From Cellulomonas sp. KRMCY2 (GTDB lineage: Bacteria; Actinomycetota; Actinomycetes; Actinomycetales; Cellulomonadaceae): a stretch of 64,000 bases of DNA. This document shows positions 1 to 64,000 of the stretch, piece after piece (the stretch's first letter is position 1; every line of letters starts with the position of its first letter). The translations under genes and the position numbers were made by a program. The notes below the pieces were generated by a model that did not search any database, was not told the origin of the DNA, and saw only the letters and a list, made by a program, of their open reading frames with translations. The DNA lies in the NCBI RefSeq assembly GCF_000526515.1, contig NZ_JAGF01000001.1, positions 4,154,001 through 4,218,000 on the forward strand, read 5' to 3'.

Positions 1-686
1 GTGTCGTAGCAGCGCGCACCCGCCGTCACGAGGTTCTGGCAGCTCTGGTTGGACTGCCAGACCCCGACCAGGACGTACGCGCCGAAGACGATCAGCGAGA
101 CGCCGGTCGCCAGGCCGTCGAGGCCGTCGGTGAGGTTGACCGCGTTCGACCAGGCAGTGATCAGGAAGTTCGCCCAGATGACGAAGAGGATGACGCCGAG
201 CGTCGTGCCGGCCCAGGCGAGGTCGATGTTCGTGTCCCGGATGAACGAGATCCGGGTCGAGGCCGGGGTGCGGAAGTTCTGGTTCGGGAACTGCAGGGCG
301 AGCACCGCGAAGGCCAGTCCGATCAGCCCCTGACCGACGATCTTCCATCGGGCCGACAGGCCGAGACTGCGCTGCCGCGAGATCTTGATGAAGTCGTCGA
401 GGAACCCGACCACGCCGAGCCCGGTCATCAGGAAGATGACGAGCATCGCCGACGCGCTCGGCCGGTTGCCGGTCACCAGCCCCGCGCCGCTCCAGCCGAT
501 CAGGGTCGCGATGATGATCACGACGCCGCCCATCGTCGGCGTCCCACGCTTGGTGAAGTGCGCGGTCGGGCCGTCCTGGCGGATGAACTGGCCGTACTGC
601 TTACGCACCAGGAAGCGGATGAACAGCGGGGTGGCGAGCAGCGCCACGAGCATCGACAGCCCGCCGGAGATCAGGACAGCCCTCAT
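1..686 (-). CDS. mraY: Phospho-N-acetylmuramoyl-pentapeptide-transferase MraY, C-terminus cut by window edge
   Basis: MraY is the integral membrane enzyme that transfers phospho-MurNAc-pentapeptide from UDP to undecaprenyl phosphate, making lipid I. Only the first 228 codons are in the window; the family is about 360 residues. The visible part has hydrophobic segments from residue 1, the basic stretch with FTKRGTPTMGG near residue 50, the Asp-rich motif VGFLDDF, and the conserved NLTDGLDGLA loop near residue 195, whose Asp residues belong to the Mg-binding active site. The ATG overlaps the stop of the murE fusion gene in an ATGA junction, so the two are translationally coupled. It is the last visible gene of the division and cell-wall operon. 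Confidence 0.97.
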   Translation of the reverse strand, partial: MRAVLISGGLSMLVALLATPLFIRFLVRKQYGQFIRQDGPTAHFTKRGTPTMGGVVIIIATLIGWSGAGLVTGNRPSASAMLVIFLMTGLGVVGFLDDFIKISRQRSLGLSARWKIVGQGLIGLAFAVLALQFPNQNFRTPASTRISFIRDTNIDLAWAGTTLGVILFVIWANFLITAWSNAVNLTDGLDGLATGVSLIVFGAYVLVGVWQSNQSCQNLVTAGARCYD

Positions 687-2749
687 CCGGCTGTCACCTC
701 GCTGCCGGCGAGGTCGTCGGCAAGCCCGGACAGGCCGGCCTCCGGTGCGGCCTTGACCAGGACGACGTCACCGGGCCTGAGCTCGTCGGCCAGCCACGCG
801 GCCGCGGCCTCGACGTCCGGCAGGATCCGCGTCTCCTCACCGAAGGAGCCCTCCTGGAGGGCGCCGGTGTGGATCGCGCGGACGGTGTCCCCGACCACGA
901 CCAGACGGGCGATGTTCAGGCGGACGGCGAGGCGCCCGACGGCGTCGAACGCGGCGATCGCGTCCGGCACGGCCATCCCGCGCACGTCCATCGCACCGAG
1001 CACCGCGATGCTGCGGCGTGCACCGCTGCGTACCGCGAGGTCACGGAGCGCGATCCGCACGGTGTCGGGGCCGGCCTCGCCCGACTCGTCGATCACTGTC
1101 ACGCCGTCCGCGCGCTCGGTGACCCGGGAGACCTGCGGTCCCGACGCGGAACCTGCGTCACCGTGCTCCGGGTCGATGAGCTGGTCGGCGACGGCGAGGA
1201 AGACCTCGCGGTCGTTGTACCGGTGGAAGACGCCGGCGATCTCCTGCGTGGGCTCGTGACCCTTGCCCGTGACGATCACCGTGTCCTGGTCTCCGGCGAG
1301 GCCGACGGCGAACCTGATCGCCTCGGCGCGCGAGGGGGCCTCGTGCACGTCGTGCAGGTCGGGCCGCTCGGCGCGGACACCGTCGAGGATCGCGGCACGG
1401 ATCTCCTGCGGTGGCTCGGAGCGAGGGTTCTCGTCGGTGACGACCAGGACGTCGGCCAGCCGGGCCGCGATCTCGCCCATCATCGGTCGCTTGCCCCGGT
1501 CGCGGTCCCCGTCCGACCCGAACACGATCACCAGGCGCCCGGGGGTGATCGGCCGCACGGCCTCGAGCGCCAGCACCAGGGCATCCGGGGTGTGCGCGTA
1601 GTCGACCAGGCACAACGGCAGGCCACGGCCGCGTTCGACGACGCGCTCCATCCGGCCCGGGATCGCGTGCGCCGTCCCGACCGCCGTCGCGGCTGCGTCC
1701 AGCGCGATGCCGGCGCGGTATGCGAGCACGACGGCGAGCGCTGCGTTGGAGACGTTGACCAGCCCGGGCAGGGGGCTCGCCGCCGCGACCTGCTCACCGT
1801 CCGGCCCGGAGAGGGTGAACGTCGAGCCGACGCCGTCCAGCCCGATCGTCGCGTCGGAGACCCGCCAGTCGGCCGTCGCCGCGCCGACCGAGCCGTCGCG
1901 CGTGGCCACGGTGTCCACCGGGATCCTCGCCTCGGCGGCGAGCCGGACGCCCCAGGCGTCATCGACGCACACGACGCCCCGGCGGGCGCTCTCGGGCGCG
2001 AACAGCCGCGCCTTGTCGCGGAAGTAGCCCTCCATGTCGCCGTGGAAGTCCAGGTGGTCCCGCTGGAGGTTCGTGAAGCCGACCACGTCGAACTGGAGAC
2101 CACCGACCCGCTCGAGCGCGAGGGCGTGCGAGGAGACCTCCATCGCGCACGCCGTCGCACCCCGCTCGTTCATCAGGGCGAACAGACCGTGCAGCACGGG
2201 GGCCTCGACGGTCGTACGCGGGCTCTCGATCGCCTCGGCGCCGATCCGCAGCTCGACGGTGCCGATCACCGAGGTCAGCCGGTGCGCGGTGCGCAGCGCC
2301 GCATCGACGAAGTAGCACGTGGTCGTCTTGCCGTTCGTGCCGGTGATCCCGACGACCGTCACCTCGCGGGCGGGATACCGGTAGAACCATGCCGAGACCT
2401 CGCCGAGCAGGGTGCGCGGGCCGGTCTCCCCGGTGACCAGCACCGGGACGTCGACGCCGCCCGACGTGATCCGCCGCAGGCCGTCGCCGTCGGTCAGCAC
2501 CGCGACAGCGCCTGCGGCCAGGGCCTGCTCGACGAAGTCGGCGCCGTGGGCCCGCAGACCCGGCAGTGCGACGAAGAGGTCACCGGGCTGGACGTCGGCC
2601 GAGCCGACAGCGACACCGGTCAGCAGCACGTCGTCGGCAGAAGGACCTGCGCCACCCGGGTGGACGGTCAGGCCGAAGGTGTGTGCGAGGTCGCCGAGGT
2701 GACGGGAGGCATGATGCTGTGGGCGCATCCGGCCCTGCGGGGACGTCAC
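683..2749 (-). CDS. murE: MurE (UDP-MurNAc-L-Ala-D-Glu:diamino acid ligase) fused to a degenerate MurF C-terminal domain
   Basis: 688 residues. Residues 1 to about 525 are a complete MurE, the cytoplasmic ligase adding the third stem residue: the ATP loop GITGTNGKTTT, the EVSSHAL motif, FTNLQRDHLDFH, and TDENPR where meso-DAP enzymes carry DNPR. Residues from about 550 to 680 resemble only domain 3 of MurF (SIAVLGAM, RLNIARLVVVGD, ELRPGDVVLVKAAPEAGL). The MurF N-terminal and ATP-binding domains are absent, and the usual DDSYNANP motif reads DESGEAGP. Mid-sized between one ligase and a full MurE-MurF fusion. The GTG start lies 7 nt after a TAGATT hexamer and fits a leaderless transcript; ATG at 2728 is an alternative. 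The third-residue substrate (DAP, Lys or Orn) cannot be read off safely. Confidence 0.93.
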   Translation of the reverse strand: MTSPQGRMRPQHHASRHLGDLAHTFGLTVHPGGAGPSADDVLLTGVAVGSADVQPGDLFVALPGLRAHGADFVEQALAAGAVAVLTDGDGLRRITSGGVDVPVLVTGETGPRTLLGEVSAWFYRYPAREVTVVGITGTNGKTTTCYFVDAALRTAHRLTSVIGTVELRIGAEAIESPRTTVEAPVLHGLFALMNERGATACAMEVSSHALALERVGGLQFDVVGFTNLQRDHLDFHGDMEGYFRDKARLFAPESARRGVVCVDDAWGVRLAAEARIPVDTVATRDGSVGAATADWRVSDATIGLDGVGSTFTLSGPDGEQVAAASPLPGLVNVSNAALAVVLAYRAGIALDAAATAVGTAHAIPGRMERVVERGRGLPLCLVDYAHTPDALVLALEAVRPITPGRLVIVFGSDGDRDRGKRPMMGEIAARLADVLVVTDENPRSEPPQEIRAAILDGVRAERPDLHDVHEAPSRAEAIRFAVGLAGDQDTVIVTGKGHEPTQEIAGVFHRYNDREVFLAVADQLIDPEHGDAGSASGPQVSRVTERADGVTVIDESGEAGPDTVRIALRDLAVRSGARRSIAVLGAMDVRGMAVPDAIAAFDAVGRLAVRLNIARLVVVGDTVRAIHTGALQEGSFGEETRILPDVEAAAAWLADELRPGDVVLVKAAPEAGLSGLADDLAGSEVTAG

Positions 2750-2756
2750 GGGCTCG

Positions 2757-2762
2757 AATCTA
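2757..2762 (-). promoter_or_regulatory. Possible leaderless internal promoter of murE (-10 TAGATT)
   Basis: Read on the minus strand, TAGATT (TAnnnT form) stands 7 nt before the GTG of murE, in the 40-bp gap after ftsI. The same geometry recurs at other genes here. No convincing -35 is seen. Confidence 0.4.
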
Positions 2763-2789
2763 CCGTCAGGCCAGCACCGTGCCGCGCGC

Positions 2790-4979
2790 TCACTCGTAGG
2801 TCGTGGGGATCAGGTCCGGCTGGGTCCCGCTCGGCGGGATGCCCAGGTACTGCAGCGCGTACCCGGCGACCTCGCTGAACACCGGCGCCGCGACGGCACC
2901 ACCGTAGATCGAGGTCTTGGGGTCGTAGAGCGTGACGTTGACGACGATGCGCGGGTCGTCGGCCGGGGCGATGCCGATGAACGAGGCGACGTTCTTGATC
3001 ACGCCACCACCCTCGAACGCCTGCGAGGTACCGGTCTTGCCGGCGATCCGGTAGCCGGGCACCGCGGCGTTCCCGCCCGTCCCCTCAACGACAGCGCTCT
3101 CGAGCATCTGCACGAGCGTGTCCGCGGTCTGCTCGCTGACGACCTGCTGCGGCTCGGCGAGCTCGGTCGCGTGGAAGATGCCGTCCGGGCCGGTCACGCC
3201 GCTGACCAGGTGCGGCTGGATCCGCACGCCGCCGTTCGCGAGCGTCGCGTACACCTGGGTCGCCTGGAGGGTCGTGACACCGACGCCCTGCCCGAACAGG
3301 ACGGCGTACTCGGTCCGCCCGTCCCAGTCCTCGGCGGTGTGCAGCAGGCCGGCCGACTCCCCCGGGAGGCCGACGCCGGTGGTCGTGCCGAAGCCGAACT
3401 TCGTCAGGTAGTCGTGCCGCACCTGCGTCGGCAGCTGCGAGCCGACCATGACCGTGCCGGTGTTGGACGACTCGGCCAGGATCCCGTTGAGGGTCAGCTT
3501 GAGCTCGGGGTGCTCGTGCGAGTCCTTGAACGACTGCCCGTTCGGCACCGCGAAGGTGTACGGGACCAGGTACTGGGACGTCGGCGTGGCGAGGCCCGTC
3601 TCGAGGATCGCGGCCATCGCGATCACCTTGGCGGTGGAGCCCGGCTCGTAGACCGATGCCGCTGCCCGGCTCGCGGTCGGGCTCCCGGGGTCGTTGGGGT
3701 CGACCGACCCCGAGTCGGCCAGGGCGAGGATCTCGCCCGTCCGGACGTCGATGATCTCCACGACGCCCCACTCCGCCCCGGTGGCAGCCATCTGCTCGTC
3801 GAGGGCCTGCTGCGACATGTAGTTGAGGTCGCGATCGATCGTCAGCGTGAGGTCCTGGCCCGGCACGGCCGGCACGAGGTCGTCCTCCCCGCTCGGGATG
3901 CGCTGGCCGCGGGCGCCCTGCTCGTACGTCTCGGAACCGGCCTCCCCGGCGAGCGCCTCGTCGAAGGTCTGCTCGAAGCCCGCCTGGCCGTACCCCTCGG
4001 CGCCGACGAAGCCGATGAGGTTGCCCGCCGTGCTGCCGGCCGGGTAGACCCGCTCGGTGGTGCGCTCGCCGCTGATCCCGCTGATGCCCAGGTCCATGAC
4101 CTCGCGGTAGACGTCGGGCGCGACGCCCTTGGCCAGGTAGACGAACTGCCGTACGCCGAGCATCTTCGCGCCCAGCTCCGGGGCCGGGATCCCGATCAGC
4201 GGGGACAGCAGTGCCGCCGCCTCGGAGACCGAGTCGGGACCTGCCTTCCACTGCGCGACCTGCTCCTGGTTGGCCACGATGTTGTACCGCTCGACCGACG
4301 TCGCCAGGACGACGCCGTTGGTGTCGAGGATGTCGCCGCGATCGCCCGGGATCGAGATCGTGTTGAGCCGTAGGTCGAGCGCCTCGGTCGCCAGGGCCGG
4401 CCCCTCGAGGCCCTGGACCTGGATCAGCCGCCCGGAGTACACCGCGAGGAGCGCCAGCACGAACGCCAGCATGACCGCCTGGCGCCGACGCGGTACACCC
4501 GTGCGGACCGCCGAGCCGACGGTCGCGACGCTGCGTGCCGCGAGGGTGGAGGTGCGTGGTCGCCGGGCAGCGATCGTGCGGGCAGCGGTCGAGCGGGCCG
4601 CTGTCGTGCGGGCAGCTGTCGTCCGGGCAGGGTCGGCGTGGGTCCGACGCACGGCCGGGGTCCTCGACGCCACCGTCCTGGGCATCGAGATCCGGGCGCT
4701 CGGGGTCTTCGCCGCCGGCGCGTTCGGGGCCGGCGTCTTCGCGGCCGGCGTCCTCGGTGCTCGCGCCTTCGGGGCCGGGGTCTTCGGGGCCGGCGTCCTC
4801 TGGGCCGGCGTCCTCGATCCGGGGGCCGACGTGCCCGGTGTGGCCGCGCTCGCCCGACCGGTACGCCTCGGCACAGCGTCCGACCCGGCGTCCGCGCTAC
4901 CTCGTGCCGGGCGCGCCGACGCCCGTCGACCGGAGCCGGGCTCAACTCCTCGTCCGCCGTCGTCCCGCCGAGCGGTCAT
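2790..4979 (-). CDS. ftsI: Septal peptidoglycan transpeptidase FtsI (PBP3, class B) with long basic N-terminal tail
   Basis: Class B penicillin-binding protein that cross-links septal peptidoglycan with FtsW and FtsL. 729 residues. The membrane anchor is about residues 168-185, followed by the PBP dimerisation domain and a transpeptidase domain with all three active-site motifs: STAK (in EPGSTAKVI), SSN and KTGTS. The ATG overlaps the ftsL stop (ATGA), which supports this start. The 166 residues before the membrane segment are odd: almost only Ala, Pro, Thr, Arg, Lys, Ser and Gly, with TPAPK/TPAAK repeats and four TAAR units, resembling histone H1 tails. FtsI cytoplasmic tails are commonly some tens of residues, so this is long. 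An internal start would remove it, but the coupling to ftsL argues against that. Confidence 0.96.
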   Translation of the reverse strand: MTARRDDGGRGVEPGSGRRASARPARGSADAGSDAVPRRTGRASAATPGTSAPGSRTPAQRTPAPKTPAPKARAPRTPAAKTPAPNAPAAKTPSARISMPRTVASRTPAVRRTHADPARTTAARTTAARSTAARTIAARRPRTSTLAARSVATVGSAVRTGVPRRRQAVMLAFVLALLAVYSGRLIQVQGLEGPALATEALDLRLNTISIPGDRGDILDTNGVVLATSVERYNIVANQEQVAQWKAGPDSVSEAAALLSPLIGIPAPELGAKMLGVRQFVYLAKGVAPDVYREVMDLGISGISGERTTERVYPAGSTAGNLIGFVGAEGYGQAGFEQTFDEALAGEAGSETYEQGARGQRIPSGEDDLVPAVPGQDLTLTIDRDLNYMSQQALDEQMAATGAEWGVVEIIDVRTGEILALADSGSVDPNDPGSPTASRAAASVYEPGSTAKVIAMAAILETGLATPTSQYLVPYTFAVPNGQSFKDSHEHPELKLTLNGILAESSNTGTVMVGSQLPTQVRHDYLTKFGFGTTTGVGLPGESAGLLHTAEDWDGRTEYAVLFGQGVGVTTLQATQVYATLANGGVRIQPHLVSGVTGPDGIFHATELAEPQQVVSEQTADTLVQMLESAVVEGTGGNAAVPGYRIAGKTGTSQAFEGGGVIKNVASFIGIAPADDPRIVVNVTLYDPKTSIYGGAVAAPVFSEVAGYALQYLGIPPSGTQPDLIPTTYE

Positions 4980-5428
4980 CCCGCGGCCCCCGCCGGGACG
5001 GGGTTGCCGAGCACCGCGCCGTCCGAGAGCCGCAGGTACCCGGCGCCCGCGCTCGGCTCCATCCCGAGCGCCCGCGCCGCCGCTGCGAGCTGTGCGGGCG
5101 AGCCGGCGAGGTCGAGCTGGGCACTGATCCGCTGCTGGGACTGGGCCGACTGCGCCAGGCGGGTCTGCAGCGCGAAGCGCTCGTACTCGCCCTGCGCCAT
5201 CGAGGTGTTGAGCAGGAGCGCGCCGAGCAACGACGCTGCCAGGACCGACATGCACAGCAGCACGAACGGCACCCGGGTGCGCGCGTGGGCCGGCGCCCGC
5301 ACGACCTGGAGCCGCGGCCGGGCCGCCGGGGCGGGTCGGCCGACGTCCGGACGCCCGACCGCGGGTGATGTCGCCCGCGCGGCAGCCGACCGGGGCAGCC
5401 GGACGGCGGTCGACTGCGCGGCGCTCAT
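4976..5428 (-). CDS. ftsL: Cell division protein FtsL-like (septum formation initiator type)
   Basis: 150-residue bitopic membrane protein. A cytoplasmic part of about 50 residues rich in Ala, Pro and Arg is followed by one membrane helix (about residues 53-74) and a short extracytoplasmic region with coiled-coil character ([17 protein letters not shown]). Position between rsmH and ftsI, size and topology identify it as FtsL, the divisome scaffold that with FtsB/DivIC activates FtsWI; the sequence itself is weakly conserved in this family. It overlaps both neighbours by ATGA junctions, so rsmH, ftsL and ftsI form one translationally coupled block. Confidence 0.85.
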
Positions 5429-6438
5429 GCGATCCGCCGGAGCGTGTGCTGGCGCAGGTGGTCCGGCGTCGGTCGCAGCCGCTGGGCGGCACGCAGCCGG
5501 ACCGAGGCGGACCGGGGGTTGGCCGCGAGCTCCGCCTCGTCCGCCTGCTCAGCACCGCGGGTGAGCAGCGTCAGGAACGGCCGGTGGGTCTCCGGCTCGA
5601 CCGGCAGACCGACGGGTGCGCTCGACGTCGCCCCGCGGGCCAGCGCGCGCTTGACGAGCCGGTCCTCGAGCGACTGGTACGACATGACGACGATGCGCCC
5701 GCCGACGGCAAGGGTCTCGATCGCGGCCGGCAGCGTCCGCTCGAGCACCCCGAGCTCGCCGTTGACCTCGATCCGCAGGGCCTGGAAGGTGCGCTTGGCA
5801 GGGTTGCCACCGGTCGTCCGGGCCACGGCGGGGATCGCCGCCCGGACGATCTGCACGAGCTCGCCGGTCCGGCTCAACGGTGCCGTGGCCCGTTGCGCGA
5901 CGATGATCCGGGCGATCCTCGGGGCGAACCGCTCCTCGCCGAACTGGCGAAGGATGCGCACGATCTCGGCCTCGGGGTAGGTGTTCAGCACGTCGGCGGC
6001 CGTCAGGCCCTGCGAGGGGTCCATCCGCATGTCGAGCGGGGCGTCCTGGGCGTAGGAGAAGCCACGCTCCGGCTCGTCCAGCTGCAGCGAGGACACCCCG
6101 AGGTCGGCGAGGACGCCCTGCACCGGTCGGCCGACGAGCTCCTGGACCACGTCGAGGATCTCGTCGTAGACCGCATGCACCGGCGTGAACCGTGCACCGA
6201 ACGGGTGCAGGCGCTCGCTCGCGAGGGCGATCGCCTCGAGGTCACGGTCCAGCCCGATGACCCGCAGGTCGTCGAAGCGGGCGAGCAGCGCCTCGGCGTG
6301 ACCGCCCATCCCCAGCGTCGCATCGACGAGGACGGCTCCGGGCTCGGTGAGCGCGGGAGCGAGCAGGTCGACGCACCGCTCCAGCAGGACGGGGGTGTGC
6401 CGGCTCGCCGTCGGTCGGTCGTCGTCGTCGTCGGCCAT
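5425..6438 (-). CDS. rsmH: 16S rRNA m4C1402 N4-methyltransferase RsmH (MraW)
   Basis: SAM-dependent methyltransferase that modifies N4 of C1402 in the 16S rRNA decoding site. 337 residues, close to the family norm. Landmarks: [13 protein letters not shown] at the start, the SAM loop [32 protein letters not shown], and a C-terminal part with [17 protein letters not shown]. The ATG is preceded on the minus strand by GGGAGGTGAC, a good ribosome site. Its stop overlaps the ftsL start. About 250 nt separate it from mraZ; that gap holds a repeat and a hairpin. Confidence 0.97.
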
Positions 6439-6489
6439 GTCACCTCCCGACTGCTCGTCTCGGTCTGCCGCTCGTGCGGTGCTGCTGGT

Positions 6490-6524
6490 CGTGCTCTCTC
6501 GTGCTCTCTCGTGCTCTCGTGCTG
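6490..6524. repeat. Short tandem repeat in the mraZ-rsmH gap
   Basis: Two perfect 10-bp units (cgtgctctct) and two shortened ones run head to tail. In the minus-strand transcript the sequence is purine-rich (AGAGAGCACG). It lies 50-85 nt upstream of rsmH and does not code for anything recognisable. Confidence 0.75.
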
Positions 6525-6590
6525 TCCTGCGTCGTGCTGAGTTGCTGGCCGGGGGCCCTCCGCCGCCCGACCAGGTCTCCCACCGCAGCC

Positions 6591-6617
6591 CTCTGACGCC
6601 GGGGAAGTGCGTCAGAG
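6591..6617 (-). promoter_or_regulatory. Hairpin between mraZ and rsmH
   Basis: A perfect 9-bp stem (CTCTGACGC with GCGTCAGAG) and a 9-nt loop, about 70 nt after the mraZ stop. There is no U-tract, so it is more likely a processing or attenuation element than a simple terminator. Confidence 0.5.
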
Positions 6618-6687
6618 CGGGCGGGGAGAGACCTCACCGTGCGGCGCGGGCCGGGCCGTGAGGCTCGGCAGCCGTGAGGTCGATCAG

Positions 6688-7155
6688 TCAGAACGCACCG
6701 GGAATCACCTCCTCGGCGGTATCGGCGTAGAGGCCGACCTGTTCCTCGAGGTACGTCTCCCACGACGGCGCGTCCCAGATCTCTACCCGGCTGCCGGCCC
6801 CGATCACCGCGACGTCGCGGTCGAGGCGCGCGTAGGTGCGCAGGGCGGCGGGGATGGACAGCCGGCCCTGCTTGTCGGGCACCTCGTCGTGGGCACCCGA
6901 GAGGAACACCCGCAGGTAGTCCCTCGCCTGCTTGCTGGTGACCGGGGCCTGGCGGATCTGGTCGTGCATCCGGCGGAACTCGTCGACCGGGAAGACGTAC
7001 AGGCAGTGCTCCTGGCCCCGGGTCACGACGAGCCCCGATGCGAGCTGGCCGCGGAACTTCGCGGGCAGGATCAGCCGGCCCTTGTCGTCGAGGCGTGGCG
7101 TGTAGGTGCCGAGGAAGGGGTTGTACGACGGGTAGCCGGACGAGTCGTTCGCCAC
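6688..7155 (-). CDS. mraZ: Transcriptional regulator MraZ
   Basis: MraZ is an AbrB-like DNA-binding protein that binds direct repeats upstream of its own gene and controls the division and cell-wall cluster. 155 residues. Two MraZ half-domains are visible: one around [14 protein letters not shown] near residue 20 and one around [14 protein letters not shown] near residue 95. The GTG start was chosen because GAGGCGGCG stands just before it and because the family motif [12 protein letters not shown] begins about 12 residues later; in-frame codons further upstream run into the promoter. It is the first gene of the minus-strand cluster. Confidence 0.96.
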
Positions 7156-7194
7156 GTCGCCGCCTCCCCTCAGACCTGATCCGTGCTCCCGGGC

Positions 7195-7246
7195 GCCCAC
7201 CGCTCCCCAGGTGGCCCCACATTACTCCACAATCCCCCACCGGCAA
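7195..7246 (-). promoter_or_regulatory. mraZ promoter with MraZ-binding direct repeats
   Basis: On the minus strand: -35 TTGCCG (7246-7241), a 16-bp spacer, then -10 TAATGT (7224-7219). GTGG[G/A]G hexamers lie every 10 bp at 7240, 7230 and 7220, with weaker copies CTGGGG at 7210 and GTGGGC at 7200. The first two repeats fill the promoter spacer, and the third lies just downstream of the -10. This 6+4 spacing is the known arrangement of MraZ operators, so autoregulation by occlusion is the natural reading. Confidence 0.88.
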
Positions 7247-7515
7247 GGCCCACACACCTGCATGTCGCGGTGGGTCGATCCATCGACGCAGGTCAGGAGC
7301 GTGGATCGATGTGGAGGGAAATCGGCACCCCTGCGCCCCTGGGGCACCTCCCGGGGCACCGCTGCCGCCGCACCTCCCCGACGACTCCGCCTCAGGCGTG
7401 CTCGCCCGCCGACGGTGCAGGCACAGCCGGTGCGGCCGTGGAGCGAAGTGGAGGACGGCCACGGGAGCGACGTGCCGACCACCACGGGCGCGACGTGGCG
7501 GACAGCCCGCACGGG

Positions 7516-7567
7516 GTGTCCGGGGTCTGCCGGTGCGCGCCGACGCCCTCGGCGCACCCCCGGACAC
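7516..7567. other. Compound hairpin in the mraZ-moxR intergenic region
   Basis: The 485-nt gap between mraZ and moxR holds the mraZ promoter at its left end and this structure near its right end. The outer stem pairs GTGTCCGGGG (7516-7525) with CCCCGGACAC (7558-7567). Nested inside, GTGC pairs with GCAC and GCCGA with TCGGC. I see no believable gene in 7250-7640. Confidence 0.5.
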
Positions 7568-7608
7568 GCTCACCTGGGACAACGCTCCCGCACGGGCCCG
7601 CGGTCACC

Positions 7609-7614
7609 TACGCT
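7609..7614 (+). promoter_or_regulatory. Candidate -10 (TACGCT) of the moxR operon
   Basis: TACGCT stands about 28 nt before the moxR ATG, leaving a short leader that contains the ribosome site AAGGGG (7631-7636). The -35 is not obvious. Confidence 0.4.
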
Positions 7615-7641
7615 CAGTCCGAGTCCGACGAAGGGGTCGAC

Positions 7642-8646
7642 ATGGTTCACGCACTACCTGCGGTCGCGGAGCTCGACGAGCTCGCCGAGACCGCCGCCCG
7701 CATCCGGGCAGCGATGGAGACAGTGATCTCGGGCCGACCGGATCTGGTGCGACTGACTGTCGCCGTGCTGCTCGCCGAGGGGCACCTCCTGCTCGAGGAC
7801 GTCCCCGGGGTCGGCAAGACGACCCTCGCGAAGGCGTTGGCGCGGTCGATCGACTGCAGCGTCCGGCGGATCCAGTTCACCCCTGACCTGCTGCCGAGCG
7901 ACCTGACCGGCGTGACGATCTACCGGCAGGAGCAGCACGAGTTCGAGTTCCGGCCCGGACCCGTCTTCGCCAACATCGTGATCGGCGACGAGATCAACCG
8001 GGCCTCGCCGAAGACCCAGTCGGCGCTGCTCGAGTGCATGCAGGAGGCGCAGGCGACGATCGACGGCAGCACGTATCAGCTGCCGAGACCGTTCCTCGTC
8101 GTGGCGACCCAGAACCCGATCGAGATGGAAGGCACCTACGCCCTCCCCGAGGCGCAGCGCGACCGGTTCATGGCGCGACTCAGCGTCGGCTACCCCTCAC
8201 GGAGCGCCGAGGTCGAGATGCTCGAGCGGCAGGAGGTCTCCGACCCCCTCGGCCACCTGACCCCGGTGGCGACTGTCGCACGGGTCGCCCAGATGATCGA
8301 CGTCGCACGGCGCCTCTACGCAGCTCCCGGCATCAAGCAGTACGTCGTGGACCTCGCCGACGCCACGCGCAACGACCCGATGCTCCGGCTCGGCGCGTCA
8401 CCCCGGGCCGGCATCCAGCTGCTCCGAGCGGCCAAGGCCCTCGCCGCGATGGCCGGCCGTGACCACGTCCTGCCGGACGACATCCAGGAGCTCGCCGCAC
8501 CTGTCCTGACGCACCGCCTGCTGGCGAGCACCGACGCACGGCTCTCCGGCCGCACTGTCGACGAGACCCTGGCCGCCCTGGTCGCGCGCACCCGCCTCCC
8601 GGTCTCCGGCCGCGCCGCGGCACCGGACCGGCGCGCCATCGGCTGA
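7642..8646 (+). CDS. MoxR-family AAA+ ATPase
   Basis: 334 residues. MoxR ATPases act as chaperones that remodel partner proteins, usually encoded beside DUF58 and transglutaminase-like genes, as here. Visible parts: Walker A LEDVPGVGKTTLAKAL near residue 55, Walker B VIGDEINRASPKTQSALLE near residue 115, the sensor stretch VVATQNPIEMEGTYALPEAQ, and the C-terminal lid ending near residue 320. ATG chosen because AAGGGG lies 5 nt upstream and the family N-terminus begins there. The stop and the start of the next gene share one base (TGATG), implying coupled translation. Confidence 0.94.
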   Translation: MVHALPAVAELDELAETAARIRAAMETVISGRPDLVRLTVAVLLAEGHLLLEDVPGVGKTTLAKALARSIDCSVRRIQFTPDLLPSDLTGVTIYRQEQHEFEFRPGPVFANIVIGDEINRASPKTQSALLECMQEAQATIDGSTYQLPRPFLVVATQNPIEMEGTYALPEAQRDRFMARLSVGYPSRSAEVEMLERQEVSDPLGHLTPVATVARVAQMIDVARRLYAAPGIKQYVVDLADATRNDPMLRLGASPRAGIQLLRAAKALAAMAGRDHVLPDDIQELAAPVLTHRLLASTDARLSGRTVDETLAALVARTRLPVSGRAAAPDRRAIG

Positions 8647-9920
8647 TGAGCCCAGCCCGACACGTCCGGACGACCCAGCGCGGCACGGCGCTCGGCCTGG
8701 TCGGAGCCGCGTGCCTGCTGTCCGGCACGTTGCTCGGCGTCCGCGTGGTCGTGCAGCTCGGTGGCCTCCTGCTGCTCGCGCTGCTCGTCGGGGGTGCCTG
8801 GCTGCTGCAGGAGGCGCAGGCGCAGGAGCGCGGCGCGCTCCGGCTGATCCGCTCGGTCAACCCGCACCCGGTCGCTGTGGGCAGCCAGGCGGTCGTCCAG
8901 GTCGATCTCTCGGCCACCGGCGCCGCCCAGCGGCTCGACCGCCTGCAGATCGCCGAGCGGGCCGCGCACGAGCTCTCGGGTCCGAGCACGCTGCGCGCGC
9001 GGGTGCAGCGATCGGCAGACCGGCTCACGCTGAGGTACACCATCTCGCCCGAGCGACGCGGCCGATGGCCGATCGGCCCGCTCGAGGTGCAGCGTCGCGA
9101 CCTGTTCGGCCTGGTCCAGTGGCGCGGTCCGCTCGGCGGCTCGATGCTGATCGCCGTCCGCCCGGCCGTGACGGTCCTGAGCATGTCGAACCGGGCATCC
9201 TCGACGGACGTCGACCGCGCCGCGATCGGTGCCCGCACGCCGGCCGCGGACGACTCCTCGCTGCGCGACTACCGCTCGGGCGACGACCTGCGCCGGGTCC
9301 ACTGGCGCAGCAGCGCACGCCGCGGCGAGCTCATGGTGCGGCAGGACGAACGTGCCGGTCGCCGGCCCTCGAGCGTGCTGCTCGACATCCCCGGCGACGA
9401 CGTGAGTGCGGAGTGGTCGATCTCGCTGGCGGCATCCATCGCGCTGGCGCTCGTCGCCTCGGGCCACCACGTCCGGATGCTCGGCGGCGACGTGCTCAAC
9501 GCGAGCACCGACCACCACCGACCCGACACCGACGGCAGGGCCGTCGACGCGCTGCTCGACCATGCGGTCGACTTCAGCCTGCCGCCCAACCTCGTGACGC
9601 GCGAGGCGTGGCTGCTCGCCGCGATCGACACCCTCAGCGCCCAGGCCGGCGGGACCGAGCTGCTGTTCGCCGTCGTCGGCGACCTCGAGCCCGACCTCCT
9701 GACCGCCCTGGCCCGGGTGGGCGACGGGAGCAGCGCATGGGCCATGGTGCGCACCGGCCACGCCGGCGTCGGCGATCCGCCGAACCAGGACGAGACGCGC
9801 ACCCTCGAGTCGCTGCGACGTGCCGGCTGGACGGTCTGCGCGGTCCGCCCCGGTGAGGACATCGCGGTGTGCTGGGCACGCCTGCTGGACTCCGCAGACC
9901 TGGTCGGGGTCCGGCGATGA
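8646..9920 (+). CDS. DUF58 domain membrane protein
   Basis: 424 residues. Two hydrophobic helices lie in the first 55 residues, followed by a beta-rich region and the DUF58 signature YRSGDDLRRVHWRSSARRG near residue 210, then a von Willebrand-A-like fold ending at the C-terminus. DUF58 proteins are encoded with MoxR and are thought to be its clients or adaptors; the biochemical role is not established. It starts inside the moxR stop codon and overlaps the next gene by ATGA. Confidence 0.9.
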   Translation: MSPARHVRTTQRGTALGLVGAACLLSGTLLGVRVVVQLGGLLLLALLVGGAWLLQEAQAQERGALRLIRSVNPHPVAVGSQAVVQVDLSATGAAQRLDRLQIAERAAHELSGPSTLRARVQRSADRLTLRYTISPERRGRWPIGPLEVQRRDLFGLVQWRGPLGGSMLIAVRPAVTVLSMSNRASSTDVDRAAIGARTPAADDSSLRDYRSGDDLRRVHWRSSARRGELMVRQDERAGRRPSSVLLDIPGDDVSAEWSISLAASIALALVASGHHVRMLGGDVLNASTDHHRPDTDGRAVDALLDHAVDFSLPPNLVTREAWLLAAIDTLSAQAGGTELLFAVVGDLEPDLLTALARVGDGSSAWAMVRTGHAGVGDPPNQDETRTLESLRRAGWTVCAVRPGEDIAVCWARLLDSADLVGVRR

Positions 9921-12100
9921 GCGGACGCCACCCGGTCACCGGGGACGCCGTCTGGGCCGGTGCGGGCCTCGTCGCCCTCGCGACCATCACCGGCATGTGG
10001 ACGATCAAGCAGCTCGTCGCGCCGGGGCCATGGGTGTGGATCGCGGGGCTGGTGGTCCTCCTGCTCGCCGGTGTCACAGCGACGCTGCGCTGGTACAGCC
10101 GGTCGGCGACGATGCCGACGGCGTGGGGTCTTGTCGCCGCCGTCGTGACCATCGCCTCGGTCTACGGCGGCCGCGGCACGACGCCGTCGATCCCGCTGCC
10201 GACCCCCGAGACGTTCGACCGACTCGTGCGACTGGCCCGCAGCGGTGTCGAGGCGATCGCCGAGGGACGGATCCTCGTCGAGCCGACGCGGGGTGTCGAG
10301 CTCCTGGTGGTCGCCGGGACGATGGCGGTGTTCCTCGTCGCGGACCTGGTCGCGCTCGGCCTCGGCCGAGGGGGCCTGAGCGGCGTCGCGCTGGCAGGGC
10401 TCTGGGTGCCGGCTGCCGTCTTCGAGCGCCGACCGATCCTCGGTGTGCTGCTGCTCGGCGGCATCAGCTACCTCCTGCTGCTCACCGTGACCCGCCAGCA
10501 GACCGGCCACGGCGCCCGGGACCTCCGCCGTGATGCCCGACCGGTCCTCACGGTTGCCGTCGCGGTCACCGTGCTGGCCGTGCTCGTCGGACCGGTCGCC
10601 GCAGCGATGCCGTTCTACGGCGCCGTGCGCCTGCCTGCGACCTGGGGACCCGGTCCGCTCGACGGTCCGCTGCGGCTGTCCACCGACCTCGACATGCGGT
10701 CGAGCCTCGAACCACGGTCGGACCGGCCCGTGCTGACGTACAACACGAGCGCGGAGAACGTCGGTCCGCTGCGGATGTACACGCTCGTCGACTTCGACGG
10801 CACGAGCTGGCTGCCGTCCGAGCCGAGCAGGGATCTCGCGCAGAACATCGGGGTGCTGTGGCCGGACGAGGGCCGGGTCGTCCCGGCCGACGCGGACGTG
10901 ATCAGCGTGCGGGTCGGCGCCCTCGACCAGGACCACCTGCCGATCCCGCTCGAACCACGGCTGATCGAGATCGACGGCACGTGGCTCTACGACGCGGAGC
11001 GCGACGAGGTCGTCGCGCCGAGCACCACGACACGGGACCGGACCTACCTGCTGACCATCGCCCCGAGGGACCTCACCGCCGAGACCCTGCGCGAGGACGG
11101 GCCCGGGGACCGGTTCACCGACACCGCAGCGCAGCTGACAGTGCCCCAGACCGAGCACATGGCCGACATCCGGGCGCTCGCCGAGCAGATCACGGCCGAT
11201 GCCGGGACGACCTACGACCAGGCGCTCGCCCTGCAGATGTACCTGCGCGACGCGCAGCTCTTCCGGTACGACACCGACGTCCCGCCGGCCCAGTCCGACG
11301 ACGCGGTCTGGGACTTCCTGACGCAGCGCACCGGCTACTGCGTCCAGTACGCGACCGCGATGACCGTGATGGCCCGGACCCTCGGCATCCCGGCCCGGCT
11401 GGCGATCGGCTTCCTGCCCGGGCGGCTGAACACACAGGTCCGCGGGGAGTACGTGGTCTCGGGACGCCAGGCGCACGCCTGGCCCGAGCTGTACTTCGCC
11501 GACGCCGGATGGGTCAGGTTCGAACCGACCCCCGCGGTCCAGACCGGCTCACCCCCGCTGTACGCCGACCCGTTCGGCGGGCTCCCGGTGAACCAGGACG
11601 ACATCCCCACCGGGAACGCTCAGCAGTCCAGCAGCCCCGGGGTGACCGGGAACGCCGGCGCCGGCGGCGGCGCGGCCGACCAGTCCCTCTGGGGCCGGTT
11701 CAGCCTCCCGGTCCTGATCACCGCGGGTGTGCTCCTCGTCGCGCTCCTGGGCCTGGGGCTGGCCCTGACCCGACGGCGCGAGCACCCGCTCGCCATCGAG
11801 AGCCGACCCGATGCCTGGTGGGCAGAGCTGCGGACCCGGCTCGCCGTCCACGGCCTGACCTGGAGCGACGCGACCACGCCGCGACAGGCAGTCCTGATCG
11901 TCCGGGAGCGGATCGGACCGGATGCGACGGCGGCGCTCGATGCCCTCGACCACCTCATGGCTGCGGTCGAGAACGAGCGGTACGAGCCGCGGCGCGGGAC
12001 ATGGTCCGGTGACGAGCTCGAGGCCTGGGTCGACGCCGTCGAACGGCCGTTGCGCGACGCTGCGGAGGCCGACGCGGCTGTCACCTCGGGCGAGCGGTGA
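9917..12100 (+). CDS. Transglutaminase-like membrane protein (TgpA type, DUF3488/DUF4129)
   Basis: 727 residues. Several membrane helices fill about residues 10-235, then an extracytoplasmic transglutaminase core carries the catalytic Cys in RTGYCVQYATAM and the His in QAHAWPELYF, with the third position in VRFEPTP. A flexible Gly/Gln/Ser linker, one more membrane helix (about residues 595-620) and a cytoplasmic DUF4129-like tail follow. Actinobacterial homologues sit with MoxR and DUF58 genes; the substrate is unknown. The ATG at 9917 overlaps the DUF58 stop (ATGA) and was preferred to an upstream ATG inside DUF58. Confidence 0.9.
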   Translation: MSGRHPVTGDAVWAGAGLVALATITGMWTIKQLVAPGPWVWIAGLVVLLLAGVTATLRWYSRSATMPTAWGLVAAVVTIASVYGGRGTTPSIPLPTPETFDRLVRLARSGVEAIAEGRILVEPTRGVELLVVAGTMAVFLVADLVALGLGRGGLSGVALAGLWVPAAVFERRPILGVLLLGGISYLLLLTVTRQQTGHGARDLRRDARPVLTVAVAVTVLAVLVGPVAAAMPFYGAVRLPATWGPGPLDGPLRLSTDLDMRSSLEPRSDRPVLTYNTSAENVGPLRMYTLVDFDGTSWLPSEPSRDLAQNIGVLWPDEGRVVPADADVISVRVGALDQDHLPIPLEPRLIEIDGTWLYDAERDEVVAPSTTTRDRTYLLTIAPRDLTAETLREDGPGDRFTDTAAQLTVPQTEHMADIRALAEQITADAGTTYDQALALQMYLRDAQLFRYDTDVPPAQSDDAVWDFLTQRTGYCVQYATAMTVMARTLGIPARLAIGFLPGRLNTQVRGEYVVSGRQAHAWPELYFADAGWVRFEPTPAVQTGSPPLYADPFGGLPVNQDDIPTGNAQQSSSPGVTGNAGAGGGAADQSLWGRFSLPVLITAGVLLVALLGLGLALTRRREHPLAIESRPDAWWAELRTRLAVHGLTWSDATTPRQAVLIVRERIGPDATAALDALDHLMAAVENERYEPRRGTWSGDELEAWVDAVERPLRDAAEADAAVTSGER

Positions 12101-12150
12101 ACCCGTCGCGCGGCGAACTGGTCGCGCAGTGAACCCGGTCCCGCGGTGAG
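12098..12150. repeat. Imperfect 17-bp tandem repeat starting at the transglutaminase-gene stop
   Basis: Roughly three units of the form TGAACCCGTCGCGCGG follow each other, beginning with the stop codon itself. The 66-nt gap before the convergent DUF3040 gene holds nothing else. Confidence 0.55.
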
Positions 12151-12166
12151 CCCACTGCCCTGAGGG

Positions 12167-12565
12167 TCAGCGACCCTGGTCGTCCCGACGACGGTCCCAG
12201 CGCTTCTCGAAGCGCGCGATGAAGCCCTCAGAGGGCGCCGCCGTGCGGCGCTTGCCGGAGCGGGGATGGACTGCACCGTCCTGGCCGACCGCACCGGACG
12301 GTCCACGACGACGCGGCGGGGAGAAGGCGAGCACGACGGAGACGAACATCGCGACGAATCCGAGCACGCCGACGACCGGCTGGCTCGTCGCAGCGCCGAT
12401 GACGAGCACGGTCAGTCCAGCGAGCGCGCCGGCCCCGGTGAGCAGCCACCGCCGCACGGTCCGGTCGCCCCGACCCTGGAACGTGTTCACCAGCTTGGGG
12501 TCGTCAGACGTGAGCTGCTGCTCCATCTGCTCCAGTACGCGTTGCTCGTACTCGGACAGAGGCAT
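12167..12565 (-). CDS. DUF3040 family membrane protein
   Basis: 132 residues with the DUF3040 signature MPLSEYEQRVLEQMEQQL at the N-terminus, two membrane helices (about residues 40-58 and 63-81) and a basic C-terminal tail with RSGKRRTAAPSEG. The family is confined to actinobacteria and has no assigned function. The ATG was chosen over one 11 codons upstream because the family begins exactly here and GGAGG precedes it. Confidence 0.92.
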   Translation of the reverse strand: MPLSEYEQRVLEQMEQQLTSDDPKLVNTFQGRGDRTVRRWLLTGAGALAGLTVLVIGAATSQPVVGVLGFVAMFVSVVLAFSPPRRRGPSGAVGQDGAVHPRSGKRRTAAPSEGFIARFEKRWDRRRDDQGR

Positions 12566-12600
12566 CACTACCTCCGCGCTGCCAAAGGGACCGGACACGA

Positions 12601-13866
12601 TCAGGATAGTTCCCTGCTGGCGTCCATGGTAGTTGAGGTCTGGACTGCTGGTCCGATCGGTGTACCGGGACGCACCGCCGATGCTCCGAAGCGGTGCCGA
12701 ACCTCGTCCATGGCCTGCTCGACGCGACGTCTGGCCCCCGCACCGTCGTCGACGGCCTCCTCGAGGGTGAGCTGGCGCGACGCCGCCTCGCTCAGCCCTT
12801 CTGCGCGCACGCCGATCAGACGCACCGCCCGACCGCCGAGGTCCGTCGCGCCGAGCAGCTCACGCGCAGCCAGGTAGATCTCCCGGGCAGTGTCCGTCGG
12901 CACACCGAGCGTGCGCGAGCGGGTCAGCGTCTGGAAGTCGGCTGTCCGGATCTTGACGCTCACCGTGCGCGCCACGAGACCCTTGCCCCGAAGCTGGCCT
13001 CCACAGCGGTCAGCGAGGGCGAGCAGCTGCCTGCCGACCTCGGTGAGATCGGCCGTGTCGACGTCGAAGGTGGTCTCGGCTCCGATGCTCTTCTCCTGCC
13101 GCTCCGGGGTGACCGGGCGGGGATCACGACCCCACGCGAGGTCGTGCAGGTGCGCGCCGGCCACCCGGCCGACCGCCCGCTGGACCACTGCCACGTCCGC
13201 CTCCGCGAGCTGCGCCACGGTCGTCATCCCCCAGCGCGCCAGCGCCTCCCGGGTCCGCTCACCGACTCCCCACAACGAGCCGACCGGCAACGCGTGCAGG
13301 AACTCGACGGTCGCGACGCGCGGGATCAGCAACACACCGTCGGGCTTGGCGAACCCCGAGGCGAGCTTGGCGACGAACTTCGAGCCGGCGATGCCGACCG
13401 AGCAGGGCAGACCGATCTCCCGACGGACACGCTCCCGGATCAGTGCCGCGATGACGGACGGCGGGCCGAGCCGCCGTCGCGCGCCCGAGACGTCAAGGAA
13501 CGCCTCGTCGATGCTGACCGGCTCGATCAGGGCCGTGACCTCACCCAGGAGAGCCATGACGGCCTGCGACGCCGCCCGGTAGGCGCCGTGGTCCGGCGGG
13601 ATCACGATCGCGTGCGGGCACATCCGCTGGGCCCGGGCCATCGGCATCGCGGAGTGCACCCCGAAGGCACGCGCCTCGTAGGTCGCGGCGAGCACGACCG
13701 AGCGCGCCTGACCGCCGACGATCACCGGCCGGCCCTGCAGGTGCGGCCGTCGGGCCAGCTCGACCGAGGCGAAGAAGGCATCCATGTCGACGTGCAGGAT
13801 GGAGCACCCGTCCTCGTCGGTGCCCCAGTCCCGCCGCAGCCCGGTCGGGGTGATGTTCCGGCTCAC
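12601..13866 (-). CDS. dinB: DNA polymerase IV (Y-family translesion polymerase)
   Basis: 421 residues. The palm motif HVDMDAFFASVEL near residue 25 and SIDEAFLDVSG near residue 118 carry the metal-binding acidic residues. SVGIAGSKFVAKLASGFAKP and a helix-hairpin-helix region around LPVGSLWGVGERTREAL follow, then the little-finger domain with the QEKSIGAETTFD motif. No obvious clamp-binding peptide is seen at the very C-terminus. GTG start; the gene lies 10 bp after the HEPN gene and both sit behind a perfect LexA box, so SOS induction is expected. Confidence 0.95.
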   Translation of the reverse strand: MSRNITPTGLRRDWGTDEDGCSILHVDMDAFFASVELARRPHLQGRPVIVGGQARSVVLAATYEARAFGVHSAMPMARAQRMCPHAIVIPPDHGAYRAASQAVMALLGEVTALIEPVSIDEAFLDVSGARRRLGPPSVIAALIRERVRREIGLPCSVGIAGSKFVAKLASGFAKPDGVLLIPRVATVEFLHALPVGSLWGVGERTREALARWGMTTVAQLAEADVAVVQRAVGRVAGAHLHDLAWGRDPRPVTPERQEKSIGAETTFDVDTADLTEVGRQLLALADRCGGQLRGKGLVARTVSVKIRTADFQTLTRSRTLGVPTDTAREIYLAARELLGATDLGGRAVRLIGVRAEGLSEAASRQLTLEEAVDDGAGARRRVEQAMDEVRHRFGASAVRPGTPIGPAVQTSTTMDASRELS

Positions 13867-13876
13867 CGGAGCCGGC

Positions 13877-14326
13877 TCATGAGGCGCGCAGCGCCAGGAC
13901 GCGCCGGCCCGGGTGCCCGGCCTCGCCGAGCCTCGCCCGGATCGCGTCCTGGAAGTCCTCGGCTGCGCTCGCCGTGCGGTCGGCCCGCTCGGGGCCGACG
14001 TCCTGCCGACCTGCCTCGACCGCTGATCGCACCGAGGCGCCGTCGGCGAAGTAGGCGGTCCACGCGGCCAGCTCGGGCGCGACGAGGGAGACCATCTCCC
14101 AGACGGTACGCGGAGCAGGGCGACGGGTCGGCCGGCCGGTCACCTGCAGCAGGGCAGCCCCCGCGCGGAGCGCCGCCAGGTGGGCGTGCACGAACCGCTC
14201 CCCCGGCGAGGACGCGAGCTGGGCCGCGACGAGCTCGGCATCACTGCGCGCGAGGAGCTCGAGCGCCGACGCCGGAACGGGCGCCGCGATCTCGTGGGCC
14301 GGTCGGAGTGCTGTCGTCCTGGTCAT
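13877..14326 (-). CDS. SAV_6107-type HEPN domain protein
   Basis: 149-residue helical protein matching the actinobacterial HEPN family of the SAV_6107 type: ALELLARSDAELVAAQ, SPGERFVHAHLAALRAGAALL, and PAPRTVWEMVSLVAPELAAWTAYFADGA. I see no R-x4-6-H RNase motif of toxin HEPN proteins, so RNase activity should not be assumed. It is the first gene of a two-gene unit with dinB, has a GGAGGTGG ribosome site, and starts 22 nt from a LexA box. A role in polymerase IV function or the SOS response is suggested by position only. Confidence 0.85.
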   Translation of the reverse strand: MTRTTALRPAHEIAAPVPASALELLARSDAELVAAQLASSPGERFVHAHLAALRAGAALLQVTGRPTRRPAPRTVWEMVSLVAPELAAWTAYFADGASVRSAVEAGRQDVGPERADRTASAAEDFQDAIRARLGEAGHPGRRVLALRAS

Positions 14327-14347
14327 GGGCCACCTCCGGGACCAGTA

Positions 14348-14363
14348 TCGAACACCTGTTCGA
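14348..14363. promoter_or_regulatory. LexA (SOS) box of the HEPN-dinB unit
   Basis: TCGAACACCTGTTCGA is a perfect match to the actinobacterial LexA consensus TCGAAC-N4-GTTCGA. On the minus strand a GATACT hexamer follows it directly, so LexA would cover the promoter of HEPN-dinB. It is also about 47 nt from the divergent spermidine-synthase-like gene. Confidence 0.93.
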
Positions 14364-14396
14364 CTGTCGTCAAGGCCGACCTGCCGTCCGGCGTCG

Positions 14397-14402
14397 TAGC
14401 CT
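14397..14402 (+). promoter_or_regulatory. Leaderless -10 (TAGCCT)
   Basis: TAGCCT is followed by 7 nt and then the ATG of the spermidine-synthase-like gene, with no ribosome site between, so transcription probably begins at or next to the start codon. Confidence 0.5.
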
Positions 14403-14409
14403 GTCCCCC

Positions 14410-15351
14410 ATGACCGGACGCCGAGGCCACCCCGCCGTGCCCGGCGGGGTCCGAGGCACCCGGAACGCCGCTCGTCTGCCGCTGCCGCAGGGCCCCGTCC
14501 GGATCGCCACCGGGACGGTCGAGATCCTCCGCGACCGGCACGAGCCCCAGTCGGTCACCGTGCTGGTCAACGGGGTGCCGAGCTCGCACCTCGACCTCGA
14601 CGACCCGACCTGGCTCGAGTTCGAGTACATGCAGCAGATGGCGGTGATGATCCGGCACCTGCCGCCCGGCCCGCTCGACGCCGTCCACCTCGGCGCGGCC
14701 GCCTGCGCGTTCCCGCGGTGGCTCGAGGCCGAGCGGCCCGGCTCCCGCCAGCTCGCGGTCGACCTCGACGGCGAGCTCCTCACCCTCGTGCGCACCTGGT
14801 TCGACCTGCCGCGTTCACCGCGTCTTCGACTGCGCGCGGGCGAGGCCCGCGAGGTGCTCACTGCCCTGCCCGACGCGAGCGCCGACGTCATCGTCCGGGA
14901 TGTCTTCGCTGCGGACTCGACACCCCGCCACCTGTGCACCGTGGAGTTCGTCAGCCAGGTCGCGCGGGTGCTCCGGCCCGGTGGGCTCTACCTGGCCAAC
15001 TGCGCCGACCGCCCGCCGCTGAGCCGCGCTCGCGCGGAGGTCGCCACCGCACGGTCGGTGCTCGGCGACGTCGCGCTGTCGGCCGAGCCCGGCCAGCTCA
15101 AGGGGCGCCGCTACGGGAACCTGGTCCTGGCCGGCACACCCGGCGCTGCGGCCGGGGTCGACCTGGACGGCGCGAACCTCGCCAGGATGCTGCGCTCGCT
15201 CCCCGTCCCGGTGCGGCTGCTGCACGGCGCCGAGCTCGACGAGTTCGCCGGTCGCGCGCGCCCGCTGCACGACCCCAGCGCGACCCCGGAGGACTCCGAC
15301 GACGAGGCCGCGCCCCCGACCGGGGACGCGGCCTCGTACCGAGGTCGGTGA
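14410..15351 (+). CDS. Spermidine-synthase-like SAM-fold protein
   Basis: 313 residues with a Rossmann fold of the spermidine-synthase/methyltransferase type: a beta-hairpin N-terminal part (RIATGTVEILRD), LEFEYMQQMAVMIRHL, the nucleotide-binding segment DAVHLGAAACAFPRWL, the acidic strand end AVDLDGELL, and VIVRDVFAADSTPRHLCTVEF. Actinobacterial relatives are annotated as spermidine synthase-like or fused MFS/spermidine synthase; the real substrate is not known, and polyamine synthesis should not be assumed. The start follows a leaderless -10. The acidic C-terminal tail (EDSDDEAAPP) is unstructured. Confidence 0.85.
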   Translation: MTGRRGHPAVPGGVRGTRNAARLPLPQGPVRIATGTVEILRDRHEPQSVTVLVNGVPSSHLDLDDPTWLEFEYMQQMAVMIRHLPPGPLDAVHLGAAACAFPRWLEAERPGSRQLAVDLDGELLTLVRTWFDLPRSPRLRLRAGEAREVLTALPDASADVIVRDVFAADSTPRHLCTVEFVSQVARVLRPGGLYLANCADRPPLSRARAEVATARSVLGDVALSAEPGQLKGRRYGNLVLAGTPGAAAGVDLDGANLARMLRSLPVPVRLLHGAELDEFAGRARPLHDPSATPEDSDDEAAPPTGDAASYRGR

Positions 15352-15356
15352 ACCGC

Positions 15357-15560
15357 TCAGAGCGGGCGCACGTTCTCGGCCTGCGGACCCTTGGGGCCCT
15401 GGGTGATCTCGAACTCGACCCGCTGGGCCTCGTCGAGCGAGCGGTAGCCCTGGGTCTCGATGGCCGAGTAGTGCACGAAGACGTCGGCGCCGCCGTCGTC
15501 CTGGGCGATGAAGCCGAAGCCCTTCTCGGCGTTGAACCACTTCACTGATCCCTGCGCCAT
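15357..15560 (-). CDS. Cold-shock domain protein CspA type
   Basis: 67 residues, the standard size of a single cold-shock domain. RNP1 (KGFGFI) and RNP2 (VFVHYSAI) motifs are intact. These proteins bind single-stranded RNA and DNA and keep transcripts unfolded. The ATG is preceded by a purine stretch (AGGACAGGAAC). The 303-nt upstream region is non-coding and contains a stable hairpin, fitting a long regulated 5' leader. Confidence 0.97.
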
Positions 15561-15599
15561 GCTGTTCCTGTCCTTCTGTCCACCCGGGGGGACGTTGCA

Positions 15600-15620
15600 G
15601 ACCGGGCCCTGCGCCCGGTC
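15600..15620 (-). promoter_or_regulatory. Hairpin in the cold-shock gene leader; gap 15561-15863
   Basis: A perfect 8-bp stem (GACCGGGC with GCCCGGTC) around a CCTGC loop, 40 nt before the cold-shock start. Between this and the MFS stop at 15864 I see no gene. Cold-shock genes often have long structured leaders; this is the only strong structure I can find in the 303-nt region. Confidence 0.5.
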
Positions 15621-15863
15621 CCCGTGCCGCAATGGGTCACCCACGCCTGCCCAGGGCGGAACCCGGCGAACAGGTCATGGCGGGGGCGGTGTCACCACCT
15701 GCCCCGCAGCCACTCGCAAGCCTTCACTGCAACAGGGCCCGAGTCTGGCACGGGGACGACGCGTCGCGCCATAGTCAACAACTCGGTCCGCAGGCCGTCT
15801 GCAGGGCCCTGACCTGCACGTCGGCCCGATGTGGCGACGCCGCAGGACGGCACGCGTCGGCGG

Positions 15864-17195
15864 TCAGCCGTCCGACGCCCGGCCGTTGCGGCGGCGAGCC
15901 AGGGCGTCCCGCAGCGGTGGCACCACGACGCCGTCGGCGCGCATCGCGCGGCGGGTGCTCCGCCGGCTGACCAGGATGCCGACTACGCCCACGAGCCAGG
16001 GCACCGCCAGGACGGCGAACGCGGGCCGGAAGGCCGCCAGCGAGAGCGGTGCAGCGCCGCCGTCGACGGCGAGGTCCAGCACGACGCCCACGGCCAGGAT
16101 CGAGAGCACCGCGGCACTGAACCCGCCGACGTTGACCAGTCCGGTCGCGGTACCGAGTCGCTCCGACGGGTTGAAGGTCCGGGCGAAGTCCATGCCGACG
16201 AGCCCGACGCTCCCGCCCACGCCGAGCACGACGACGAGCACCGCCAGGAGCCACAGCGGGCTGCGCCCGGTGGGCACCAGCACGGCGGCCCAGGCACCGG
16301 CGGTCGCGATCGCCGTGCCCAGCACGATCCAGGACCGGCGCAACGGATGCCGCGCCGTGAGGATCCCGATCACCGGACCGCTGACCATGGACGCCAGGAC
16401 GCTGACCGACAGCAGCCCGCCGGCCTGGGCGGGAGTGAGCCCCTGCGCGACAGTCAGGAACGGGAAGCCCCAGAGCAGGGCGAAGACCGAGGCCGAGAAC
16501 TGGCTCACGCTGTGGCTCCAGAAGCCCAGCCACGAGCCAGGGGTGCGCACGGCGGCACGCAACGGCGCGACCAGGCCGGCCGAGACGCCGGCGCGCTCAC
16601 GCCCGGGCGGCTGGTCGCGCACACCCGTCCAGGCGAGCAGGGCGGCCAGCACCCCGACCGCGGCCAGCCCGACGAACGCGGACGTCCACCCGGCCTCGTG
16701 CAGCACCAGCACGAGCGGCACTGCCGCGGCGAGCTGGCCGATCTGACCCAGCAGGCCGGTCACCTGGGTGTAGAGCGGGATCCGGCGCAGGGGGAACCAC
16801 TCGACGACCAGCCGGATCACCGAGATGAAGGTGGCCGCGTCCCCTGCACCGATCAGGACACGCGCGACGAAGGCCAGCGGGATGTCGTCGACGACGCCGA
16901 GCAGCAGCTGACCGGTCGCCATGAGCAGCGCCCCGGTCGTGATGAGCACACGGGAGCCGAACCGGTCGAGCAGCACACCCATCGGCACCTGGAGCGCCGC
17001 GTACACGGCGACCTGGACCACGACGAAGGCGGAGAGCGCGGTGGCACCGACGTCGAAACGGCTGACGGCCTCGACGCCCACGACACCGAAGGAGCTGCGG
17101 TGCAGCACAGCCACTGCGTAGGCCGCGAGAGCCGCCGCCCAGACGAGGTACGCGCGTCGGCTCGCCGCTGCGCCGACGAGCGGCGCCCGACTCAC
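15864..17195 (-). CDS. MFS transporter
   Basis: 443 residues with about 12 hydrophobic segments. Signature A-type loop after helix 2 reads GVLLDRFGSR, and the second half has GILTARHPLRRSW. The charged loop between the halves contains RDQPPGRERAG. The substrate is not evident; drug or metabolite export are both possible. The GTG start at 17195 lies 19 bp beyond the PAC2 stop; no strong ribosome site is seen, so it may rely on coupling to the PAC2 gene. Confidence 0.88.
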   Translation of the reverse strand: MSRAPLVGAAASRRAYLVWAAALAAYAVAVLHRSSFGVVGVEAVSRFDVGATALSAFVVVQVAVYAALQVPMGVLLDRFGSRVLITTGALLMATGQLLLGVVDDIPLAFVARVLIGAGDAATFISVIRLVVEWFPLRRIPLYTQVTGLLGQIGQLAAAVPLVLVLHEAGWTSAFVGLAAVGVLAALLAWTGVRDQPPGRERAGVSAGLVAPLRAAVRTPGSWLGFWSHSVSQFSASVFALLWGFPFLTVAQGLTPAQAGGLLSVSVLASMVSGPVIGILTARHPLRRSWIVLGTAIATAGAWAAVLVPTGRSPLWLLAVLVVVLGVGGSVGLVGMDFARTFNPSERLGTATGLVNVGGFSAAVLSILAVGVVLDLAVDGGAAPLSLAAFRPAFAVLAVPWLVGVVGILVSRRSTRRAMRADGVVVPPLRDALARRRNGRASDG

Positions 17196-17214
17196 CAGCC
17201 GGCCGGAGGTGCGG

Positions 17215-18150
17215 TCATCCGGGACCGTCGCCACCCTGCTGCTGGGCGAGGAACCGCTCGAACTCGGCACCGAGCTCGTCGGCGGTCGGCAGGTTCCTGG
17301 TGTCGGCCAGCAGGTTCGTGCGGCCGATCGACCGCGAGAACGTGTCGTACTGCTCCTCGAGGGCCGCGACGACAGCACCGATCTCGGCCGAGCCCTCGAC
17401 CTGCCGCTCGATCTCCGCAGTGGCCTGCGCGGCGGCCGGCTCGAGCGCGGCCGGGTCCAGGTCGAGACCTGTCGCACGCTGGACGTTCTCGAGCGCGACC
17501 AGGGATGCCTGCGGGTAGCTCGTCTGCGCCAGGTAGTGCGGCACGTGCACCGCGAAGCCCATCGCGTCGTGTCCCCAGTGACCGAGCCGGTACTCGAGCA
17601 CGGCGCTCGCACTGGCCGGGACCTGAACGGTGCCGAACCACGAGACGTGGTCGGCGATCAGGTCGGGTCGGGTGCCGTGCGCCGTCACACCGAGCGGCCG
17701 GGTGTGCGGTGCGCCCATCGGGATGCCGTGCACGCCGACCGTCAGCGGGACGTCGAAGCGCTCGACGATCTGCCGGACGGCCGCGACGTAGAGCTCCCAC
17801 TGGACGTCCGGCTCGAGCCCGTGCAGCAGCAGGAACGGCACGCCCTCCCCGTCGCGCAGGACGTCGACGGCCAGGCTCGGCTCGTCGTAGTCGCTCCACG
17901 TCGCGGCGTCGAACGTCATCGTCGGGCGACGGGAGCGGTAGTCGAGCAGCTGGTCGACGTCGAACGTGGCGAGCCGGGTCGCGTCGAAGTGCTCGGTGAG
18001 GTGGTCGGCAGCGACCTGGCCGGCAGCGCCGGCGTCGACGAATCCCCGGACCATGTGCAGCAGCATCGGGCCGCCGCCGGCAGCCGTGCGCTCGGACAGC
18101 TCCCGTGCGACGTCCTCGTCGACCGTGTAGATCTCGCTCGGGTCCCGCAT
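17215..18150 (-). CDS. PAC2 family protein
   Basis: 311 residues of the PAC2 (proteasome assembly chaperone 2-like) family: LLHMVRGFVDAGAAGQVAADHL near the N-terminus, FLLLHGLEPDVQWE, VGVHGIPMGAPHTRP and HVPHYLAQTSYPQAS in the middle. Actinobacterial PAC2 proteins resemble archaeal/eukaryotic chaperones, but no proteasome gene is in the window. The C-terminal quarter is helical and probably coiled. ATG start; transcribed with the MFS gene downstream. Confidence 0.9.
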   Translation of the reverse strand: MRDPSEIYTVDEDVARELSERTAAGGGPMLLHMVRGFVDAGAAGQVAADHLTEHFDATRLATFDVDQLLDYRSRRPTMTFDAATWSDYDEPSLAVDVLRDGEGVPFLLLHGLEPDVQWELYVAAVRQIVERFDVPLTVGVHGIPMGAPHTRPLGVTAHGTRPDLIADHVSWFGTVQVPASASAVLEYRLGHWGHDAMGFAVHVPHYLAQTSYPQASLVALENVQRATGLDLDPAALEPAAAQATAEIERQVEGSAEIGAVVAALEEQYDTFSRSIGRTNLLADTRNLPTADELGAEFERFLAQQQGGDGPG

Positions 18151-18214
18151 GACGCCTCCGCCTCTTCCCCGCTCACCGTGCCCGGTCCTCAGTCCGCCAC
18201 AACATCCGTCGTCG

Positions 18215-18235
18215 GCCCGGCATTCCGCGCCGGGC
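18215..18235 (-). terminator. Terminator-like hairpin after the response regulator
   Basis: A 7-bp stem GCCCGGC/GCCGGGC with a 7-nt loop begins directly after the stop codon of the response regulator gene. No U-run is present. Confidence 0.55.
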
Positions 18236-18672
18236 TCAGTGTGCGGGCAGGCGCACCACGGAGACGAAGAAGTCGTCGATCTGTCGCACCACGTCGATGA
18301 AGCGCTGGAAGTCGACCGGCTTGGTCACATACGCGTTCGCGTGCAGCGAGTAGCTGCGCAGCACGTCCTCCTCGGCCTCCGACGTCGTCAGCACGACGAC
18401 CGGGATCCGGCGGAGCTCCTGGTCGGACTTCATCGCCGCCAGGACCTCACGTCCGTCCATCCTGGGCAGGTTGAGGTCGAGCAGGACCAGGTCGGGCGTC
18501 GGTACGTCGCCGTACGGACCCTCCTTGCGCAGGTACGCCATGGCCTTGACCCCGTCGCTGACGACGGCGAGGCGGTTGGCGACCTTGTTCTCCGCGAACG
18601 CCTCGCGGGTCATCAGGACGTCGCCCGGGTCGTCCTCGACGAGCAGCACATCGATCGCCTTCTGCGTCATGG

Positions 18673-18676
<4 letters not shown>
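18236..18676 (-). CDS. Single-domain response regulator (Rcp1 type)
   Basis: 146 residues, receiver domain only, no output domain. The acidic pair EDD is at residues 14-16, the phospho-acceptor Asp at 67 (LLDLNLPRMDG), the switch Thr in VVLTTSE and the Lys at 119 (YVTKP). The form VEDDPGDVLMTREAF is typical of Rcp1-like regulators that pair with phytochrome-type or CHASE-type kinases. Its ATG overlaps the kinase stop (ATGA). The ending VVRLPAH is short. Output must be by protein-protein contact. Confidence 0.94.
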
Positions 18677-20378
<1,702 letters not shown>

Positions 20379-20382
<4 letters not shown>

Positions 20383-21572
20383 TGCATGTCCCCCGACCAG
20401 CCGAGCACCACCAGGGCTGTGTCGTCGACGAGGTTGCCGCCGTGCCGTGCGGTCACGGCGCCCAGGATCCGGTCGACGAGGTTCGGCTCGCCGTCGCCAC
20501 GCGGCGAGCCGGGCGCGCCGTCGAGCTCGAGCTGATCCTCCATGACGCGCTGCAGACCCTCTTCGCCGAGCCGGGAGCTGCCGTCGTCGACAGTCGTCTC
20601 GAGCACCCCGTCGGTGACCATGATCACCCGCCAGCTGTCGCCGAGCTCGACGCGTTCGGGTTGCCAGCCGCCCAGCACCGGGATACCGAGAGCCCGGCCG
20701 CGTCGCGCGGTGGGCAGGACGACCGTCGGCCGGCCGAGCAGGAACGGGGCGGGGTGGCCGCACAGGTACAGGTCCATCGACCGGCGGTCCGGCGCGACGA
20801 TGACCATCACGAGGGTCGCGAAGATCTCGGGCCGGCCTCGTTCGGCGGTCAGGATCTGCTCGACGACGTCCAGGATCCGGGCAGCCGGCAGACCGGCGAG
20901 CACCGACGTCCGCCAGGCCGTGCGCAGCGTCGCGCCCAGGGCCGCCTCGTCGGGCCCGTGACCTGCGACGTCACCGACGACCGCGGCGACCGAGCCGTCG
21001 TCGCGTTCGACGACGTCGTAGAAGTCGCCACCGAGCAGACCGTCGCGTCCGGCACGGTAGCCGACGAGGACCTCGAGCGACCCGTCACCGACGAGGGGCG
21101 TCGGCAGCAGAGCGCGCTCGAGCCGGGTGGTCTCGTAGTCCCGCACCTGGGCCCGGTACAGCTCCCGGTCCTGGGCCTCCGACCGCCGACGCTCGATCGC
21201 GTACTGCACCGACCGGACCAGCAGCTCGGCGCCGACCTCGCCCTTGACCAGGTAGTCCTGCGCACCGGCCGCGACCGCCCGCAGCCCCTGCCCGGTGTCC
21301 GCCATGCCGGTGAACACGACGACAGCGGGGCCCGGGGCGGCTCGCAGGATCCGGCCGAGCGCCGCGGTGCCGCTCGCATCGGGCAGGCCGAGGTCGAGCA
21401 GCACGCAGTCCACGTCGAGCATGCCGACCGCCTCGTCGACGGTCCGCGCCCTGCGCAGGTCGACCGGGGTGTCCGAGTCGGCGAACAGCTCGGACACCAG
21501 CAGTGCGTCACCGTCGTCGTCCTCGACCAGCAGAACGCTGATCGTGCGCGGGTTGATCTCGTGATAGGGCAC
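20379..21572 (-). CDS. Response regulator with PP2C (SpoIIE-type) phosphatase output
   Basis: 397 residues. The receiver domain (about 11-130) has VEDDD, the acceptor Asp at 60 ([11 protein letters not shown]) and Lys in YLVKG. A coiled linker ([19 protein letters not shown]) leads to a PP2C domain with [20 protein letters not shown] and VTDGVLE, whose Asp residues bind metal. Such proteins are phosphorylation-controlled Ser/Thr phosphatases, often acting on anti-sigma-factor antagonists; no such partner is encoded nearby. GTG start with GAAAGGTGG upstream. First gene of a coupled PP2C regulator, kinase, receiver operon. Confidence 0.94.
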
Positions 21573-21705
21573 TGGCCACCTTTCGCTGCACCGGGTCCGA
21601 TAGTAGGGCGCGGGCCCACGGCTCGCCCGCGCATGGTCACGAGGACGGTCAGGAACGCGGATAATGGACGGTCGATCGCGCACGACGTCCGACCGAGGGG
21701 GACAA

Positions 21706-24078
21706 GTGGCAGGCAGACGGGCCCAGCTACGCGTCGAGCAGTCAGCGGTCGACATCCGGTACGACCGCCTGGACGTGCTCCGCGCCCAGATCGCCGCCCG
21801 GCTCGCCCGGGTTCGCAGGGTCGGCCCGTCGGGTTCCCCGCAGAACCGGTCGGAGCGGGACGCGTTCGCGACCCTGTACGAGGACCGGCTCGCCCAGCTC
21901 GACGCGGTCGAGCAGCGTCTGTGCTTCGGACGCCTCGACCTGGACGACGGGGCGACCCGCTACATCGGGCGGATCGGCCTGACCGACGCCGAGCACACCT
22001 CGCTGCTGACCGACTGGCGCGCACCGGCCGCGCAGGCCTTCTACCGCGCGACGGCAGCACAGCCCGACGGCGTCGTCCGACGTCGCCATCTGGTGACCCG
22101 CGGCCGCACCGTGACCGGGCTCGAGGACGAGGTCCTGGATCTCGCGGCCCTCGCGAAGGACGGCGAGGCCACCGCGCCCGTGCTGACCGGCCTGTCCGGT
22201 GAGGGTGCGCTGCTCGCAGCGCTCGCCGCCGGGCGGACCGGGCGGATGGGCGACATCGTCGCGACGATCCAGGCGGAGCAGGACGCGATCATCCGCGACG
22301 GTCTTGCCGGCGCACTGGTCGTGCAGGGTGGCCCCGGGACGGGCAAGACGGCTGTCGCCCTGCACCGCGCGGCCTACCTCCTGTACGCGCACCGGCGACT
22401 CCTCGAGCGGTCCGGCGTCCTGCTGCTCGGACCGAGCCACACGTTCCTGCGCTACATCGACCAGGTGCTGCCGTCGCTCGGCGAGACCGGCGTGGTCACA
22501 GCGACGATCGCCGACCTGCTGCCCGGCCTGACGGCCGAGGGCATCGAGCCCGACCACGTCGCCGAGATCAAGGGCCGACCGGCGATGGCCCAGGTCGTGG
22601 CGCGCGCGGTGCGCCAGCGGCAACGTGTCCCGGGCGCCCCGGTCGACATCCGCCTGGACGGCTACCTGGTCACGGTCCGGCCGGACGACGTCGCGGAGGC
22701 CATCGCACGCGCGCGCCGGACCGGACGCCCGCACAACCTCGCCCGGGTGGCCTTCGTCCGCGAGATGCTCGGACGGCTCGCCGCGCAGTACGTCAACCAG
22801 CTCGGCTACCCGGTTCCCCCGGAGGACCGGGCGGACGTCGTCGAGGAGCTGCGAACCACGCGCGAGGTGAAGATCGCCCTGAACCTGGCGTGGATGCCGC
22901 TGACCCCTGAACGACTCATCGGGGACCTGCTGACCAAGCCCGAACGCCTCGCAGCGGCCGCGACCGATCTCACCGCGGCGGAGCGTGGCGCGCTGCTGCG
23001 CCCCCGCGGCAGTGCGTGGACCCCGGCGGACGTACCTCTGCTCGACGAGGCCGCCGAGCTGCTCGGCGAGGACGACCAGGCCGAGCTCGCGCAGGCCGCT
23101 GAGAACGCCCGGAACCGCGCAGACGAGCTCGACTTCGCCCGCCAGGTCCTGAGCTCGGCCGGAACCGGCCGTGGGCTGGTCAGCGCCGAGCTCCTCGCCG
23201 AGCGGTTCGCCCACTCCGGGCCGCGTCTGACCACCGCCGAGCGGGCTGCGGCCGACCGTGCCTGGACGTACGCGCACATCGTCGTCGACGAGGCCCAGGA
23301 GCTCTCCCCGATGGCGTGGCGCATGCTGCTGCGACGCTGCCCGACCCGCTCGATGACGATCGTCGGTGACGTCGCGCAGACAGCTGCACCCGGCGGGGCG
23401 CGGCGCTGGGACACCATGCTGGACCCGGTGCTGCGCAGCTCGTGGCGCCTCGCCGAGCTCACCGTCAACTACCGGACGCCCGCCGAGGTCGCCCGGACGG
23501 CGCAACGGGTCGCGTCCGCGGCCGGCCTGCCGGTCAGCGACCTGACCTCGGCGCGTGAGGTCGACGGCTCGCTGCAGGTCCGGACCGTCGATCCCCACGC
23601 CGTGGTGGACCAGGTCGTCCAGGAGGTCGTCGAGGCGCTCCGCAGGCTCGGCAGGACCGGTGCCCCCGCGGACGGGGCGTCGGCCACCAGCGCGACGTAC
23701 GACGTCGACGACGTGACGCACCCGGCCGAGACCGAACCCCCCGCCGAGGCCGGTCGGCTCGCGGTGATCGCCGGTGCGTCCCGCGTGGTCGAGCTCCACG
23801 CGGCCCTCACCGCCCACGGTCTGGGCGAGCACCTGCGCCCGCACGGCTCGTCGATCCTCGACGCGCGTCTCGCCGTGATGACGGCGCGGGAGAGCAAGGG
23901 ACTGGAGTTCGACGCCGTCGTGCTCGTGGAGCCCGCCGAGATCGGGCTGGTGTCCGCGGGCGACCTGTACGTCGCCATGACGCGACCCACCCAGTCGCTG
24001 CGCGTCGTGACCAGCGCCCCGCTGCCGGCCGGCTTCGAGCCGGACGACGGGGACGACGACGGGTCCGGGCAGGCCTGA
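21706..24078 (+). CDS. HelD/HelR-like superfamily 1 helicase acting on RNA polymerase
   Basis: 790 residues. Walker [15 protein letters not shown] near residue 208, Walker B as [13 protein letters not shown], motif [15 protein letters not shown], motif [10 protein letters not shown], and motif [15 protein letters not shown] show a UvrD/Rep-fold ATPase. The N-terminal 200 residues begin with a long coiled coil and [14 protein letters not shown], the hallmark of HelD, which pulls stalled RNA polymerase off DNA. Actinobacterial HelR versions also release rifampicin. I see no rifampicin-associated element upstream. GTG at 21706 was preferred because GAGGGGG precedes it; ATG at 21664 is the alternative. 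Confidence 0.88.
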
Positions 24079-24105
24079 CCGGGATTCTCGAGATCCTGAC
24101 CGGGA
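24074..24105. repeat. 11-bp direct repeat starting at the helicase stop codon
   Basis: CCTGACCGGGA occurs twice, 21 bp apart, the first copy containing the helicase stop codon; a shortened third copy follows. It fills most of the 54-bp gap. Confidence 0.6.
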
Positions 24106-24132
24106 GCTGACCGACCGCGGCGCGGCCCGGCC

Positions 24133-25023
24133 TCACTCCTCGCAGGCCACCTGGCCGAGCAGCGCGAGCCCCTGGAGGTCGCCCGGGCCCAGATCGGTCC
24201 TGGTCGAGGTGATCGGGTGCATGAGCTCGTCCGGGTCCGCGACGTGGTCGAGGCCCAGCACGTGCGCGAGCTCGTGCACCACGATGGCCCGCGCCTGCTG
24301 GTAGCCGTCGGCGCGCACCAGCATCGCGTTCAGGTCGGCCGTGTCCAGCGCGAGCCGGCCGGCCGCGAGCCAGGTCCCGGTCCGATCGGCACCTGGTACG
24401 GCCGCCGAACCGCCCACGCCGGCCACCGCGCCGGCGAGCTCGGGCAGCTCACCCTCGTCCGACCAGGCGATCAGGACCGGCGCCCAGCCGTCGCCGTACC
24501 GATCGGGCTGGATGATCGCGCGATCCATGGCAGGCGCCTCGTCGGTCGTCCCGGCAGCGACGATCATGATCCCGCTGGCAGCGGACACGATCGCGACGGC
24601 ATCGTCGACGAGCGCCTGGCCGACGCTCGGCATCCCGTCCGGACGCACGACGTACCGGACCGGCCGGCACGGGTCGTAGCCCACCGGTGACCCGTCGTCC
24701 AGCGTGTGCAGGAAGACGTACGAACCGGTCGTGGCGGCCTCGACGACGGGCAGCAGGCGACCGTCGGACGCGTCGGGGCGCGGCACGGCGACAGCACGGC
24801 CGTCCACCTCGACGTAGGCGCGAGGATGCGCGAGGTCGGCGAGCTCCCAGCCGGTCGAGCGCAGAGCCGCACCGCCGCCGACCGCGAGCGCGACGACGAC
24901 CCCGAGCCCGACGACGGCCCGCGGCACCTCGCGCCGACCCGGCGCCGTCGCCCGCGCGGCGGCGCGGTCCATCTGCCGCAGCAGCCGTCGGCTGCGTCGG
25001 TGCTCCCGCCGTGGGTGACTCAC
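24133..25023 (-). CDS. Membrane-anchored matrixin-like (M10-type) metalloprotease
   Basis: 296 residues. A basic cytoplasmic start (REHRRSRRLLRQ), one membrane helix near residues 38-56 and an extracytoplasmic domain with the zinc motif HELAHVLGLDH near residue 250, followed by MHP that could form a Met-turn (DELMHPI). This HExxHxxGxxH pattern is that of matrixin-type proteases. The substrate is unknown. Single Cys residues occur in YDPCRPVRY and at the very end (QVACEE) and may pair. GTG start overlapping GGGGTGAG; the divergent serA gene begins 84 bp away. Confidence 0.8.
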   Translation of the reverse strand: MSHPRREHRRSRRLLRQMDRAAARATAPGRREVPRAVVGLGVVVALAVGGGAALRSTGWELADLAHPRAYVEVDGRAVAVPRPDASDGRLLPVVEAATTGSYVFLHTLDDGSPVGYDPCRPVRYVVRPDGMPSVGQALVDDAVAIVSAASGIMIVAAGTTDEAPAMDRAIIQPDRYGDGWAPVLIAWSDEGELPELAGAVAGVGGSAAVPGADRTGTWLAAGRLALDTADLNAMLVRADGYQQARAIVVHELAHVLGLDHVADPDELMHPITSTRTDLGPGDLQGLALLGQVACEE

Positions 25024-25106
25024 CCCTGCAGTGTGGCAGTGCTGGGGATCGTCCCGCCTGTCGGTCGCGTTTTGGCTGCAGCGCACCGGAGGGCCACCAT
25101 GGGCGC

Positions 25107-26306
25107 GTGCTGCGAGCCCTCTTGCTGGAGAACCTTCATCCCTTGGCGACCACGATCCTCGACCGCGGTGGTATCGACGTCACCGCCCGCGCGAGCGCGC
25201 TGGACGAGGACGAGCTGATCGATGCCCTGCAGGGTGTCCACCTGCTCGGCATCAGGTCCAAGACCCACGTGAGCGACCGGGTCCTCGCCAACGCCCCGGA
25301 CCTTCTCGCGATCGGCGCGTACTGCATCGGCACCAACCAGATCGACCTGCGCTCCGCAGCGACGCGTGGCATCGCAGCCTTCAACGCACCGTTCTCCAAC
25401 ACCCGGTCGGTGGTCGAGCTCACGCTCGCCGAGATCATCGCACTGACCCGCCGGCTGACCGAGCGCGACCGCGCGCTGCACGCCGGGACCTGGGACAAGT
25501 CGGCCGAGGGCTCGCACGAGGTGCGCGGCCGCACTCTCGGGATCGTCGGCTACGGCAACATCGGCACCCAGCTGTCGGTGCTCGCCGAGGCGCTCGGCAT
25601 GTCGGTCGTCTTCTACGACTCGGCCGAGCGCCCCGCCCTGGGCAACGCCCGCCGACTGGACAGCCTCGACGAGCTGCTCGAGCTCTCCGACGTCGTGACG
25701 TTGCACGTCGACGGGCGCAGTGGGAACGCCGGCCTGTTCGGCCCGGACCAGTTCGCCCGGATGCGTCCGGGGGCCGTCTTCCTGAACCTCTCGCGCGGTT
25801 TCGTGGTCGACTACGCGGCGCTGCGCGAGCACGTCCTGTCCGGCCATGTGGGCGGCGCGGCCGTCGACGTGTTCCCGGTCGAGCCCAAGCGACGCGGCGA
25901 CCCGTTCGAGTCCGACCTGCGTGGGCTGCCCAACGTGATCCTCACGCCGCACATCGGCGGCTCGACCGAGGAGGCCCAGGAGGCGATCGGGCAGTTCGTC
26001 TCGAACAAGCTGCGGGACTACCTGACCAACGGCTCGACGACCCTGAGCGTGAACCTGCCCAACCTCGCGCTCGACGCCGGGACGGGTTCGCACCGGATCG
26101 CCCACCTGCACCAGAACACCCCCGGAGTCCTGGCGGGCATCAACCACGCCCTGGCCGAGCACGGCGTGAACATCGAGGGTCAGCTGCTCGCCACCCGGGG
26201 TGAGATCGGCTACGTGGTCACCGACGCCGGCGCAGACCCCGGTCCCGAGGTCTACCGCGCGCTCGAGACCATGCCGCAGACGGTCCGCCTGCGCGTGCTG
26301 TCCTGA
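25107..26306 (+). CDS. serA: D-3-phosphoglycerate dehydrogenase
   Basis: 399 residues, the short SerA type with a C-terminal ACT domain. It oxidises 3-phosphoglycerate to 3-phosphohydroxypyruvate, the first step of serine synthesis. Visible: LGIRSKTHVSD near residue 48, the NAD loop VGYGNIGTQLS near residue 149, catalytic Arg in NLSRGF, Glu in VFPVEP and His in TPHIGGST. The ACT domain starts near residue 325 (HQNTPGVLAGINHAL) and suggests serine feedback. GTG start chosen by homology; an ATG 8 bp upstream is out of frame. A strong terminator follows. Confidence 0.95.
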   Translation: MLRALLLENLHPLATTILDRGGIDVTARASALDEDELIDALQGVHLLGIRSKTHVSDRVLANAPDLLAIGAYCIGTNQIDLRSAATRGIAAFNAPFSNTRSVVELTLAEIIALTRRLTERDRALHAGTWDKSAEGSHEVRGRTLGIVGYGNIGTQLSVLAEALGMSVVFYDSAERPALGNARRLDSLDELLELSDVVTLHVDGRSGNAGLFGPDQFARMRPGAVFLNLSRGFVVDYAALREHVLSGHVGGAAVDVFPVEPKRRGDPFESDLRGLPNVILTPHIGGSTEEAQEAIGQFVSNKLRDYLTNGSTTLSVNLPNLALDAGTGSHRIAHLHQNTPGVLAGINHALAEHGVNIEGQLLATRGEIGYVVTDAGADPGPEVYRALETMPQTVRLRVLS

Positions 26307-26328
26307 CGGGCTGGACCGCACCTCACCA

Positions 26329-26368
26329 CGACGCGCGGCCCGCCCCGATCGGGGCGGGCCGCGCGTCG
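26329..26368. terminator. Bidirectional terminator, perfect 40-bp palindrome
   Basis: Two 20-bp arms (26329-26348 and 26349-26368) are exact reverse complements, extended by paired ccgca/tgcgg flanks. It sits between the convergent serA and DUF5302 genes and should terminate both. Confidence 0.85.
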
Positions 26369-26388
26369 TCGTGGTGCGGTGCGACCGG

Positions 26389-26574
26389 TCAGCCGGTCTT
26401 GCGCCGGAACGTCCGCTTGCTGCCGCTCTTGACCTCGGCGCCGTGGACGACACCGGTGTTCTGGCGGCCCTCCGCGGTCTTGTGAGCGGTCTCCTGCTTG
26501 CGCGTGAGCGCCTCGCGGAATCGCGCCTTGGCGTCGTCGGACGCCGCGGGTGCGTCGTGGTCCTCGTCGGCCAT
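26389..26574 (-). CDS. DUF5302 family small protein
   Basis: 61 residues: acidic start (MADEDHDAPAASDD), KARFREALTRKQETAHKTAEG, and basic end (KSGSKRTFRRKTG). This matches DUF5302, a small actinobacterial family of unknown function. An in-frame upstream ATG exists 32 codons earlier, but the family begins here and GGAGGTACGG precedes it. Confidence 0.88.
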   Translation of the reverse strand: MADEDHDAPAASDDAKARFREALTRKQETAHKTAEGRQNTGVVHGAEVKSGSKRTFRRKTG

Positions 26575-26753
26575 CGCCGTACCTCCTGGTCGTCGTGCAC
26601 TGGTCGCTGCGGGCGTGCTCGCCCCGTGTCGTCGGATACCAGCCTGACGGTACGCGCTCGCCGGCGCCACCGGATTCCGACCCGCTCGAGCGCCGGCCGG
26701 CGACGCCCGGACATGAGCGGGTGAGAAGCGCCCGAGGCGGCCGGCCGGGTCGT

Positions 26754-26779
26754 AACCTACGGAACCGTAGGGTTAGGCT
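26754..26779 (+). promoter_or_regulatory. fadD promoter with TetR-type inverted repeat
   Basis: AACCTACGG (26754-26762) and CCGTAGGGTT (26765-26774) form an inverted repeat around AA. TAGGCT (26774-26779) then acts as -10, with 6 nt to the ATG, so the message is probably leaderless. The palindrome covers the promoter and looks like a TetR-family operator; the regulator is not in the window. Confidence 0.6.
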
Positions 26780-26785
26780 GGATCC

Positions 26786-28495
26786 ATGACGACCGACCTC
26801 CCCAGGCCCTGGCTGAGCTCGTACTCCACCGGCGTCCCGGCGGACGTCGACGAGGTCACCGAGCCCGTCACCGCGACCCTCGCGCGGATCGCGCAGGAGT
26901 TCCCGAGCCGGATCGCGACCGACTTCATGGGCGCCGTCACGACGTACGACTCGCTCGCGCGCAGGGTCGACCGCGCCGCTGAGGCGCTGCGCGAGGTGGG
27001 GGTCCGCCGCGGCGACCGGGTGGCGCTGATCCTGCCGAACTGCGCGACCCACGTCGTGGCCTTCTACGCGATCCTGCGACTCGGCGCCGTCGTCGTCGAG
27101 CACAACCCGACGTACTCGGCGAGCGAGCTGGAGCACCAGATCGCCGACAGCGGTGCGGTGGTTGCGATCGTCTGGGAGAAGGCGACCAAGGCCGTGCTCG
27201 AGGTCCGCGAGCGGACCGAGCTGCGCACGGTCATCACTGTCAACCTCGCTGCCGACCTGCCGGGGGTCAAGCGCGCCGCGCTGTACCTGCCGGTGCCGGC
27301 CGCCCGCGCGTCCCGTGCCGCCCTGCGCTCGCGGATCCGCCGTGACTCCGGAGTGCTGCGCTGGGACCAGCTGGTCCGGTCGGCCCCGCCGCTGCCGGCC
27401 GACCACCCGCAGCCGGCGCTGGACGACATGGCCCTGCTGCAGTACACCGGCGGGACGACGGGCACACCGAAGGGCGCCGTGCTGCGTCACCGACAGGTGG
27501 CCGTCAACGCCGCCCAGGGGCAGGCCTGGACCCAGCCGACGACCGGGACCGAGACCGTCTACGCCGCTCTGCCGTTCTTCCACTCGTTCGGCCTGACCCT
27601 CTGCCTGACCTATGCGGTGCGGATCGCCGCGACCGTCGTGATCTTCCCGAAGTTCGACGTGGACTCCGTCCTTGCGGCCCAGCGTCGGCGGCCCGCGACC
27701 TTCATCCCGGGCGTCCCGCCGATGTTCGAGCGGCTCGCAGCCGCAGCGCGCAGCACGGGCGCGGACCTGACGTCGATCAAGGGCTCGATCTCCGGTGCGA
27801 TGGCACTCTCGCCGGAGACGGCCGCGGCGTGGGAGGAGGTCACCGGCGGGATTCTCGTCGAGGGCTACGGGATGACCGAGACGTCCCCCGTCGCGCTCGG
27901 CAACCCGATGTCCCCGGCCCGGCGTCCCGGCATGCTCGGGCTGCCGTTCCCGTCGACCTACATGCGGGTCGTCGACCCCGACGACCCGAGCCGCGACGTC
28001 CCGCACGGCGAGCAGGGCGAGCTGCTGGTCAGCGGTCCGCAGGTCTTCGACGGGTACTGGCAACGTCCCGAGGAGACCGCGGAGGCACTGATCGAGCACG
28101 GCGGGCGGACCTGGCTCCGGACGGGTGACGTCGTCGTGGTCGAGGAGGACAACTTCGTCCGTCTGGTCGACCGGATCAAAGAGGTCATCATCACCGGTGG
28201 CTTCAACGTCTACCCGTCGCAGGTCGAGGACCACCTGCGTGGCATGCCTGGCATCGCCGACGTCGCAGTCGTCGGCATCCCCGGTGGGGACCTCGGTGAG
28301 CGCGTCGTGGCCGCGATCGTCCTCGCCGAAGGCGCCACCCGGGTCGAGCTCGCCGCGGTGCGGGCCTGGAGCGAGAACAAGCTCGCTCGCTACGCGCACC
28401 CCCGCGACCTGGTCGTCCTGACGGAGCTTCCGCGGTCCCAGATCGGCAAGGTCCTGCGCCGCGTGGTGCGGCAGCAGATCATCGATCAGCGCTGA
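26786..28495 (+). CDS. fadD: Long-chain fatty acid-CoA ligase (AMP-forming)
   Basis: 569 residues of the ANL adenylating superfamily. The phosphate loop is [14 protein letters not shown] near residue 225, followed by [20 protein letters not shown], the hinge [22 protein letters not shown] and [10 protein letters not shown], with the catalytic Lys in QIGKVLRR near the end. These features are those of long-chain acyl-CoA synthetases. Chain length cannot be read off. It has an inverted-repeat operator over its promoter. Its last 10 bp overlap the 3' end of the convergent nrdR. Confidence 0.92.
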
Positions 28496-29073
28496 GCTCG
28501 AACCGCCTCGTCCTGGACCGAGCCGTCCCGGACCGACTCGCGCTGGACCGACTCGCCCTGGACCGACTCGGGCTCAGACCGCTCGCCTGCGACGGACCCG
28601 TCCTCGACCGTCTCGTCCGCTGCAGCGTGGTGCTCTGCCCGCAGGGCAGTGATCGCTGCCTCGAAGTCCTCGAGGGACTCGAACGCCTGGTACACGCTCG
28701 CGAACCGTAGGTACGCGACCTCGTCGAGCTCGCGCAGCGGACCGAGGATCGACAAGCCGATCTCGTGCGCGTCGAGCTCCGCGCTGCCGGTGCTCCGCAG
28801 GGTCTCCTCGACGCGCTGTGCGAGCAGCGCCAGGTCGTCCTCGCTGACCGGGCGCCCCTGGCAGGCCTTCCGAACCCCGTTGACCACCTTCTCGCGGCTG
28901 AAGGGCTCGGTGACGCCGGACCGCTTGACGACCGAGAGGCCTGCCGTCTCGATCGTCGTGAAGCGACGGTGGCACTCGGGGCACTGCCTGCGGCGTCGGA
29001 TCGACAGGCCGTCATCGGAGGTCCGGGAGTCCACGACGCGCGAGTCACCATGCCGGCAGAACGGGCAGTGCAC
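28486..29073 (-). CDS. nrdR: Transcriptional repressor NrdR with repetitive C-terminal tail
   Basis: NrdR is a zinc-ribbon/ATP-cone repressor of ribonucleotide reductase genes. 195 residues: zinc ribbon CPFC...CPEC at residues 3-34, ATP-cone from about 46 to 136 ([24 protein letters not shown]). The family is usually near 150-160 residues; here about 40 extra residues follow, made of [13 protein letters not shown]-type repeats encoded by a 15-bp tandem repeat. The GTG start fits the family motif MHCPFC and has GGAGGTGGAGG upstream. No NrdR box or nrd gene is present in the window. Confidence 0.95.
28513..28572. repeat. 15-bp tandem repeat (four units) in the nrdR 3' end
   Basis: Four head-to-tail units of the form ctggaccgactcgcc, with a few changes, encode the acidic ESVQ-type tail of NrdR. 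The unit length is a multiple of three, so copy-number change would keep the frame. Confidence 0.85.
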
Positions 29074-29192
29074 CGAACCTCCACCTCCGCTGCGACCGAC
29101 GGTCGCGGGCTGTCTGCGGTTCACCGTACGGGTGTGCTCAGACGGGTGCAAGAAACGGTCCGTGCCCGGCTGCAGCCGCGGGGGCGTCGCCG

Positions 29193-29600
29193 TCAGCCGA
29201 CCGGGACCAGGATCTGCTGGCCCGCCTGCAGGCCGCTGTCCGCCAGGCCGTTGAGGTCGATGAGCTCGTCGACGACGTCGCGACGGTCCTGTCCGGGCCC
29301 CGCCACCGAGCCGGCCACCTCCCACAAGGTCTCCCCTGCCGCGACGGTGTGCGTCACGACCTGCAGCGCCTCGCCCGGGCCGTCAGCCATGGCGCTCTCC
29401 GCAGACAGCCCCGCCACCAGGGCGAGACCGAGGGCCAGGAGCACGACCGTGAGCCGGCCACGACGCGTGAGCCGCAGGCCGGACGCGGCCCGGCCGGAGT
29501 CGCCGACGGCGCTGGGCGACGCGGTCAGCGGACGGACCGGACGCATCGTGCGGACCTCAGCGCCGAAGCGGGGCTGGACGTCCCAGGCCATCGTGCTCAT
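29193..29600 (-). CDS. LysM membrane protein, candidate SOS division inhibitor (ChiZ/DivS position)
   Basis: 135 residues. A cytoplasmic start, one membrane helix (about 50-66) and a single extracytoplasmic LysM domain (about 83-133: [14 protein letters not shown] ... [13 protein letters not shown]), which binds peptidoglycan. It is divergent from lexA and lies behind an array of LexA boxes. In mycobacteria and corynebacteria the gene in this position (Rv2719c/ChiZ, DivS) is SOS-induced and blocks division; homology by position and LysM makes the same role likely here but not shown. Ribosome site GAGGTGAGGAG precedes the ATG. Confidence 0.85.
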
Positions 29601-29671
29601 CGTCGTCTCCTCACCTCGGGCTCCTGTGCGACGGAGCCGCAGTGCTGCGGAACTGCGGAACTGCGAACCGG

Positions 29672-29717
29672 TCGAACACCCGTACGTCGAACGCATGTTC
29701 GTCGAACGTCTGTACGA
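29672..29717. promoter_or_regulatory. Array of three overlapping LexA boxes
   Basis: TCGAACACCCGTACGT (29672-29687), TCGAACGCATGTTCGT (29687-29702) and TCGAACGTCTGTACGA (29702-29717) follow each other at exactly 15-bp steps, each sharing one base with the next. All keep the left half-site TCGAAC; the right half-sites have one to two changes from GTTCGA. They lie 72-117 nt upstream of the LysM gene and about 40 bp from the lexA box. Confidence 0.8.
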
Positions 29718-29754
29718 TGTCTACCACCAACGGCCGACATCTGTCGAGACACGC

Positions 29755-29795
29755 TCGAACAGGTGTTTGATCCGATGGATCGCGGCCCCTATGGT
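29755..29795 (+). promoter_or_regulatory. lexA promoter with LexA box; gap 29601-29917
   Basis: LexA box TCGAACAGGTGTTTGA (29755-29770, one mismatch) overlaps the -35 TTGATC (29767-29772). A 17-bp spacer leads to -10 TATGGT (29790-29795). Autorepression follows from the overlap. The leader to the lexA GTG is about 115 nt. The rest of the 317-nt gap contains the three-box array and no gene. Confidence 0.82.
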
Positions 29796-29917
29796 GGGGC
29801 ACGAGGAACAGACCACCACGCACCTCTGACATCGCCTGGCGTCGGGTGCGCGGCCGGCCGCAGGAGCAGTCCGTCGAGAGCATCAGCCCGTCGAGGTTTC
29901 GAGACCAGGAGGCCGCC

Positions 29918-30670
29918 GTGGCAGCGAACACCAACCCACCGTCGGGATCGGACGACGGGCTGGCCACGGTCCACGCACTGCCCGACACGCCTGTCGGCGG
30001 CGACGGCCTGACAGCCCGTCAGCGGCTCGTCCTGGAGACCATCCGGGCCAGCGTCGAGCGCAGGGGCTACCCACCGAGCATGCGCGAGATCGGCGTGGCT
30101 GTCGGCCTGACCAGCCCGTCCTCGGTCAAGCACCAGCTGACCGCACTCGAGCGCAAGGGCTACCTGCGGCGGGACCCGAACCGACCCCGGGCGATCGAGG
30201 TCGTGCACCCTGACGACTCCCGACCCATCGGCCGGATGGACGTGCACGGGCGCAGCTACGGGCAGGAGCACCTCGCCGAGGGCGACTCGATCCCGACCCC
30301 GTCGTACGTCCCGGTGGTGGGCCGGATCGCCGCCGGTGGCCCGATCCTGGCCGAGCAGGTCGTCGAGGACGTCTTCCCGCTACCCCGTCAGCTCGTCGGG
30401 GACGGTGACCTCTTCCTCCTCCGGGTCGTCGGCGACTCGATGATCGAGGCTGCGATCTGCGACCACGACTGGGTCGTCGTGCGGCGCCAGCCGGTCGCGG
30501 AGAACGGCGAGATCGTCGTCGCGATGATCGACGGCGAGGCGACGGTCAAGACGCTCCGGCGCGCCGACGGACACGTCTGGCTGATGCCGCAGAACGCGGC
30601 CTACGCACCCATCCCGGGTGACGACGCCATCGTCCTGGGCCGGGTCGTCAGTGTGCTGCGGAGCCTGTGA
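29918..30670 (+). CDS. lexA: SOS repressor LexA
   Basis: 250 residues. Winged-helix DNA-binding domain with [24 protein letters not shown] and the recognition helix SPSSVKHQL; a 30-residue linker; then the S24 self-cleavage domain. Cleavage site Ala139-Gly140 (RIAAGG), nucleophile Ser174 (GDSM) and Lys211 (ATVK) are intact. The N-terminus is about 30 residues longer than in E. coli, common in actinobacteria. GTG at 29918 was chosen for the AGGAGG 9 nt upstream. Divergent from the LysM gene. Confidence 0.97.
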
Positions 30671-30730
30671 CGGCTGCGTACCACCACCGCCCGCGGTGAC
30701 CCTGCGACGCCCGAGCCCGAAGCGGCGACG

Positions 30731-31771
30731 CTAGAGGCCGAACTGCCTGGCCACCGCACGCAGGGCGTCGGCCGACCGGTGCAGGCCGGCCAGCTCCTGG
30801 TCGGACATGCTGACCTCGAGTCGCGCTCCGACGCCGTGCCTGCCGACGATCGACGGGACCGAGAGGCACACGTCAGAGATGCCCCGGTAGCCCTCGAGCA
30901 GGGACGAGACCGGCAGGATCCGCCGTTCGTCACCGAGGATCGCCTCGATGATGCGGGACCCGGCGAGGGCGACCGCGTAGTTGGTCGCCCCCTTGCCCGC
31001 GATGATCCGGTAGGCGGACTGCACGACCTCGTCGGCGATCCGCTCACGGTCCGCCGCATCGAGGCGGCCCACCATCACGCCATCCGGTCCCGGGACGCCC
31101 GGCCAGTCCATCAGCGGCACCGAGCCGATCGCGGCCGAGCTCCAGAGCGGGATCTCGGAGTCGCCGTGCTCACCGGCGATGTAGGCGTGGATGTTCTGCA
31201 CCGCGACGCCGGTGTGCTGCGCGAGCAGGTACCGCAGCCGCGAGGAGTCCAGCACCGTCCCCGAGCCGAACAGCTGGTTCGGCGGGAGCCCGGAGATCTT
31301 GAGCGCCGCGTAGGTGACGATGTCGACCGGGTTGGTGACCATGAGGTAGACCGCATCCGGGGCCACATCGACCAGACCGGGCAGGATCTTGCGCACCAGG
31401 CCGATCGTGGCCTCGGCCAGCTCGAGCCTGCTCTGGCCCGGGCGCTGCTTGGCGCCGGCCGTCACGACCACGACATCGGCCCCGGCGCAGACGGCCATGT
31501 CGTCCGATCCGACGACGTCGGCCATCGGCATGAACTGGATCCCATGGCCGATGTCGAGCGCCTCCGCCTCGACCTTGGCCTTGTCGATGTCGTAGAGCGC
31601 GACGCTGCGGGCCGCTCCTCGCATCAGGGCCGCGTAGGCGAGGGTGGCTCCGACGCTGCCCGCTCCCACGATCGCCAGCTTGGTCGTCCGCCGCCCCGCC
31701 GGGGTCGCATCGAGGCCCATGCCATCGGTCTCGCTGTTGCGCCGTCCCGAACGTGCCGCCGTGTCCACCAC
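30731..31771 (-). CDS. ldh: L-lactate dehydrogenase
   Basis: 346 residues. NAD loop AIVGAGSVGATLAYA near residue 35, GAKQRPGQSR on the mobile loop with the substrate-polarising Arg, VTNPVDIVTY, and the catalytic His in IAGEHGDSE. The loop GAKQRPGQSR (Gln rather than Arg at the specificity position) favours lactate over malate dehydrogenase. It interconverts pyruvate and lactate. About 20 N-terminal residues precede the family start; two GTG codons in a row begin the reading frame and GGGGATGG precedes them. Convergent with lexA. Confidence 0.93.
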   Translation of the reverse strand: MVDTAARSGRRNSETDGMGLDATPAGRRTTKLAIVGAGSVGATLAYAALMRGAARSVALYDIDKAKVEAEALDIGHGIQFMPMADVVGSDDMAVCAGADVVVVTAGAKQRPGQSRLELAEATIGLVRKILPGLVDVAPDAVYLMVTNPVDIVTYAALKISGLPPNQLFGSGTVLDSSRLRYLLAQHTGVAVQNIHAYIAGEHGDSEIPLWSSAAIGSVPLMDWPGVPGPDGVMVGRLDAADRERIADEVVQSAYRIIAGKGATNYAVALAGSRIIEAILGDERRILPVSSLLEGYRGISDVCLSVPSIVGRHGVGARLEVSMSDQELAGLHRSADALRAVARQFGL

Positions 31772-31836
31772 GTTGCCATCCCCTTCGTCCGCGCACCCGA
31801 TGTAGCCAACCCTAAGCCGCGACCGGCTCGGTCGCG

Positions 31837-34017
31837 CTAGCGGTCCGCGGGGGCGGGATCGGCCTGGTGGGCGAGCCGCTGCAGCGCGGCGCGGGCGACC
31901 GCAGGATCGGTGGTCTGCCAGAACGGCGGCATCGTCCGGATCAGGAACGTCCCGTAGCGGGCGGTGGCCAGGCGAGGGTCGAGGACGGCGACGACGCCGC
32001 GGTCGGTGTCGGTCCGGATCAGCCGACCCGAGCCCTGGGCGAGCAGGAGGGCCGCATGCGCCGCGGAGACCGTCATGAAGCCGTTCCCGCCGCTCGCCTC
32101 GACGGCCTCGGTGCGCGCAGAGCGGACCGGGTCGTCGGGCCGCGGGAACGGGATCCGGTCGATCAGGACGAGGCGGCAGGTGGGGCCAGGGACGTCGACA
32201 CCCTGCCAGAGCGACAGCGTCCCGAACAGGCAGGTCGCCTCGTCGGCGATGAACTGGCGCACCAGCGTCGGCAGCTGGTCGTCACCCTGACACAGGACGG
32301 GCACGTCCAGCCGGGTCCGCATCGCCTCCGCGGCCGCGAGCGCCGCCCGTCTCGAGGAGAACAGGCCGAGCGTCGCCCCGCCCGCCGCGGTGACGAGCTC
32401 GGCGATCTCGTCGAGCTGGGCCTCGGTCGTCGGCTCGCGCCCCGGTGCCGGGAGGTGGCGGGCGATGTAGAGGATCGCGCTGTGCGGGTAGTCGAACGGG
32501 CTGCCGACGTCGATCCCCCGCCAGGGCCGCGGCGCCGCGGGGTCCGGGTCCGCGGCTGCCCTGGCGGTGGTCGCGGGGGTGTCCGCGTCGTCGCGGCGCG
32601 CCAGCTCGGGATCGAGACCGACGGCCCGGGCCAGTGGCGTGAAGCTGCCGCCGAGGGCAAGGGTCGCCGAGGTCAGGACTGCGGTGCGGCCGGTGAACAG
32701 GTGGGTCCTGACGAGCCCCGCGACCGCGAGCGGTGCGGCGTGCAGCCTCGAGGCCCCGGACCGTCCCCAGCCCTCGTCGCCGCGCGCGCACCAGATCACG
32801 TCCCGTCCGGTCGCCGCAGCGTCGCCGGTCATCCGCTCGCCGATCTCGAACAGGATGAGGACCGCCGAGACGGCCATCTTCAGACCGCCCTCCGCGACCG
32901 GTGCGCTCTGGGTCGCCTCCGGCTTGAGCGCCGTCATCAAGCCCCGCGCGGCATCCCGCACGGCCGCCACGGCGGTCACCACGGCCGGTGGCAGGCCGCT
33001 GCGGAACCGACCCTCCGGGAGCTCTGCGAGCACCTGGCCGAGCGCCTGCGCCGCGCTGTCCAGATCGGTGGTCGGCACACCCCCGTGGCGACGGGCCAAC
33101 CGTCCGGCATGCTCGACGGTCGCGACCGACAGCTCGACCGTCGCCTGCGCCGTCACACGATCGGCGAGCTCGTGGGCCTCGTCGACCACGAGCACCTCGT
33201 GCTCCGGCAGGACCCCAGGTGACCCGCTCGCCGCGATCCCGAGCATCGCATGGTTGGTCACCACGACGTCGGCCTCACGAGCACGAGCCCTGGCGTGCTC
33301 GGGGAAGCAGTCGGCCAGCACCGGGCAGCGGGGCCCGAGACACTCCATCGACCGGACCGAGACCTGCCGCCACGCACGGTCCGGCACCCCGGGCACCAGG
33401 TCGTCACGGTCGCCCGTCGTCGTCTCGGCCGCCCACTCGCGCAGCCGCAGCACCTGACGTCCGAGCGCGCCGGGACCGGACCCGTCCCCCGGACCGCCGT
33501 CGGCCGCCGACCCGTCGCCGCCCACCGCCGACGGGTGGTCGGACGCACCCGGTCCCTCACCGAGCGCCTCGAAGAGCGTGACCGGCTCGTCGGGCGGGTA
33601 GCCACCGGCGACCTTGTGCGCGCACAGGTAGTTGTGCCAGCCCTTGAGCAGGGCGATCTGCGGTGCACGCGGGAGCTGCGGCGCGACCGCGGCCGCGACG
33701 AGCGGAAGGTCGCGGGTCATGACTTGCCGCTGGAGCGCGAGGGTCGCGGTGGAGATCACGACGCGTTCGTCGGCCAGGACGGCGTGCCGCACGGCTGGGA
33801 CGAGGTACGCCAGCGACTTGCCGGTACCGGTGCCGGCCTGGACGAGCAGGTGCTCGCGGGCGTCGATCGCGTCGGCGACTGCCTGTGCCATCGCGTGCTG
33901 CCCGTCACGGCGCCGACCGCCGAGCGTGGTGACGGCCCGATCGAGCAGCTCGCCGACCGTCGACGTCGGGCCCGGGACGGGCCCCGGGACTGGCGGATCG
34001 GTCGGCGGAGTCACCAC
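31837..34017 (-). CDS. dinG: DinG-family ATP-dependent DNA helicase
   Basis: 726 residues, XPD/DinG-type superfamily 2 helicase. Walker A VQAGTGTGKSLAYLVPA near residue 58, the four Fe-S cluster cysteines in a stretch with MECLGPRCPVLADC plus one upstream candidate, the DEAH box VVDEAHEL, and the C-terminal helicase motif QGSGRLIRTDTDRG. Such enzymes unwind forks and R-loops 5' to 3'. An inserted Gly/Asp/Ser-rich segment (around GGDGSAADGGPGDGSG) interrupts the domain before the Fe-S region. GTG start. No LexA box is seen upstream; it follows hflX by 31 bp and is probably co-transcribed. Confidence 0.92.
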   Translation of the reverse strand: MVTPPTDPPVPGPVPGPTSTVGELLDRAVTTLGGRRRDGQHAMAQAVADAIDAREHLLVQAGTGTGKSLAYLVPAVRHAVLADERVVISTATLALQRQVMTRDLPLVAAAVAPQLPRAPQIALLKGWHNYLCAHKVAGGYPPDEPVTLFEALGEGPGASDHPSAVGGDGSAADGGPGDGSGPGALGRQVLRLREWAAETTTGDRDDLVPGVPDRAWRQVSVRSMECLGPRCPVLADCFPEHARARAREADVVVTNHAMLGIAASGSPGVLPEHEVLVVDEAHELADRVTAQATVELSVATVEHAGRLARRHGGVPTTDLDSAAQALGQVLAELPEGRFRSGLPPAVVTAVAAVRDAARGLMTALKPEATQSAPVAEGGLKMAVSAVLILFEIGERMTGDAAATGRDVIWCARGDEGWGRSGASRLHAAPLAVAGLVRTHLFTGRTAVLTSATLALGGSFTPLARAVGLDPELARRDDADTPATTARAAADPDPAAPRPWRGIDVGSPFDYPHSAILYIARHLPAPGREPTTEAQLDEIAELVTAAGGATLGLFSSRRAALAAAEAMRTRLDVPVLCQGDDQLPTLVRQFIADEATCLFGTLSLWQGVDVPGPTCRLVLIDRIPFPRPDDPVRSARTEAVEASGGNGFMTVSAAHAALLLAQGSGRLIRTDTDRGVVAVLDPRLATARYGTFLIRTMPPFWQTTDPAVARAALQRLAHQADPAPADR

Positions 34018-34048
34018 GGAAGCCTAGAACGTCGCCGCGTCCTCCCGG

Positions 34049-35536
34049 TCAGCCGACCGATGCCGTCCTGAGCTCGGCCGCGAGGTCCGCATCCACCCGC
34101 GCGCGGAGCAGCGTGCCGTGCTCGGTGTGCTCCTCGACGTCGATCTCACCCTCGGAGTGGGTACGGCTGACGAGGTCACCCCGGTCGTACGGCACGAGGA
34201 CGTCGACCGAGACACGGGGACGCGGCAGCTCGGCGGAGATCATCTCCTGCAGCTCGGCGAACCCCTCCCCGGTGTAGGCGGAGACGACGATCGAGTGCGG
34301 CTCGCGCCGACGCATCCGTGCCACCACGTCGGGATCGGCGACGTCGGCCTTGTTGAGCACGACGAGCTCGGGGATCTCGCGGGCGCCCTCGATCTCGGCG
34401 AGGACCGCGCGGACCGCCGCGACCTGCCCCTCGGGGTCGGGGTGCGAGACGTCGACGACGTGCAGCACGAGGTCGGCATCGCCGACCTCTTCGAGCGTCG
34501 ACCGGAAGGCCTCGACGAGCTGGGTCGGCAGGGAGCGGACGAAGCCGACCGTGTCGGCGAGCGTGTACTGGCGACCGTCGGGTGTCCGGGCACGCCGCAC
34601 CGTCGGGTCGAGCGTCGCGAACAGGGAGTTCTCGACCAGGACGCCGGCTCCGGTGAGGCGGTTGAGCAGGCTCGACTTGCCGGCGTTGGTGTAGCCGGCG
34701 ATCGCGACGGACGGCACGTTGTGGCGCTTGCGCGACGACCGCTGGGTCGCCCGCGACGGCTCCATGGCCGCGATCTCCCGCTTGAGCTTGGCGACCCGGG
34801 TCCGGATCCGTCGCCGGTCCAGCTCGATCTTGGTCTCGCCGGGACCACGCGACCCGATGCCGGCACCCGCCGCGACCCGACCACCGGCCTGCCGCGACAT
34901 CGACTCGCCCCAGCCACGCAGCCGCGGCAGGAGGTACACCAGCTGAGCGAGCTCGACCTGCGCCTTGCCCTCCCGCGACTTCGCGTGCTGGGCGAAGATG
35001 TCCAGGATCAACGCCGTCCGGTCGATGACCTTGACCTTGACGATGTCCTCGAGGCTGCGGCGCTGCGACGGAGCGAGGTCGGCGTCCACGATGACGGTGT
35101 CGGCCCCGGTGGCGGCGACCACCTCGGCCAGCTCGGTGGCCTTGCCCGAGCCGAGGAAGGTCGCGGGGTCCGGGGTCGACCTGCGCTGCAGGATGCCGTC
35201 GAGCACCTCCGAGCCGGCCGTCTCCGCGAGGGCCGCGAGCTCGCGCAGCGAGACCTCGGCATCGGCGACCGTGCCCGAGCTCCAGATGCCTGCGAGCACG
35301 ACCTTCTCCAGCCGGAGCTGCCGGTACTCGACCTCGGTGACATCGCTGAGCTCGGTCGACAGACCGCGGACACGGCGCAGCGCCGCGCGGTCCTCGCGCT
35401 CCATCTGGTCGCCGTCCGTGTCGCTGCGGCGCGTCTCGCCGGCATCCAGGACGGTCCCGGCACGGGCCAGCACGCGGGCGACGACGGCGTCGGCAAGGTC
35501 ACGGGCGTCGTGGGGCTGCGGTTCAGGCAGGGTCAT
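34049..35536 (-). CDS. hflX: GTPase HflX
   Basis: 495 residues. An N-terminal HflX domain with ATFLGSGKATELAEVV and VYLLPRLRG, a glycine-rich loop SRGPGETKIELDRRRI, and a G domain with G1 GYTNAGKSSLLNRL near residue 285, G3 DTVGFVRSLP and G4 NKAD. HflX splits and rescues stalled 70S ribosomes under stress. The extra N-terminal 50 residues are acidic and of no clear role. ATG with GAGAGG upstream. It leads a two-gene unit with dinG. Confidence 0.95.
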   Translation of the reverse strand: MTLPEPQPHDARDLADAVVARVLARAGTVLDAGETRRSDTDGDQMEREDRAALRRVRGLSTELSDVTEVEYRQLRLEKVVLAGIWSSGTVADAEVSLRELAALAETAGSEVLDGILQRRSTPDPATFLGSGKATELAEVVAATGADTVIVDADLAPSQRRSLEDIVKVKVIDRTALILDIFAQHAKSREGKAQVELAQLVYLLPRLRGWGESMSRQAGGRVAAGAGIGSRGPGETKIELDRRRIRTRVAKLKREIAAMEPSRATQRSSRKRHNVPSVAIAGYTNAGKSSLLNRLTGAGVLVENSLFATLDPTVRRARTPDGRQYTLADTVGFVRSLPTQLVEAFRSTLEEVGDADLVLHVVDVSHPDPEGQVAAVRAVLAEIEGAREIPELVVLNKADVADPDVVARMRRREPHSIVVSAYTGEGFAELQEMISAELPRPRVSVDVLVPYDRGDLVSRTHSEGEIDVEEHTEHGTLLRARVDADLAAELRTASVG

Positions 35537-35606
35537 CAGTACCTCTCGTCAGGTGACAAGCCTTGCACGCACGCGGTGCGCCCGCGAACGAATACCGGCG
35601 CCGGCG

Positions 35607-35656
35607 GGTGCCGACAGGTGCCCGACGGTGCGCGACGGTGCCGGACGGTGGCCCGA
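35607..35656. repeat. Helically phased 10-bp repeat upstream of the methyltransferase
   Basis: GGTG recurs at exactly 10-bp steps (35607, 35617, 35627, 35637, 35647), each followed by variants of ccgaca/cccgac/cgcgac. It lies in the hflX-methyltransferase divergent region, ending 8 bp before the -10 TACAGT. Confidence 0.75.
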
Positions 35657-35663
35657 CGCTCGG

Positions 35664-35669
35664 TACAGT
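35664..35669 (+). promoter_or_regulatory. Leaderless -10 (TACAGT) of the methyltransferase gene
   Basis: TACAGT is followed by 7 nt and GTG (35677), with no ribosome site. Used to choose the start of the next gene. Confidence 0.55.
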
Positions 35670-35676
35670 GCCGACC

Positions 35677-36336
35677 GTGCCCAGCATGCCCCCCGGTCCT
35701 GACGCCGACAGCGCCCCGGCCGACAGCGCGCCGTCGGACGGCGACCACTACTTCTCGGCGGAGCCCGCCTCCGCCGCCGAGCGCCGCACGCTCGACGTGC
35801 ACCTCGCAGGCCGCGACCTGACCGTGCAGACGGCTTCGGGCATCTTCTCCCCCGGCCGGGTCGATCTCGGCACCCAGGTGCTCCTGCGCTCGGTCCCGGC
35901 ACCGCCGCCCGCGGGGAACCTGCTCGACCTCGGCTGCGGCTGGGGCCCGATCGCCGTGACCCTGGCCCTCCTGGCGCCGGGTGCGACCGTCTGGGCGGTG
36001 GACGTCAACACGCGCGCGCTCGACCTGCTCCGGCACACCATCCGGGACCTGGGGCTCGAGAACGTCGTCGCGGTCGGTCCGGACGACGTACCGGACGACG
36101 TGCTCTTCGCGGCCGTGTGGTCCAACCCGCCGATCCGGGTGGGCAAGGAGGTGCTGCACGGGATGCTCGGACGGTGGCTCCGCCGCCTCACGCCCGAGGG
36201 CCAGGCCCACCTGGTCGTCCAGCGCAACCTGGGCGCCGACTCCCTGCAGCGCTGGATCGTCACGGAGCTGGGGCTGCCGACCGAGCGGGTCGCCAGCGCC
36301 AAGGGCTTCCGCGTCCTGCGGGTCAGCCCGGCCTGA
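35677..36336 (+). CDS. Class I SAM methyltransferase, RsmC/RlmG-like (MTS domain)
   Basis: 219 residues. Motif I LLDLGCGWGPIAVTLAL near residue 80, an acidic strand end VDVNTRALDL, and the NPP catalytic motif SNPPIRVGKEVLHGML, which marks base N-methyltransferases acting on guanine in rRNA. The first segment DHYFSAEPASAAERRTLDV is typical of actinobacterial members. The exact rRNA position is unknown. GTG at 35677 was chosen from the leaderless -10; GTG 35668 and ATG 35686 are in frame. Confidence 0.88.
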   Translation: MPSMPPGPDADSAPADSAPSDGDHYFSAEPASAAERRTLDVHLAGRDLTVQTASGIFSPGRVDLGTQVLLRSVPAPPPAGNLLDLGCGWGPIAVTLALLAPGATVWAVDVNTRALDLLRHTIRDLGLENVVAVGPDDVPDDVLFAAVWSNPPIRVGKEVLHGMLGRWLRRLTPEGQAHLVVQRNLGADSLQRWIVTELGLPTERVASAKGFRVLRVSPA

Positions 36337-36396
36337 GCCCGCCGCCGCCCCGGCCACGTCCGCCGTGCCGCCGAGGTCGAGTCGGGTCGAGTCGGG

Positions 36397-37365
36397 TCAG
36401 CTCAGGGCATCGAGGTCGACAACCACGTCCGCGACCAGCACGGCGGGGCCGGCGAGCTCCACGTGCCCGCCGTCCAGGACACGGACGCGGACCATGCCGC
36501 CGGGGACCTGCACGGTCCAGGTGTCCGGCGCACCGGCACCTGCCCAGGTCCGCACCGCGAGCGCGGCGGCACACGCACCCGTCCCGCAGGACATGGTCTC
36601 GCCCACCCCGCGCTCGTGCACCCGCATCCGCACCTGCCCGACGACCTCGCCGTCCGGCGTCGTGGTCTCACCGAGGGGTACGACGAGCTCGACGTTGGTC
36701 CCGTGCGCAGGCGTCGGTGTCACCGTCGGCGCTCGGGTCAGGTCGACGGACGTGAGCTCGTCGACGTCGGCGAGGGCCAGCACGGTGTGCGGGTTGCCCA
36801 GGTCGACACTCAGCGCCGGCCGGGTCACCGCGAGTCCCGCGACGACGACCTCGGCGTCCATGCCTGCGACGACGGCCGCCTGGCCGCCGGGAAGGTGCCA
36901 GGGACCCATGTCGACCGCATACCAGTCGTCGGCGTCATCGGCGTCGTCCGCTGCCGGCTCGCGCCGTACCCGCCGGACCCCGGCCCGCGTGCCGAGGACC
37001 AGCTCGGCGGTGCCGTCCCACAGCCCGAGCCGCTCCGCGAAGCGCGCGACCACCCGCACGCCGTTGCCGCACATCTCCGCCACGCTGCCGTCGGCGTTGC
37101 GATAGTCCATGAACCATCGCGCGGCGGGGTCCTCGACCAGGCTGGCCGCGCCGGCAGCCAGTGCGGAGCTCGCGACCAGCCGGATCACCCCGTCACCGCC
37201 GACCCCTGCCCTGCGGTCGGTCAGTCCCCGGACAAGGTGCGGCGTCAGGTCGAGCGAGCCGTCGAGATCAGCGATGAGCACGAAGTCGTTCTGGGTGCCG
37301 TGGCCCTTGGTCACGGCGAGCGTGCGACCGCCACGGTCGGGACGCAGGTCGGCGGACGAGGTCAT
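36397..37365 (-). CDS. dapF: Diaminopimelate epimerase
   Basis: 322 residues. Two active-site cysteines in MCGNGVR (near residue 98) and SCGTGAC (near 265) mark DapF, which converts LL- to meso-diaminopimelate for lysine and cell-wall synthesis. The early GHGTQNDFVL motif is present. Longer than the 275-residue norm because of acidic insertions (AADDADDADD). Its ATG overlaps the miaA stop (ATGA). Presence of dapF shows meso-DAP is made, at least for lysine; it does not prove DAP in the wall. A 10-bp unit is repeated twice at its stop codon. Confidence 0.96.
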   Translation of the reverse strand: MTSSADLRPDRGGRTLAVTKGHGTQNDFVLIADLDGSLDLTPHLVRGLTDRRAGVGGDGVIRLVASSALAAGAASLVEDPAARWFMDYRNADGSVAEMCGNGVRVVARFAERLGLWDGTAELVLGTRAGVRRVRREPAADDADDADDWYAVDMGPWHLPGGQAAVVAGMDAEVVVAGLAVTRPALSVDLGNPHTVLALADVDELTSVDLTRAPTVTPTPAHGTNVELVVPLGETTTPDGEVVGQVRMRVHERGVGETMSCGTGACAAALAVRTWAGAGAPDTWTVQVPGGMVRVRVLDGGHVELAGPAVLVADVVVDLDALS

Positions 37366-38330
37366 GACCCGAGCGTACGACGGCGCACGCCGGGATCGAC
37401 GAGACGTCCGGCATCAGCCTGCGCGACGAGGTCGAGGGCCCGGTCGACCAGTTCCGGGGCGCGGGAGTCGAGCCAGTGCACCCGGGGATCCCGCCCGAAC
37501 CACCCCATCTGCTTGCGGGCGAGGCGCCGCGTCCCGGCGATCACCGCGGCGCGGGCCTCGGGCTCGGTGACCTCCCCGCGAAGCAGGGCGAGCACCTGCG
37601 CGTAGCCCACCGCACGTGCCGCCGTCCGGCCCATCCGGCGCCCGGCGAGGCCGCCCACCTCGTCGACCAGGCCGCGGGCCCACATGTGTGCCACGCGGTG
37701 CTCGATCCGCTCGTCCAGCACGTCGCGTGCGCAGTCCAGACCGATCTGCACGGTGGGCCGGGCGTACACCTGCTCGGGGAGCGTCGCGGTGTACGGACGG
37801 CCGGTGATCTCGATCACCTCGAGGGCACGGACGATGCGCCGTGTGTTGGCCCGGCCGATGCGATCCGCCGCATCGGGGTCGACGGCGGCGAGCTCGTCGT
37901 GCAGCAGGCCAGGTCCGACCTCCCGTGCCCTGGCCTCGAGCCGGGCACGGACGACCGGGTCCACCGGAGCGAGCTCCATCCGGTCCAGCAGCGCGCGCAC
38001 GTACAGGCCGGAACCACCGACCACGACGGGCCGCCCACCGTGGGCGGCGATCACCGCCAGGTCCGCGCGGGCCGCCCGCTGGTAGGCCGCGACCGAGGCG
38101 TCCTCGTCCACGTCGAGCACATCGAGCATGTGGTGGACGACCCCGCGGCGCTCCGCCGGCGACAGCTTGGCCGTCCCGATGTCCATCCCCCGGTACAGCT
38201 GCATCGCGTCGGCGTTGACGATCTCCCCACCGAGCCGCTCGGCGAGCGCGAGCCCCAGGTCGGACTTGCCCGTGGCCGTCGGCCCGACCAGCGCGACGAC
38301 GGGCGTCGTGGTCCTGCCGGTCGCGGTCAT
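37362..38330 (-). CDS. miaA: tRNA dimethylallyltransferase MiaA
   Basis: 322 residues. P-loop VGPTATGKSDLGLAL, DAMQLYRGMDIGTAKL, HHMLDVLD, GGSGLYVRALLD and RRIVRALEVIEITGRP are all standard MiaA motifs. It adds a dimethylallyl group to A37 of tRNAs reading codons starting with U; MiaB, encoded 1.9 kb away, then methylthiolates it. ATG at 38330 sits in the stop of the preceding extradiol-like gene (ATGA), and its own stop overlaps dapF. Confidence 0.97.
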   Translation of the reverse strand: MTATGRTTTPVVALVGPTATGKSDLGLALAERLGGEIVNADAMQLYRGMDIGTAKLSPAERRGVVHHMLDVLDVDEDASVAAYQRAARADLAVIAAHGGRPVVVGGSGLYVRALLDRMELAPVDPVVRARLEARAREVGPGLLHDELAAVDPDAADRIGRANTRRIVRALEVIEITGRPYTATLPEQVYARPTVQIGLDCARDVLDERIEHRVAHMWARGLVDEVGGLAGRRMGRTAARAVGYAQVLALLRGEVTEPEARAAVIAGTRRLARKQMGWFGRDPRVHWLDSRAPELVDRALDLVAQADAGRLVDPGVRRRTLGS

Positions 38331-39121
38331 GCCTGCTCCGGCGGCGACTCGTCCGTCAGGTCCCCGTGCCGTCCACCGGCCGGGTGGTCCCACACCACGA
38401 CGGCATACGTGGCGTCGAACGGGGACGAGACGAGCCGGACATCCCCCCGGATCGCCGGACCACCAAGGGTCTGCGCGGCCGTCGCACCGATCAGCACCTG
38501 CCACGGGGCCCAGGCGCTCACGGCGAGCTCCACCGCGACGCTGCCGGGCACGGCCGCGAGGCGTTCGACGGCGTCGGGGCCGAGGTCCGCGAGGTCGGCG
38601 AGCACCCGGTCGTCGAACGGAGCGGCCCGTCCGTCCTGCGCCAACGGACCGGCCGGGCCCCGGCGGGCGCTGAGCGAACCGACCAGGAGCAGCGCGACCC
38701 GGTCCGCCCCGGCGGTGCGGTCACGACCGACGGCCCGCAGCGCGGCGGCGTCCTGCGCGGGCACGACCAGCGCGGAGACCGCCCCGGCCCAGCCCACCTC
38801 GGCGAGCAGCAGCAGGGCGACCGACGTCGCGACGTCCCGGACGACCGGCCGCGACTGCCGGTCGGGACCGGTCGACCAGCCGAGGGCGTCGTCGTCCAGC
38901 CCGGCGGCTCCGAGCGAGGCACGCACCGGGCCCTCGTGCTCGACCAGACCACGACCCGGCCGGCCGGCCGCCACCACGACGACCCGGTCCGGCCCCCCCG
39001 ACACGAGATCGCCGACGGCACCGAGGGCGGCCGACCGCTCGGCGGCGAGCACCTCGGCGGCACCAGCGGCACCGGGCACCAGGAGAGCCGTCTCCGGCAC
39101 GAGGGCAGCAGCGTGGAGCAC
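38327..39121 (-). CDS. Class III extradiol dioxygenase subunit B-like protein
   Basis: 264 residues. The start LHAAALVPETALLVPGAAG and SWxx-like hydrophobic strands match the LigB-like family found between miaA and miaB in many actinobacteria. The canonical iron-binding His pattern is not obvious (His is only in LHAAAL, VEHEGP and near the end), so dioxygenase activity is doubtful. Function unknown. GTG start; coupled to miaA by an ATGA overlap. The divergent YbjN gene starts 66 bp away. Confidence 0.75.
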   Translation of the reverse strand: MLHAAALVPETALLVPGAAGAAEVLAAERSAALGAVGDLVSGGPDRVVVVAAGRPGRGLVEHEGPVRASLGAAGLDDDALGWSTGPDRQSRPVVRDVATSVALLLLAEVGWAGAVSALVVPAQDAAALRAVGRDRTAGADRVALLLVGSLSARRGPAGPLAQDGRAAPFDDRVLADLADLGPDAVERLAAVPGSVAVELAVSAWAPWQVLIGATAAQTLGGPAIRGDVRLVSSPFDATYAVVVWDHPAGGRHGDLTDESPPEQA

Positions 39122-39175
39122 GCACCGACCGTACCTGTCCGGCGGATGCCCAGGGGCCGACGCCCGCCGCGCAGG

Positions 39176-39181
39176 TATGGT
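39176..39181 (+). promoter_or_regulatory. Leaderless -10 (TATGGT) of the YbjN pair
   Basis: TATGGT is followed by 6 nt and the ATG at 39188, without a ribosome site. Confidence 0.55.
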
Positions 39182-39187
39182 GCAGCG

Positions 39188-39766
39188 ATGGGGCTCTTCT
39201 CCTGGGTGCGCCGGGTTCGCGAGGCGGATGGCCCACGCACCGTCTCGGGTCCAGGTGACCGTCCGCTGCGGGGCCTGCTCGGCGGTCCGAGCCGCCAGGC
39301 CCCCGAGCAGCGCGCCGGTGCGCCGGACCCGGCGATCCCGTCCCCCCTGACGACCGAGCGCCTCCGGTCATGGTTCAGCCGGCACGGCTACAGCTACTTC
39401 GTCGACGACGACGGCGACGTCGGCGGTCTGTGGCGCGGGCGCCTGTTCCACTTCTTCCTCTTCGGCGAGCACCAGGAGATCCTCCAGGTGCGCGGCCAGT
39501 GGAATCGTGAGTTCGCGATCGAACGGCTCACCGACGTGCTCGAGATCTGCAACGAGTGGAACGCGGAGAAGATCTGGCCCAAGGCCTACGTGCGCGTGCG
39601 CGACGACGGGATGGTGCACGTGACCTGCGAGGTCGCCACCGACCTCGAGCACGGCGTGAGCGACGCCCAGCTCGGGCAGCTGCTGCAGTGCGGGCTGAGT
39701 GCCGCCAGCGTCTTCTTCGACACCCTCGACCAGCTGTACCCCGACCCGGCATCGGCCGCGCCATGA
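39188..39766 (+). CDS. YbjN domain protein, first of a tandem pair
   Basis: 192 residues. A basic, disordered N-terminal third (about 50 residues) leads to a YbjN fold: LRSWFSRHGYSYFVDDDGDVGG, FFLFGEHQEILQVRGQW, ICNEWNAEKIWPKAYVRV, VATDLEHGVSDAQLGQLLQCGL. YbjN proteins resemble type III secretion chaperones in fold; function in actinobacteria is unknown. Its stop overlaps the start of the second copy (ATGA). Confidence 0.9.
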   Translation: MGLFSWVRRVREADGPRTVSGPGDRPLRGLLGGPSRQAPEQRAGAPDPAIPSPLTTERLRSWFSRHGYSYFVDDDGDVGGLWRGRLFHFFLFGEHQEILQVRGQWNREFAIERLTDVLEICNEWNAEKIWPKAYVRVRDDGMVHVTCEVATDLEHGVSDAQLGQLLQCGLSAASVFFDTLDQLYPDPASAAP

Positions 39767-40197
39767 GCGGCTCCGAGGTGCCGACGCCGCTCGACAGCGG
39801 CCGCGTCGAGGCGTACCTGCGCGGGCGCGGCTATCGCGTGCAGCGGGACCCGGACGGTGACCTGACCGGCACCTGGGACGGTGACCGCTTCTGGTTCCTC
39901 CTACTCGGCGAGCAGCACGAGGTGCTTCAGGTGCGCGGACGCTGGCGCCGGACCCTGCCGCAGGACCGATGGGGCGCGGCGCTGCTGACCGTCAACGACT
40001 GGAACCGCGAGCGGCTGTGGCCCAAGGCCTACCTGCGCGCCGAGGAAGGGCAGACCGCGCTGTACGGCGAGATGTCGGTCGACCTGGAGCACGGGGTGAC
40101 CGACGACCAGCTCGCCCAGCTCGTCGCGTGCGGGCTGGGGACCGGCGTCCAGCTGTTCGCGGCCCTGGGTGATCTCGTCCCGGACGAGGGCGGCAGG

Positions 40198-40212
<15 letters not shown>
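39763..40212 (+). CDS. YbjN domain protein, second of a tandem pair
   Basis: 149 residues, clearly paralogous to the gene before it: [79 protein letters not shown] line up position by position. It lacks the disordered N-terminus. Overlap with the first copy indicates co-translation, and the two may form a heterodimer. Its last 15 bp overlap the convergent miaB. Confidence 0.9.
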
Positions 40213-41832
<1,620 letters not shown>

Positions 41833-41949
41833 CACCACCAGGGTACGGCGCCCCGGGGCGTCGCCGAGCAGGTCGATTCGATAGCCGCTCTTGACCCTTT
41901 GTTGCCAACTTGTGATCCGCTCGGGTGGGCAGAGGAAACATGACCCCTC

Positions 41950-41955
41950 TACGGT
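41950..41955 (+). promoter_or_regulatory. Leaderless -10 (TACGGT) of the gluABCD-type operon
   Basis: TACGGT followed by 6 nt and the ATG of the ATPase gene. No -35 consensus is clear at the expected distance. Confidence 0.5.
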
Positions 41956-41961
41956 CAGCAG

Positions 41962-42750
41962 ATGGCTCACCAGCAACCGGCGCCCACGGCCGCCCAGGAT
42001 CCGACCGCCCCGGGTGAGCCGCTCGTCGTCCTGGCGAAGGTCAACAAGCACTTCGGCGCCCTGCACGTGCTCCGCGACATCGACCTGACCGTGCACCGCG
42101 GCGAGGTCGTCGTGGTGATCGGCCCGTCGGGCTCCGGCAAGTCGACCCTGTGCCGCGCGATCAACCGTCTGGAGACGATCGACTCGGGCACGATCACCGT
42201 CGACGGGCAGCCGTTGCCCGCCGAGGGCAAGGCCCTGGCCCACCTCCGCGCCGACGTCGGCATGGTCTTCCAGTCCTTCAACCTCTTCGCGCACAAGACC
42301 GTCCTGGAGAACGTGACGCTCGGGCCGATCAAGGCCAAGGGGATGAAGCGGGCCGACGCCCGGGAGGCAGCGATGACGCTGCTCGAGCGGGTCGGCGTGG
42401 CCGACCAGGCGGACAAGCTGCCGGCGCAGCTGTCGGGCGGCCAGCAGCAGCGCGTCGCGATCGCGCGGGCGCTGGCGATGAAGCCCAAGGTGATGCTCTT
42501 CGACGAGCCGACGTCGGCGCTCGACCCCGAGATGATCAACGAGGTCCTGGACGTCATGGTGGCCCTGGCGCGGGACGGCATGACCATGATCGTCGTGACC
42601 CACGAGATGGGCTTCGCGCGCAAGGCCGCGAACCGCGTCGTCTTCATGGACGGCGGCCTGATCGTCGAGGAGGCCCAGCCGGAGGTCTTCTTCACCGCCC
42701 CGCGCAGCGACCGCGCCAAGGACTTCCTGTCCAAGATCCTGACCCACTGA
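41962..42750 (+). CDS. gluA: Amino-acid ABC transporter ATP-binding protein (GluA type)
   Basis: 262 residues. Walker [15 protein letters not shown] near residue 55, Q-loop [12 protein letters not shown] signature LSGGQQQR, Walker [13 protein letters not shown] and H-loop VTHEMGF are all intact. This is the polar amino-acid uptake class, and the gene order ATPase, binding protein, two permeases is that of gluABCD (glutamate) in corynebacteria. Substrate assignment rests on this order. ATG start behind a leaderless -10. The 28-bp end of the gene is tandemly repeated after the stop. Confidence 0.93.
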
Positions 42751-42808
42751 ACGTGATCGGCCCAGCCTGACCCACTGAACGTGACCGACGCAGCCTGACC
42801 GACCCAGC
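42739..42808. repeat. 28-bp direct repeat covering the gluA stop codon
   Basis: Positions 42739-42766, which include the last codons and stop of gluA, are repeated almost exactly at 42767-42794, with a 14-bp partial third copy after that. This fills half of the gluA-gluB gap. Confidence 0.8.
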
Positions 42809-42892
42809 CTGACGGACGGAGAGGACCGGAGAACCGACAGCGAGGACCCGTCGCCACCGAGACGGCGGGGCACGAACCGGAAGGAGACGACC

Positions 42893-43786
42893 ATGCGTTC
42901 ACGACGAGGAACGATCGCGGTACTGGCCGCGGCGACACTCACCCTGGCCGCCTGCGGCAGCGGGGACACCCCGGAGGACGAGCCGGCAGGCACGGCCGAC
43001 GAGGAGATGACCGAGGAGCCGACCGGGGCGGCGGAGTTCCCCGAGGGCTCGACGATGGCCGAGCTCGCCGACGCCGGGGCGATCACCGTCGGCACCAAGT
43101 TCGACCAGCCGCTGTTCGGGCTCGTCGGGCCGGACCAGGTCCCGGTGGGCTTCGACGTCGAGATCGCCAAGCTGATCGCCGGGAAGCTCGGCATCGACGA
43201 GGACGGCATCACGTGGGTCGAGACCGTCTCGGCGAACCGCGAGGCGTTCATCGAGACCGACCAGGTTGACATCGTCGTGGCGACGTACACCATCAACGAC
43301 GACCGCAAGGAGCGCATCTCGTTCGCCGGGCCGTACTACGAGGCCGGCCAGTCGATCCTGACGCTCGTCTCGAACGCGGACATCCAGGGCCCCGACGACC
43401 TCGCAGGCACGAAGGTCTGCACGGTCTCCGGGTCGACACCCGAGGCGAACCTGCTCGAGAACTTCCCCGACGCCGAGGTCGTGCCGTTCGGCACCTACTC
43501 CGAGTGCATCGAGCCGCTCAAGAACGGTCAGGTCGACGCGGTGAGCACGGACAACGTGATCCTGGCGGGCTTCGCCGCCGACGACCCGGAGCTCGAGGTG
43601 CGCGGCGAACCGTTCACCGAGGAGCCCTACGGCATCGGCCTTGCCAAGGACGACGACGAGTTCCGGATGTGGATCAACGACGCGCTCGAGGAGTTCTACG
43701 CGGACGGCAGCTGGACCGAGGCGTGGGAGGCGACGGCCGGCACCGTGCTGCCCACCCCCGAGCCGCCCGCCGTCGACAGGTACTGA
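42893..43786 (+). CDS. gluB: Amino-acid ABC transporter substrate-binding lipoprotein (GluB type)
   Basis: 297 residues. Lipoprotein signal peptide with the lipobox LAAC (Cys at about residue 21), an acidic linker of about 30 residues, then a family 3 solute-binding domain ([59 protein letters not shown]). It is anchored outside the membrane and hands substrate to the permease pair. The AGGAG ribosome site is 8 nt before the ATG. A hairpin follows the gene. Confidence 0.93.
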
Positions 43787-43832
43787 GTCGGCTACCGGCC
43801 GACCGGTCGCCGACCGGGCACTGATGCCCTGA

Positions 43833-43855
43833 TCACCCGCCCCTGCCTCGGGTGA
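43833..43855 (+). promoter_or_regulatory. Intercistronic hairpin between binding-protein and permease genes
   Basis: TCACCCG pairs with CGGGTGA around a 9-nt loop in the 152-nt gap. Such hairpins commonly protect the binding-protein message so it is made in excess over the permeases. Confidence 0.5.
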
Positions 43856-43938
43856 GACCGGCGGGCGCCGGCGCCGCTGTCCTCGGACACGACGCGGGCT
43901 CCCGCCGGGCCCGAGCCTCGAACGGAGGAACCCCCGCC

Positions 43939-44595
43939 GTGGACGTCATCATCGACAACCTCCCGACCTACCTGTCGGGGTTCATGGTGACGCTCCAGCT
44001 GACCCTGTGGTCCGCCGCGCTGGCGCTCCTGGCCGGGCTGCTCCTGGCGGCCCTGCGGGTCTCCCCGCTGCGTCCGCTACGGGCGTTCGCGGCCACGTAC
44101 GTCGAGCTCCTGCGCAACACACCGCTGACCCTTGTCTTCTTCTTCATGGTCTTCGTCGCGCCCTACTTCGGCATCCTCGCTCCGCTGGGCTTCTGGACGG
44201 CGGTCATCTGCCTCTCGGCCTACACCGCGGCATTCGTGTGCGAGGCGATCCGCTCAGGCATCAACAGCGTGGGAGTCGGCCAGGCGGAGGCGGCGCGCGC
44301 CATCGGGCTCACCTTCGGCCAGACCCTGGTCGAGGTCGTCCTGCCGCAGGCCGTCCGCAGCGTCGTCCCGCCGCTGATCAACGTCTTCATCGCCCTGACC
44401 AAGAACACGTCGGTCGCGGCCGGCTTCGGCCTGATCGCCGTCGAGCTGGTGGGCACCGGGCGTCGCCTCGGCGTCACCAACGCGGCGAGCGGCCTGTGGG
44501 TCCTGGTCGGGGTGGCGCTGTTCTACCTCGCCATCACCATCCCCGCCGGGGCTCTCGCGAGCCGCATCGAGCGGAAGGTGGCGTTCGCCCGATGA
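43939..44595 (+). CDS. gluC: Amino-acid ABC transporter permease (GluC type)
   Basis: 218 residues with five hydrophobic segments and the permease loop EAARAIGLTFGQTLVEVVLPQAVRSVVPP, the EAA coupling motif contacting the ATPase. RNTPLTLVFFF is typical of HisM/GluC permeases. The GTG start at 43939 was chosen for the GGAGGA 10 nt upstream. The stop overlaps the second permease gene (ATGA). Confidence 0.93.
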   Translation: MDVIIDNLPTYLSGFMVTLQLTLWSAALALLAGLLLAALRVSPLRPLRAFAATYVELLRNTPLTLVFFFMVFVAPYFGILAPLGFWTAVICLSAYTAAFVCEAIRSGINSVGVGQAEAARAIGLTFGQTLVEVVLPQAVRSVVPPLINVFIALTKNTSVAAGFGLIAVELVGTGRRLGVTNAASGLWVLVGVALFYLAITIPAGALASRIERKVAFAR

Positions 44596-45464
44596 GCGCG
44601 ATCCTCTACGACTCCCCCGGGCCCCGCGCGCGGCGGCGTGAGCTGATCGGCTCCGTCGTCGGCGGCGTCCTGCTGCTGGCCCTGCTCGGATCCGGCCTCT
44701 GGTTCGCGGCCGGGCGCGGAGTCCTGGACCTCGAGCGCTGGGACGTCCTGTTCGACCCGCCGAAGGGCCAGACGGCCGCAGCCGTGTGGGAGTCCATGGT
44801 CGTCCGTGGCCTGGGGGCGACGCTGCGTGCGGCTGCGGTTGCTGCGCCCGTGGCGCTCGTGCTCGGCCTGGTGCTCGCTGTGTGGCGGACCGCGCGCCAC
44901 CGGTGGCAGCGGGGTCCGGCGGTCGTGGTGATCGAGCTGTTCCGCGGGCTGCCCGTGCTGCTCATGATGTTCTTCGGCCTGATCGGCTTCGGCTGGAGCG
45001 CCTTCGAGTCCGTCGTCTTCGGCCTGACGGTCTACAACATGGCGATCATCGCGGAGATCCTGCGCGCCGGGCTGGCCTCGCTGCCGAAGGGTCAGACGGA
45101 GGCGGCCTACGCCATCGGGTTGACCCGGAGCCAGACGCTGCTCACGATCCTGCTCCCGCAGGCCGTCCGCACGATGATGCCGAGCCTCATCGCACAGCTC
45201 GTGGTCCTGCTCAAGGACTCCTCGCTCGGCTTCATCGTGGGCTACGCCGAGCTGCTCCAGTCCATCAAGAACAACGGGCAGTTCTTCGGGAACCAGTACT
45301 ACGTCGCCCTGTTCGTCGTGGGCGCCGGGCTCTACCTGACCGTCAACATCTCGCTGTCGTGGCTTGCCCGCTGGACCCAGCGCCGCACCATGCGGACCTC
45401 GTCGGCACCGCCGGCACCCGATGAGGTGACCCGCGCCCCGACCTTCGGTGGGCCTTCCCGTTGA
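44592..45464 (+). CDS. gluD: Amino-acid ABC transporter permease (GluD type)
   Basis: 290 residues. Several membrane helices after a charged N-terminus; FRGLPVLLMMFFGL and the EAA loop AAYAIGLTRSQTLLTILLPQAVRTMMP mark it as the partner permease. Overlaps the preceding permease. Four 19-bp direct repeats begin at its stop codon. Confidence 0.93.
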   Translation: MSAILYDSPGPRARRRELIGSVVGGVLLLALLGSGLWFAAGRGVLDLERWDVLFDPPKGQTAAAVWESMVVRGLGATLRAAAVAAPVALVLGLVLAVWRTARHRWQRGPAVVVIELFRGLPVLLMMFFGLIGFGWSAFESVVFGLTVYNMAIIAEILRAGLASLPKGQTEAAYAIGLTRSQTLLTILLPQAVRTMMPSLIAQLVVLLKDSSLGFIVGYAELLQSIKNNGQFFGNQYYVALFVVGAGLYLTVNISLSWLARWTQRRTMRTSSAPPAPDEVTRAPTFGGPSR

Positions 45465-45537
45465 CCGGCGTGGGCCCGGCTGACCGGCGTGGGCCCGGCG
45501 CGCCGGCGTGGGCCCGGCCGACCGGCGTGGGCCCGGC
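45462..45537. repeat. Four 19-bp tandem repeats after gluD
   Basis: Units 45462-45480, 45481-45499, 45500-45518 and 45519-45537 each carry CCGGCGTGGGCCCGGC and differ only in the first three bases. The array begins with the gluD stop codon and ends 20 bp before the convergent rny stop. The internal GGGCCC allows alternative pairings between units, so it may serve as terminator. It is not a CRISPR: there are no spacers. Confidence 0.9.
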
Positions 45538-45557
45538 GCAGCACAGCTGTGGCCAGT

Positions 45558-47018
45558 TCAGCCCGCGGTGGCCGTCGCGCGCAGCTCGCGGATCACTGTC
45601 ACGACGATCTCGCCGGGGTAGGACAGGTCCTTCTCGATCTGACGCGCGATCCCCTGGGCGAGCTCGGGCATCGCGGCGTCGTCGACCAGGTCGGGCTCGA
45701 CGATCACCCGCACCTCACGACCGGCCGACATCGCGACCGCGCGCCGGACGCCGTCGTGCGAGGCGACGAGCGACTCGAGGGTGTCCATCCGCTCGATGTA
45801 CTGGTCGAGCTCCTCACGGCGGGCACCGGGCCGGGCTGCCGAGCACGCGTCCGCAGCCTGCACCAGGACGGCCTCGACGGACTCCATCGGCACCTCGTCG
45901 TGATGGGCCGCGATCGCGTTCACCACGACCGGCGGCTCACCGAGTCGCATCGCGAGAGCCGCGCCGACCGTCGCGTGGGTGCCGCCGAGCTCGGCGCTCA
46001 GCGCCTTGCCGATGTCGTGCAGGAAGGCGGCCCGCCGGGCGACCTCGACGTCGGCCCCGATCTCGGCTGCCATCGCGGCAGCGATCCGGGCCGACTCGAC
46101 CAGATGGGCAAGGACGTTCTGGCCGTAGCTCGAGCGCAGCCGCAGGCGGCCGAGCGTCTCGATCAGCTCAGGGTGCAGCCGCGTCACACCGGCCCGCTCG
46201 GCAGCGTCGTGGCCTGCGGTGACGGCCCGCTCGTCGGCGCCGGCGAGCGCCTCGGCGTAGGCGATCTCGATCCGCTGGGGGTGGATCCGACCGTCGGCGA
46301 TCAACGCCTCCATGGCGACCGCTGCGACCTCGCGGCGCTCGGCGTCGAAGCTCGAGAGCGTCACCGAGTCCGGGGTGTCATCGATGATCACGTTGACGCC
46401 GGTGAGCGCCTCGAAGGTGCGGATGTTCCGCCCTTCCTTGCCGATGATCCGGCCCTTCATCTCCTCGGCCGGCAGCGCCACCACCGTCACGACATTCTGC
46501 GCACTCGTCGGACCGGCGATGCGCTGGACAGCCGTCGCGACGACCTGCCGGGCACGCTCGTCCGCGGTGCGCCGCGCCTTGGCCTCGAGCCGACGGATGC
46601 CGGCCGCTGCGTCGTGGGCGGCGCGCTCGGTCGCCAGCCTGATCTGCTCGGCCCGCGCCTCCTCGGCGGACAGGCCGGAGACGGACTCCAGGAGCTCGCT
46701 CGCCCGTGCGGTGGCGTCACCGACTGCGGCCGCTGCCGCGGTGCGGTCCTGCTGGGCCTCCAGGCTGCGGCGATCGGCTGCTTCGTGCAGGGTCCGGACC
46801 TCGCGGCGCTCCGCGCTGATCTCCTTCTCGCGCTCGGTCAGCCGCTCCTCGCGACGCTTGGCGTCCGCGAGCATCACTTCGGCCGCCGCCTTGATCGAGC
46901 TGACGTCCTGTGCCGCCTGGGCACGGTTGGCGGACGCCTCGCGGCGCGCCAGCAGGACGAGGAGCAGAGCGACGAGGCTGGCGAGAAGGAGCAACAGGAC
47001 GATGGCGAGCTGCTCCAT
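45558..47018 (-). CDS. rny: Ribonuclease Y
   Basis: 486 residues. N-terminal membrane helix (MEQLAIVLLLLLASLVALLLVL), a long coiled coil (about 30-165), a KH domain with GRIIGKEGRNIRTFEALTG and an HD phosphohydrolase domain with FLHDIGKALSAELGGTHATVG and AAHHDEVP. It is a membrane-bound endoribonuclease that starts mRNA decay. Somewhat short compared with 510-520 residues in Bacillus. ATG start. Downstream of recX on the same strand. Confidence 0.95.
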   Translation of the reverse strand: MEQLAIVLLLLLASLVALLLVLLARREASANRAQAAQDVSSIKAAAEVMLADAKRREERLTEREKEISAERREVRTLHEAADRRSLEAQQDRTAAAAAVGDATARASELLESVSGLSAEEARAEQIRLATERAAHDAAAGIRRLEAKARRTADERARQVVATAVQRIAGPTSAQNVVTVVALPAEEMKGRIIGKEGRNIRTFEALTGVNVIIDDTPDSVTLSSFDAERREVAAVAMEALIADGRIHPQRIEIAYAEALAGADERAVTAGHDAAERAGVTRLHPELIETLGRLRLRSSYGQNVLAHLVESARIAAAMAAEIGADVEVARRAAFLHDIGKALSAELGGTHATVGAALAMRLGEPPVVVNAIAAHHDEVPMESVEAVLVQAADACSAARPGARREELDQYIERMDTLESLVASHDGVRRAVAMSAGREVRVIVEPDLVDDAAMPELAQGIARQIEKDLSYPGEIVVTVIRELRATATAG

Positions 47019-47048
47019 CGCACCTCCTCCCGGGCCTGCACGGCCGGA

Positions 47049-47627
47049 TCAGTCGTCCGTCACCGCAGGATCCCACGGCTCGCTACCCCTATCGTCCACC
47101 ATTTCGCGGACCAGCCTCGACGACAGGCCCGGCGGGTACCCCTTGCGCCCGAGCATCGCGATGGCGCGCCGTGTCTGGACCCGGGGGTCGGCGTCCGGTC
47201 CGGATCGCCATCGGCGTCGCAGGAGCTCCCGGGCAGAGGCCTCCTCGGCGGCGTCGTCGACCGTCGCCAGCGCCGGTTCCGCGTCCTCGACGGAGATGCC
47301 CTTGCGGCGCAGCTCGACGGCCAGCGCGCGCCTGGCCAGGCTCCTGGACTCGCGCCGGGAGCGCACCAGCATCTCCGCATAGGCGGCGTCGTCGATCAGG
47401 CCGACCTCGGTGAAGCGGTCCAGGACCCGTCCGGCGACGGCATCCTCGACCCCGCGCCGCGCCAGGGCCTCGGCCAGCTGGTGGCGGCTGCGCGGTGCCC
47501 CGGTGAGCTGACGCAGTGCGATGGACCGTGCGAACGACTCCGGATCCGGCTCGGGATCCACCGCCGAGGCGCCCGCCTCCGGCGGCTCCTGAGCCGAGGT
47601 CCGCCGACGGCGAGAGGAGGTGGTCAC
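47049..47627 (-). CDS. recX: Recombination regulator RecX
   Basis: 192 residues of helical repeats: FARSIALRQLTGAPRSRHQLAEALARRGV, FTEVGLIDDAAYAEMLVRSRR, ARRALAVELRRKGI, RRAIAMLGRKGYP. RecX binds RecA filaments and limits or tunes their activity. GTG start 28 bp after recA, so part of the recA transcript. Ribosome site around AGGCAGG-like purines on the minus strand is weak. Confidence 0.93.
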   Translation of the reverse strand: MTTSSRRRRTSAQEPPEAGASAVDPEPDPESFARSIALRQLTGAPRSRHQLAEALARRGVEDAVAGRVLDRFTEVGLIDDAAYAEMLVRSRRESRSLARRALAVELRRKGISVEDAEPALATVDDAAEEASARELLRRRWRSGPDADPRVQTRRAIAMLGRKGYPPGLSSRLVREMVDDRGSEPWDPAVTDD

Positions 47628-47655
47628 GCCTGCCTCCTCTCAGCCATCGGCACGG

Positions 47656-48696
47656 TCAGAAGTCGACGCCCGCATCCGGTACTGCCGGGGCATCGACGCG
47701 CGCGCCCACCCCGAGCTTTTCCTTGATCTTCTTCTCGATCTCGTTGGCAAGGTCCGGGTTGTCGCGCAGGAAGGCGCGCGCGTTCTCCTTGCCCTGGCCG
47801 AGCTGGTCGCCCTCGTAGGTGAACCAGGAACCGGACTTGCGCACGAATCCCTGCTCGACGCCCATGTCGATCAGGCCGCCTTCGCGGGAGATCCCGACGC
47901 CGTAGATGATGTCGAACTCGGCCTGCTTGAACGGCGGTGCCATCTTGTTCTTGACGACCTTGACCCGGGTCCGGTTGCCGACCGCGTCGGTGCCCTCCTT
48001 GAGGGTCTCGATCCGCCGGATGTCCAGGCGCACCGATGCGTAGAACTTCAGTGCCTTGCCACCTGTCGTCGTCTCCGGCGAGCCGAAGAACACGCCGATC
48101 TTCTCGCGCAGCTGGTTGATGAAGATGGCAGTGGTGCCCGAGTTGCTGAGCGCTCCGGCGATCTTGCGCAGGGCCTGGGACATCAGCCGGGCCTGCAGGC
48201 CCACGTGGCTGTCGCCCATCTCCCCGTCGATCTCGGCCTTGGGCACGAGCGCGGCGACCGAGTCGATGACCACGATGTCGATCGCACCGGAGCGGATGAG
48301 CATGTCCATGATCTCGAGCGCCTGCTCACCGGTGTCCGGCTGGGAGACGAGCAGTGCGTCGGTGTCGACGCCGAGCTTCTTGGCGTACTCGGGATCCAGG
48401 GCGTGCTCGGCGTCGATGAACGCCGCGATCCCGCCGGCCCTCTGCGCGTTCGCCACGGCGTGCAGCGCGAGGGTCGTCTTGCCGCTCGACTCGGGGCCGT
48501 AGATCTCCACGACCCGCCCACGGGGCAGGCCACCGATCCCCAGGGCGATGTCCAGGGCGATCGAGCCCGTGGGGATGACCTCGACCGGGGCGCGCCCCTC
48601 GTCACCGAGGCGCATGATCGACCCCTTGCCGAACTGGCGGTCGATCTGTCCGAGCGCGGCCTCAAGGGCCTTGGCGCGGTCTGCGGGAGCAGCCAT
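47656..48696 (-). CDS. recA: Recombinase RecA
   Basis: 346 residues. Walker [14 protein letters not shown] near residue 67, MAW-type co-protease region, DNA-binding loops L1 ([17 protein letters not shown]) and L2 ([22 protein letters not shown]), and the acidic-poor C-terminal tail ending DAGVDF. RecA drives strand exchange and LexA cleavage. No intein is present. ATG with GAGGTGA upstream. A 180-nt leader separates it from a LexA-controlled promoter; a small hairpin (48718-48733) lies in that leader. Confidence 0.98.
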
Positions 48697-48884
48697 GTGT
48701 CACCTCGATGATCATGGGGCGGCGAGCCGCCCACCAGGAGTCAGGTCTGTTGTCGGCACCGACGGGCGGCGCCTGCGTTCTCACGTGTGTGTCGTGCTCG
48801 TGGTGACGCTACGCCCCGCCCCTGACATCCTCCGGACCGCCTGTGCGGCCTGTGGATGCGGAGTGTTCCGCAGCACCTGTTGAC

Positions 48885-48907
48885 AGCCTACCCGAACACC
48901 TGTTCGA
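48885..48907 (-). promoter_or_regulatory. recA promoter with LexA box
   Basis: On the minus strand, LexA box TCGAACAGGTGTTCGG (48907-48892, one mismatch) is followed at once by -10 TAGGCT (48890-48885). This closely matches the SOS-regulated recA promoter layout known from mycobacteria. The surrounding 291-nt gap (48697-48987) holds no gene. Confidence 0.88.
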
Positions 48908-48987
48908 GAGAGCCGCAGGATGCGCCCCGACACGCCGGGGCCCGGCCCGCCGTCCGAACCGCACGGATCCCGGGGCCGGATCGACCG

Positions 48988-49860
48988 TCAGCGCAGCAGG
49001 AGCGTCTCGATCCGGCGGGCGGTCCAGACGGTGCCGAGCGAGCCCATCGCGGTCAGGTACGCCACGTGCACCCACATCCCGGACCCCACCTGCCCGAACA
49101 TCAGGTCACGCACCATCGCGACCCCGTGGTACAGCGGCGTCGCCTGGACGACGGCCTGCAACGCCGGCGGGTAGGTGCCCAGCGGGAAGAAGGTCGCCGA
49201 GAACAGGAACATGGGCAGGATGGCGAGCTGCACGTAGTCGAAGTCCGCCCAGGTGCGCATGTACGTCGTCGTGGCCATGCCGATCGAGGCGAAGGCCCAG
49301 CCGATCAGGCTCGCCGCCGGGACGGCAAGGATCGCGGTCCACGACGTGACCGCGCCGGCGAGCGCGGCGACGACGAGGAAGGCGGCCGAGTACACCAGGC
49401 CCCGCAGCAGCGCCCAGCTGATCTCACCGACGGCGACGTCCCGTGGCCCCAGCGGCGTGGCGAGCACCGAGTCGTAGAGCTTGGCGTACTTGAGCTTGAA
49501 GAAGACGTTCGTCGTCGAGTCGAACACCGCACCGTTCATCGCGGACGCGGCAAGCAGCGCCGGGGCGACGAAGACCGCGTACCTGACCATCCGCCCGCCA
49601 CCGGCATCGACGTCGCCGACCAGGGCGCCGATCCCCACGCCCATCGAGAACAGGAAGAAGACCGGCTCGAAGAAGCCCGAGACGATGATCGACCAGGTGC
49701 GCCGGAACGAGCGGTAGTTGCGCTCGACGAGCATCCGCGCCATGCCGGCCCCAGCGGGGAGCGGCAGCGCCTCGACCAGTCGGCGCACGACGGACGGCGG
49801 CCGGGGCGGGTCCGCGATCGGCGACCGAACCGGGACGACCCGGCTCTGCGGCCCGGCCAC
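48988..49860 (-). CDS. ABC-2 type exporter permease
   Basis: 290 residues with six membrane segments and the ABC-2 pattern (RSFRRTWSIIVSGFFEPVFFLFSMGVG, YDSVLATPLGPRDVAVGEI, ILPMFLFSATFFPLGTYP). Nod/Drr-type drug, lipid or polysaccharide exporters have two such permeases. GTG start directly abutting the stop of the next gene (no gap). The substrate is not evident. Confidence 0.9.
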   Translation of the reverse strand: MAGPQSRVVPVRSPIADPPRPPSVVRRLVEALPLPAGAGMARMLVERNYRSFRRTWSIIVSGFFEPVFFLFSMGVGIGALVGDVDAGGGRMVRYAVFVAPALLAASAMNGAVFDSTTNVFFKLKYAKLYDSVLATPLGPRDVAVGEISWALLRGLVYSAAFLVVAALAGAVTSWTAILAVPAASLIGWAFASIGMATTTYMRTWADFDYVQLAILPMFLFSATFFPLGTYPPALQAVVQATPLYHGVAMVRDLMFGQVGSGMWVHVAYLTAMGSLGTVWTARRIETLLLR

Positions 49861-50679
49861 TCAGACCACCATCCGACGACGGAGCACCCGGACGGCCATC
49901 AGGTAGCCACCGACCAGCCACAGTGCGAGGTAGGCGACGTGCCCCAGCACGCCACCGACCGTCGCCGTCCCGAGGACCAGGGCGCGGCACGCATCGACCG
50001 TGTGCCACAGCGGCGTCGCCCACGCGACCGGTTGCAGCCAGCCGGGCAGCTGCTCGATCGGGAAGAACGTCCCCGAGAACAACGACATCGGCATCACGAC
50101 GAAGCGGAACATGAGCACGAGGCCCTGATCGTTCGTCAGGCTCGCCGAGTACGCGTAGCAGCAGGACGCGAACGCCATCCCGCCCAGGGTCGCGACACCG
50201 ACGGCGACCACGCCCCACGGCGAGCGCACGGTGCCGAACAGTGCCGCGACCGCGAAGAACACGACGGCCGCGAGCGTGACCCGGACCAGGACGTAGGCGA
50301 GGTGCCCGACCACGACGTCACGGACCTTGAGCGGCGTCGCGAGCATGCCCTGGTAGATCGGCGTCCACTTGATCGAACCGACGACCGAGAAGGTCGTCTC
50401 GCCCGCGGCGACCTGCAGGGTCGTCGCCGCGAGCACACCCGGCGCGATGAACACGACGTACGGCACCCCGCCGATGCCGCCGGCGCCGCGGTCGACCAGC
50501 AGCCCGAGGCCGAAGCCCATCCCGGCCAGGTACAGCAGCGGCGACAGGAAGCTCGTGATCGCCGTGCCGAGCCAGACCCTGCGGTACTTGATGAGCCAGT
50601 GCGCCGCGACGGCCTGCCAGCCGCCGGTGGTCCGCCCGGTGCGGGTCGGTGCCAGGACCTCGGTGTCAGCGACGGCCAT
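49861..50679 (-). CDS. ABC-2 type exporter permease
   Basis: 272 residues with six membrane segments: YRRVWLGTAITSFLSPLLYLAGMGFGLG, TPIYQGMLATPLKVRDVVVGHL, FRFVVMPMSLFSGTFFPIEQLP. Paralogous to the next permease (LATPL, MSLFSGTFFP line up), so they probably pair as a heterodimer. ATG start one base after the ATPase gene stop. Confidence 0.9.
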   Translation of the reverse strand: MAVADTEVLAPTRTGRTTGGWQAVAAHWLIKYRRVWLGTAITSFLSPLLYLAGMGFGLGLLVDRGAGGIGGVPYVVFIAPGVLAATTLQVAAGETTFSVVGSIKWTPIYQGMLATPLKVRDVVVGHLAYVLVRVTLAAVVFFAVAALFGTVRSPWGVVAVGVATLGGMAFASCCYAYSASLTNDQGLVLMFRFVVMPMSLFSGTFFPIEQLPGWLQPVAWATPLWHTVDACRALVLGTATVGGVLGHVAYLALWLVGGYLMAVRVLRRRMVV

Positions 50680-50680
50680 C

Positions 50681-51625
50681 TCAGTCCACCAGCGTCCGGC
50701 CGGTCAGGTGCAGGAAGACGTCCTCGAGGGTCGAGCGGCGCACCAGGGCGGACAGCGGGTCCAGCCCGCGCCGCGCGACCTCGGACTGCGCTGCCTCGCC
50801 GTCGCGGGTGTAGAGCAGCAGGCGGTCGGGCAGGACCTCGATCCGCTCCGCCAGGCCCTCGACGTCGGCCAGGTGGTGGGCGTGGTCGTCCGCGTCGAAC
50901 CGCAGCTCGAGCACCTCGCGGGTCGAGTGCTGCTCGATCAGCGACCGCGGCGAGCCCTCGGCCACGATCCGGCCGTGATCCATCACCACGAGGCGGTCGC
51001 ACAGCTGCTCGGCCTCGTCCATGTAGTGGGTGGTGAGCACGAGCGTCACGCCCTCGCGCTTGAGCCGGAACAGCCGGTCCCAGAGCACGTGCCGGGCCTG
51101 CGGGTCCAGCCCCGTCGTCGGCTCGTCGAGCAGCAGGATCTTCGGGTCGTTGACCAGGGCCCGTGCGATCGTCAGGCGGCGCTTCATGCCGCCGGACAGC
51201 GGCTCGACGAGCGATCCGGACCGTTCGGTGAGCTGGGCGAACTCGAGCAGCTCGGCCGCGCGCCGGCGCACGACCGCCCGGGACAGACCGAAGTAGCGGC
51301 CGTAGACCCAGATGTTCTCCTCGACGGTGAGCTCCTCGTCGAGGGTGTCCCGCTGCGGCACGACGCCGAGCTGGGCCCGGATCTGCGGACCGGACCGCGC
51401 AGGGTCCATCCCGAGGATGCGCAGGGTGCCGGCGGTCGGCGGGGACACGGCGCCGATCATCTTCATCGTCGAGGACTTCCCGGCCCCGTTGGGTCCGAGG
51501 AACCCGAAGGCCTCCCCCGGGCGCACCTCGACGTCGATCGAGTCGACGGCGGTGAAGTCGCCGAACATCTTGACCAGGCCACGGGCCTCGATCATCGGCT
51601 TGGTCGGCACAGCAGCGGAGGGCAC
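50681..51625 (-). CDS. ABC exporter ATP-binding protein (NodI/DrrA type)
   Basis: 314 residues. Walker A GPNGAGKSSTMKMI near residue 45, Q-loop VVPQRDTLDEELTVEEN, signature LSGGMKRRLTIARAL, Walker B LLLDEPTTGLDPQ, H-loop LTTHYMDEAE, and the C-terminal DrrA-type domain. ATPase of a three-gene export system with two permeases. GTG start chosen because TAACGT stands 6 nt before it, the leaderless pattern. Confidence 0.93.
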   Translation of the reverse strand: MPSAAVPTKPMIEARGLVKMFGDFTAVDSIDVEVRPGEAFGFLGPNGAGKSSTMKMIGAVSPPTAGTLRILGMDPARSGPQIRAQLGVVPQRDTLDEELTVEENIWVYGRYFGLSRAVVRRRAAELLEFAQLTERSGSLVEPLSGGMKRRLTIARALVNDPKILLLDEPTTGLDPQARHVLWDRLFRLKREGVTLVLTTHYMDEAEQLCDRLVVMDHGRIVAEGSPRSLIEQHSTREVLELRFDADDHAHHLADVEGLAERIEVLPDRLLLYTRDGEAAQSEVARRGLDPLSALVRRSTLEDVFLHLTGRTLVD

Positions 51626-51631
51626 GGCGAG

Positions 51632-51637
51632 ACGTTA
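51632..51637 (-). promoter_or_regulatory. Leaderless -10 (TAACGT) of the ABC exporter operon
   Basis: Read on the minus strand, TAACGT ends 6 nt before the GTG at 51625. The 96-bp gap to DUF3046 has nothing else. Confidence 0.5.
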
Positions 51638-51721
51638 CCCCGGCGCGGGGACACAGTCACCGACACACCGCTCCACCGACGAGGATCGGCCGACCTCCTC
51701 GACGATCGGCGCACCGACGGC

Positions 51722-51949
51722 TCAACCTCTCGGCTCGCGGCGGGCCGGCGCCGCCCAGCGGTCGGACTGGGGCACCTGCATCGCGTCGCACAGCGCACGC
51801 CACACGGCCTTCGGGTCCTCGCCGGCAGCGAGCGCCTGGACGCACGTGCGGTCCTCCAGGGCGCCGATGACCTGGTCGGTCGCCAAGGTCCGGCCCATCT
51901 GCGGCCCGAACACGTCGGTGACCAGCTCCCAGAACTCGCTGTAGCGCAC
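51722..51949 (-). CDS. DUF3046 family small protein
   Basis: 75 residues: RYSEFWELVTDVFGP, GRTLATDQVIGALEDRTCVQAL, KAVWRALCDAMQVP. This is the DUF3046 family, an actinobacterial protein often encoded near recA, as here (3 kb). It has no known function; the helical pattern suggests a small globular protein. GTG start matches the family N-terminus. Confidence 0.9.
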   Translation of the reverse strand: MRYSEFWELVTDVFGPQMGRTLATDQVIGALEDRTCVQALAAGEDPKAVWRALCDAMQVPQSDRWAAPARREPRG

Positions 51950-52062
51950 CGGCTCAGCCTGCCATGCGCGTCGCCCTCGGGCAGCCGGGGCCACGATGCG
52001 CAGCCGCGGGTCCGCCACGCCCCGCGGCCTCGCGTGTCCGATGCACCGGTCACAATGGCCCG

Positions 52063-55000
52063 GTGAGCAGAGCGCAGCCCGGCGCCGACCCGCTGGCGGG
52101 TTTCTCGGCGGCGACCCGCGCCTGGTTCGACGCCGCCTTCGAGCGGCCGACGGCGGCCCAGACGGGCGCGTGGGCGGCCATCGGGGCGGGCGAGCACGCC
52201 CTGGTCGTCGCACCGACCGGTTCCGGGAAGACGCTGGCGGCCTTCCTGTGGGCCCTGGACCGCCTGGCGGTCGGGCCACCGCCCCAGGACGCGGCCCACC
52301 GCTGCCGGGTGCTGTACGTCTCGCCGCTCAAGGCGCTCGCTGCGGACGTCGAGCGCAACCTGCGATCGCCGCTCGTCGGCATCCGCCAGGCCGCGACCCG
52401 CCTGGGGGTGCCGTTCCCCGAGGTGCGGGTCGGCGTGCGCACGGGTGACACGCCACCCACCGAGCGCCGCGCCTTCGCAACCCGGCCACCGGACGTGCTC
52501 ATCACGACCCCGGAGTCGCTGTTCCTGATCCTGACCTCCGCCGCCCGCGCGGGTCTCGCGGGCGTCGAGACGGTGATCATCGACGAGATCCACGCCGTGG
52601 CAGGGACCAAGCGCGGTGCGCACCTCGCCCTGAGCCTCGAACGGCTCGACGCGCTGCTCGAGACCCGGCGCGAGGCGGACGGCGCCCCGGGGAACCCCGG
52701 AGGTCGCGCGATCCAGCGGATCGGGCTGTCGGCGACGGTCCGTCCGGTGGAGGCCGTCGCGCGGTTCCTCGGCGGTGTGCGCGGGCCTGACGACGGCGGC
52801 CGTTCGGTCACCGTCGTCCAGCCCCCGGCGACCAAGGAGATCGAGATCCGGGTCGTCGTCCCGGTGCCCGACCTGAGCGACCTCGGTGCCCTCAGCGGTC
52901 CGGGCCGGCAGCCGGGAGCAGCCGGCCGCCGGGCGTCGACCGAGGGCGACCTGACCGGCTCGGCCGCGGGCGGCCCGGCCCGGCGGTCGATCTGGCCGCA
53001 CGTGGAGGAGCGGGTCGTCGACCTGGTCGCGGCCCACCGCTCGACGCTGGTGTTCACCAACTCCCGACGTGGCGCCGAACGCCTGACGGCGCGGATGAAC
53101 GAGGTCTGGGCGGAGCGTCTCGGCGCCGACCTGCCCGACCCCGGGAGCCTGCACCCGGCGCAGGTCACCGCGCAGTCGGGCGCAGCCGTCGGCGTGCCGA
53201 CCTCCGACGCGTCGACGATCCTGGCCCGCGCCCACCACGGCTCGATGAGCCGCGCCGAGCGCACCCGGACCGAGTCCGAGCTCAAGGCCGGCCGGCTGCC
53301 CGCGGTCGTCGCGACCTCGTCCCTCGAGCTGGGCATCGACATGGGGGCGGTCGACCTCGTGGTCCAGGTGGGGTCGCCACCGTCGGTCGCGTCCGGGCTG
53401 CAGCGCGTCGGCCGGGCCGGGCACCAGGTGGGTGCGGTGTCCCGCGGGGTGGTCTTCCCGACCTTCCGCGGCGAGCTCGTCCCGGCCGCCGTCGTCGCAG
53501 AACGGATGCGTGCGGGCCTCATCGAGCGACTGGATGTGCCGGCCAACCCGCTCGACGTGCTCAGCCAGCAGATCGTCGCCATGGTCGCGGTCGACGACTG
53601 GACCGTGGAGCAGCTCGCGACGCTCGTGCGCCGGTCCGCCCCGTTCGCCGAGCTCGGTGACGCGACCCTGCGCGCCGTCCTCGACATGCTTGCCGGTCGG
53701 TACCCCAGCGAGGAGTTCGCCGAGCTCCGGCCACGGATCGTGTGGGACCGGAGCACCGGTGTGCTGACCGGACGCCCCGGGTCGCTGCGGCTCGCGGTCA
53801 CCAGCGGCGGCACCATTCCCGACCGTGGCCTGTACGGCGTCTTCCTGGCCACCGGGTCCGAGAGCGGCGACGTCCAGGCGGACCCTGGCATCGGCCCCGG
53901 CGGAACCCGGATCCGGGGCGGCAAGCGCGTCGGCGAGCTCGACGAGGAGATGGTCTACGAGTCCCGGGTCGGTGACACGTTCACGCTCGGCTCGAGCACC
54001 TGGCGGATCGAGGAGATCACCCCCGACCGGGTCGTCGTGAGCCCTGCACCGGGCCTGCCGGGGCGACTGCCGTTCTGGAAGGGCGACGCGCGCGGTCGTC
54101 CGGCCGAGCTGGGCCGCGCCCAGGGCCGATGGGTGCGCGAGCTCGCCGCCCTGCCGGCCGACGCCGCCCGGGCACGGGCCGCAGCGGCAGGCCTCGATCC
54201 GTGGGCGGCCGACAACCTGGTCGCGTACCTGACCGAGCAGCGCGACGCGACCGGACAGGTGCCGGACGACGCGACGATCGTCGTCGAACGCTTCCGGGAC
54301 GAGATCGGCGACTGGCGCATCGTCGTCCACTCCCCCTACGGCGCGAAGGTGCACGCCCCGTGGGCGCTCGTGCTCGCCGCACGGTTGCGCGAACGCTACG
54401 GCCTCGACGCCGCTGCGCTGCACTCGGACGACGGGATCGTGCTCCGCCTGCCGGACATGGTCGCCGCCGGTGGCGGGACCTGGGACACCGCGGGCGCCCG
54501 CTGGCTCGAGCCGGACGACGGCCCGGCCATCGAGCTGGCCGACCTGCTCGTCGACCCGGACGAGGTCGAGCGGGCGGTGCGCGAAGAGCTGGGCGGCTCG
54601 ACCCTGTTCGCCGCGCGGTTCCGCGAGGCTGCCGGCCGCGCGCTGCTCCTGCCCCGACGCCGTCCGGACAAGCGTCAGCCCCTGTGGCAGCAGCGGCAGC
54701 GCTCGGCGCAGCTGCTCGCCGTGGCGTCGCAGTACCCGCAGTTCCCGATCCTGCTCGAGGCCGCACGGGAGTGCCTGCAGGACGACTTCGACGTCGCGGC
54801 GCTGACGGAGCTCATGCGTGACGTGGTGGCCCGCCGGGTGCGCGTCGTCGAGGTCACGACGACGTCACCGTCCCCCTTCGCCCAGTCGCTGCTGTTCGGC
54901 TACACCGCCCAGTTCCTGTACGACGGCGATGCGCCCCTCGCGGAGCGACGGGCTGCTGCCCTGACCCTGGACCCGACGCTGCTGGCCGAGCTGCTGGGCC

Positions 55001-57303
55001 ACGGCGGCTCGTCGCAGCTCGCCGACCTGCTCGACCCGGACGCCGTGCTGCGCACCGAGGCCGAGCTCATGGGCACGGCCCCCGAGCGGCAGGCACGGCA
55101 CGCCGAGGACGTCGCGGACGTCGTACGTCGACACGGACCGCTGACCGACGCCGACGTGGCCGAGCGCACACGGCCCGATGCCCGGGCCGAGCTCACCGGA
55201 TGGCTGACCGAGCTCGAACGCAGCCGACGGCTGATCTCGGTGCGGCTCGGTCCGGCCGGCGCCTGGCACTGGGCGGCCGTCGAGGACGCCGGACGCCTGC
55301 GCGACGCGTTCGGCGTCGCCCTGCCGGTCGGCGTGCCGGAGGACTTCACCGAGGTCGTGCCCGACCCGCTCGGCGACCTCGTCCGACGCCATGCACGCAC
55401 GCACGGTCCGTTCACCGCGACCCAGGTGGCCGGCCGGTTCGGCATCGGGGTCGCCGTCGTGGCCGAGGTCCTGGGGCGGCTGGAGAGCGCCGGCCTGCTC
55501 GCCTGCGGCCGGCTGCGTCCGGACGTCCTGGGCGGTACCGCGGAGGACTACTGCGACACCGAGGTGCTCCGCACGCTCCGGCGGCGGTCGCTCGCTGCGC
55601 TGCGGGCCGAGGTCGAGCCGGTCCCGCAGCAGACGCTCGGTGTCTTCCTTCCGCGGTGGCAGGGCGTCGCCGAGCTCGCCGACCCCGGGTTCCTCGAGCA
55701 GGACGGCGACCCGGGCGGCACACGTCGGGAGGGCGAGCCGGCCGGCACGCGCGCCGCAGGCAGCGCCGCACGGTCACGAGGCAGCAGGCTGCGCGGCATC
55801 GACGGACTGGCTCGCGTGGTCGAACAGCTCGCGGGAGCCACCGTCCCCGCCTCGGCGCTGGAGACCCTCGTCCTGCCGGCCCGGGTGGTCGACTACGCAC
55901 CGCAGATGCTCGACGAGCTGACCGCCGCCGGCGAGGTTCTCTGGGCCGGCCACGCCCCGCTCGCCTCCCGGGACGGCCTGGTGAGCCTGCACCAGGCCGC
56001 GACCGCCGACCTGACCCTGCCGGTTCCCGTCGAGCGCACGGGCACCGTCCTCGACACCCCCGCCCACGAGGCGGTGCTGGCAGCGCTCGTCGGCCACGGC
56101 GCGTTCTTCCTCGAGCCCCTGACGGCACGCGTCGCTGAGATCCTCGGTGCTGCGGGCGAACGCGACGCCGACGCCATCGGCTCGCCGCAGCCGTCGCAGA
56201 GCCAGGTCGCCGAGGTGCTCTGGGACCTGGTCTGGGCCGGGTACGTGTCCAACGACGGTCTCGCCCCGCTGCGTTCGCGGCTGGGTGCCGGGACCGGGCG
56301 GGGTGCGGGTGGGACGGCCCACCCGGCGCGACGATCGGTGCCCCGCGGGCGGTCGCTCGGCAGCCTCGCACTGCGGCCGGCGCGCATCGGCCGGGCGGGC
56401 GCGCCGGGTCGCCCGCCGCTCGCGAGCGCGCGGGCCGACGCCGTCGGGCGCTGGTCGTTGCTGCCCGACCGCGAGACCGACCCGACCGTCCGGGCACATG
56501 CGCTGGCCGCCCAGCTGCTCGACCGGCACGGGGTGCTCACCCGCGCGGTCGCTCCGGCCGAGGGCATCGGTGGGCAGTTCGGACCCGTCTACCGCGTTCT
56601 GGCAGCCCTCGAGCAGGCCGGGCAGGTCCGCCGTGGCTACTTCGTCGAGCACCTCGGCGGGTCGCAGTTCGCCATGCCCGGCGCGGTCGACGAGCTGCGC
56701 GTCGACGCCGGCGCCGTGGCCGGCCACGACGGGGTCGGCGACGACGGGGTCAGCACGTCCGGTCCGGAGACGATCCCCGGCCCGACGTTCGTGCTCGCCG
56801 CGACCGACCCGGCCAACCCGTACGGCGCGGCACTCGCCTGGCCCGACCAGGGGCCACGGCAGGCCGCGGGTGACGGTGCGGTTCCTGGTGCCGGTGCCGT
56901 TCCTGGCGACGGTGCGTCCACTGCGACCTCCGCCCCGGCCGACAGCGTCGCCGCTGCGGTGGTGGGTCCGCCGACAGCCGATGCGGCACGTCACCGACCG
57001 GGCCGGAAGGCCGGTGCGGTGGTCGTGCTGGTCGGGGGCTGCCTCGTGCTCTACGTCGAACGCGGTGGCCGGACGCTGCTCTCCTTCGATGCGCGTCCCG
57101 CGATGCTCGCGGCCGCGGCCCGCGCCCTGGCCGCGACGGCACGCACCGGGCGCCTCGGCCGGTTGACCCTGTACCGCCTGGACGGGGTGGACCTGCTCGA
57201 CCGGGTGACCCTCGGCACCCCCGCGGCGAAGGCGCTCGCCGAGGCGGGCTTCGGGACCACGCCACGGGGGCTCCGCCTGCGTCCCGCGTCGGGTGAGCGC
57301 TGA
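52063..57303 (+). CDS. lhr: Lhr-type ATP-dependent DNA helicase
   Basis: 1746 residues, larger than most Lhr. Core: VVAPTGSGKTLAAFLWALDRL near residue 45, IIDEIHAVAGTKRGAHLAL (DEIH), QRIGLSATVRP, NSRRGAERLTARMNEVW and QRVGRAGHQVG, then the Lhr winged-helix and beta-barrel core, then a long Lhr C-terminal domain which in E. coli Lhr has uracil glycosylase activity. Gly/Ala/Arg-rich linkers interrupt it (around AGTRAAGSAARSRGSR and a stretch of GDGAVPGAGAVPGDGA). Lhr is a 3' to 5' helicase in DNA crosslink and oxidative repair. GTG 52063 follows CACAAT by 6 nt, again the leaderless pattern. Confidence 0.93.
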   Translation: MSRAQPGADPLAGFSAATRAWFDAAFERPTAAQTGAWAAIGAGEHALVVAPTGSGKTLAAFLWALDRLAVGPPPQDAAHRCRVLYVSPLKALAADVERNLRSPLVGIRQAATRLGVPFPEVRVGVRTGDTPPTERRAFATRPPDVLITTPESLFLILTSAARAGLAGVETVIIDEIHAVAGTKRGAHLALSLERLDALLETRREADGAPGNPGGRAIQRIGLSATVRPVEAVARFLGGVRGPDDGGRSVTVVQPPATKEIEIRVVVPVPDLSDLGALSGPGRQPGAAGRRASTEGDLTGSAAGGPARRSIWPHVEERVVDLVAAHRSTLVFTNSRRGAERLTARMNEVWAERLGADLPDPGSLHPAQVTAQSGAAVGVPTSDASTILARAHHGSMSRAERTRTESELKAGRLPAVVATSSLELGIDMGAVDLVVQVGSPPSVASGLQRVGRAGHQVGAVSRGVVFPTFRGELVPAAVVAERMRAGLIERLDVPANPLDVLSQQIVAMVAVDDWTVEQLATLVRRSAPFAELGDATLRAVLDMLAGRYPSEEFAELRPRIVWDRSTGVLTGRPGSLRLAVTSGGTIPDRGLYGVFLATGSESGDVQADPGIGPGGTRIRGGKRVGELDEEMVYESRVGDTFTLGSSTWRIEEITPDRVVVSPAPGLPGRLPFWKGDARGRPAELGRAQGRWVRELAALPADAARARAAAAGLDPWAADNLVAYLTEQRDATGQVPDDATIVVERFRDEIGDWRIVVHSPYGAKVHAPWALVLAARLRERYGLDAAALHSDDGIVLRLPDMVAAGGGTWDTAGARWLEPDDGPAIELADLLVDPDEVERAVREELGGSTLFAARFREAAGRALLLPRRRPDKRQPLWQQRQRSAQLLAVASQYPQFPILLEAARECLQDDFDVAALTELMRDVVARRVRVVEVTTTSPSPFAQSLLFGYTAQFLYDGDAPLAERRAAALTLDPTLLAELLGHGGSSQLADLLDPDAVLRTEAELMGTAPERQARHAEDVADVVRRHGPLTDADVAERTRPDARAELTGWLTELERSRRLISVRLGPAGAWHWAAVEDAGRLRDAFGVALPVGVPEDFTEVVPDPLGDLVRRHARTHGPFTATQVAGRFGIGVAVVAEVLGRLESAGLLACGRLRPDVLGGTAEDYCDTEVLRTLRRRSLAALRAEVEPVPQQTLGVFLPRWQGVAELADPGFLEQDGDPGGTRREGEPAGTRAAGSAARSRGSRLRGIDGLARVVEQLAGATVPASALETLVLPARVVDYAPQMLDELTAAGEVLWAGHAPLASRDGLVSLHQAATADLTLPVPVERTGTVLDTPAHEAVLAALVGHGAFFLEPLTARVAEILGAAGERDADAIGSPQPSQSQVAEVLWDLVWAGYVSNDGLAPLRSRLGAGTGRGAGGTAHPARRSVPRGRSLGSLALRPARIGRAGAPGRPPLASARADAVGRWSLLPDRETDPTVRAHALAAQLLDRHGVLTRAVAPAEGIGGQFGPVYRVLAALEQAGQVRRGYFVEHLGGSQFAMPGAVDELRVDAGAVAGHDGVGDDGVSTSGPETIPGPTFVLAATDPANPYGAALAWPDQGPRQAAGDGAVPGAGAVPGDGASTATSAPADSVAAAVVGPPTADAARHRPGRKAGAVVVLVGGCLVLYVERGGRTLLSFDARPAMLAAAARALAATARTGRLGRLTLYRLDGVDLLDRVTLGTPAAKALAEAGFGTTPRGLRLRPASGER

Positions 57304-58118
57304 TGCCGGAGGGCGACATCCTCAAGCGCACGGCCAGGTCGCTCGACCGCGCCCTGACCGGCTCGGTGCTGGTCAGGGCGGAGCTCCGCTGGCCGAGCGC
57401 CGCATCGGTCGACCTGACCGGGACGACGGTCATCGGCACCGAGTCCTACGGGAAGCACGTGTTCACCCGCTTCGACGACGGGCGTTCGTTGCACACCCAC
57501 CTGCGGATGGACGGTTCGTGGCAGATCGCGCGCACGGGTTCCGCGGGCTCGAGCGCGCGCGGGCCCTTCGTCCGGGCGGTGCTGGCCTCGACCGACTGGA
57601 CGGCGGTCGGCGATCGACTCGGCATGCTCGACGTCGTGGCGACCCGTGACGAGCACACCCTCATCGCGCACCTCGGGCCGGACGTCCTCGGCGACGCGTT
57701 CCCGACGGCCGGGCTGCCGGTGGCCCTCGAGCGGTTCGCAGACCGAGGGTCGACACCCGTGGCCGAGGTCCTGCTGGACCAGACCGTCGTGGCAGGCCTC
57801 GGCACGATCTACATGGCGGAGTCGCTCTTCGTGCGCCGGCTGTGGCCGTGGACCGCGGGGCGGGACGTGGCAGACCCGGCGTCACTCCTGATGACCGCGC
57901 GCGTCCTGATGGAGCGCAGCGTCGTGGCCCAGCATCCGACGGCGACAGGCGACGACAGGCGGGGACTGACCACGTGGGTGCACGGAAGGCTCCGGCAGCC
58001 CTGCCGGCGCTGCGGCACCCCGGTCGCCGTCGGCCAGGCACGGGCGGCCCCGATGCAGCGGCCGGTCTTCTACTGTCCGGGCTGCCAGGGCCCGGCGAGG
58101 GTCAGCCGACGGGCGTGA
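57303..58118 (+). CDS. nei: DNA glycosylase of the Fpg/Nei family (Nei2-like)
   Basis: 271 residues. Catalytic Pro2 and Glu3 in MPEGDILKR, the H2TH region with [18 protein letters not shown] and the zinc finger CRRCGTP...FYCPGCQ at the C-terminus. MPEGDI with this finger fits Nei (endonuclease VIII), removing oxidised pyrimidines, rather than MutM. It starts inside the lhr stop codon (TGATG). Lhr and Nei2 are also neighbours in mycobacteria. The last 17 bp overlap the convergent clgR. Confidence 0.93.
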
Positions 58119-58443
58119 GCTCGGCGCGGCGCGACCACGGGCCGTTCTGGTTCCCGCGGCCGAGGTAGGCGGCGAGGTCGGCCGGGACGGTGTCAGGGAT
58201 CGTGAGGCCCTCAGCCACGGCGATCCGGTCGCTGACCTCACGCAGGATGAGCGAGAGCGGCACGGCGAGCGCGTCGCAGATCGAGCCCAGGAGCTCGGAG
58301 GAGGCTTCCTTCTGACCGCGTTCGACCTCGCTCAGGTACCCGAGCGAGACGCGCGCAGCCGACGAGACCTCGCGCAGGGTCCGGCCCTGGCGCTGGCGGG
58401 CACCACGAAGGACGTCGCCGATCTCGCGTCGCAGGACGACCAT
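58102..58443 (-). CDS. clgR: ClgR/PopR-type XRE regulator
   Basis: 113 residues. Helix-turn-helix [48 protein letters not shown], and an ending with [18 protein letters not shown]. ClgR activates clp protease and repair genes in actinobacteria and is usually downstream of cinA/pgsA, as here. Many ClgR proteins end in Ala-Ala for ClpP degradation; this one ends in TPVG. ATG with GGAGGTCGTCCGATG-type ribosome site. The 270-nt upstream region to cinA contains no gene; I could not place a ClgR box with confidence. Confidence 0.9.
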
Positions 58444-58713
58444 CGGACGACCTCCTTCCATCTGTGCGGATCCGGGTCGACCGACCCCGGCTCGGGCTGC
58501 TGCTGCATCTCGCGGTGAACCTGGTCCTGACAGTGTTATCGGCCGAACAACCCCGGAACGTGAACGTCCCGAAGAACTCCTACCGTACCCCGCGGGGCGG
58601 ACAGCTTCATGGGCGATACGTTCGCGACCGCTTCGCGCGGTGGTCCGGTTCGTCGTCACGTCTGTGCAACGCGGCGGGCCGGGCCGGTGTTCCCGAGGTC
58701 CGGGTCGGTCGGC

Positions 58714-59310
58714 TCAGTGCGGCGGAGCGTGGTGGTCGGTCCCGTGGAGGTCGGTCCCGTGGAGATCGGTCCCGTGGAGATCGGTCCCGTGGTGGCCTGT
58801 CCCGTGGAGGTCGTGCGCCGCCCGGCGCAGCGCGAGCGCGAGCGCGGCATCACGTGCTGCGTCCCGCACGCCGGGACGGGAGCTCGGGGTTCCCACCTCC
58901 GGGCGGATCGAGACGACCTCGCCGCCCCACGGCCCCTCGACGGCCACGTGGTACGTCCCCGGTGGCTGACCGTCCTGGAGCGCCGGGCCGGCGACGCCCG
59001 TCGTACCGATGCCGTAGTCGGCACCCAGACGCTCGCGGACACCGGAGGCCATCGCGGCGGCGACCTGTGGGCTCACCGCGCCGTGCCGGTCGATGAGCTC
59101 CTGGGGCACGCCGAGCAGCCCTGCCTTGAGGTCCGTCGCATAGGCCACGACGCTGCCGCGCAGGCAGCGGGAGGCGCCGCTCACCGCGACGATGGCGTCC
59201 GTCACCGAACCACCGGTGAGCGACTCGGCGACGGCGACGGTGCGACCGGCGTTCGTCAGGAGGGCGACCAGCCGGCCGGCGTCGCACGGGCCGCAGGGCT
59301 CACCGTTCAT
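58714..59310 (-). CDS. cinA: CinA C-terminal domain (nicotinamide-nucleotide amidase PncC) with His-rich repeat tail
   Basis: 198 residues. The amidase core is residues 10-165: VAVAESLTGGSVTDAIVAVSG, YATDLKAGLLGVP, GAVSPQVAAAMASGVR, GTTGVAGP. It deamidates nicotinamide mononucleotide to recycle pyridine nucleotide. Stand-alone CinA-C, lacking the N-terminal domain, is common. The last 34 residues are HGTD/LHGT repeats rich in His, encoded by five 15-bp units. ATG in the stop of pgsA (ATGA). Confidence 0.93.
   Translation of the reverse strand: MNGEPCGPCDAGRLVALLTNAGRTVAVAESLTGGSVTDAIVAVSGASRCLRGSVVAYATDLKAGLLGVPQELIDRHGAVSPQVAAAMASGVRERLGADYGIGTTGVAGPALQDGQPPGTYHVAVEGPWGGEVVSIRPEVGTPSSRPGVRDAARDAALALALRRAAHDLHGTGHHGTDLHGTDLHGTDLHGTDHHAPPH
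58731..58816. repeat. 15-bp tandem repeat (five units plus partial) in cinA 3' end
   Basis: Units 58731-58745, 58746-58760, 58761-58775, 58776-58790 and 58791-58805 have the form ggagatcggtcccgt with small changes; a partial sixth follows. They encode the histidine-rich tail and end 17 bp before the stop codon. Confidence 0.9.
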
Positions 59311-59876
59311 GCCGCCGCCTGCCGGACGGACCAGCCACGCCTGAGGTAGTCGACCCCGGTCACGACCGTCAGGATGACCGCCACGACGATCACGACCCAC
59401 GCGACGACTGTCACGACGGGGTGCAGCAGGTGCAACGGGAGCACGAACAGCCCGATGCCGAACGACTGCAGCACGGTCTTCACCTTCCCCCCGTGGGAGG
59501 CCGGGATCACCACGTACTGGAGGACGGCGAAGCGCATCACGGTGATGCCGAGCTCACGCACGAGGATGACGACCGTGACCCACCAGGGCAGGTCGCCGAG
59601 CCAGGACAGCGTCACGAGGGTTGCGCCGATCAGCAGCTTGTCGGCGATGGGGTCGACGAGCTTGCCCCAGTCGGTGACCTGGTCCAGCCGCCGCGCGAGA
59701 TACCCGTCGAGCCGGTCGGTCGCCGCTGCCAGGGCGAAGATGCCGGCCGCGACCCATCGCCAGCTCCCTGAGCCGTCGTCGGTCAGCAGCGCTGCGACCA
59801 CGACAGGGACCAGGAGCACCCGGGCGACGGTCACGGCGTTGGGGATGTTGAGGACCGACGTCCTTGCTTCGACCAC
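59307..59876 (-). CDS. pgsA: CDP-diacylglycerol-glycerol-3-phosphate 3-phosphatidyltransferase PgsA
   Basis: 189 residues, four to five membrane helices. The CDP-alcohol phosphotransferase motif D-x2-D-G-x2-A-R-x8-G-x3-D-x3-D is present in ATDRLDGYLARRLDQVTDWG...VDPIADK, near residue 55. It makes phosphatidylglycerol phosphate. The GTG at 59876 stands 6 nt after TAGGGT and fits a leaderless start; the ATG at 59882 overlaps that -10. Stop overlaps cinA (ATGA), so pgsA-cinA are coupled. Confidence 0.95.
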   Translation of the reverse strand: MVEARTSVLNIPNAVTVARVLLVPVVVAALLTDDGSGSWRWVAAGIFALAAATDRLDGYLARRLDQVTDWGKLVDPIADKLLIGATLVTLSWLGDLPWWVTVVILVRELGITVMRFAVLQYVVIPASHGGKVKTVLQSFGIGLFVLPLHLLHPVVTVVAWVVIVVAVILTVVTGVDYLRRGWSVRQAAA

Positions 59877-59882
59877 GCCCAT

Positions 59883-59972
59883 ACCCTACGGTCCGCGACG
59901 CGGCCCGAGACCCGGGTGGCACGCCGCGGCGCCGGACGGCCCACCGGCCGGGCCCGCTGGGCGGGGTAATGT
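59883..59972. promoter_or_regulatory. Divergent leaderless promoters of pgsA and the capA-like gene
   Basis: Minus strand: TAGGGT (59888-59883), 6 nt, GTG of pgsA. Plus strand: TAATGT (59967-59972), 8 nt, GTG of the capA-like gene. Both -10 hexamers have the TAnnnT form. Confidence 0.5.
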
Positions 59973-59980
59973 CGCGTCTC

Positions 59981-61367
59981 GTGACGCGCCACTCCCGGTC
60001 GGACGCACCGCGACCGGCCCTCGGCCGGGCGCTCGCGGTCGTCGTCACGCTGCTCGTGGCCGGGGCGGCAGGTGCCGCAGCGTTCGCCGGCCTGCCGCTG
60101 GCCGCCGGCCACAGCGACCAGCCCGCCGGGGAGCCACGACCGGCCGCGGCCGAGCCGACGCGCAGCCCGACGCCCACCCCGACACCGACACCCACCCGGC
60201 CGCCGGACGCCGTCTTCACCCTCGTCGCAGCCGGCGACGTCCTGCTGCACGAGCCGGTGATCGGCTCCGCCCGGACGGCGGACGGGTACGACTTCGCTCC
60301 GCTGCTCGCCCCGATCCAGCCGTGGGTCGCCGGCGCCGACCTCGCGTTGTGCCACCTCGAGGTGCCCATCGCGCCGCCGGGGACGCCGACGTCGGGCTAC
60401 CCGATGTTCGGTGCGCCGGTCGAGATCACCGCGTCGCTGGCCGCCAACGGCTGGGACGGCTGCTCCACGGCGTCGAACCACAGCGTCGACCGCGGGCTGG
60501 CCGGCGTGGTCACCACCCTCGACGCCCTGGATGCCGCGGGGCTCGGTCATGTCGGCACCGCGCGCACGGCCGAGGAGGCCGCAGCCCCCGCAGGTGTATG
60601 AGCTGGTGCGACAGGAGCAGACGATCCGGGTCGCGCACATCGCCGCGACGTACGGCACGAACGGTCTGCCGGTCCCGGCGGACGCGCCGTGGTCGGTGAC
60701 GCTCATCGACACGGCCGCGCTCGTCCAGCAGGCGATCGCTGCTCGCGCGGCAGGTGCCGACATCGTGGTGGCGAGCATCCACTGCTGCGTCGAGTACGTC
60801 TCCGAGGCCACCGAGGACCAGGTGCGGGTCGCTGCCGAGCTCGCCGCGTCCGGCGTCATCGATCTGGTGATCGGGCACCACGCCCACGTCCCGCAGCCGA
60901 TCAGCAAGATCGCCGGCGGCCCGCGCGGCGAGGGCATGTGGGTGGCGTACGGCCTCGGGAACCTCATCTCCAACCAGGACGCCGCCTGCTGCGTCGCGCG
61001 CACCGACTCCGGACTCCTGATGACCGCAACCTTCCGCAAGCCGATCGACGGTCCGGCGACCGTCACGGGTGTCGAGTGGACGTCCGTGACCGTCGATCGA
61101 CACGGCGGTCACCTCGTGCAGCCGTTGACCCCGGCCGTGGCAGCGGGGCAGGGCGCCGGGACACTGACACCCGCGGACCTGGTCGCTCGTCAGGCGCGGG
61201 TCGTCGAGGCTGTCGGCGTCGAGGCGCCTGAGCGGCTCGGCCCACCACAACCGACCGGACCGGCACCGATCGTCGTCGCCCGGCCGGCGCCGGCCGACCC
61301 GGCCGTGCCGGACGTGCCGGACGTTCCCGTCGCACCCGACGCGCCGTCGGCCCCACCCGCGGGCTGA
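59981..61367 (+). pseudogene. CapA-family (poly-gamma-glutamate synthesis type) protein, +1 frameshift
   Basis: Two overlapping frames give one protein. The first holds a membrane segment, a Thr/Pro linker (PTPTPTPTPT), FTLVAAGDVLLHEP, and ASNHSVDRGLAGVVTTLDALDAAG, and ends at a TGA at 60599-60601. The second frame picks up at once with VYELVRQEQTIRVAHIAATYG, SIHCCVEY and DLVIGHHAHVPQPI. Removing one C from the run of five at 60585-60589 would restore the frame. CapA proteins are extracytoplasmic metallophosphatase-like. Either a real loss, a sequencing indel, or recoding; ATG 59969 is an alternative start. Confidence 0.85.
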
Positions 61368-61410
61368 GCACCCCGGCCCAGGTACCGGCGGCCCACGCGT
61401 CGGGACCCTG

Positions 61411-63621
61411 CTACAGGCTCAACCCCGCCACGGGCTCCGACTCCCCCGCACCGAACAGCCAACCCTGCCCGTAGCGCCAGCCGCACCGGCGCAGGAACTC
61501 GGCCTGCTCCGGCATCTCGATCCCCTCGGCGATCGTGATCATCTCCATCTCCCTGGCGAGCGCACCGAGGGCCCGGCTCACCCGCGCCGCCGCCGGGTCG
61601 TCGGGGATCCCCGCTGTGAAGGACATGTCGAGCTTGACCCCGTTGACCGGGAGGTCACGCAGGTACGACAGGGGCGAGACGCCCGTGCCGAAGTCGTCCA
61701 GGAGCACCGGCACACCGGCAGCGCGCAGCTCCATGAGCTCGTGCCGGATGCGGGTGCCCGACGCGACAAGACTCGCCTCCGTGAGCTCGACGACGAGTCG
61801 GCCCGGGGCGAGCCGGCAGCGCGCGACCTCCGACAGGAGGCGGGCCACGAACTCGCCGTCGCCGAGCTGGTCCGCCGAGACGTTGACCGAGACCCAGTGC
61901 CCGCTCGCCTCGTTGCGGGCCAGGTACGCGGCCGCCTGGGTCACGACGTCGGCTCCGAGCGCCACGCCGAGGCCGGTCTCCTCCGCCGTCGGCAGGAAGG
62001 AGCCCGGCAGGAGCAGGCCGCGCTCCGGGTGCTGCCACCGGACCAGTGCCTCGTGGCCCACGACGTCACCGGTGGCCAGGTCGACGATCGGCTGGTAGTG
62101 CAGCACGAGCTGGCCGGCGTCGATCGCCCTGCCGAGCTCGGCCGCCGCCCCGAGCCGCGTCGCTGCGGTCGTCGACATGGACGGCTCGTAGACCTCCGTC
62201 CGGCCACGACCCGCCGCCTTGGCCCGGTACAGGGCGGCGTCGGCGGCCGCCAGCACGCCCATCGCCCCACCGGCGAGCAGGGTGTGCTCGGCGACGGCGA
62301 TGCCGATGCTCGCCCGCACCGGCAGGCGGCGCCGCTGGGTGCGTACCGGGTCGCGCAGGCCGTTGTGGATCCCCGAAGCGACCTCGAAGACGACCCGGCC
62401 GGCGTCGTTGTCCTGGACGATCACGACGAACTCGTCACCACCGAGCCGGGTTGCCAGACCGCGCCCGGCCGTGGCGGCGCGCAGCACGCCCGCGACGTGC
62501 ACGAGCACCTCGTCGCCGGCGGGGTGCCCGTACCGGTCGTTGATCTGCTTGAACTCGTCGAGGTCGATCACCAGGACCGCCACCCGGCCGGCGGCGTCGG
62601 GCTGCTCGAGCGCGGCCTGCAGCGCCTCCTGCATCATCGCCCGGTTGGCCAGACCGGTCAGCGGGTCGTGCATCGCCCGGTGGGACAGCATCTCGGACTG
62701 CATGCGCGACTCGGTGATGTCGCGCACCTGGGCCACGAAGTGGTCCGGCACGCCGTCAGGCGTCCGCACGAGCACGACGTCGAGCACGGCCCACACAGCC
62801 TGCCCGTCCGCCCGGCGGTACTGCTTCTCGAGGGTGAACCGGTGGCCCTCGCCGGCCAGCAGCCGCTGGATGTGTGCCCGCTCGGCGGCGCGGTCCTGCG
62901 GGTGGGACAGGGCCGACATGTCCCGGCCGATCAGGGTGGCCGGCTCTGCGCCGAGGAGCTCGGCGAACGCCGCGTTGGCCTGCTCGATGCGCCACTGCGG
63001 GTCGGCGAGCACCATGCCGATCGGGGCGTTCTCCATCGCCGCCTGGAACTGCTTCTCCGAGCGGGCAAGGGCCGCGCGGATCTCGCGTGGCCCGGTGACG
63101 TCGGCCAACGCCGTCAGCAGCTCGTGACCGCCGTCGGCGGTCGGGACCGGGCGGGTGCTCACCTGGACCCAGCGCACCGGCGCACCGGTGGCCGGCGCTG
63201 CCCCGACCACGAACGGGACGAGCACGGGTCCGTCGACCATCCGCTCGTCGGGCACCGCGTGCCGCCGGGCGAACACGGCCGCCGACTGGACCTGCTCTCC
63301 GGCGTCGTTGACCCACCGCACCGGCAGCTCGTCGATCGCGCGGCCGACGAGGTCGTTCGGCGCGGCGTCGAGCACCCTGGCCGCGGCGTCGTTGACCGCG
63401 ATGACCCGACCGGCGTTCGAGTGCAGCACGATGCCGTCGCGGCCGGCAGCCATCACCCCGGCGAGCCGCCGCGCCAGCGCGACCGACGCCCCGTGCTGCT
63501 CGGCCAGCACGCGGCTCGCGGACCGCAGCCGGAGCCCCACGACGACCAGGACCACCAGGAGGAGGACCGCCGCAGCGATGGCCAGGTTCGCGGCGCCGGT
63601 CAGTCCCCCTGTCGAGCCCAT
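61411..63621 (-). CDS. PAS-GGDEF-EAL membrane protein (cyclic di-GMP enzyme)
   Basis: 736 residues. One membrane helix (about 13-30), a PAS-like domain (about 45-175), a second PAS domain with PAC (about 185-310), GGDEF domain with intact RLGGDEF near residue 395, and an EAL domain with [17 protein letters not shown] and AEGIEMP. Both active sites look complete, so it may make and break c-di-GMP. The RxxD inhibitory site upstream of GGDEF is absent. ATG at 63621 lies within the 3' end of ftsK (22-bp overlap), an unusual position. Confidence 0.93.
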
Positions 63622-64000
63622 CGCTCACCGTCGGAGTCGTCGTCGTCGCCCTCTGCCTGGTCGAAGACGTCCGGCTCCGGGTCACCGCGCAGCATGGCGA
63701 GCGTCCCGGCCAGGTCGTCGGGCGCGACGAGCACGTCGCGTGCCTTCGACCCCTCGGACGGACCGACGATCTCGCGCGACTCGAGCAGGTCCATCAGCCG
63801 TCCGGCCTTGGCGAAGCCGACGCGCAGCTTGCGCTGCAGCATCGACGTCGAGCCGAACTGGGTCGTCACGACGAGCTCCGCTGCCTGCAGGAGCAGGTCG
63901 AGGTCGTCGCCGATGTCCTCGTCGACCTGCTTGCGCGTGGCGACCACGGCGACGTCGTCGCGGTAGTTCGGCTTGAGCTGCGTCTTGACGTGCGCGACGA
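63600..64000 (-). CDS. ftsK: DNA translocase FtsK, C-terminal part only
   Basis: The last 132 codons of FtsK/SpoIIIE, running off the window's right edge. The gamma domain that reads KOPS sequences is complete: [41 protein letters not shown] near residue 40 of the fragment, then a short acidic tail ([17 protein letters not shown]). FtsK pumps chromosomes through the septum. In actinobacteria ftsK stands near pgsA and cinA. Confidence 0.93.

Follow-up and report, generated by a model that had tools for sequence, protein, structure and literature searches.

The MurE-MurF fusion at the murE-mraY junction

The window analyzed here is a stretch of 64,000 nucleotides of the genome of Cellulomonas sp. 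KRMCY2. Near its start, a single open reading frame of 688 amino acids (683-2749, minus strand) carries MurE followed by a remnant of the third domain of MurF, and runs into mraY. Residues marked as changed were compared with the intact MurF of genome G003.

1175..2749, minus strand: MurE part, residues 1-525 (NF001124, 510 bits; P-loop GTNGKTTT at residue 137; DENPRSE motif)
1133..1174, minus strand: linker between MurE and the MurF remnant, residues 526-539 (approximate borders, placed from the alignment and the profile range)
683..1132, minus strand: MurF domain-3 remnant, residues ~540-688 plus stop
1067..1090, minus strand: dead site DESGEAGP (DDSYNANP in MurF)
977..997, minus strand: dead site GAMDVRG (GEMLELG in MurF)
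917..937, minus strand: kept patch, part 1, GRLAVRL (V111 and R112 at 100% in both remnant sets)
830..856, minus strand: kept patch, part 2, QEGSFGEET (EGS[WF]xxE[ST] motif, 50/50 remnants)
731..754, minus strand: degraded site KAAPEAGL (KSSHGAGL in MurF), with K still present
1..686, minus strand: 5' part of mraY, its ATG overlapping the TGA stop of the fusion

The MurE part exceeds the curated cut-off of its family (NCBIfam NF001124, 510.3 bits vs. 476) and has the P-loop and a DNPR-type motif. Since a Pfam search gave only the best Mur_ligase_C stretch, a separate domain-3 profile was built from 30 canonical MurFs; it matches residues ~540-688 with 156 bits over model positions 6-147. The whole fusion reaches 149 bits with the MurF family TIGR01143 (cut-off 288.6), split into three pieces, the best one falling in MurE, and 478.6 bits with the bifunctional MurE/MurF family NF008896 (cut-off 1023). 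The remnant has neither a P-loop of its own nor the N-terminal UDP-MurNAc domain, its match starting at position 319 of the 467 of the MurF profile, and downstream of murE the cluster encodes neither of these parts of MurF. It resembles MurF by the fold of domain 3 and by its place between murE and mraY, and differs by the absence of domain 1 and of the ATP-binding domain 2 and by the replacement of YNANP, the active-site core of domain 3, which is present in the canonical sequences aligned.

A preliminary description of this locus had proposed a MurE fused to a degenerate MurF C-terminal domain with changed key residues (DDSYNANP to DESGEAGP), a cluster devoid of MurF catalytic domains, and an mraY that starts within the stop codon of the fusion. 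All of this was borne out, the overlap consisting of an ATG at 686-684 and a TGA at 685-683, and the changes extending to the two other motifs listed above.

A putative membrane MurF elsewhere in the genome

The same description expected a working MurF to be encoded elsewhere. In this genome (one contig, 99.98% complete), a genome-wide profile search revealed no hidden canonical murF. Five proteins match Mur_ligase_M, namely MurE, MurC, MurD, FolC, and one MurF-like protein at 3,153 kb of the contig, and none of them reaches the murF cut-off. The MurF-like protein, encoded 1 Mb from the fusion and next to a Ddl homologue, carries DDTYNANP and a P-loop. Its N-terminal part contains membrane-like segments and does not match the Mur_ligase N-terminal domain. 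As it is the sole MurF-like ligase found in the genome, this membrane MurF probably acts as the MurF of the cell, in line with the expectation.

Pairs of membrane MurF and divergent Ddl occur in Acidimicrobiia and other actinobacteria where canonical MurF is missing. The likeness of the membrane enzyme to MurF covers the middle and C-terminal domains, with DDTYNANP, whereas membrane-like segments replace the UDP-MurNAc-binding domain and the score stays below the murF cut-off. We found no family name for this type. Likewise, our literature searches, some of them dominated by papers on muscle MuRF, returned no description of a membrane MurF or of a MurF domain-3 remnant.

Distribution of the remnant

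Among 19 genomes of Actinotalea, the genus to which the genome of the window belongs (G010 is 83% complete and G012 is 9% contaminated), 10 have no canonical murF, and all 10 possess the fusion, the membrane MurF, and the divergent Ddl. The other nine have a canonical murF and no membrane MurF; domain 3 of their intact MurFs is 60-64% identical to the remnant. An assembly error or a fresh deletion can be discarded, the two parts lying within one unbroken frame in 10/10 genomes.

In Microbacteriaceae, the membrane MurF is found in 40 of 398 genomes, and 39 of these have no MurF above the cut-off. A MurF domain-3 remnant again lies between murE and mraY in 39 of the 40, here as an unfused reading frame; the contig of the fortieth is too short at this place. 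Cultured organisms carrying the remnant as a gene of its own include Pontimonas salivibrio and Yonghaparkia/Microcella sp. Root332. In a smaller draw from this family, 56 of 60 genomes have a MurF above the cut-off and three of the remaining four have the membrane MurF, while the last one (G652) shows neither. An order-wide draw gave a MurF above the cut-off in 386 of 396 genomes; from the 10 others, G000, G007, and an Arsenicicoccus-like genus were examined. In the latter, the single intact MurF observed in the cluster (G460) has no EGSW and four genomes without cluster MurF kept no remnant, so that this genus may serve as a natural control, on small numbers, for a link between EGSW and retention.

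Outside these groups, no remnant accompanies murE in 17 of 30 genomes with the membrane MurF. G076, for which the piece examined held no murE, was counted neither with nor without remnant, and a domain-3 match of 19.5 bits inside the MurD frame of G081 was dropped as a chance hit. Most of the 17 genomes are Acidimicrobiia-like, and in these the domain may have been absent from this place all along.

The two architectures bear on the idea that the domain only stabilizes or regulates MurE, as an intramolecular accessory. The constant fusion in Actinotalea (10/10) would fit, but the remnant is a separate frame in Microbacteriaceae, so that any contact with MurE would there be in trans, and the AF2 prediction for the full-length protein (pLDDT 72) is too weak for domain contacts or packing to be read. 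We regard this idea as very unlikely.

A lost active site and a kept patch

The YNANP core is lost in 50/50 remnants, and NANP is found in 0/50. In both remnant sets (10 Actinotalea and 39 Microbacteriaceae sequences), the tyrosine and both asparagines of YNANP, like the M and an E of GEMLEL, are present at 0-10%. Some motif residues are partly kept: the first D of DDxYNANP (100 and 87%), its second D and an E of GEMLEL in Microbacteriaceae (67 and 51%), and the A of the YNANP motif in Actinotalea (60%). In contrast with this loss, EGS[WF]xxE[ST] is kept in 50/50 remnants, all of them open frames, and both sets are invariant (100%) at eight columns, among them VR and EGS..E.

The patch is not peculiar to the remnants. 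Canonical MurFs mostly carry EGS[WF], which is absent in 5/30 sequences from Microbacteriaceae and in 3/30 others; four of the five from Microbacteriaceae have near variants (QGSW, EGAW, EGNW, EGTF). E. coli MurF is devoid of the EGSW loop. The AlphaFold model of the remnant shows a confident domain-3 fold, in which, according to DSSP, the lost motifs follow strands and the end of the VRL helix and the EGSW loop precede strands. Judging from this topology, the sheet would have the kept loop along one edge and the lost motifs along the other.

These observations also bear on a possible partnership with the membrane MurF, for which the domain could be a regulatory subunit or a recruiter bringing the membrane enzyme to MurE. 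Indeed, the remnant is kept where canonical MurF was replaced, and the fusion would put the preceding enzyme of the pathway alongside. However, the membrane MurF brings a domain 3 of its own, including DDTYNANP, the patch already exists in canonical MurFs, and 17 of the 30 other membrane-MurF genomes do without a remnant by murE, which is thus dispensable in some lineages. Such a partnership seems to us rather unlikely.

Selection and ancestry

Pooled dN/dS values of 0.32 (0.25-0.41) and 0.21 (0.16-0.26) in the two sets indicate that the remnant protein is under selection. Selection at the protein level thus goes together with loss of the catalytic core, and the earlier view of an old, maintained remnant holds, with its presence in 10/10 genomes, purifying selection, and parallel retention in Microbacteriaceae.

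If the remnant were instead a pseudogene awaiting deletion, one could point to the missing catalytic core, to dN/dS values 1.1-2.7 times those of MurE (nine pairs), and to matches that start anywhere from position 202 to position 346 of the MurF profile, as though the front were eroding. Slow decay is nevertheless most improbable, given a pooled dN/dS well under 1, the same motif and an open frame in 50/50 cases, eight identical patch columns in 10 and in 39 sequences, and a confident fold.

Alternatively, the remnant may only preserve expression of the neighboring mraY, the encoded protein doing nothing: as its stop overlaps the mraY start, deleting the 3' end of murF would break translational coupling. 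The overlap in the window, and the four last bases of 46/50 remnants, which could overlap a start codon, agree with this proposal. But conservation within the remnant peaks mid-domain and is lower at the end beside mraY, most invariant columns vary synonymously, dN/dS is 0.2-0.3, and murE directly precedes mraY in several membrane-MurF genomes. We consider expression of mraY unlikely as the sole reason, while coupling may add to retention.

On a tree of 53 rows, a subset that we picked for shorter branches, each remnant set groups among the MurFs of its own family and joint grouping of the two sets is rejected (p 0.00075). A single origin of all remnants is not rejected on all 109 rows (p 0.084; G066 left out for its long branch), nor is one of the Microbacteriaceae remnants on the 53-row subset (p 0.335). 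Within Actinotalea, the fused genomes form one group in domain-3 trees and do not in the MurE tree (three changes, some forks being weak). As these trees disagree, we make no claim that the fusion arose only once.

A second function of MurF?

Our favored explanation is that MurF domain 3 has a non-catalytic, probably docking, function, retained once catalysis had moved to another enzyme; we hold this to be fairly likely. More precisely, the evidence leans toward Actinomycetales MurF having a second, non-catalytic function on the EGSW edge of domain 3, two families having kept the dead domain in different architectures after a membrane MurF-Ddl pair replaced the enzyme.

From the association observed in the Actinotalea lineage, an order of events may be proposed. 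The membrane MurF and divergent Ddl would have taken over the D-Ala-D-Ala branch, so that the enzymatic activity of the division-cluster MurF would no longer have been needed. The cluster MurF would then have lost its N-terminal and ATP-binding domains, while domain 3 would have been preserved as a fusion with MurE on account of the proposed second role of its non-catalytic edge (VRLN and the EGSW loop). The patch, probably a docking surface, may keep a partner, from the divisome or from precursor synthesis, close to MurE and MraY. Candidates are MraY, MurE itself, MurG, or division proteins, for instance FtsZ, SepF, or Wag31. The remnant could possibly hold MurE near MurF or MraY, as the preliminary description had suggested.

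Mur ligases have been proposed to form a multi-enzyme complex, and in an essential enzyme catalysis and scaffolding are hard to separate. Contacts of Mur ligases with division proteins are described in mycobacteria (PMC3605390, which also cites MurF-MraY-MurG contacts in Caulobacter). The bifunctional MurE-MurF of Bordetella (NF008896) likewise has MurE then MurF in one polypeptide; there, both enzymes are complete, within 945 residues and with a linker of about 20 (PMC6420597), whereas only a dead domain 3 is left in the fusion of the window. Structures of MurF itself (UDP-MurNAc-tripeptide--D-Ala-D-Ala ligase; TIGR01143) are available as PDB 1gg4, 4cvk/4cvm, and 3zl8. Extra MurF-like genes near Ddl-type ligases, beside van genes, are reported in actinobacteria (PMC8698665); these belong to van clusters, and the main text of that article names neither Actinotalea nor Microbacteriaceae. 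Finally, the plastid RNA polymerase contains a subunit similar to MurE (PAP11; 8w9z chain N), a Mur ligase homologue kept in a complex, although with an unrelated partner and in plant plastids; this is an analogy only.

In the present case, evolution seems to have split catalysis from scaffolding, the catalytic parts being lost and one surface, for which a specific patch can be named, being kept. It also seems that actinobacteria are able to replace Ddl and MurF, the D-Ala-D-Ala branch, by a membrane-associated version. Found together in some actinobacteria of soil and water, swap and remnant point to a second, non-enzymatic task of MurF.

A MurE protein that carries MurF domain 3

The fusion protein is an ordinary MurE over residues 1 to ~525 (NF001124, 510 bits vs. 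a cut-off of 476), and its remainder matches positions 6–147 of a profile of MurF domain 3 made from 30 canonical MurFs, that is, MurFs scoring above the murF (TIGR01143) cut-off (156 bits).

Window 683–2749, minus strand: MurE-MurF domain-3 fusion, 688 aa

This domain-3 part shares 60–64% identity with nine canonical MurFs of the genus, taken here as Actinotalea. All three active-site motifs (YNANP, GEMLEL, and KSS) are changed in it, and the ATG of mraY overlaps the TGA stop of the fusion. The preliminary description, which had reported a MurE extended by a MurF domain 3 with altered motifs and a stop codon shared with mraY, was thus accurate. At the other end, MurE residues 1–10 (MTSPQGRMRP; window 2720–2749) are identical in all ten fused Actinotalea proteins, and the next ~30 residues are variable.

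A probable membrane MurF paired with a divergent Ddl

The genome that contains the window has five Mur_ligase_M matches: the fusion, MurC, MurD, FolC, and a 514-aa MurF-like protein, hereafter membrane MurF.

Contig 1, 3,152,868–3,154,409, plus strand: membrane MurF, 514 aa, Mur_ligase_M match

It has a P-loop (GSYGKTSTK) and DDTYNANP and matches two Mur ligase domains (middle and C-terminal); its best relatives of solved structure are MurFs. No match to the Mur ligase N-terminal domain was found, and the score against the murF model is 185 bits, below the cut-off of 288.6. Hydropathy indicates several membrane-like segments in the first ~150 residues. Because weaker segments also fall within the enzyme part (309–335 and 343–367), a membrane protein is likely from the sequence, not proven. 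Since it is the sole MurF-like ligase found in this genome, we infer that it acts as MurF; the working MurF expected elsewhere in the genome would therefore be this protein. A Ddl-like ORF follows, with a 4-base overlap if the first GTG is the start, and gpsA lies ~2 kb upstream. After this pair comes a second, convergent Ddl, and the three ORFs together occupy contig 1, ~3,152.9–3,156.7 kb (locus L006, 6869–9600 and 9706–10665); such a second Ddl (~320–331 aa) adjoins the module in 9/10 fused-type Actinotalea loci.

Probable replacement of canonical MurF in Actinotalea and beyond

Within Actinotalea, 10 of 19 genomes have the membrane MurF (64–76% identity) and no MurF over the cut-off; the other nine have a canonical MurF and no membrane MurF. 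In a sample of 59 genomes, all 40 from other genera carry a MurF over the cut-off. The fusion recurs: one ORF holds murE and the domain-3 match in all ten Actinotalea with membrane MurF and without canonical MurF. Separate murE and murF ORFs are found in 7/9 canonical-MurF genomes; in G005 and G013, of the same type, the contig ends within murF. A Ddl domain match of at least 220 bits occurs in 8/9 canonical-MurF genomes and 0/10 membrane-MurF genomes (best, 129 bits), and in 9/10 fetched loci the divergent Ddl adjoins the membrane MurF, the locus of G014 being interrupted by contig ends. This absence of a strong Ddl match, together with the divergent Ddl beside membrane MurF, suggests that Ddl and MurF were exchanged as a pair. 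A paper on the genus describes an ornithine-type peptidoglycan, and its main text does not mention murF (PMC8878594).

A scan of named genomes gave at least 80 loci. The best 80 are from Acidimicrobiia, unnamed actinobacterial MAGs, Acidobacteria-labelled MAGs, Microbacteriaceae (Pontimonas, Gulosibacter, and Yonghaparkia), Nocardioides, Arsenicicoccus, and others, and 71 of them have a divergent Ddl. Among 31 searched genomes from these loci, only Nocardioides YR527 has a MurF over the cut-off in addition to membrane MurF (G081; loci L246 and L326); this MurF lies outside the cluster, in which mraY comes after murE. In Microbacteriaceae, the family of Yonghaparkia, 40/398 genomes have membrane MurF and 39 of these lack a MurF over the cut-off (present in 1/33 new genomes, 0/7 others). 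The one carrier, G718, combines a full canonical MurF outside the cluster with membrane MurF and, downstream of murE, a domain-3 remnant:

G718, contig 1, 1,908,347 and 239,069: the two MurFs
G718, locus L266: remnant

G652 (family of G068) has neither a MurF over the cut-off nor membrane MurF at E ≤ 1e-60; either its assembly is incomplete or it has a different replacement.

The murE-mraY interval was fetched in 30 membrane-MurF genomes, A. lenta (taken as G008) being excluded. In 11, a separate ORF holds a domain-3 remnant (10 Microbacteriaceae and one “Frankiales” MAG). No remnant was found between murE and mraY in 17, mostly Acidimicrobiia-like but including Arsenicicoccus, Nocardioides GY 10127, and one MAG each of Modestobacter and Propionibacteriaceae. 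The cluster of YR527, with its full MurF elsewhere, has none either, and the piece fetched from G076 contains no murE. The remnant was found in 39/40 membrane-MurF Microbacteriaceae (7 and 29, and 3 added later); in the fortieth, G955, the contig stops at murE. Remnant matches begin at MurF profile positions 202 to 346 of 467 and extend to near the C-terminus, from which it appears that the front erodes while domain 3 persists. The remnant of the “Frankiales” MAG (RYN_111, G066; locus L233) sits in an ORF overlapping murE and has a very long tree branch; it is possibly a third case.

Residues lost and kept in domain 3

Columns were compared between 30 canonical MurFs and the remnants of Actinotalea (10 sequences) and Microbacteriaceae (39 sequences). 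In both remnant sets, YNANP has lost its Y and both N (0–5%), and GEMLEL its M and second E (0–10%); K and S of KSS stand at 20–36% and P of YNANP at 20–33%. The G of GEMLEL is retained, and the first D of DDxYNANP is kept (100% in Actinotalea, 87% in Microbacteriaceae). Other positions differ between Microbacteriaceae and Actinotalea: second D of DDxYNANP (67 vs. 0%), first E of GEMLEL (51 vs. 0%), and A of YNANP (13 vs. 60%).

A second group of alignment columns (G107, V111, R112, G122, E135, G136, S137, and E141) is invariant in both remnant sets; at column 138, all 39 Microbacteriaceae have W and the Actinotalea set has either W or F. EGS[WF]xxE[ST], the EGSW loop, occurs in 50/50 remnants and NANP in 0/50; three remnants added later have EGSWDGES. 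EGS[WF] is found in canonical MurFs (27/30 in the order sample, 25/30 in Microbacteriaceae) and is absent from E. coli MurF. In the secondary structure of the predicted model, whose fold is confident, YNANP, GEMLEL, and KSS sit right after strands, and the VRL helix end and the EGSW loop right before strands. By this topology argument, drawn from secondary structure, lost motifs and kept loop should lie on opposite edges of the sheet.

A small control came from four genomes of one genus, taken as Arsenicicoccus (G446, G101, G459, and G460; G459 and G460 lie outside the set tested for membrane MurF). In G460, the cluster MurF is intact, with a domain 3 devoid of EGSW; in the other three, as in A. 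cauae (G089), mraY directly follows murE, with no remnant. The MurF of YR527, encoded outside the cluster and possibly foreign, also lacks EGSW, and no remnant is present within the YR527 cluster. In the cases seen, a small sample, no remnant is kept where MurF lacks the loop.

Selection on the remnant protein

The codons of most invariant remnant residues show synonymous changes; a few, for E, D, Q, and Y, show hardly any. Pooled dN/dS of the remnant (Nei-Gojobori, hand-chosen close separate pairs) is 0.32 (0.25–0.41) for three Actinotalea pairs and 0.21 (0.16–0.26) for six Microbacteriaceae pairs, which indicates selection. In nine Actinotalea pairs, the remnant gives 0.23–0.54 vs. 0.13–0.24 for MurE; intact MurF domain 3 gives 0.04–0.40 (six pairs). 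Distant pairs are higher, with synonymous sites near saturation (median pN/pS 0.70 and 0.75, all pairs). The remnant might be kept merely for coupling to mraY, and indeed 46/50 remnants end in bases able to overlap a start codon; however, conservation is greatest mid-domain and declines toward the mraY start, which speaks against coupling as the sole reason.

Probable independent retention in two families

In a 53-row domain-3 tree, Actinotalea remnants cluster with Actinotalea canonical MurFs and Microbacteriaceae remnants fall among Microbacteriaceae canonical MurFs. Constraining all remnants together is rejected there (p 0.00075); with 109 rows, many of them fast-evolving, p is 0.084. The MurE tree unites 10 fused and 7 intact Actinotalea (SH-aLRT 97) and sets Microbacteriaceae apart (100), within which remnant carriers and intact genomes are intermixed; therefore, murE did not pass between the families. 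The architecture also differs, fused to murE in Actinotalea and a separate ORF in Microbacteriaceae. Independent retention of domain 3 in the two families is likely, if not proven.

A possible role for domain 3

The open-access literature, which mostly leaves out subscription journals, gave no account of the domain-3 remnant or of the membrane MurF type. A survey of actinobacterial van genes reports MurF-like genes adjoining van genes (PMC8698665). For Pontimonas salivibrio, a carrier taken as G638, the genome paper (chromosome of 1,760,810 bases) calls peptidoglycan genes “mostly typical,” and its main text makes no mention of murF (PMC6106888).

In a fragment-complementation assay, mycobacterial Mur ligases bind FtsZ, FtsW, FtsQ, Wag31, and SepF (PMC3605390, which also cites MurF-MraY-MurG contacts in Caulobacter), and Bordetella MurE-MurF binds MurG (PMC6420597). 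These studies support the reading that the EGSW patch may be a docking surface, through which domain 3 would tether a partner near MurE and MraY.
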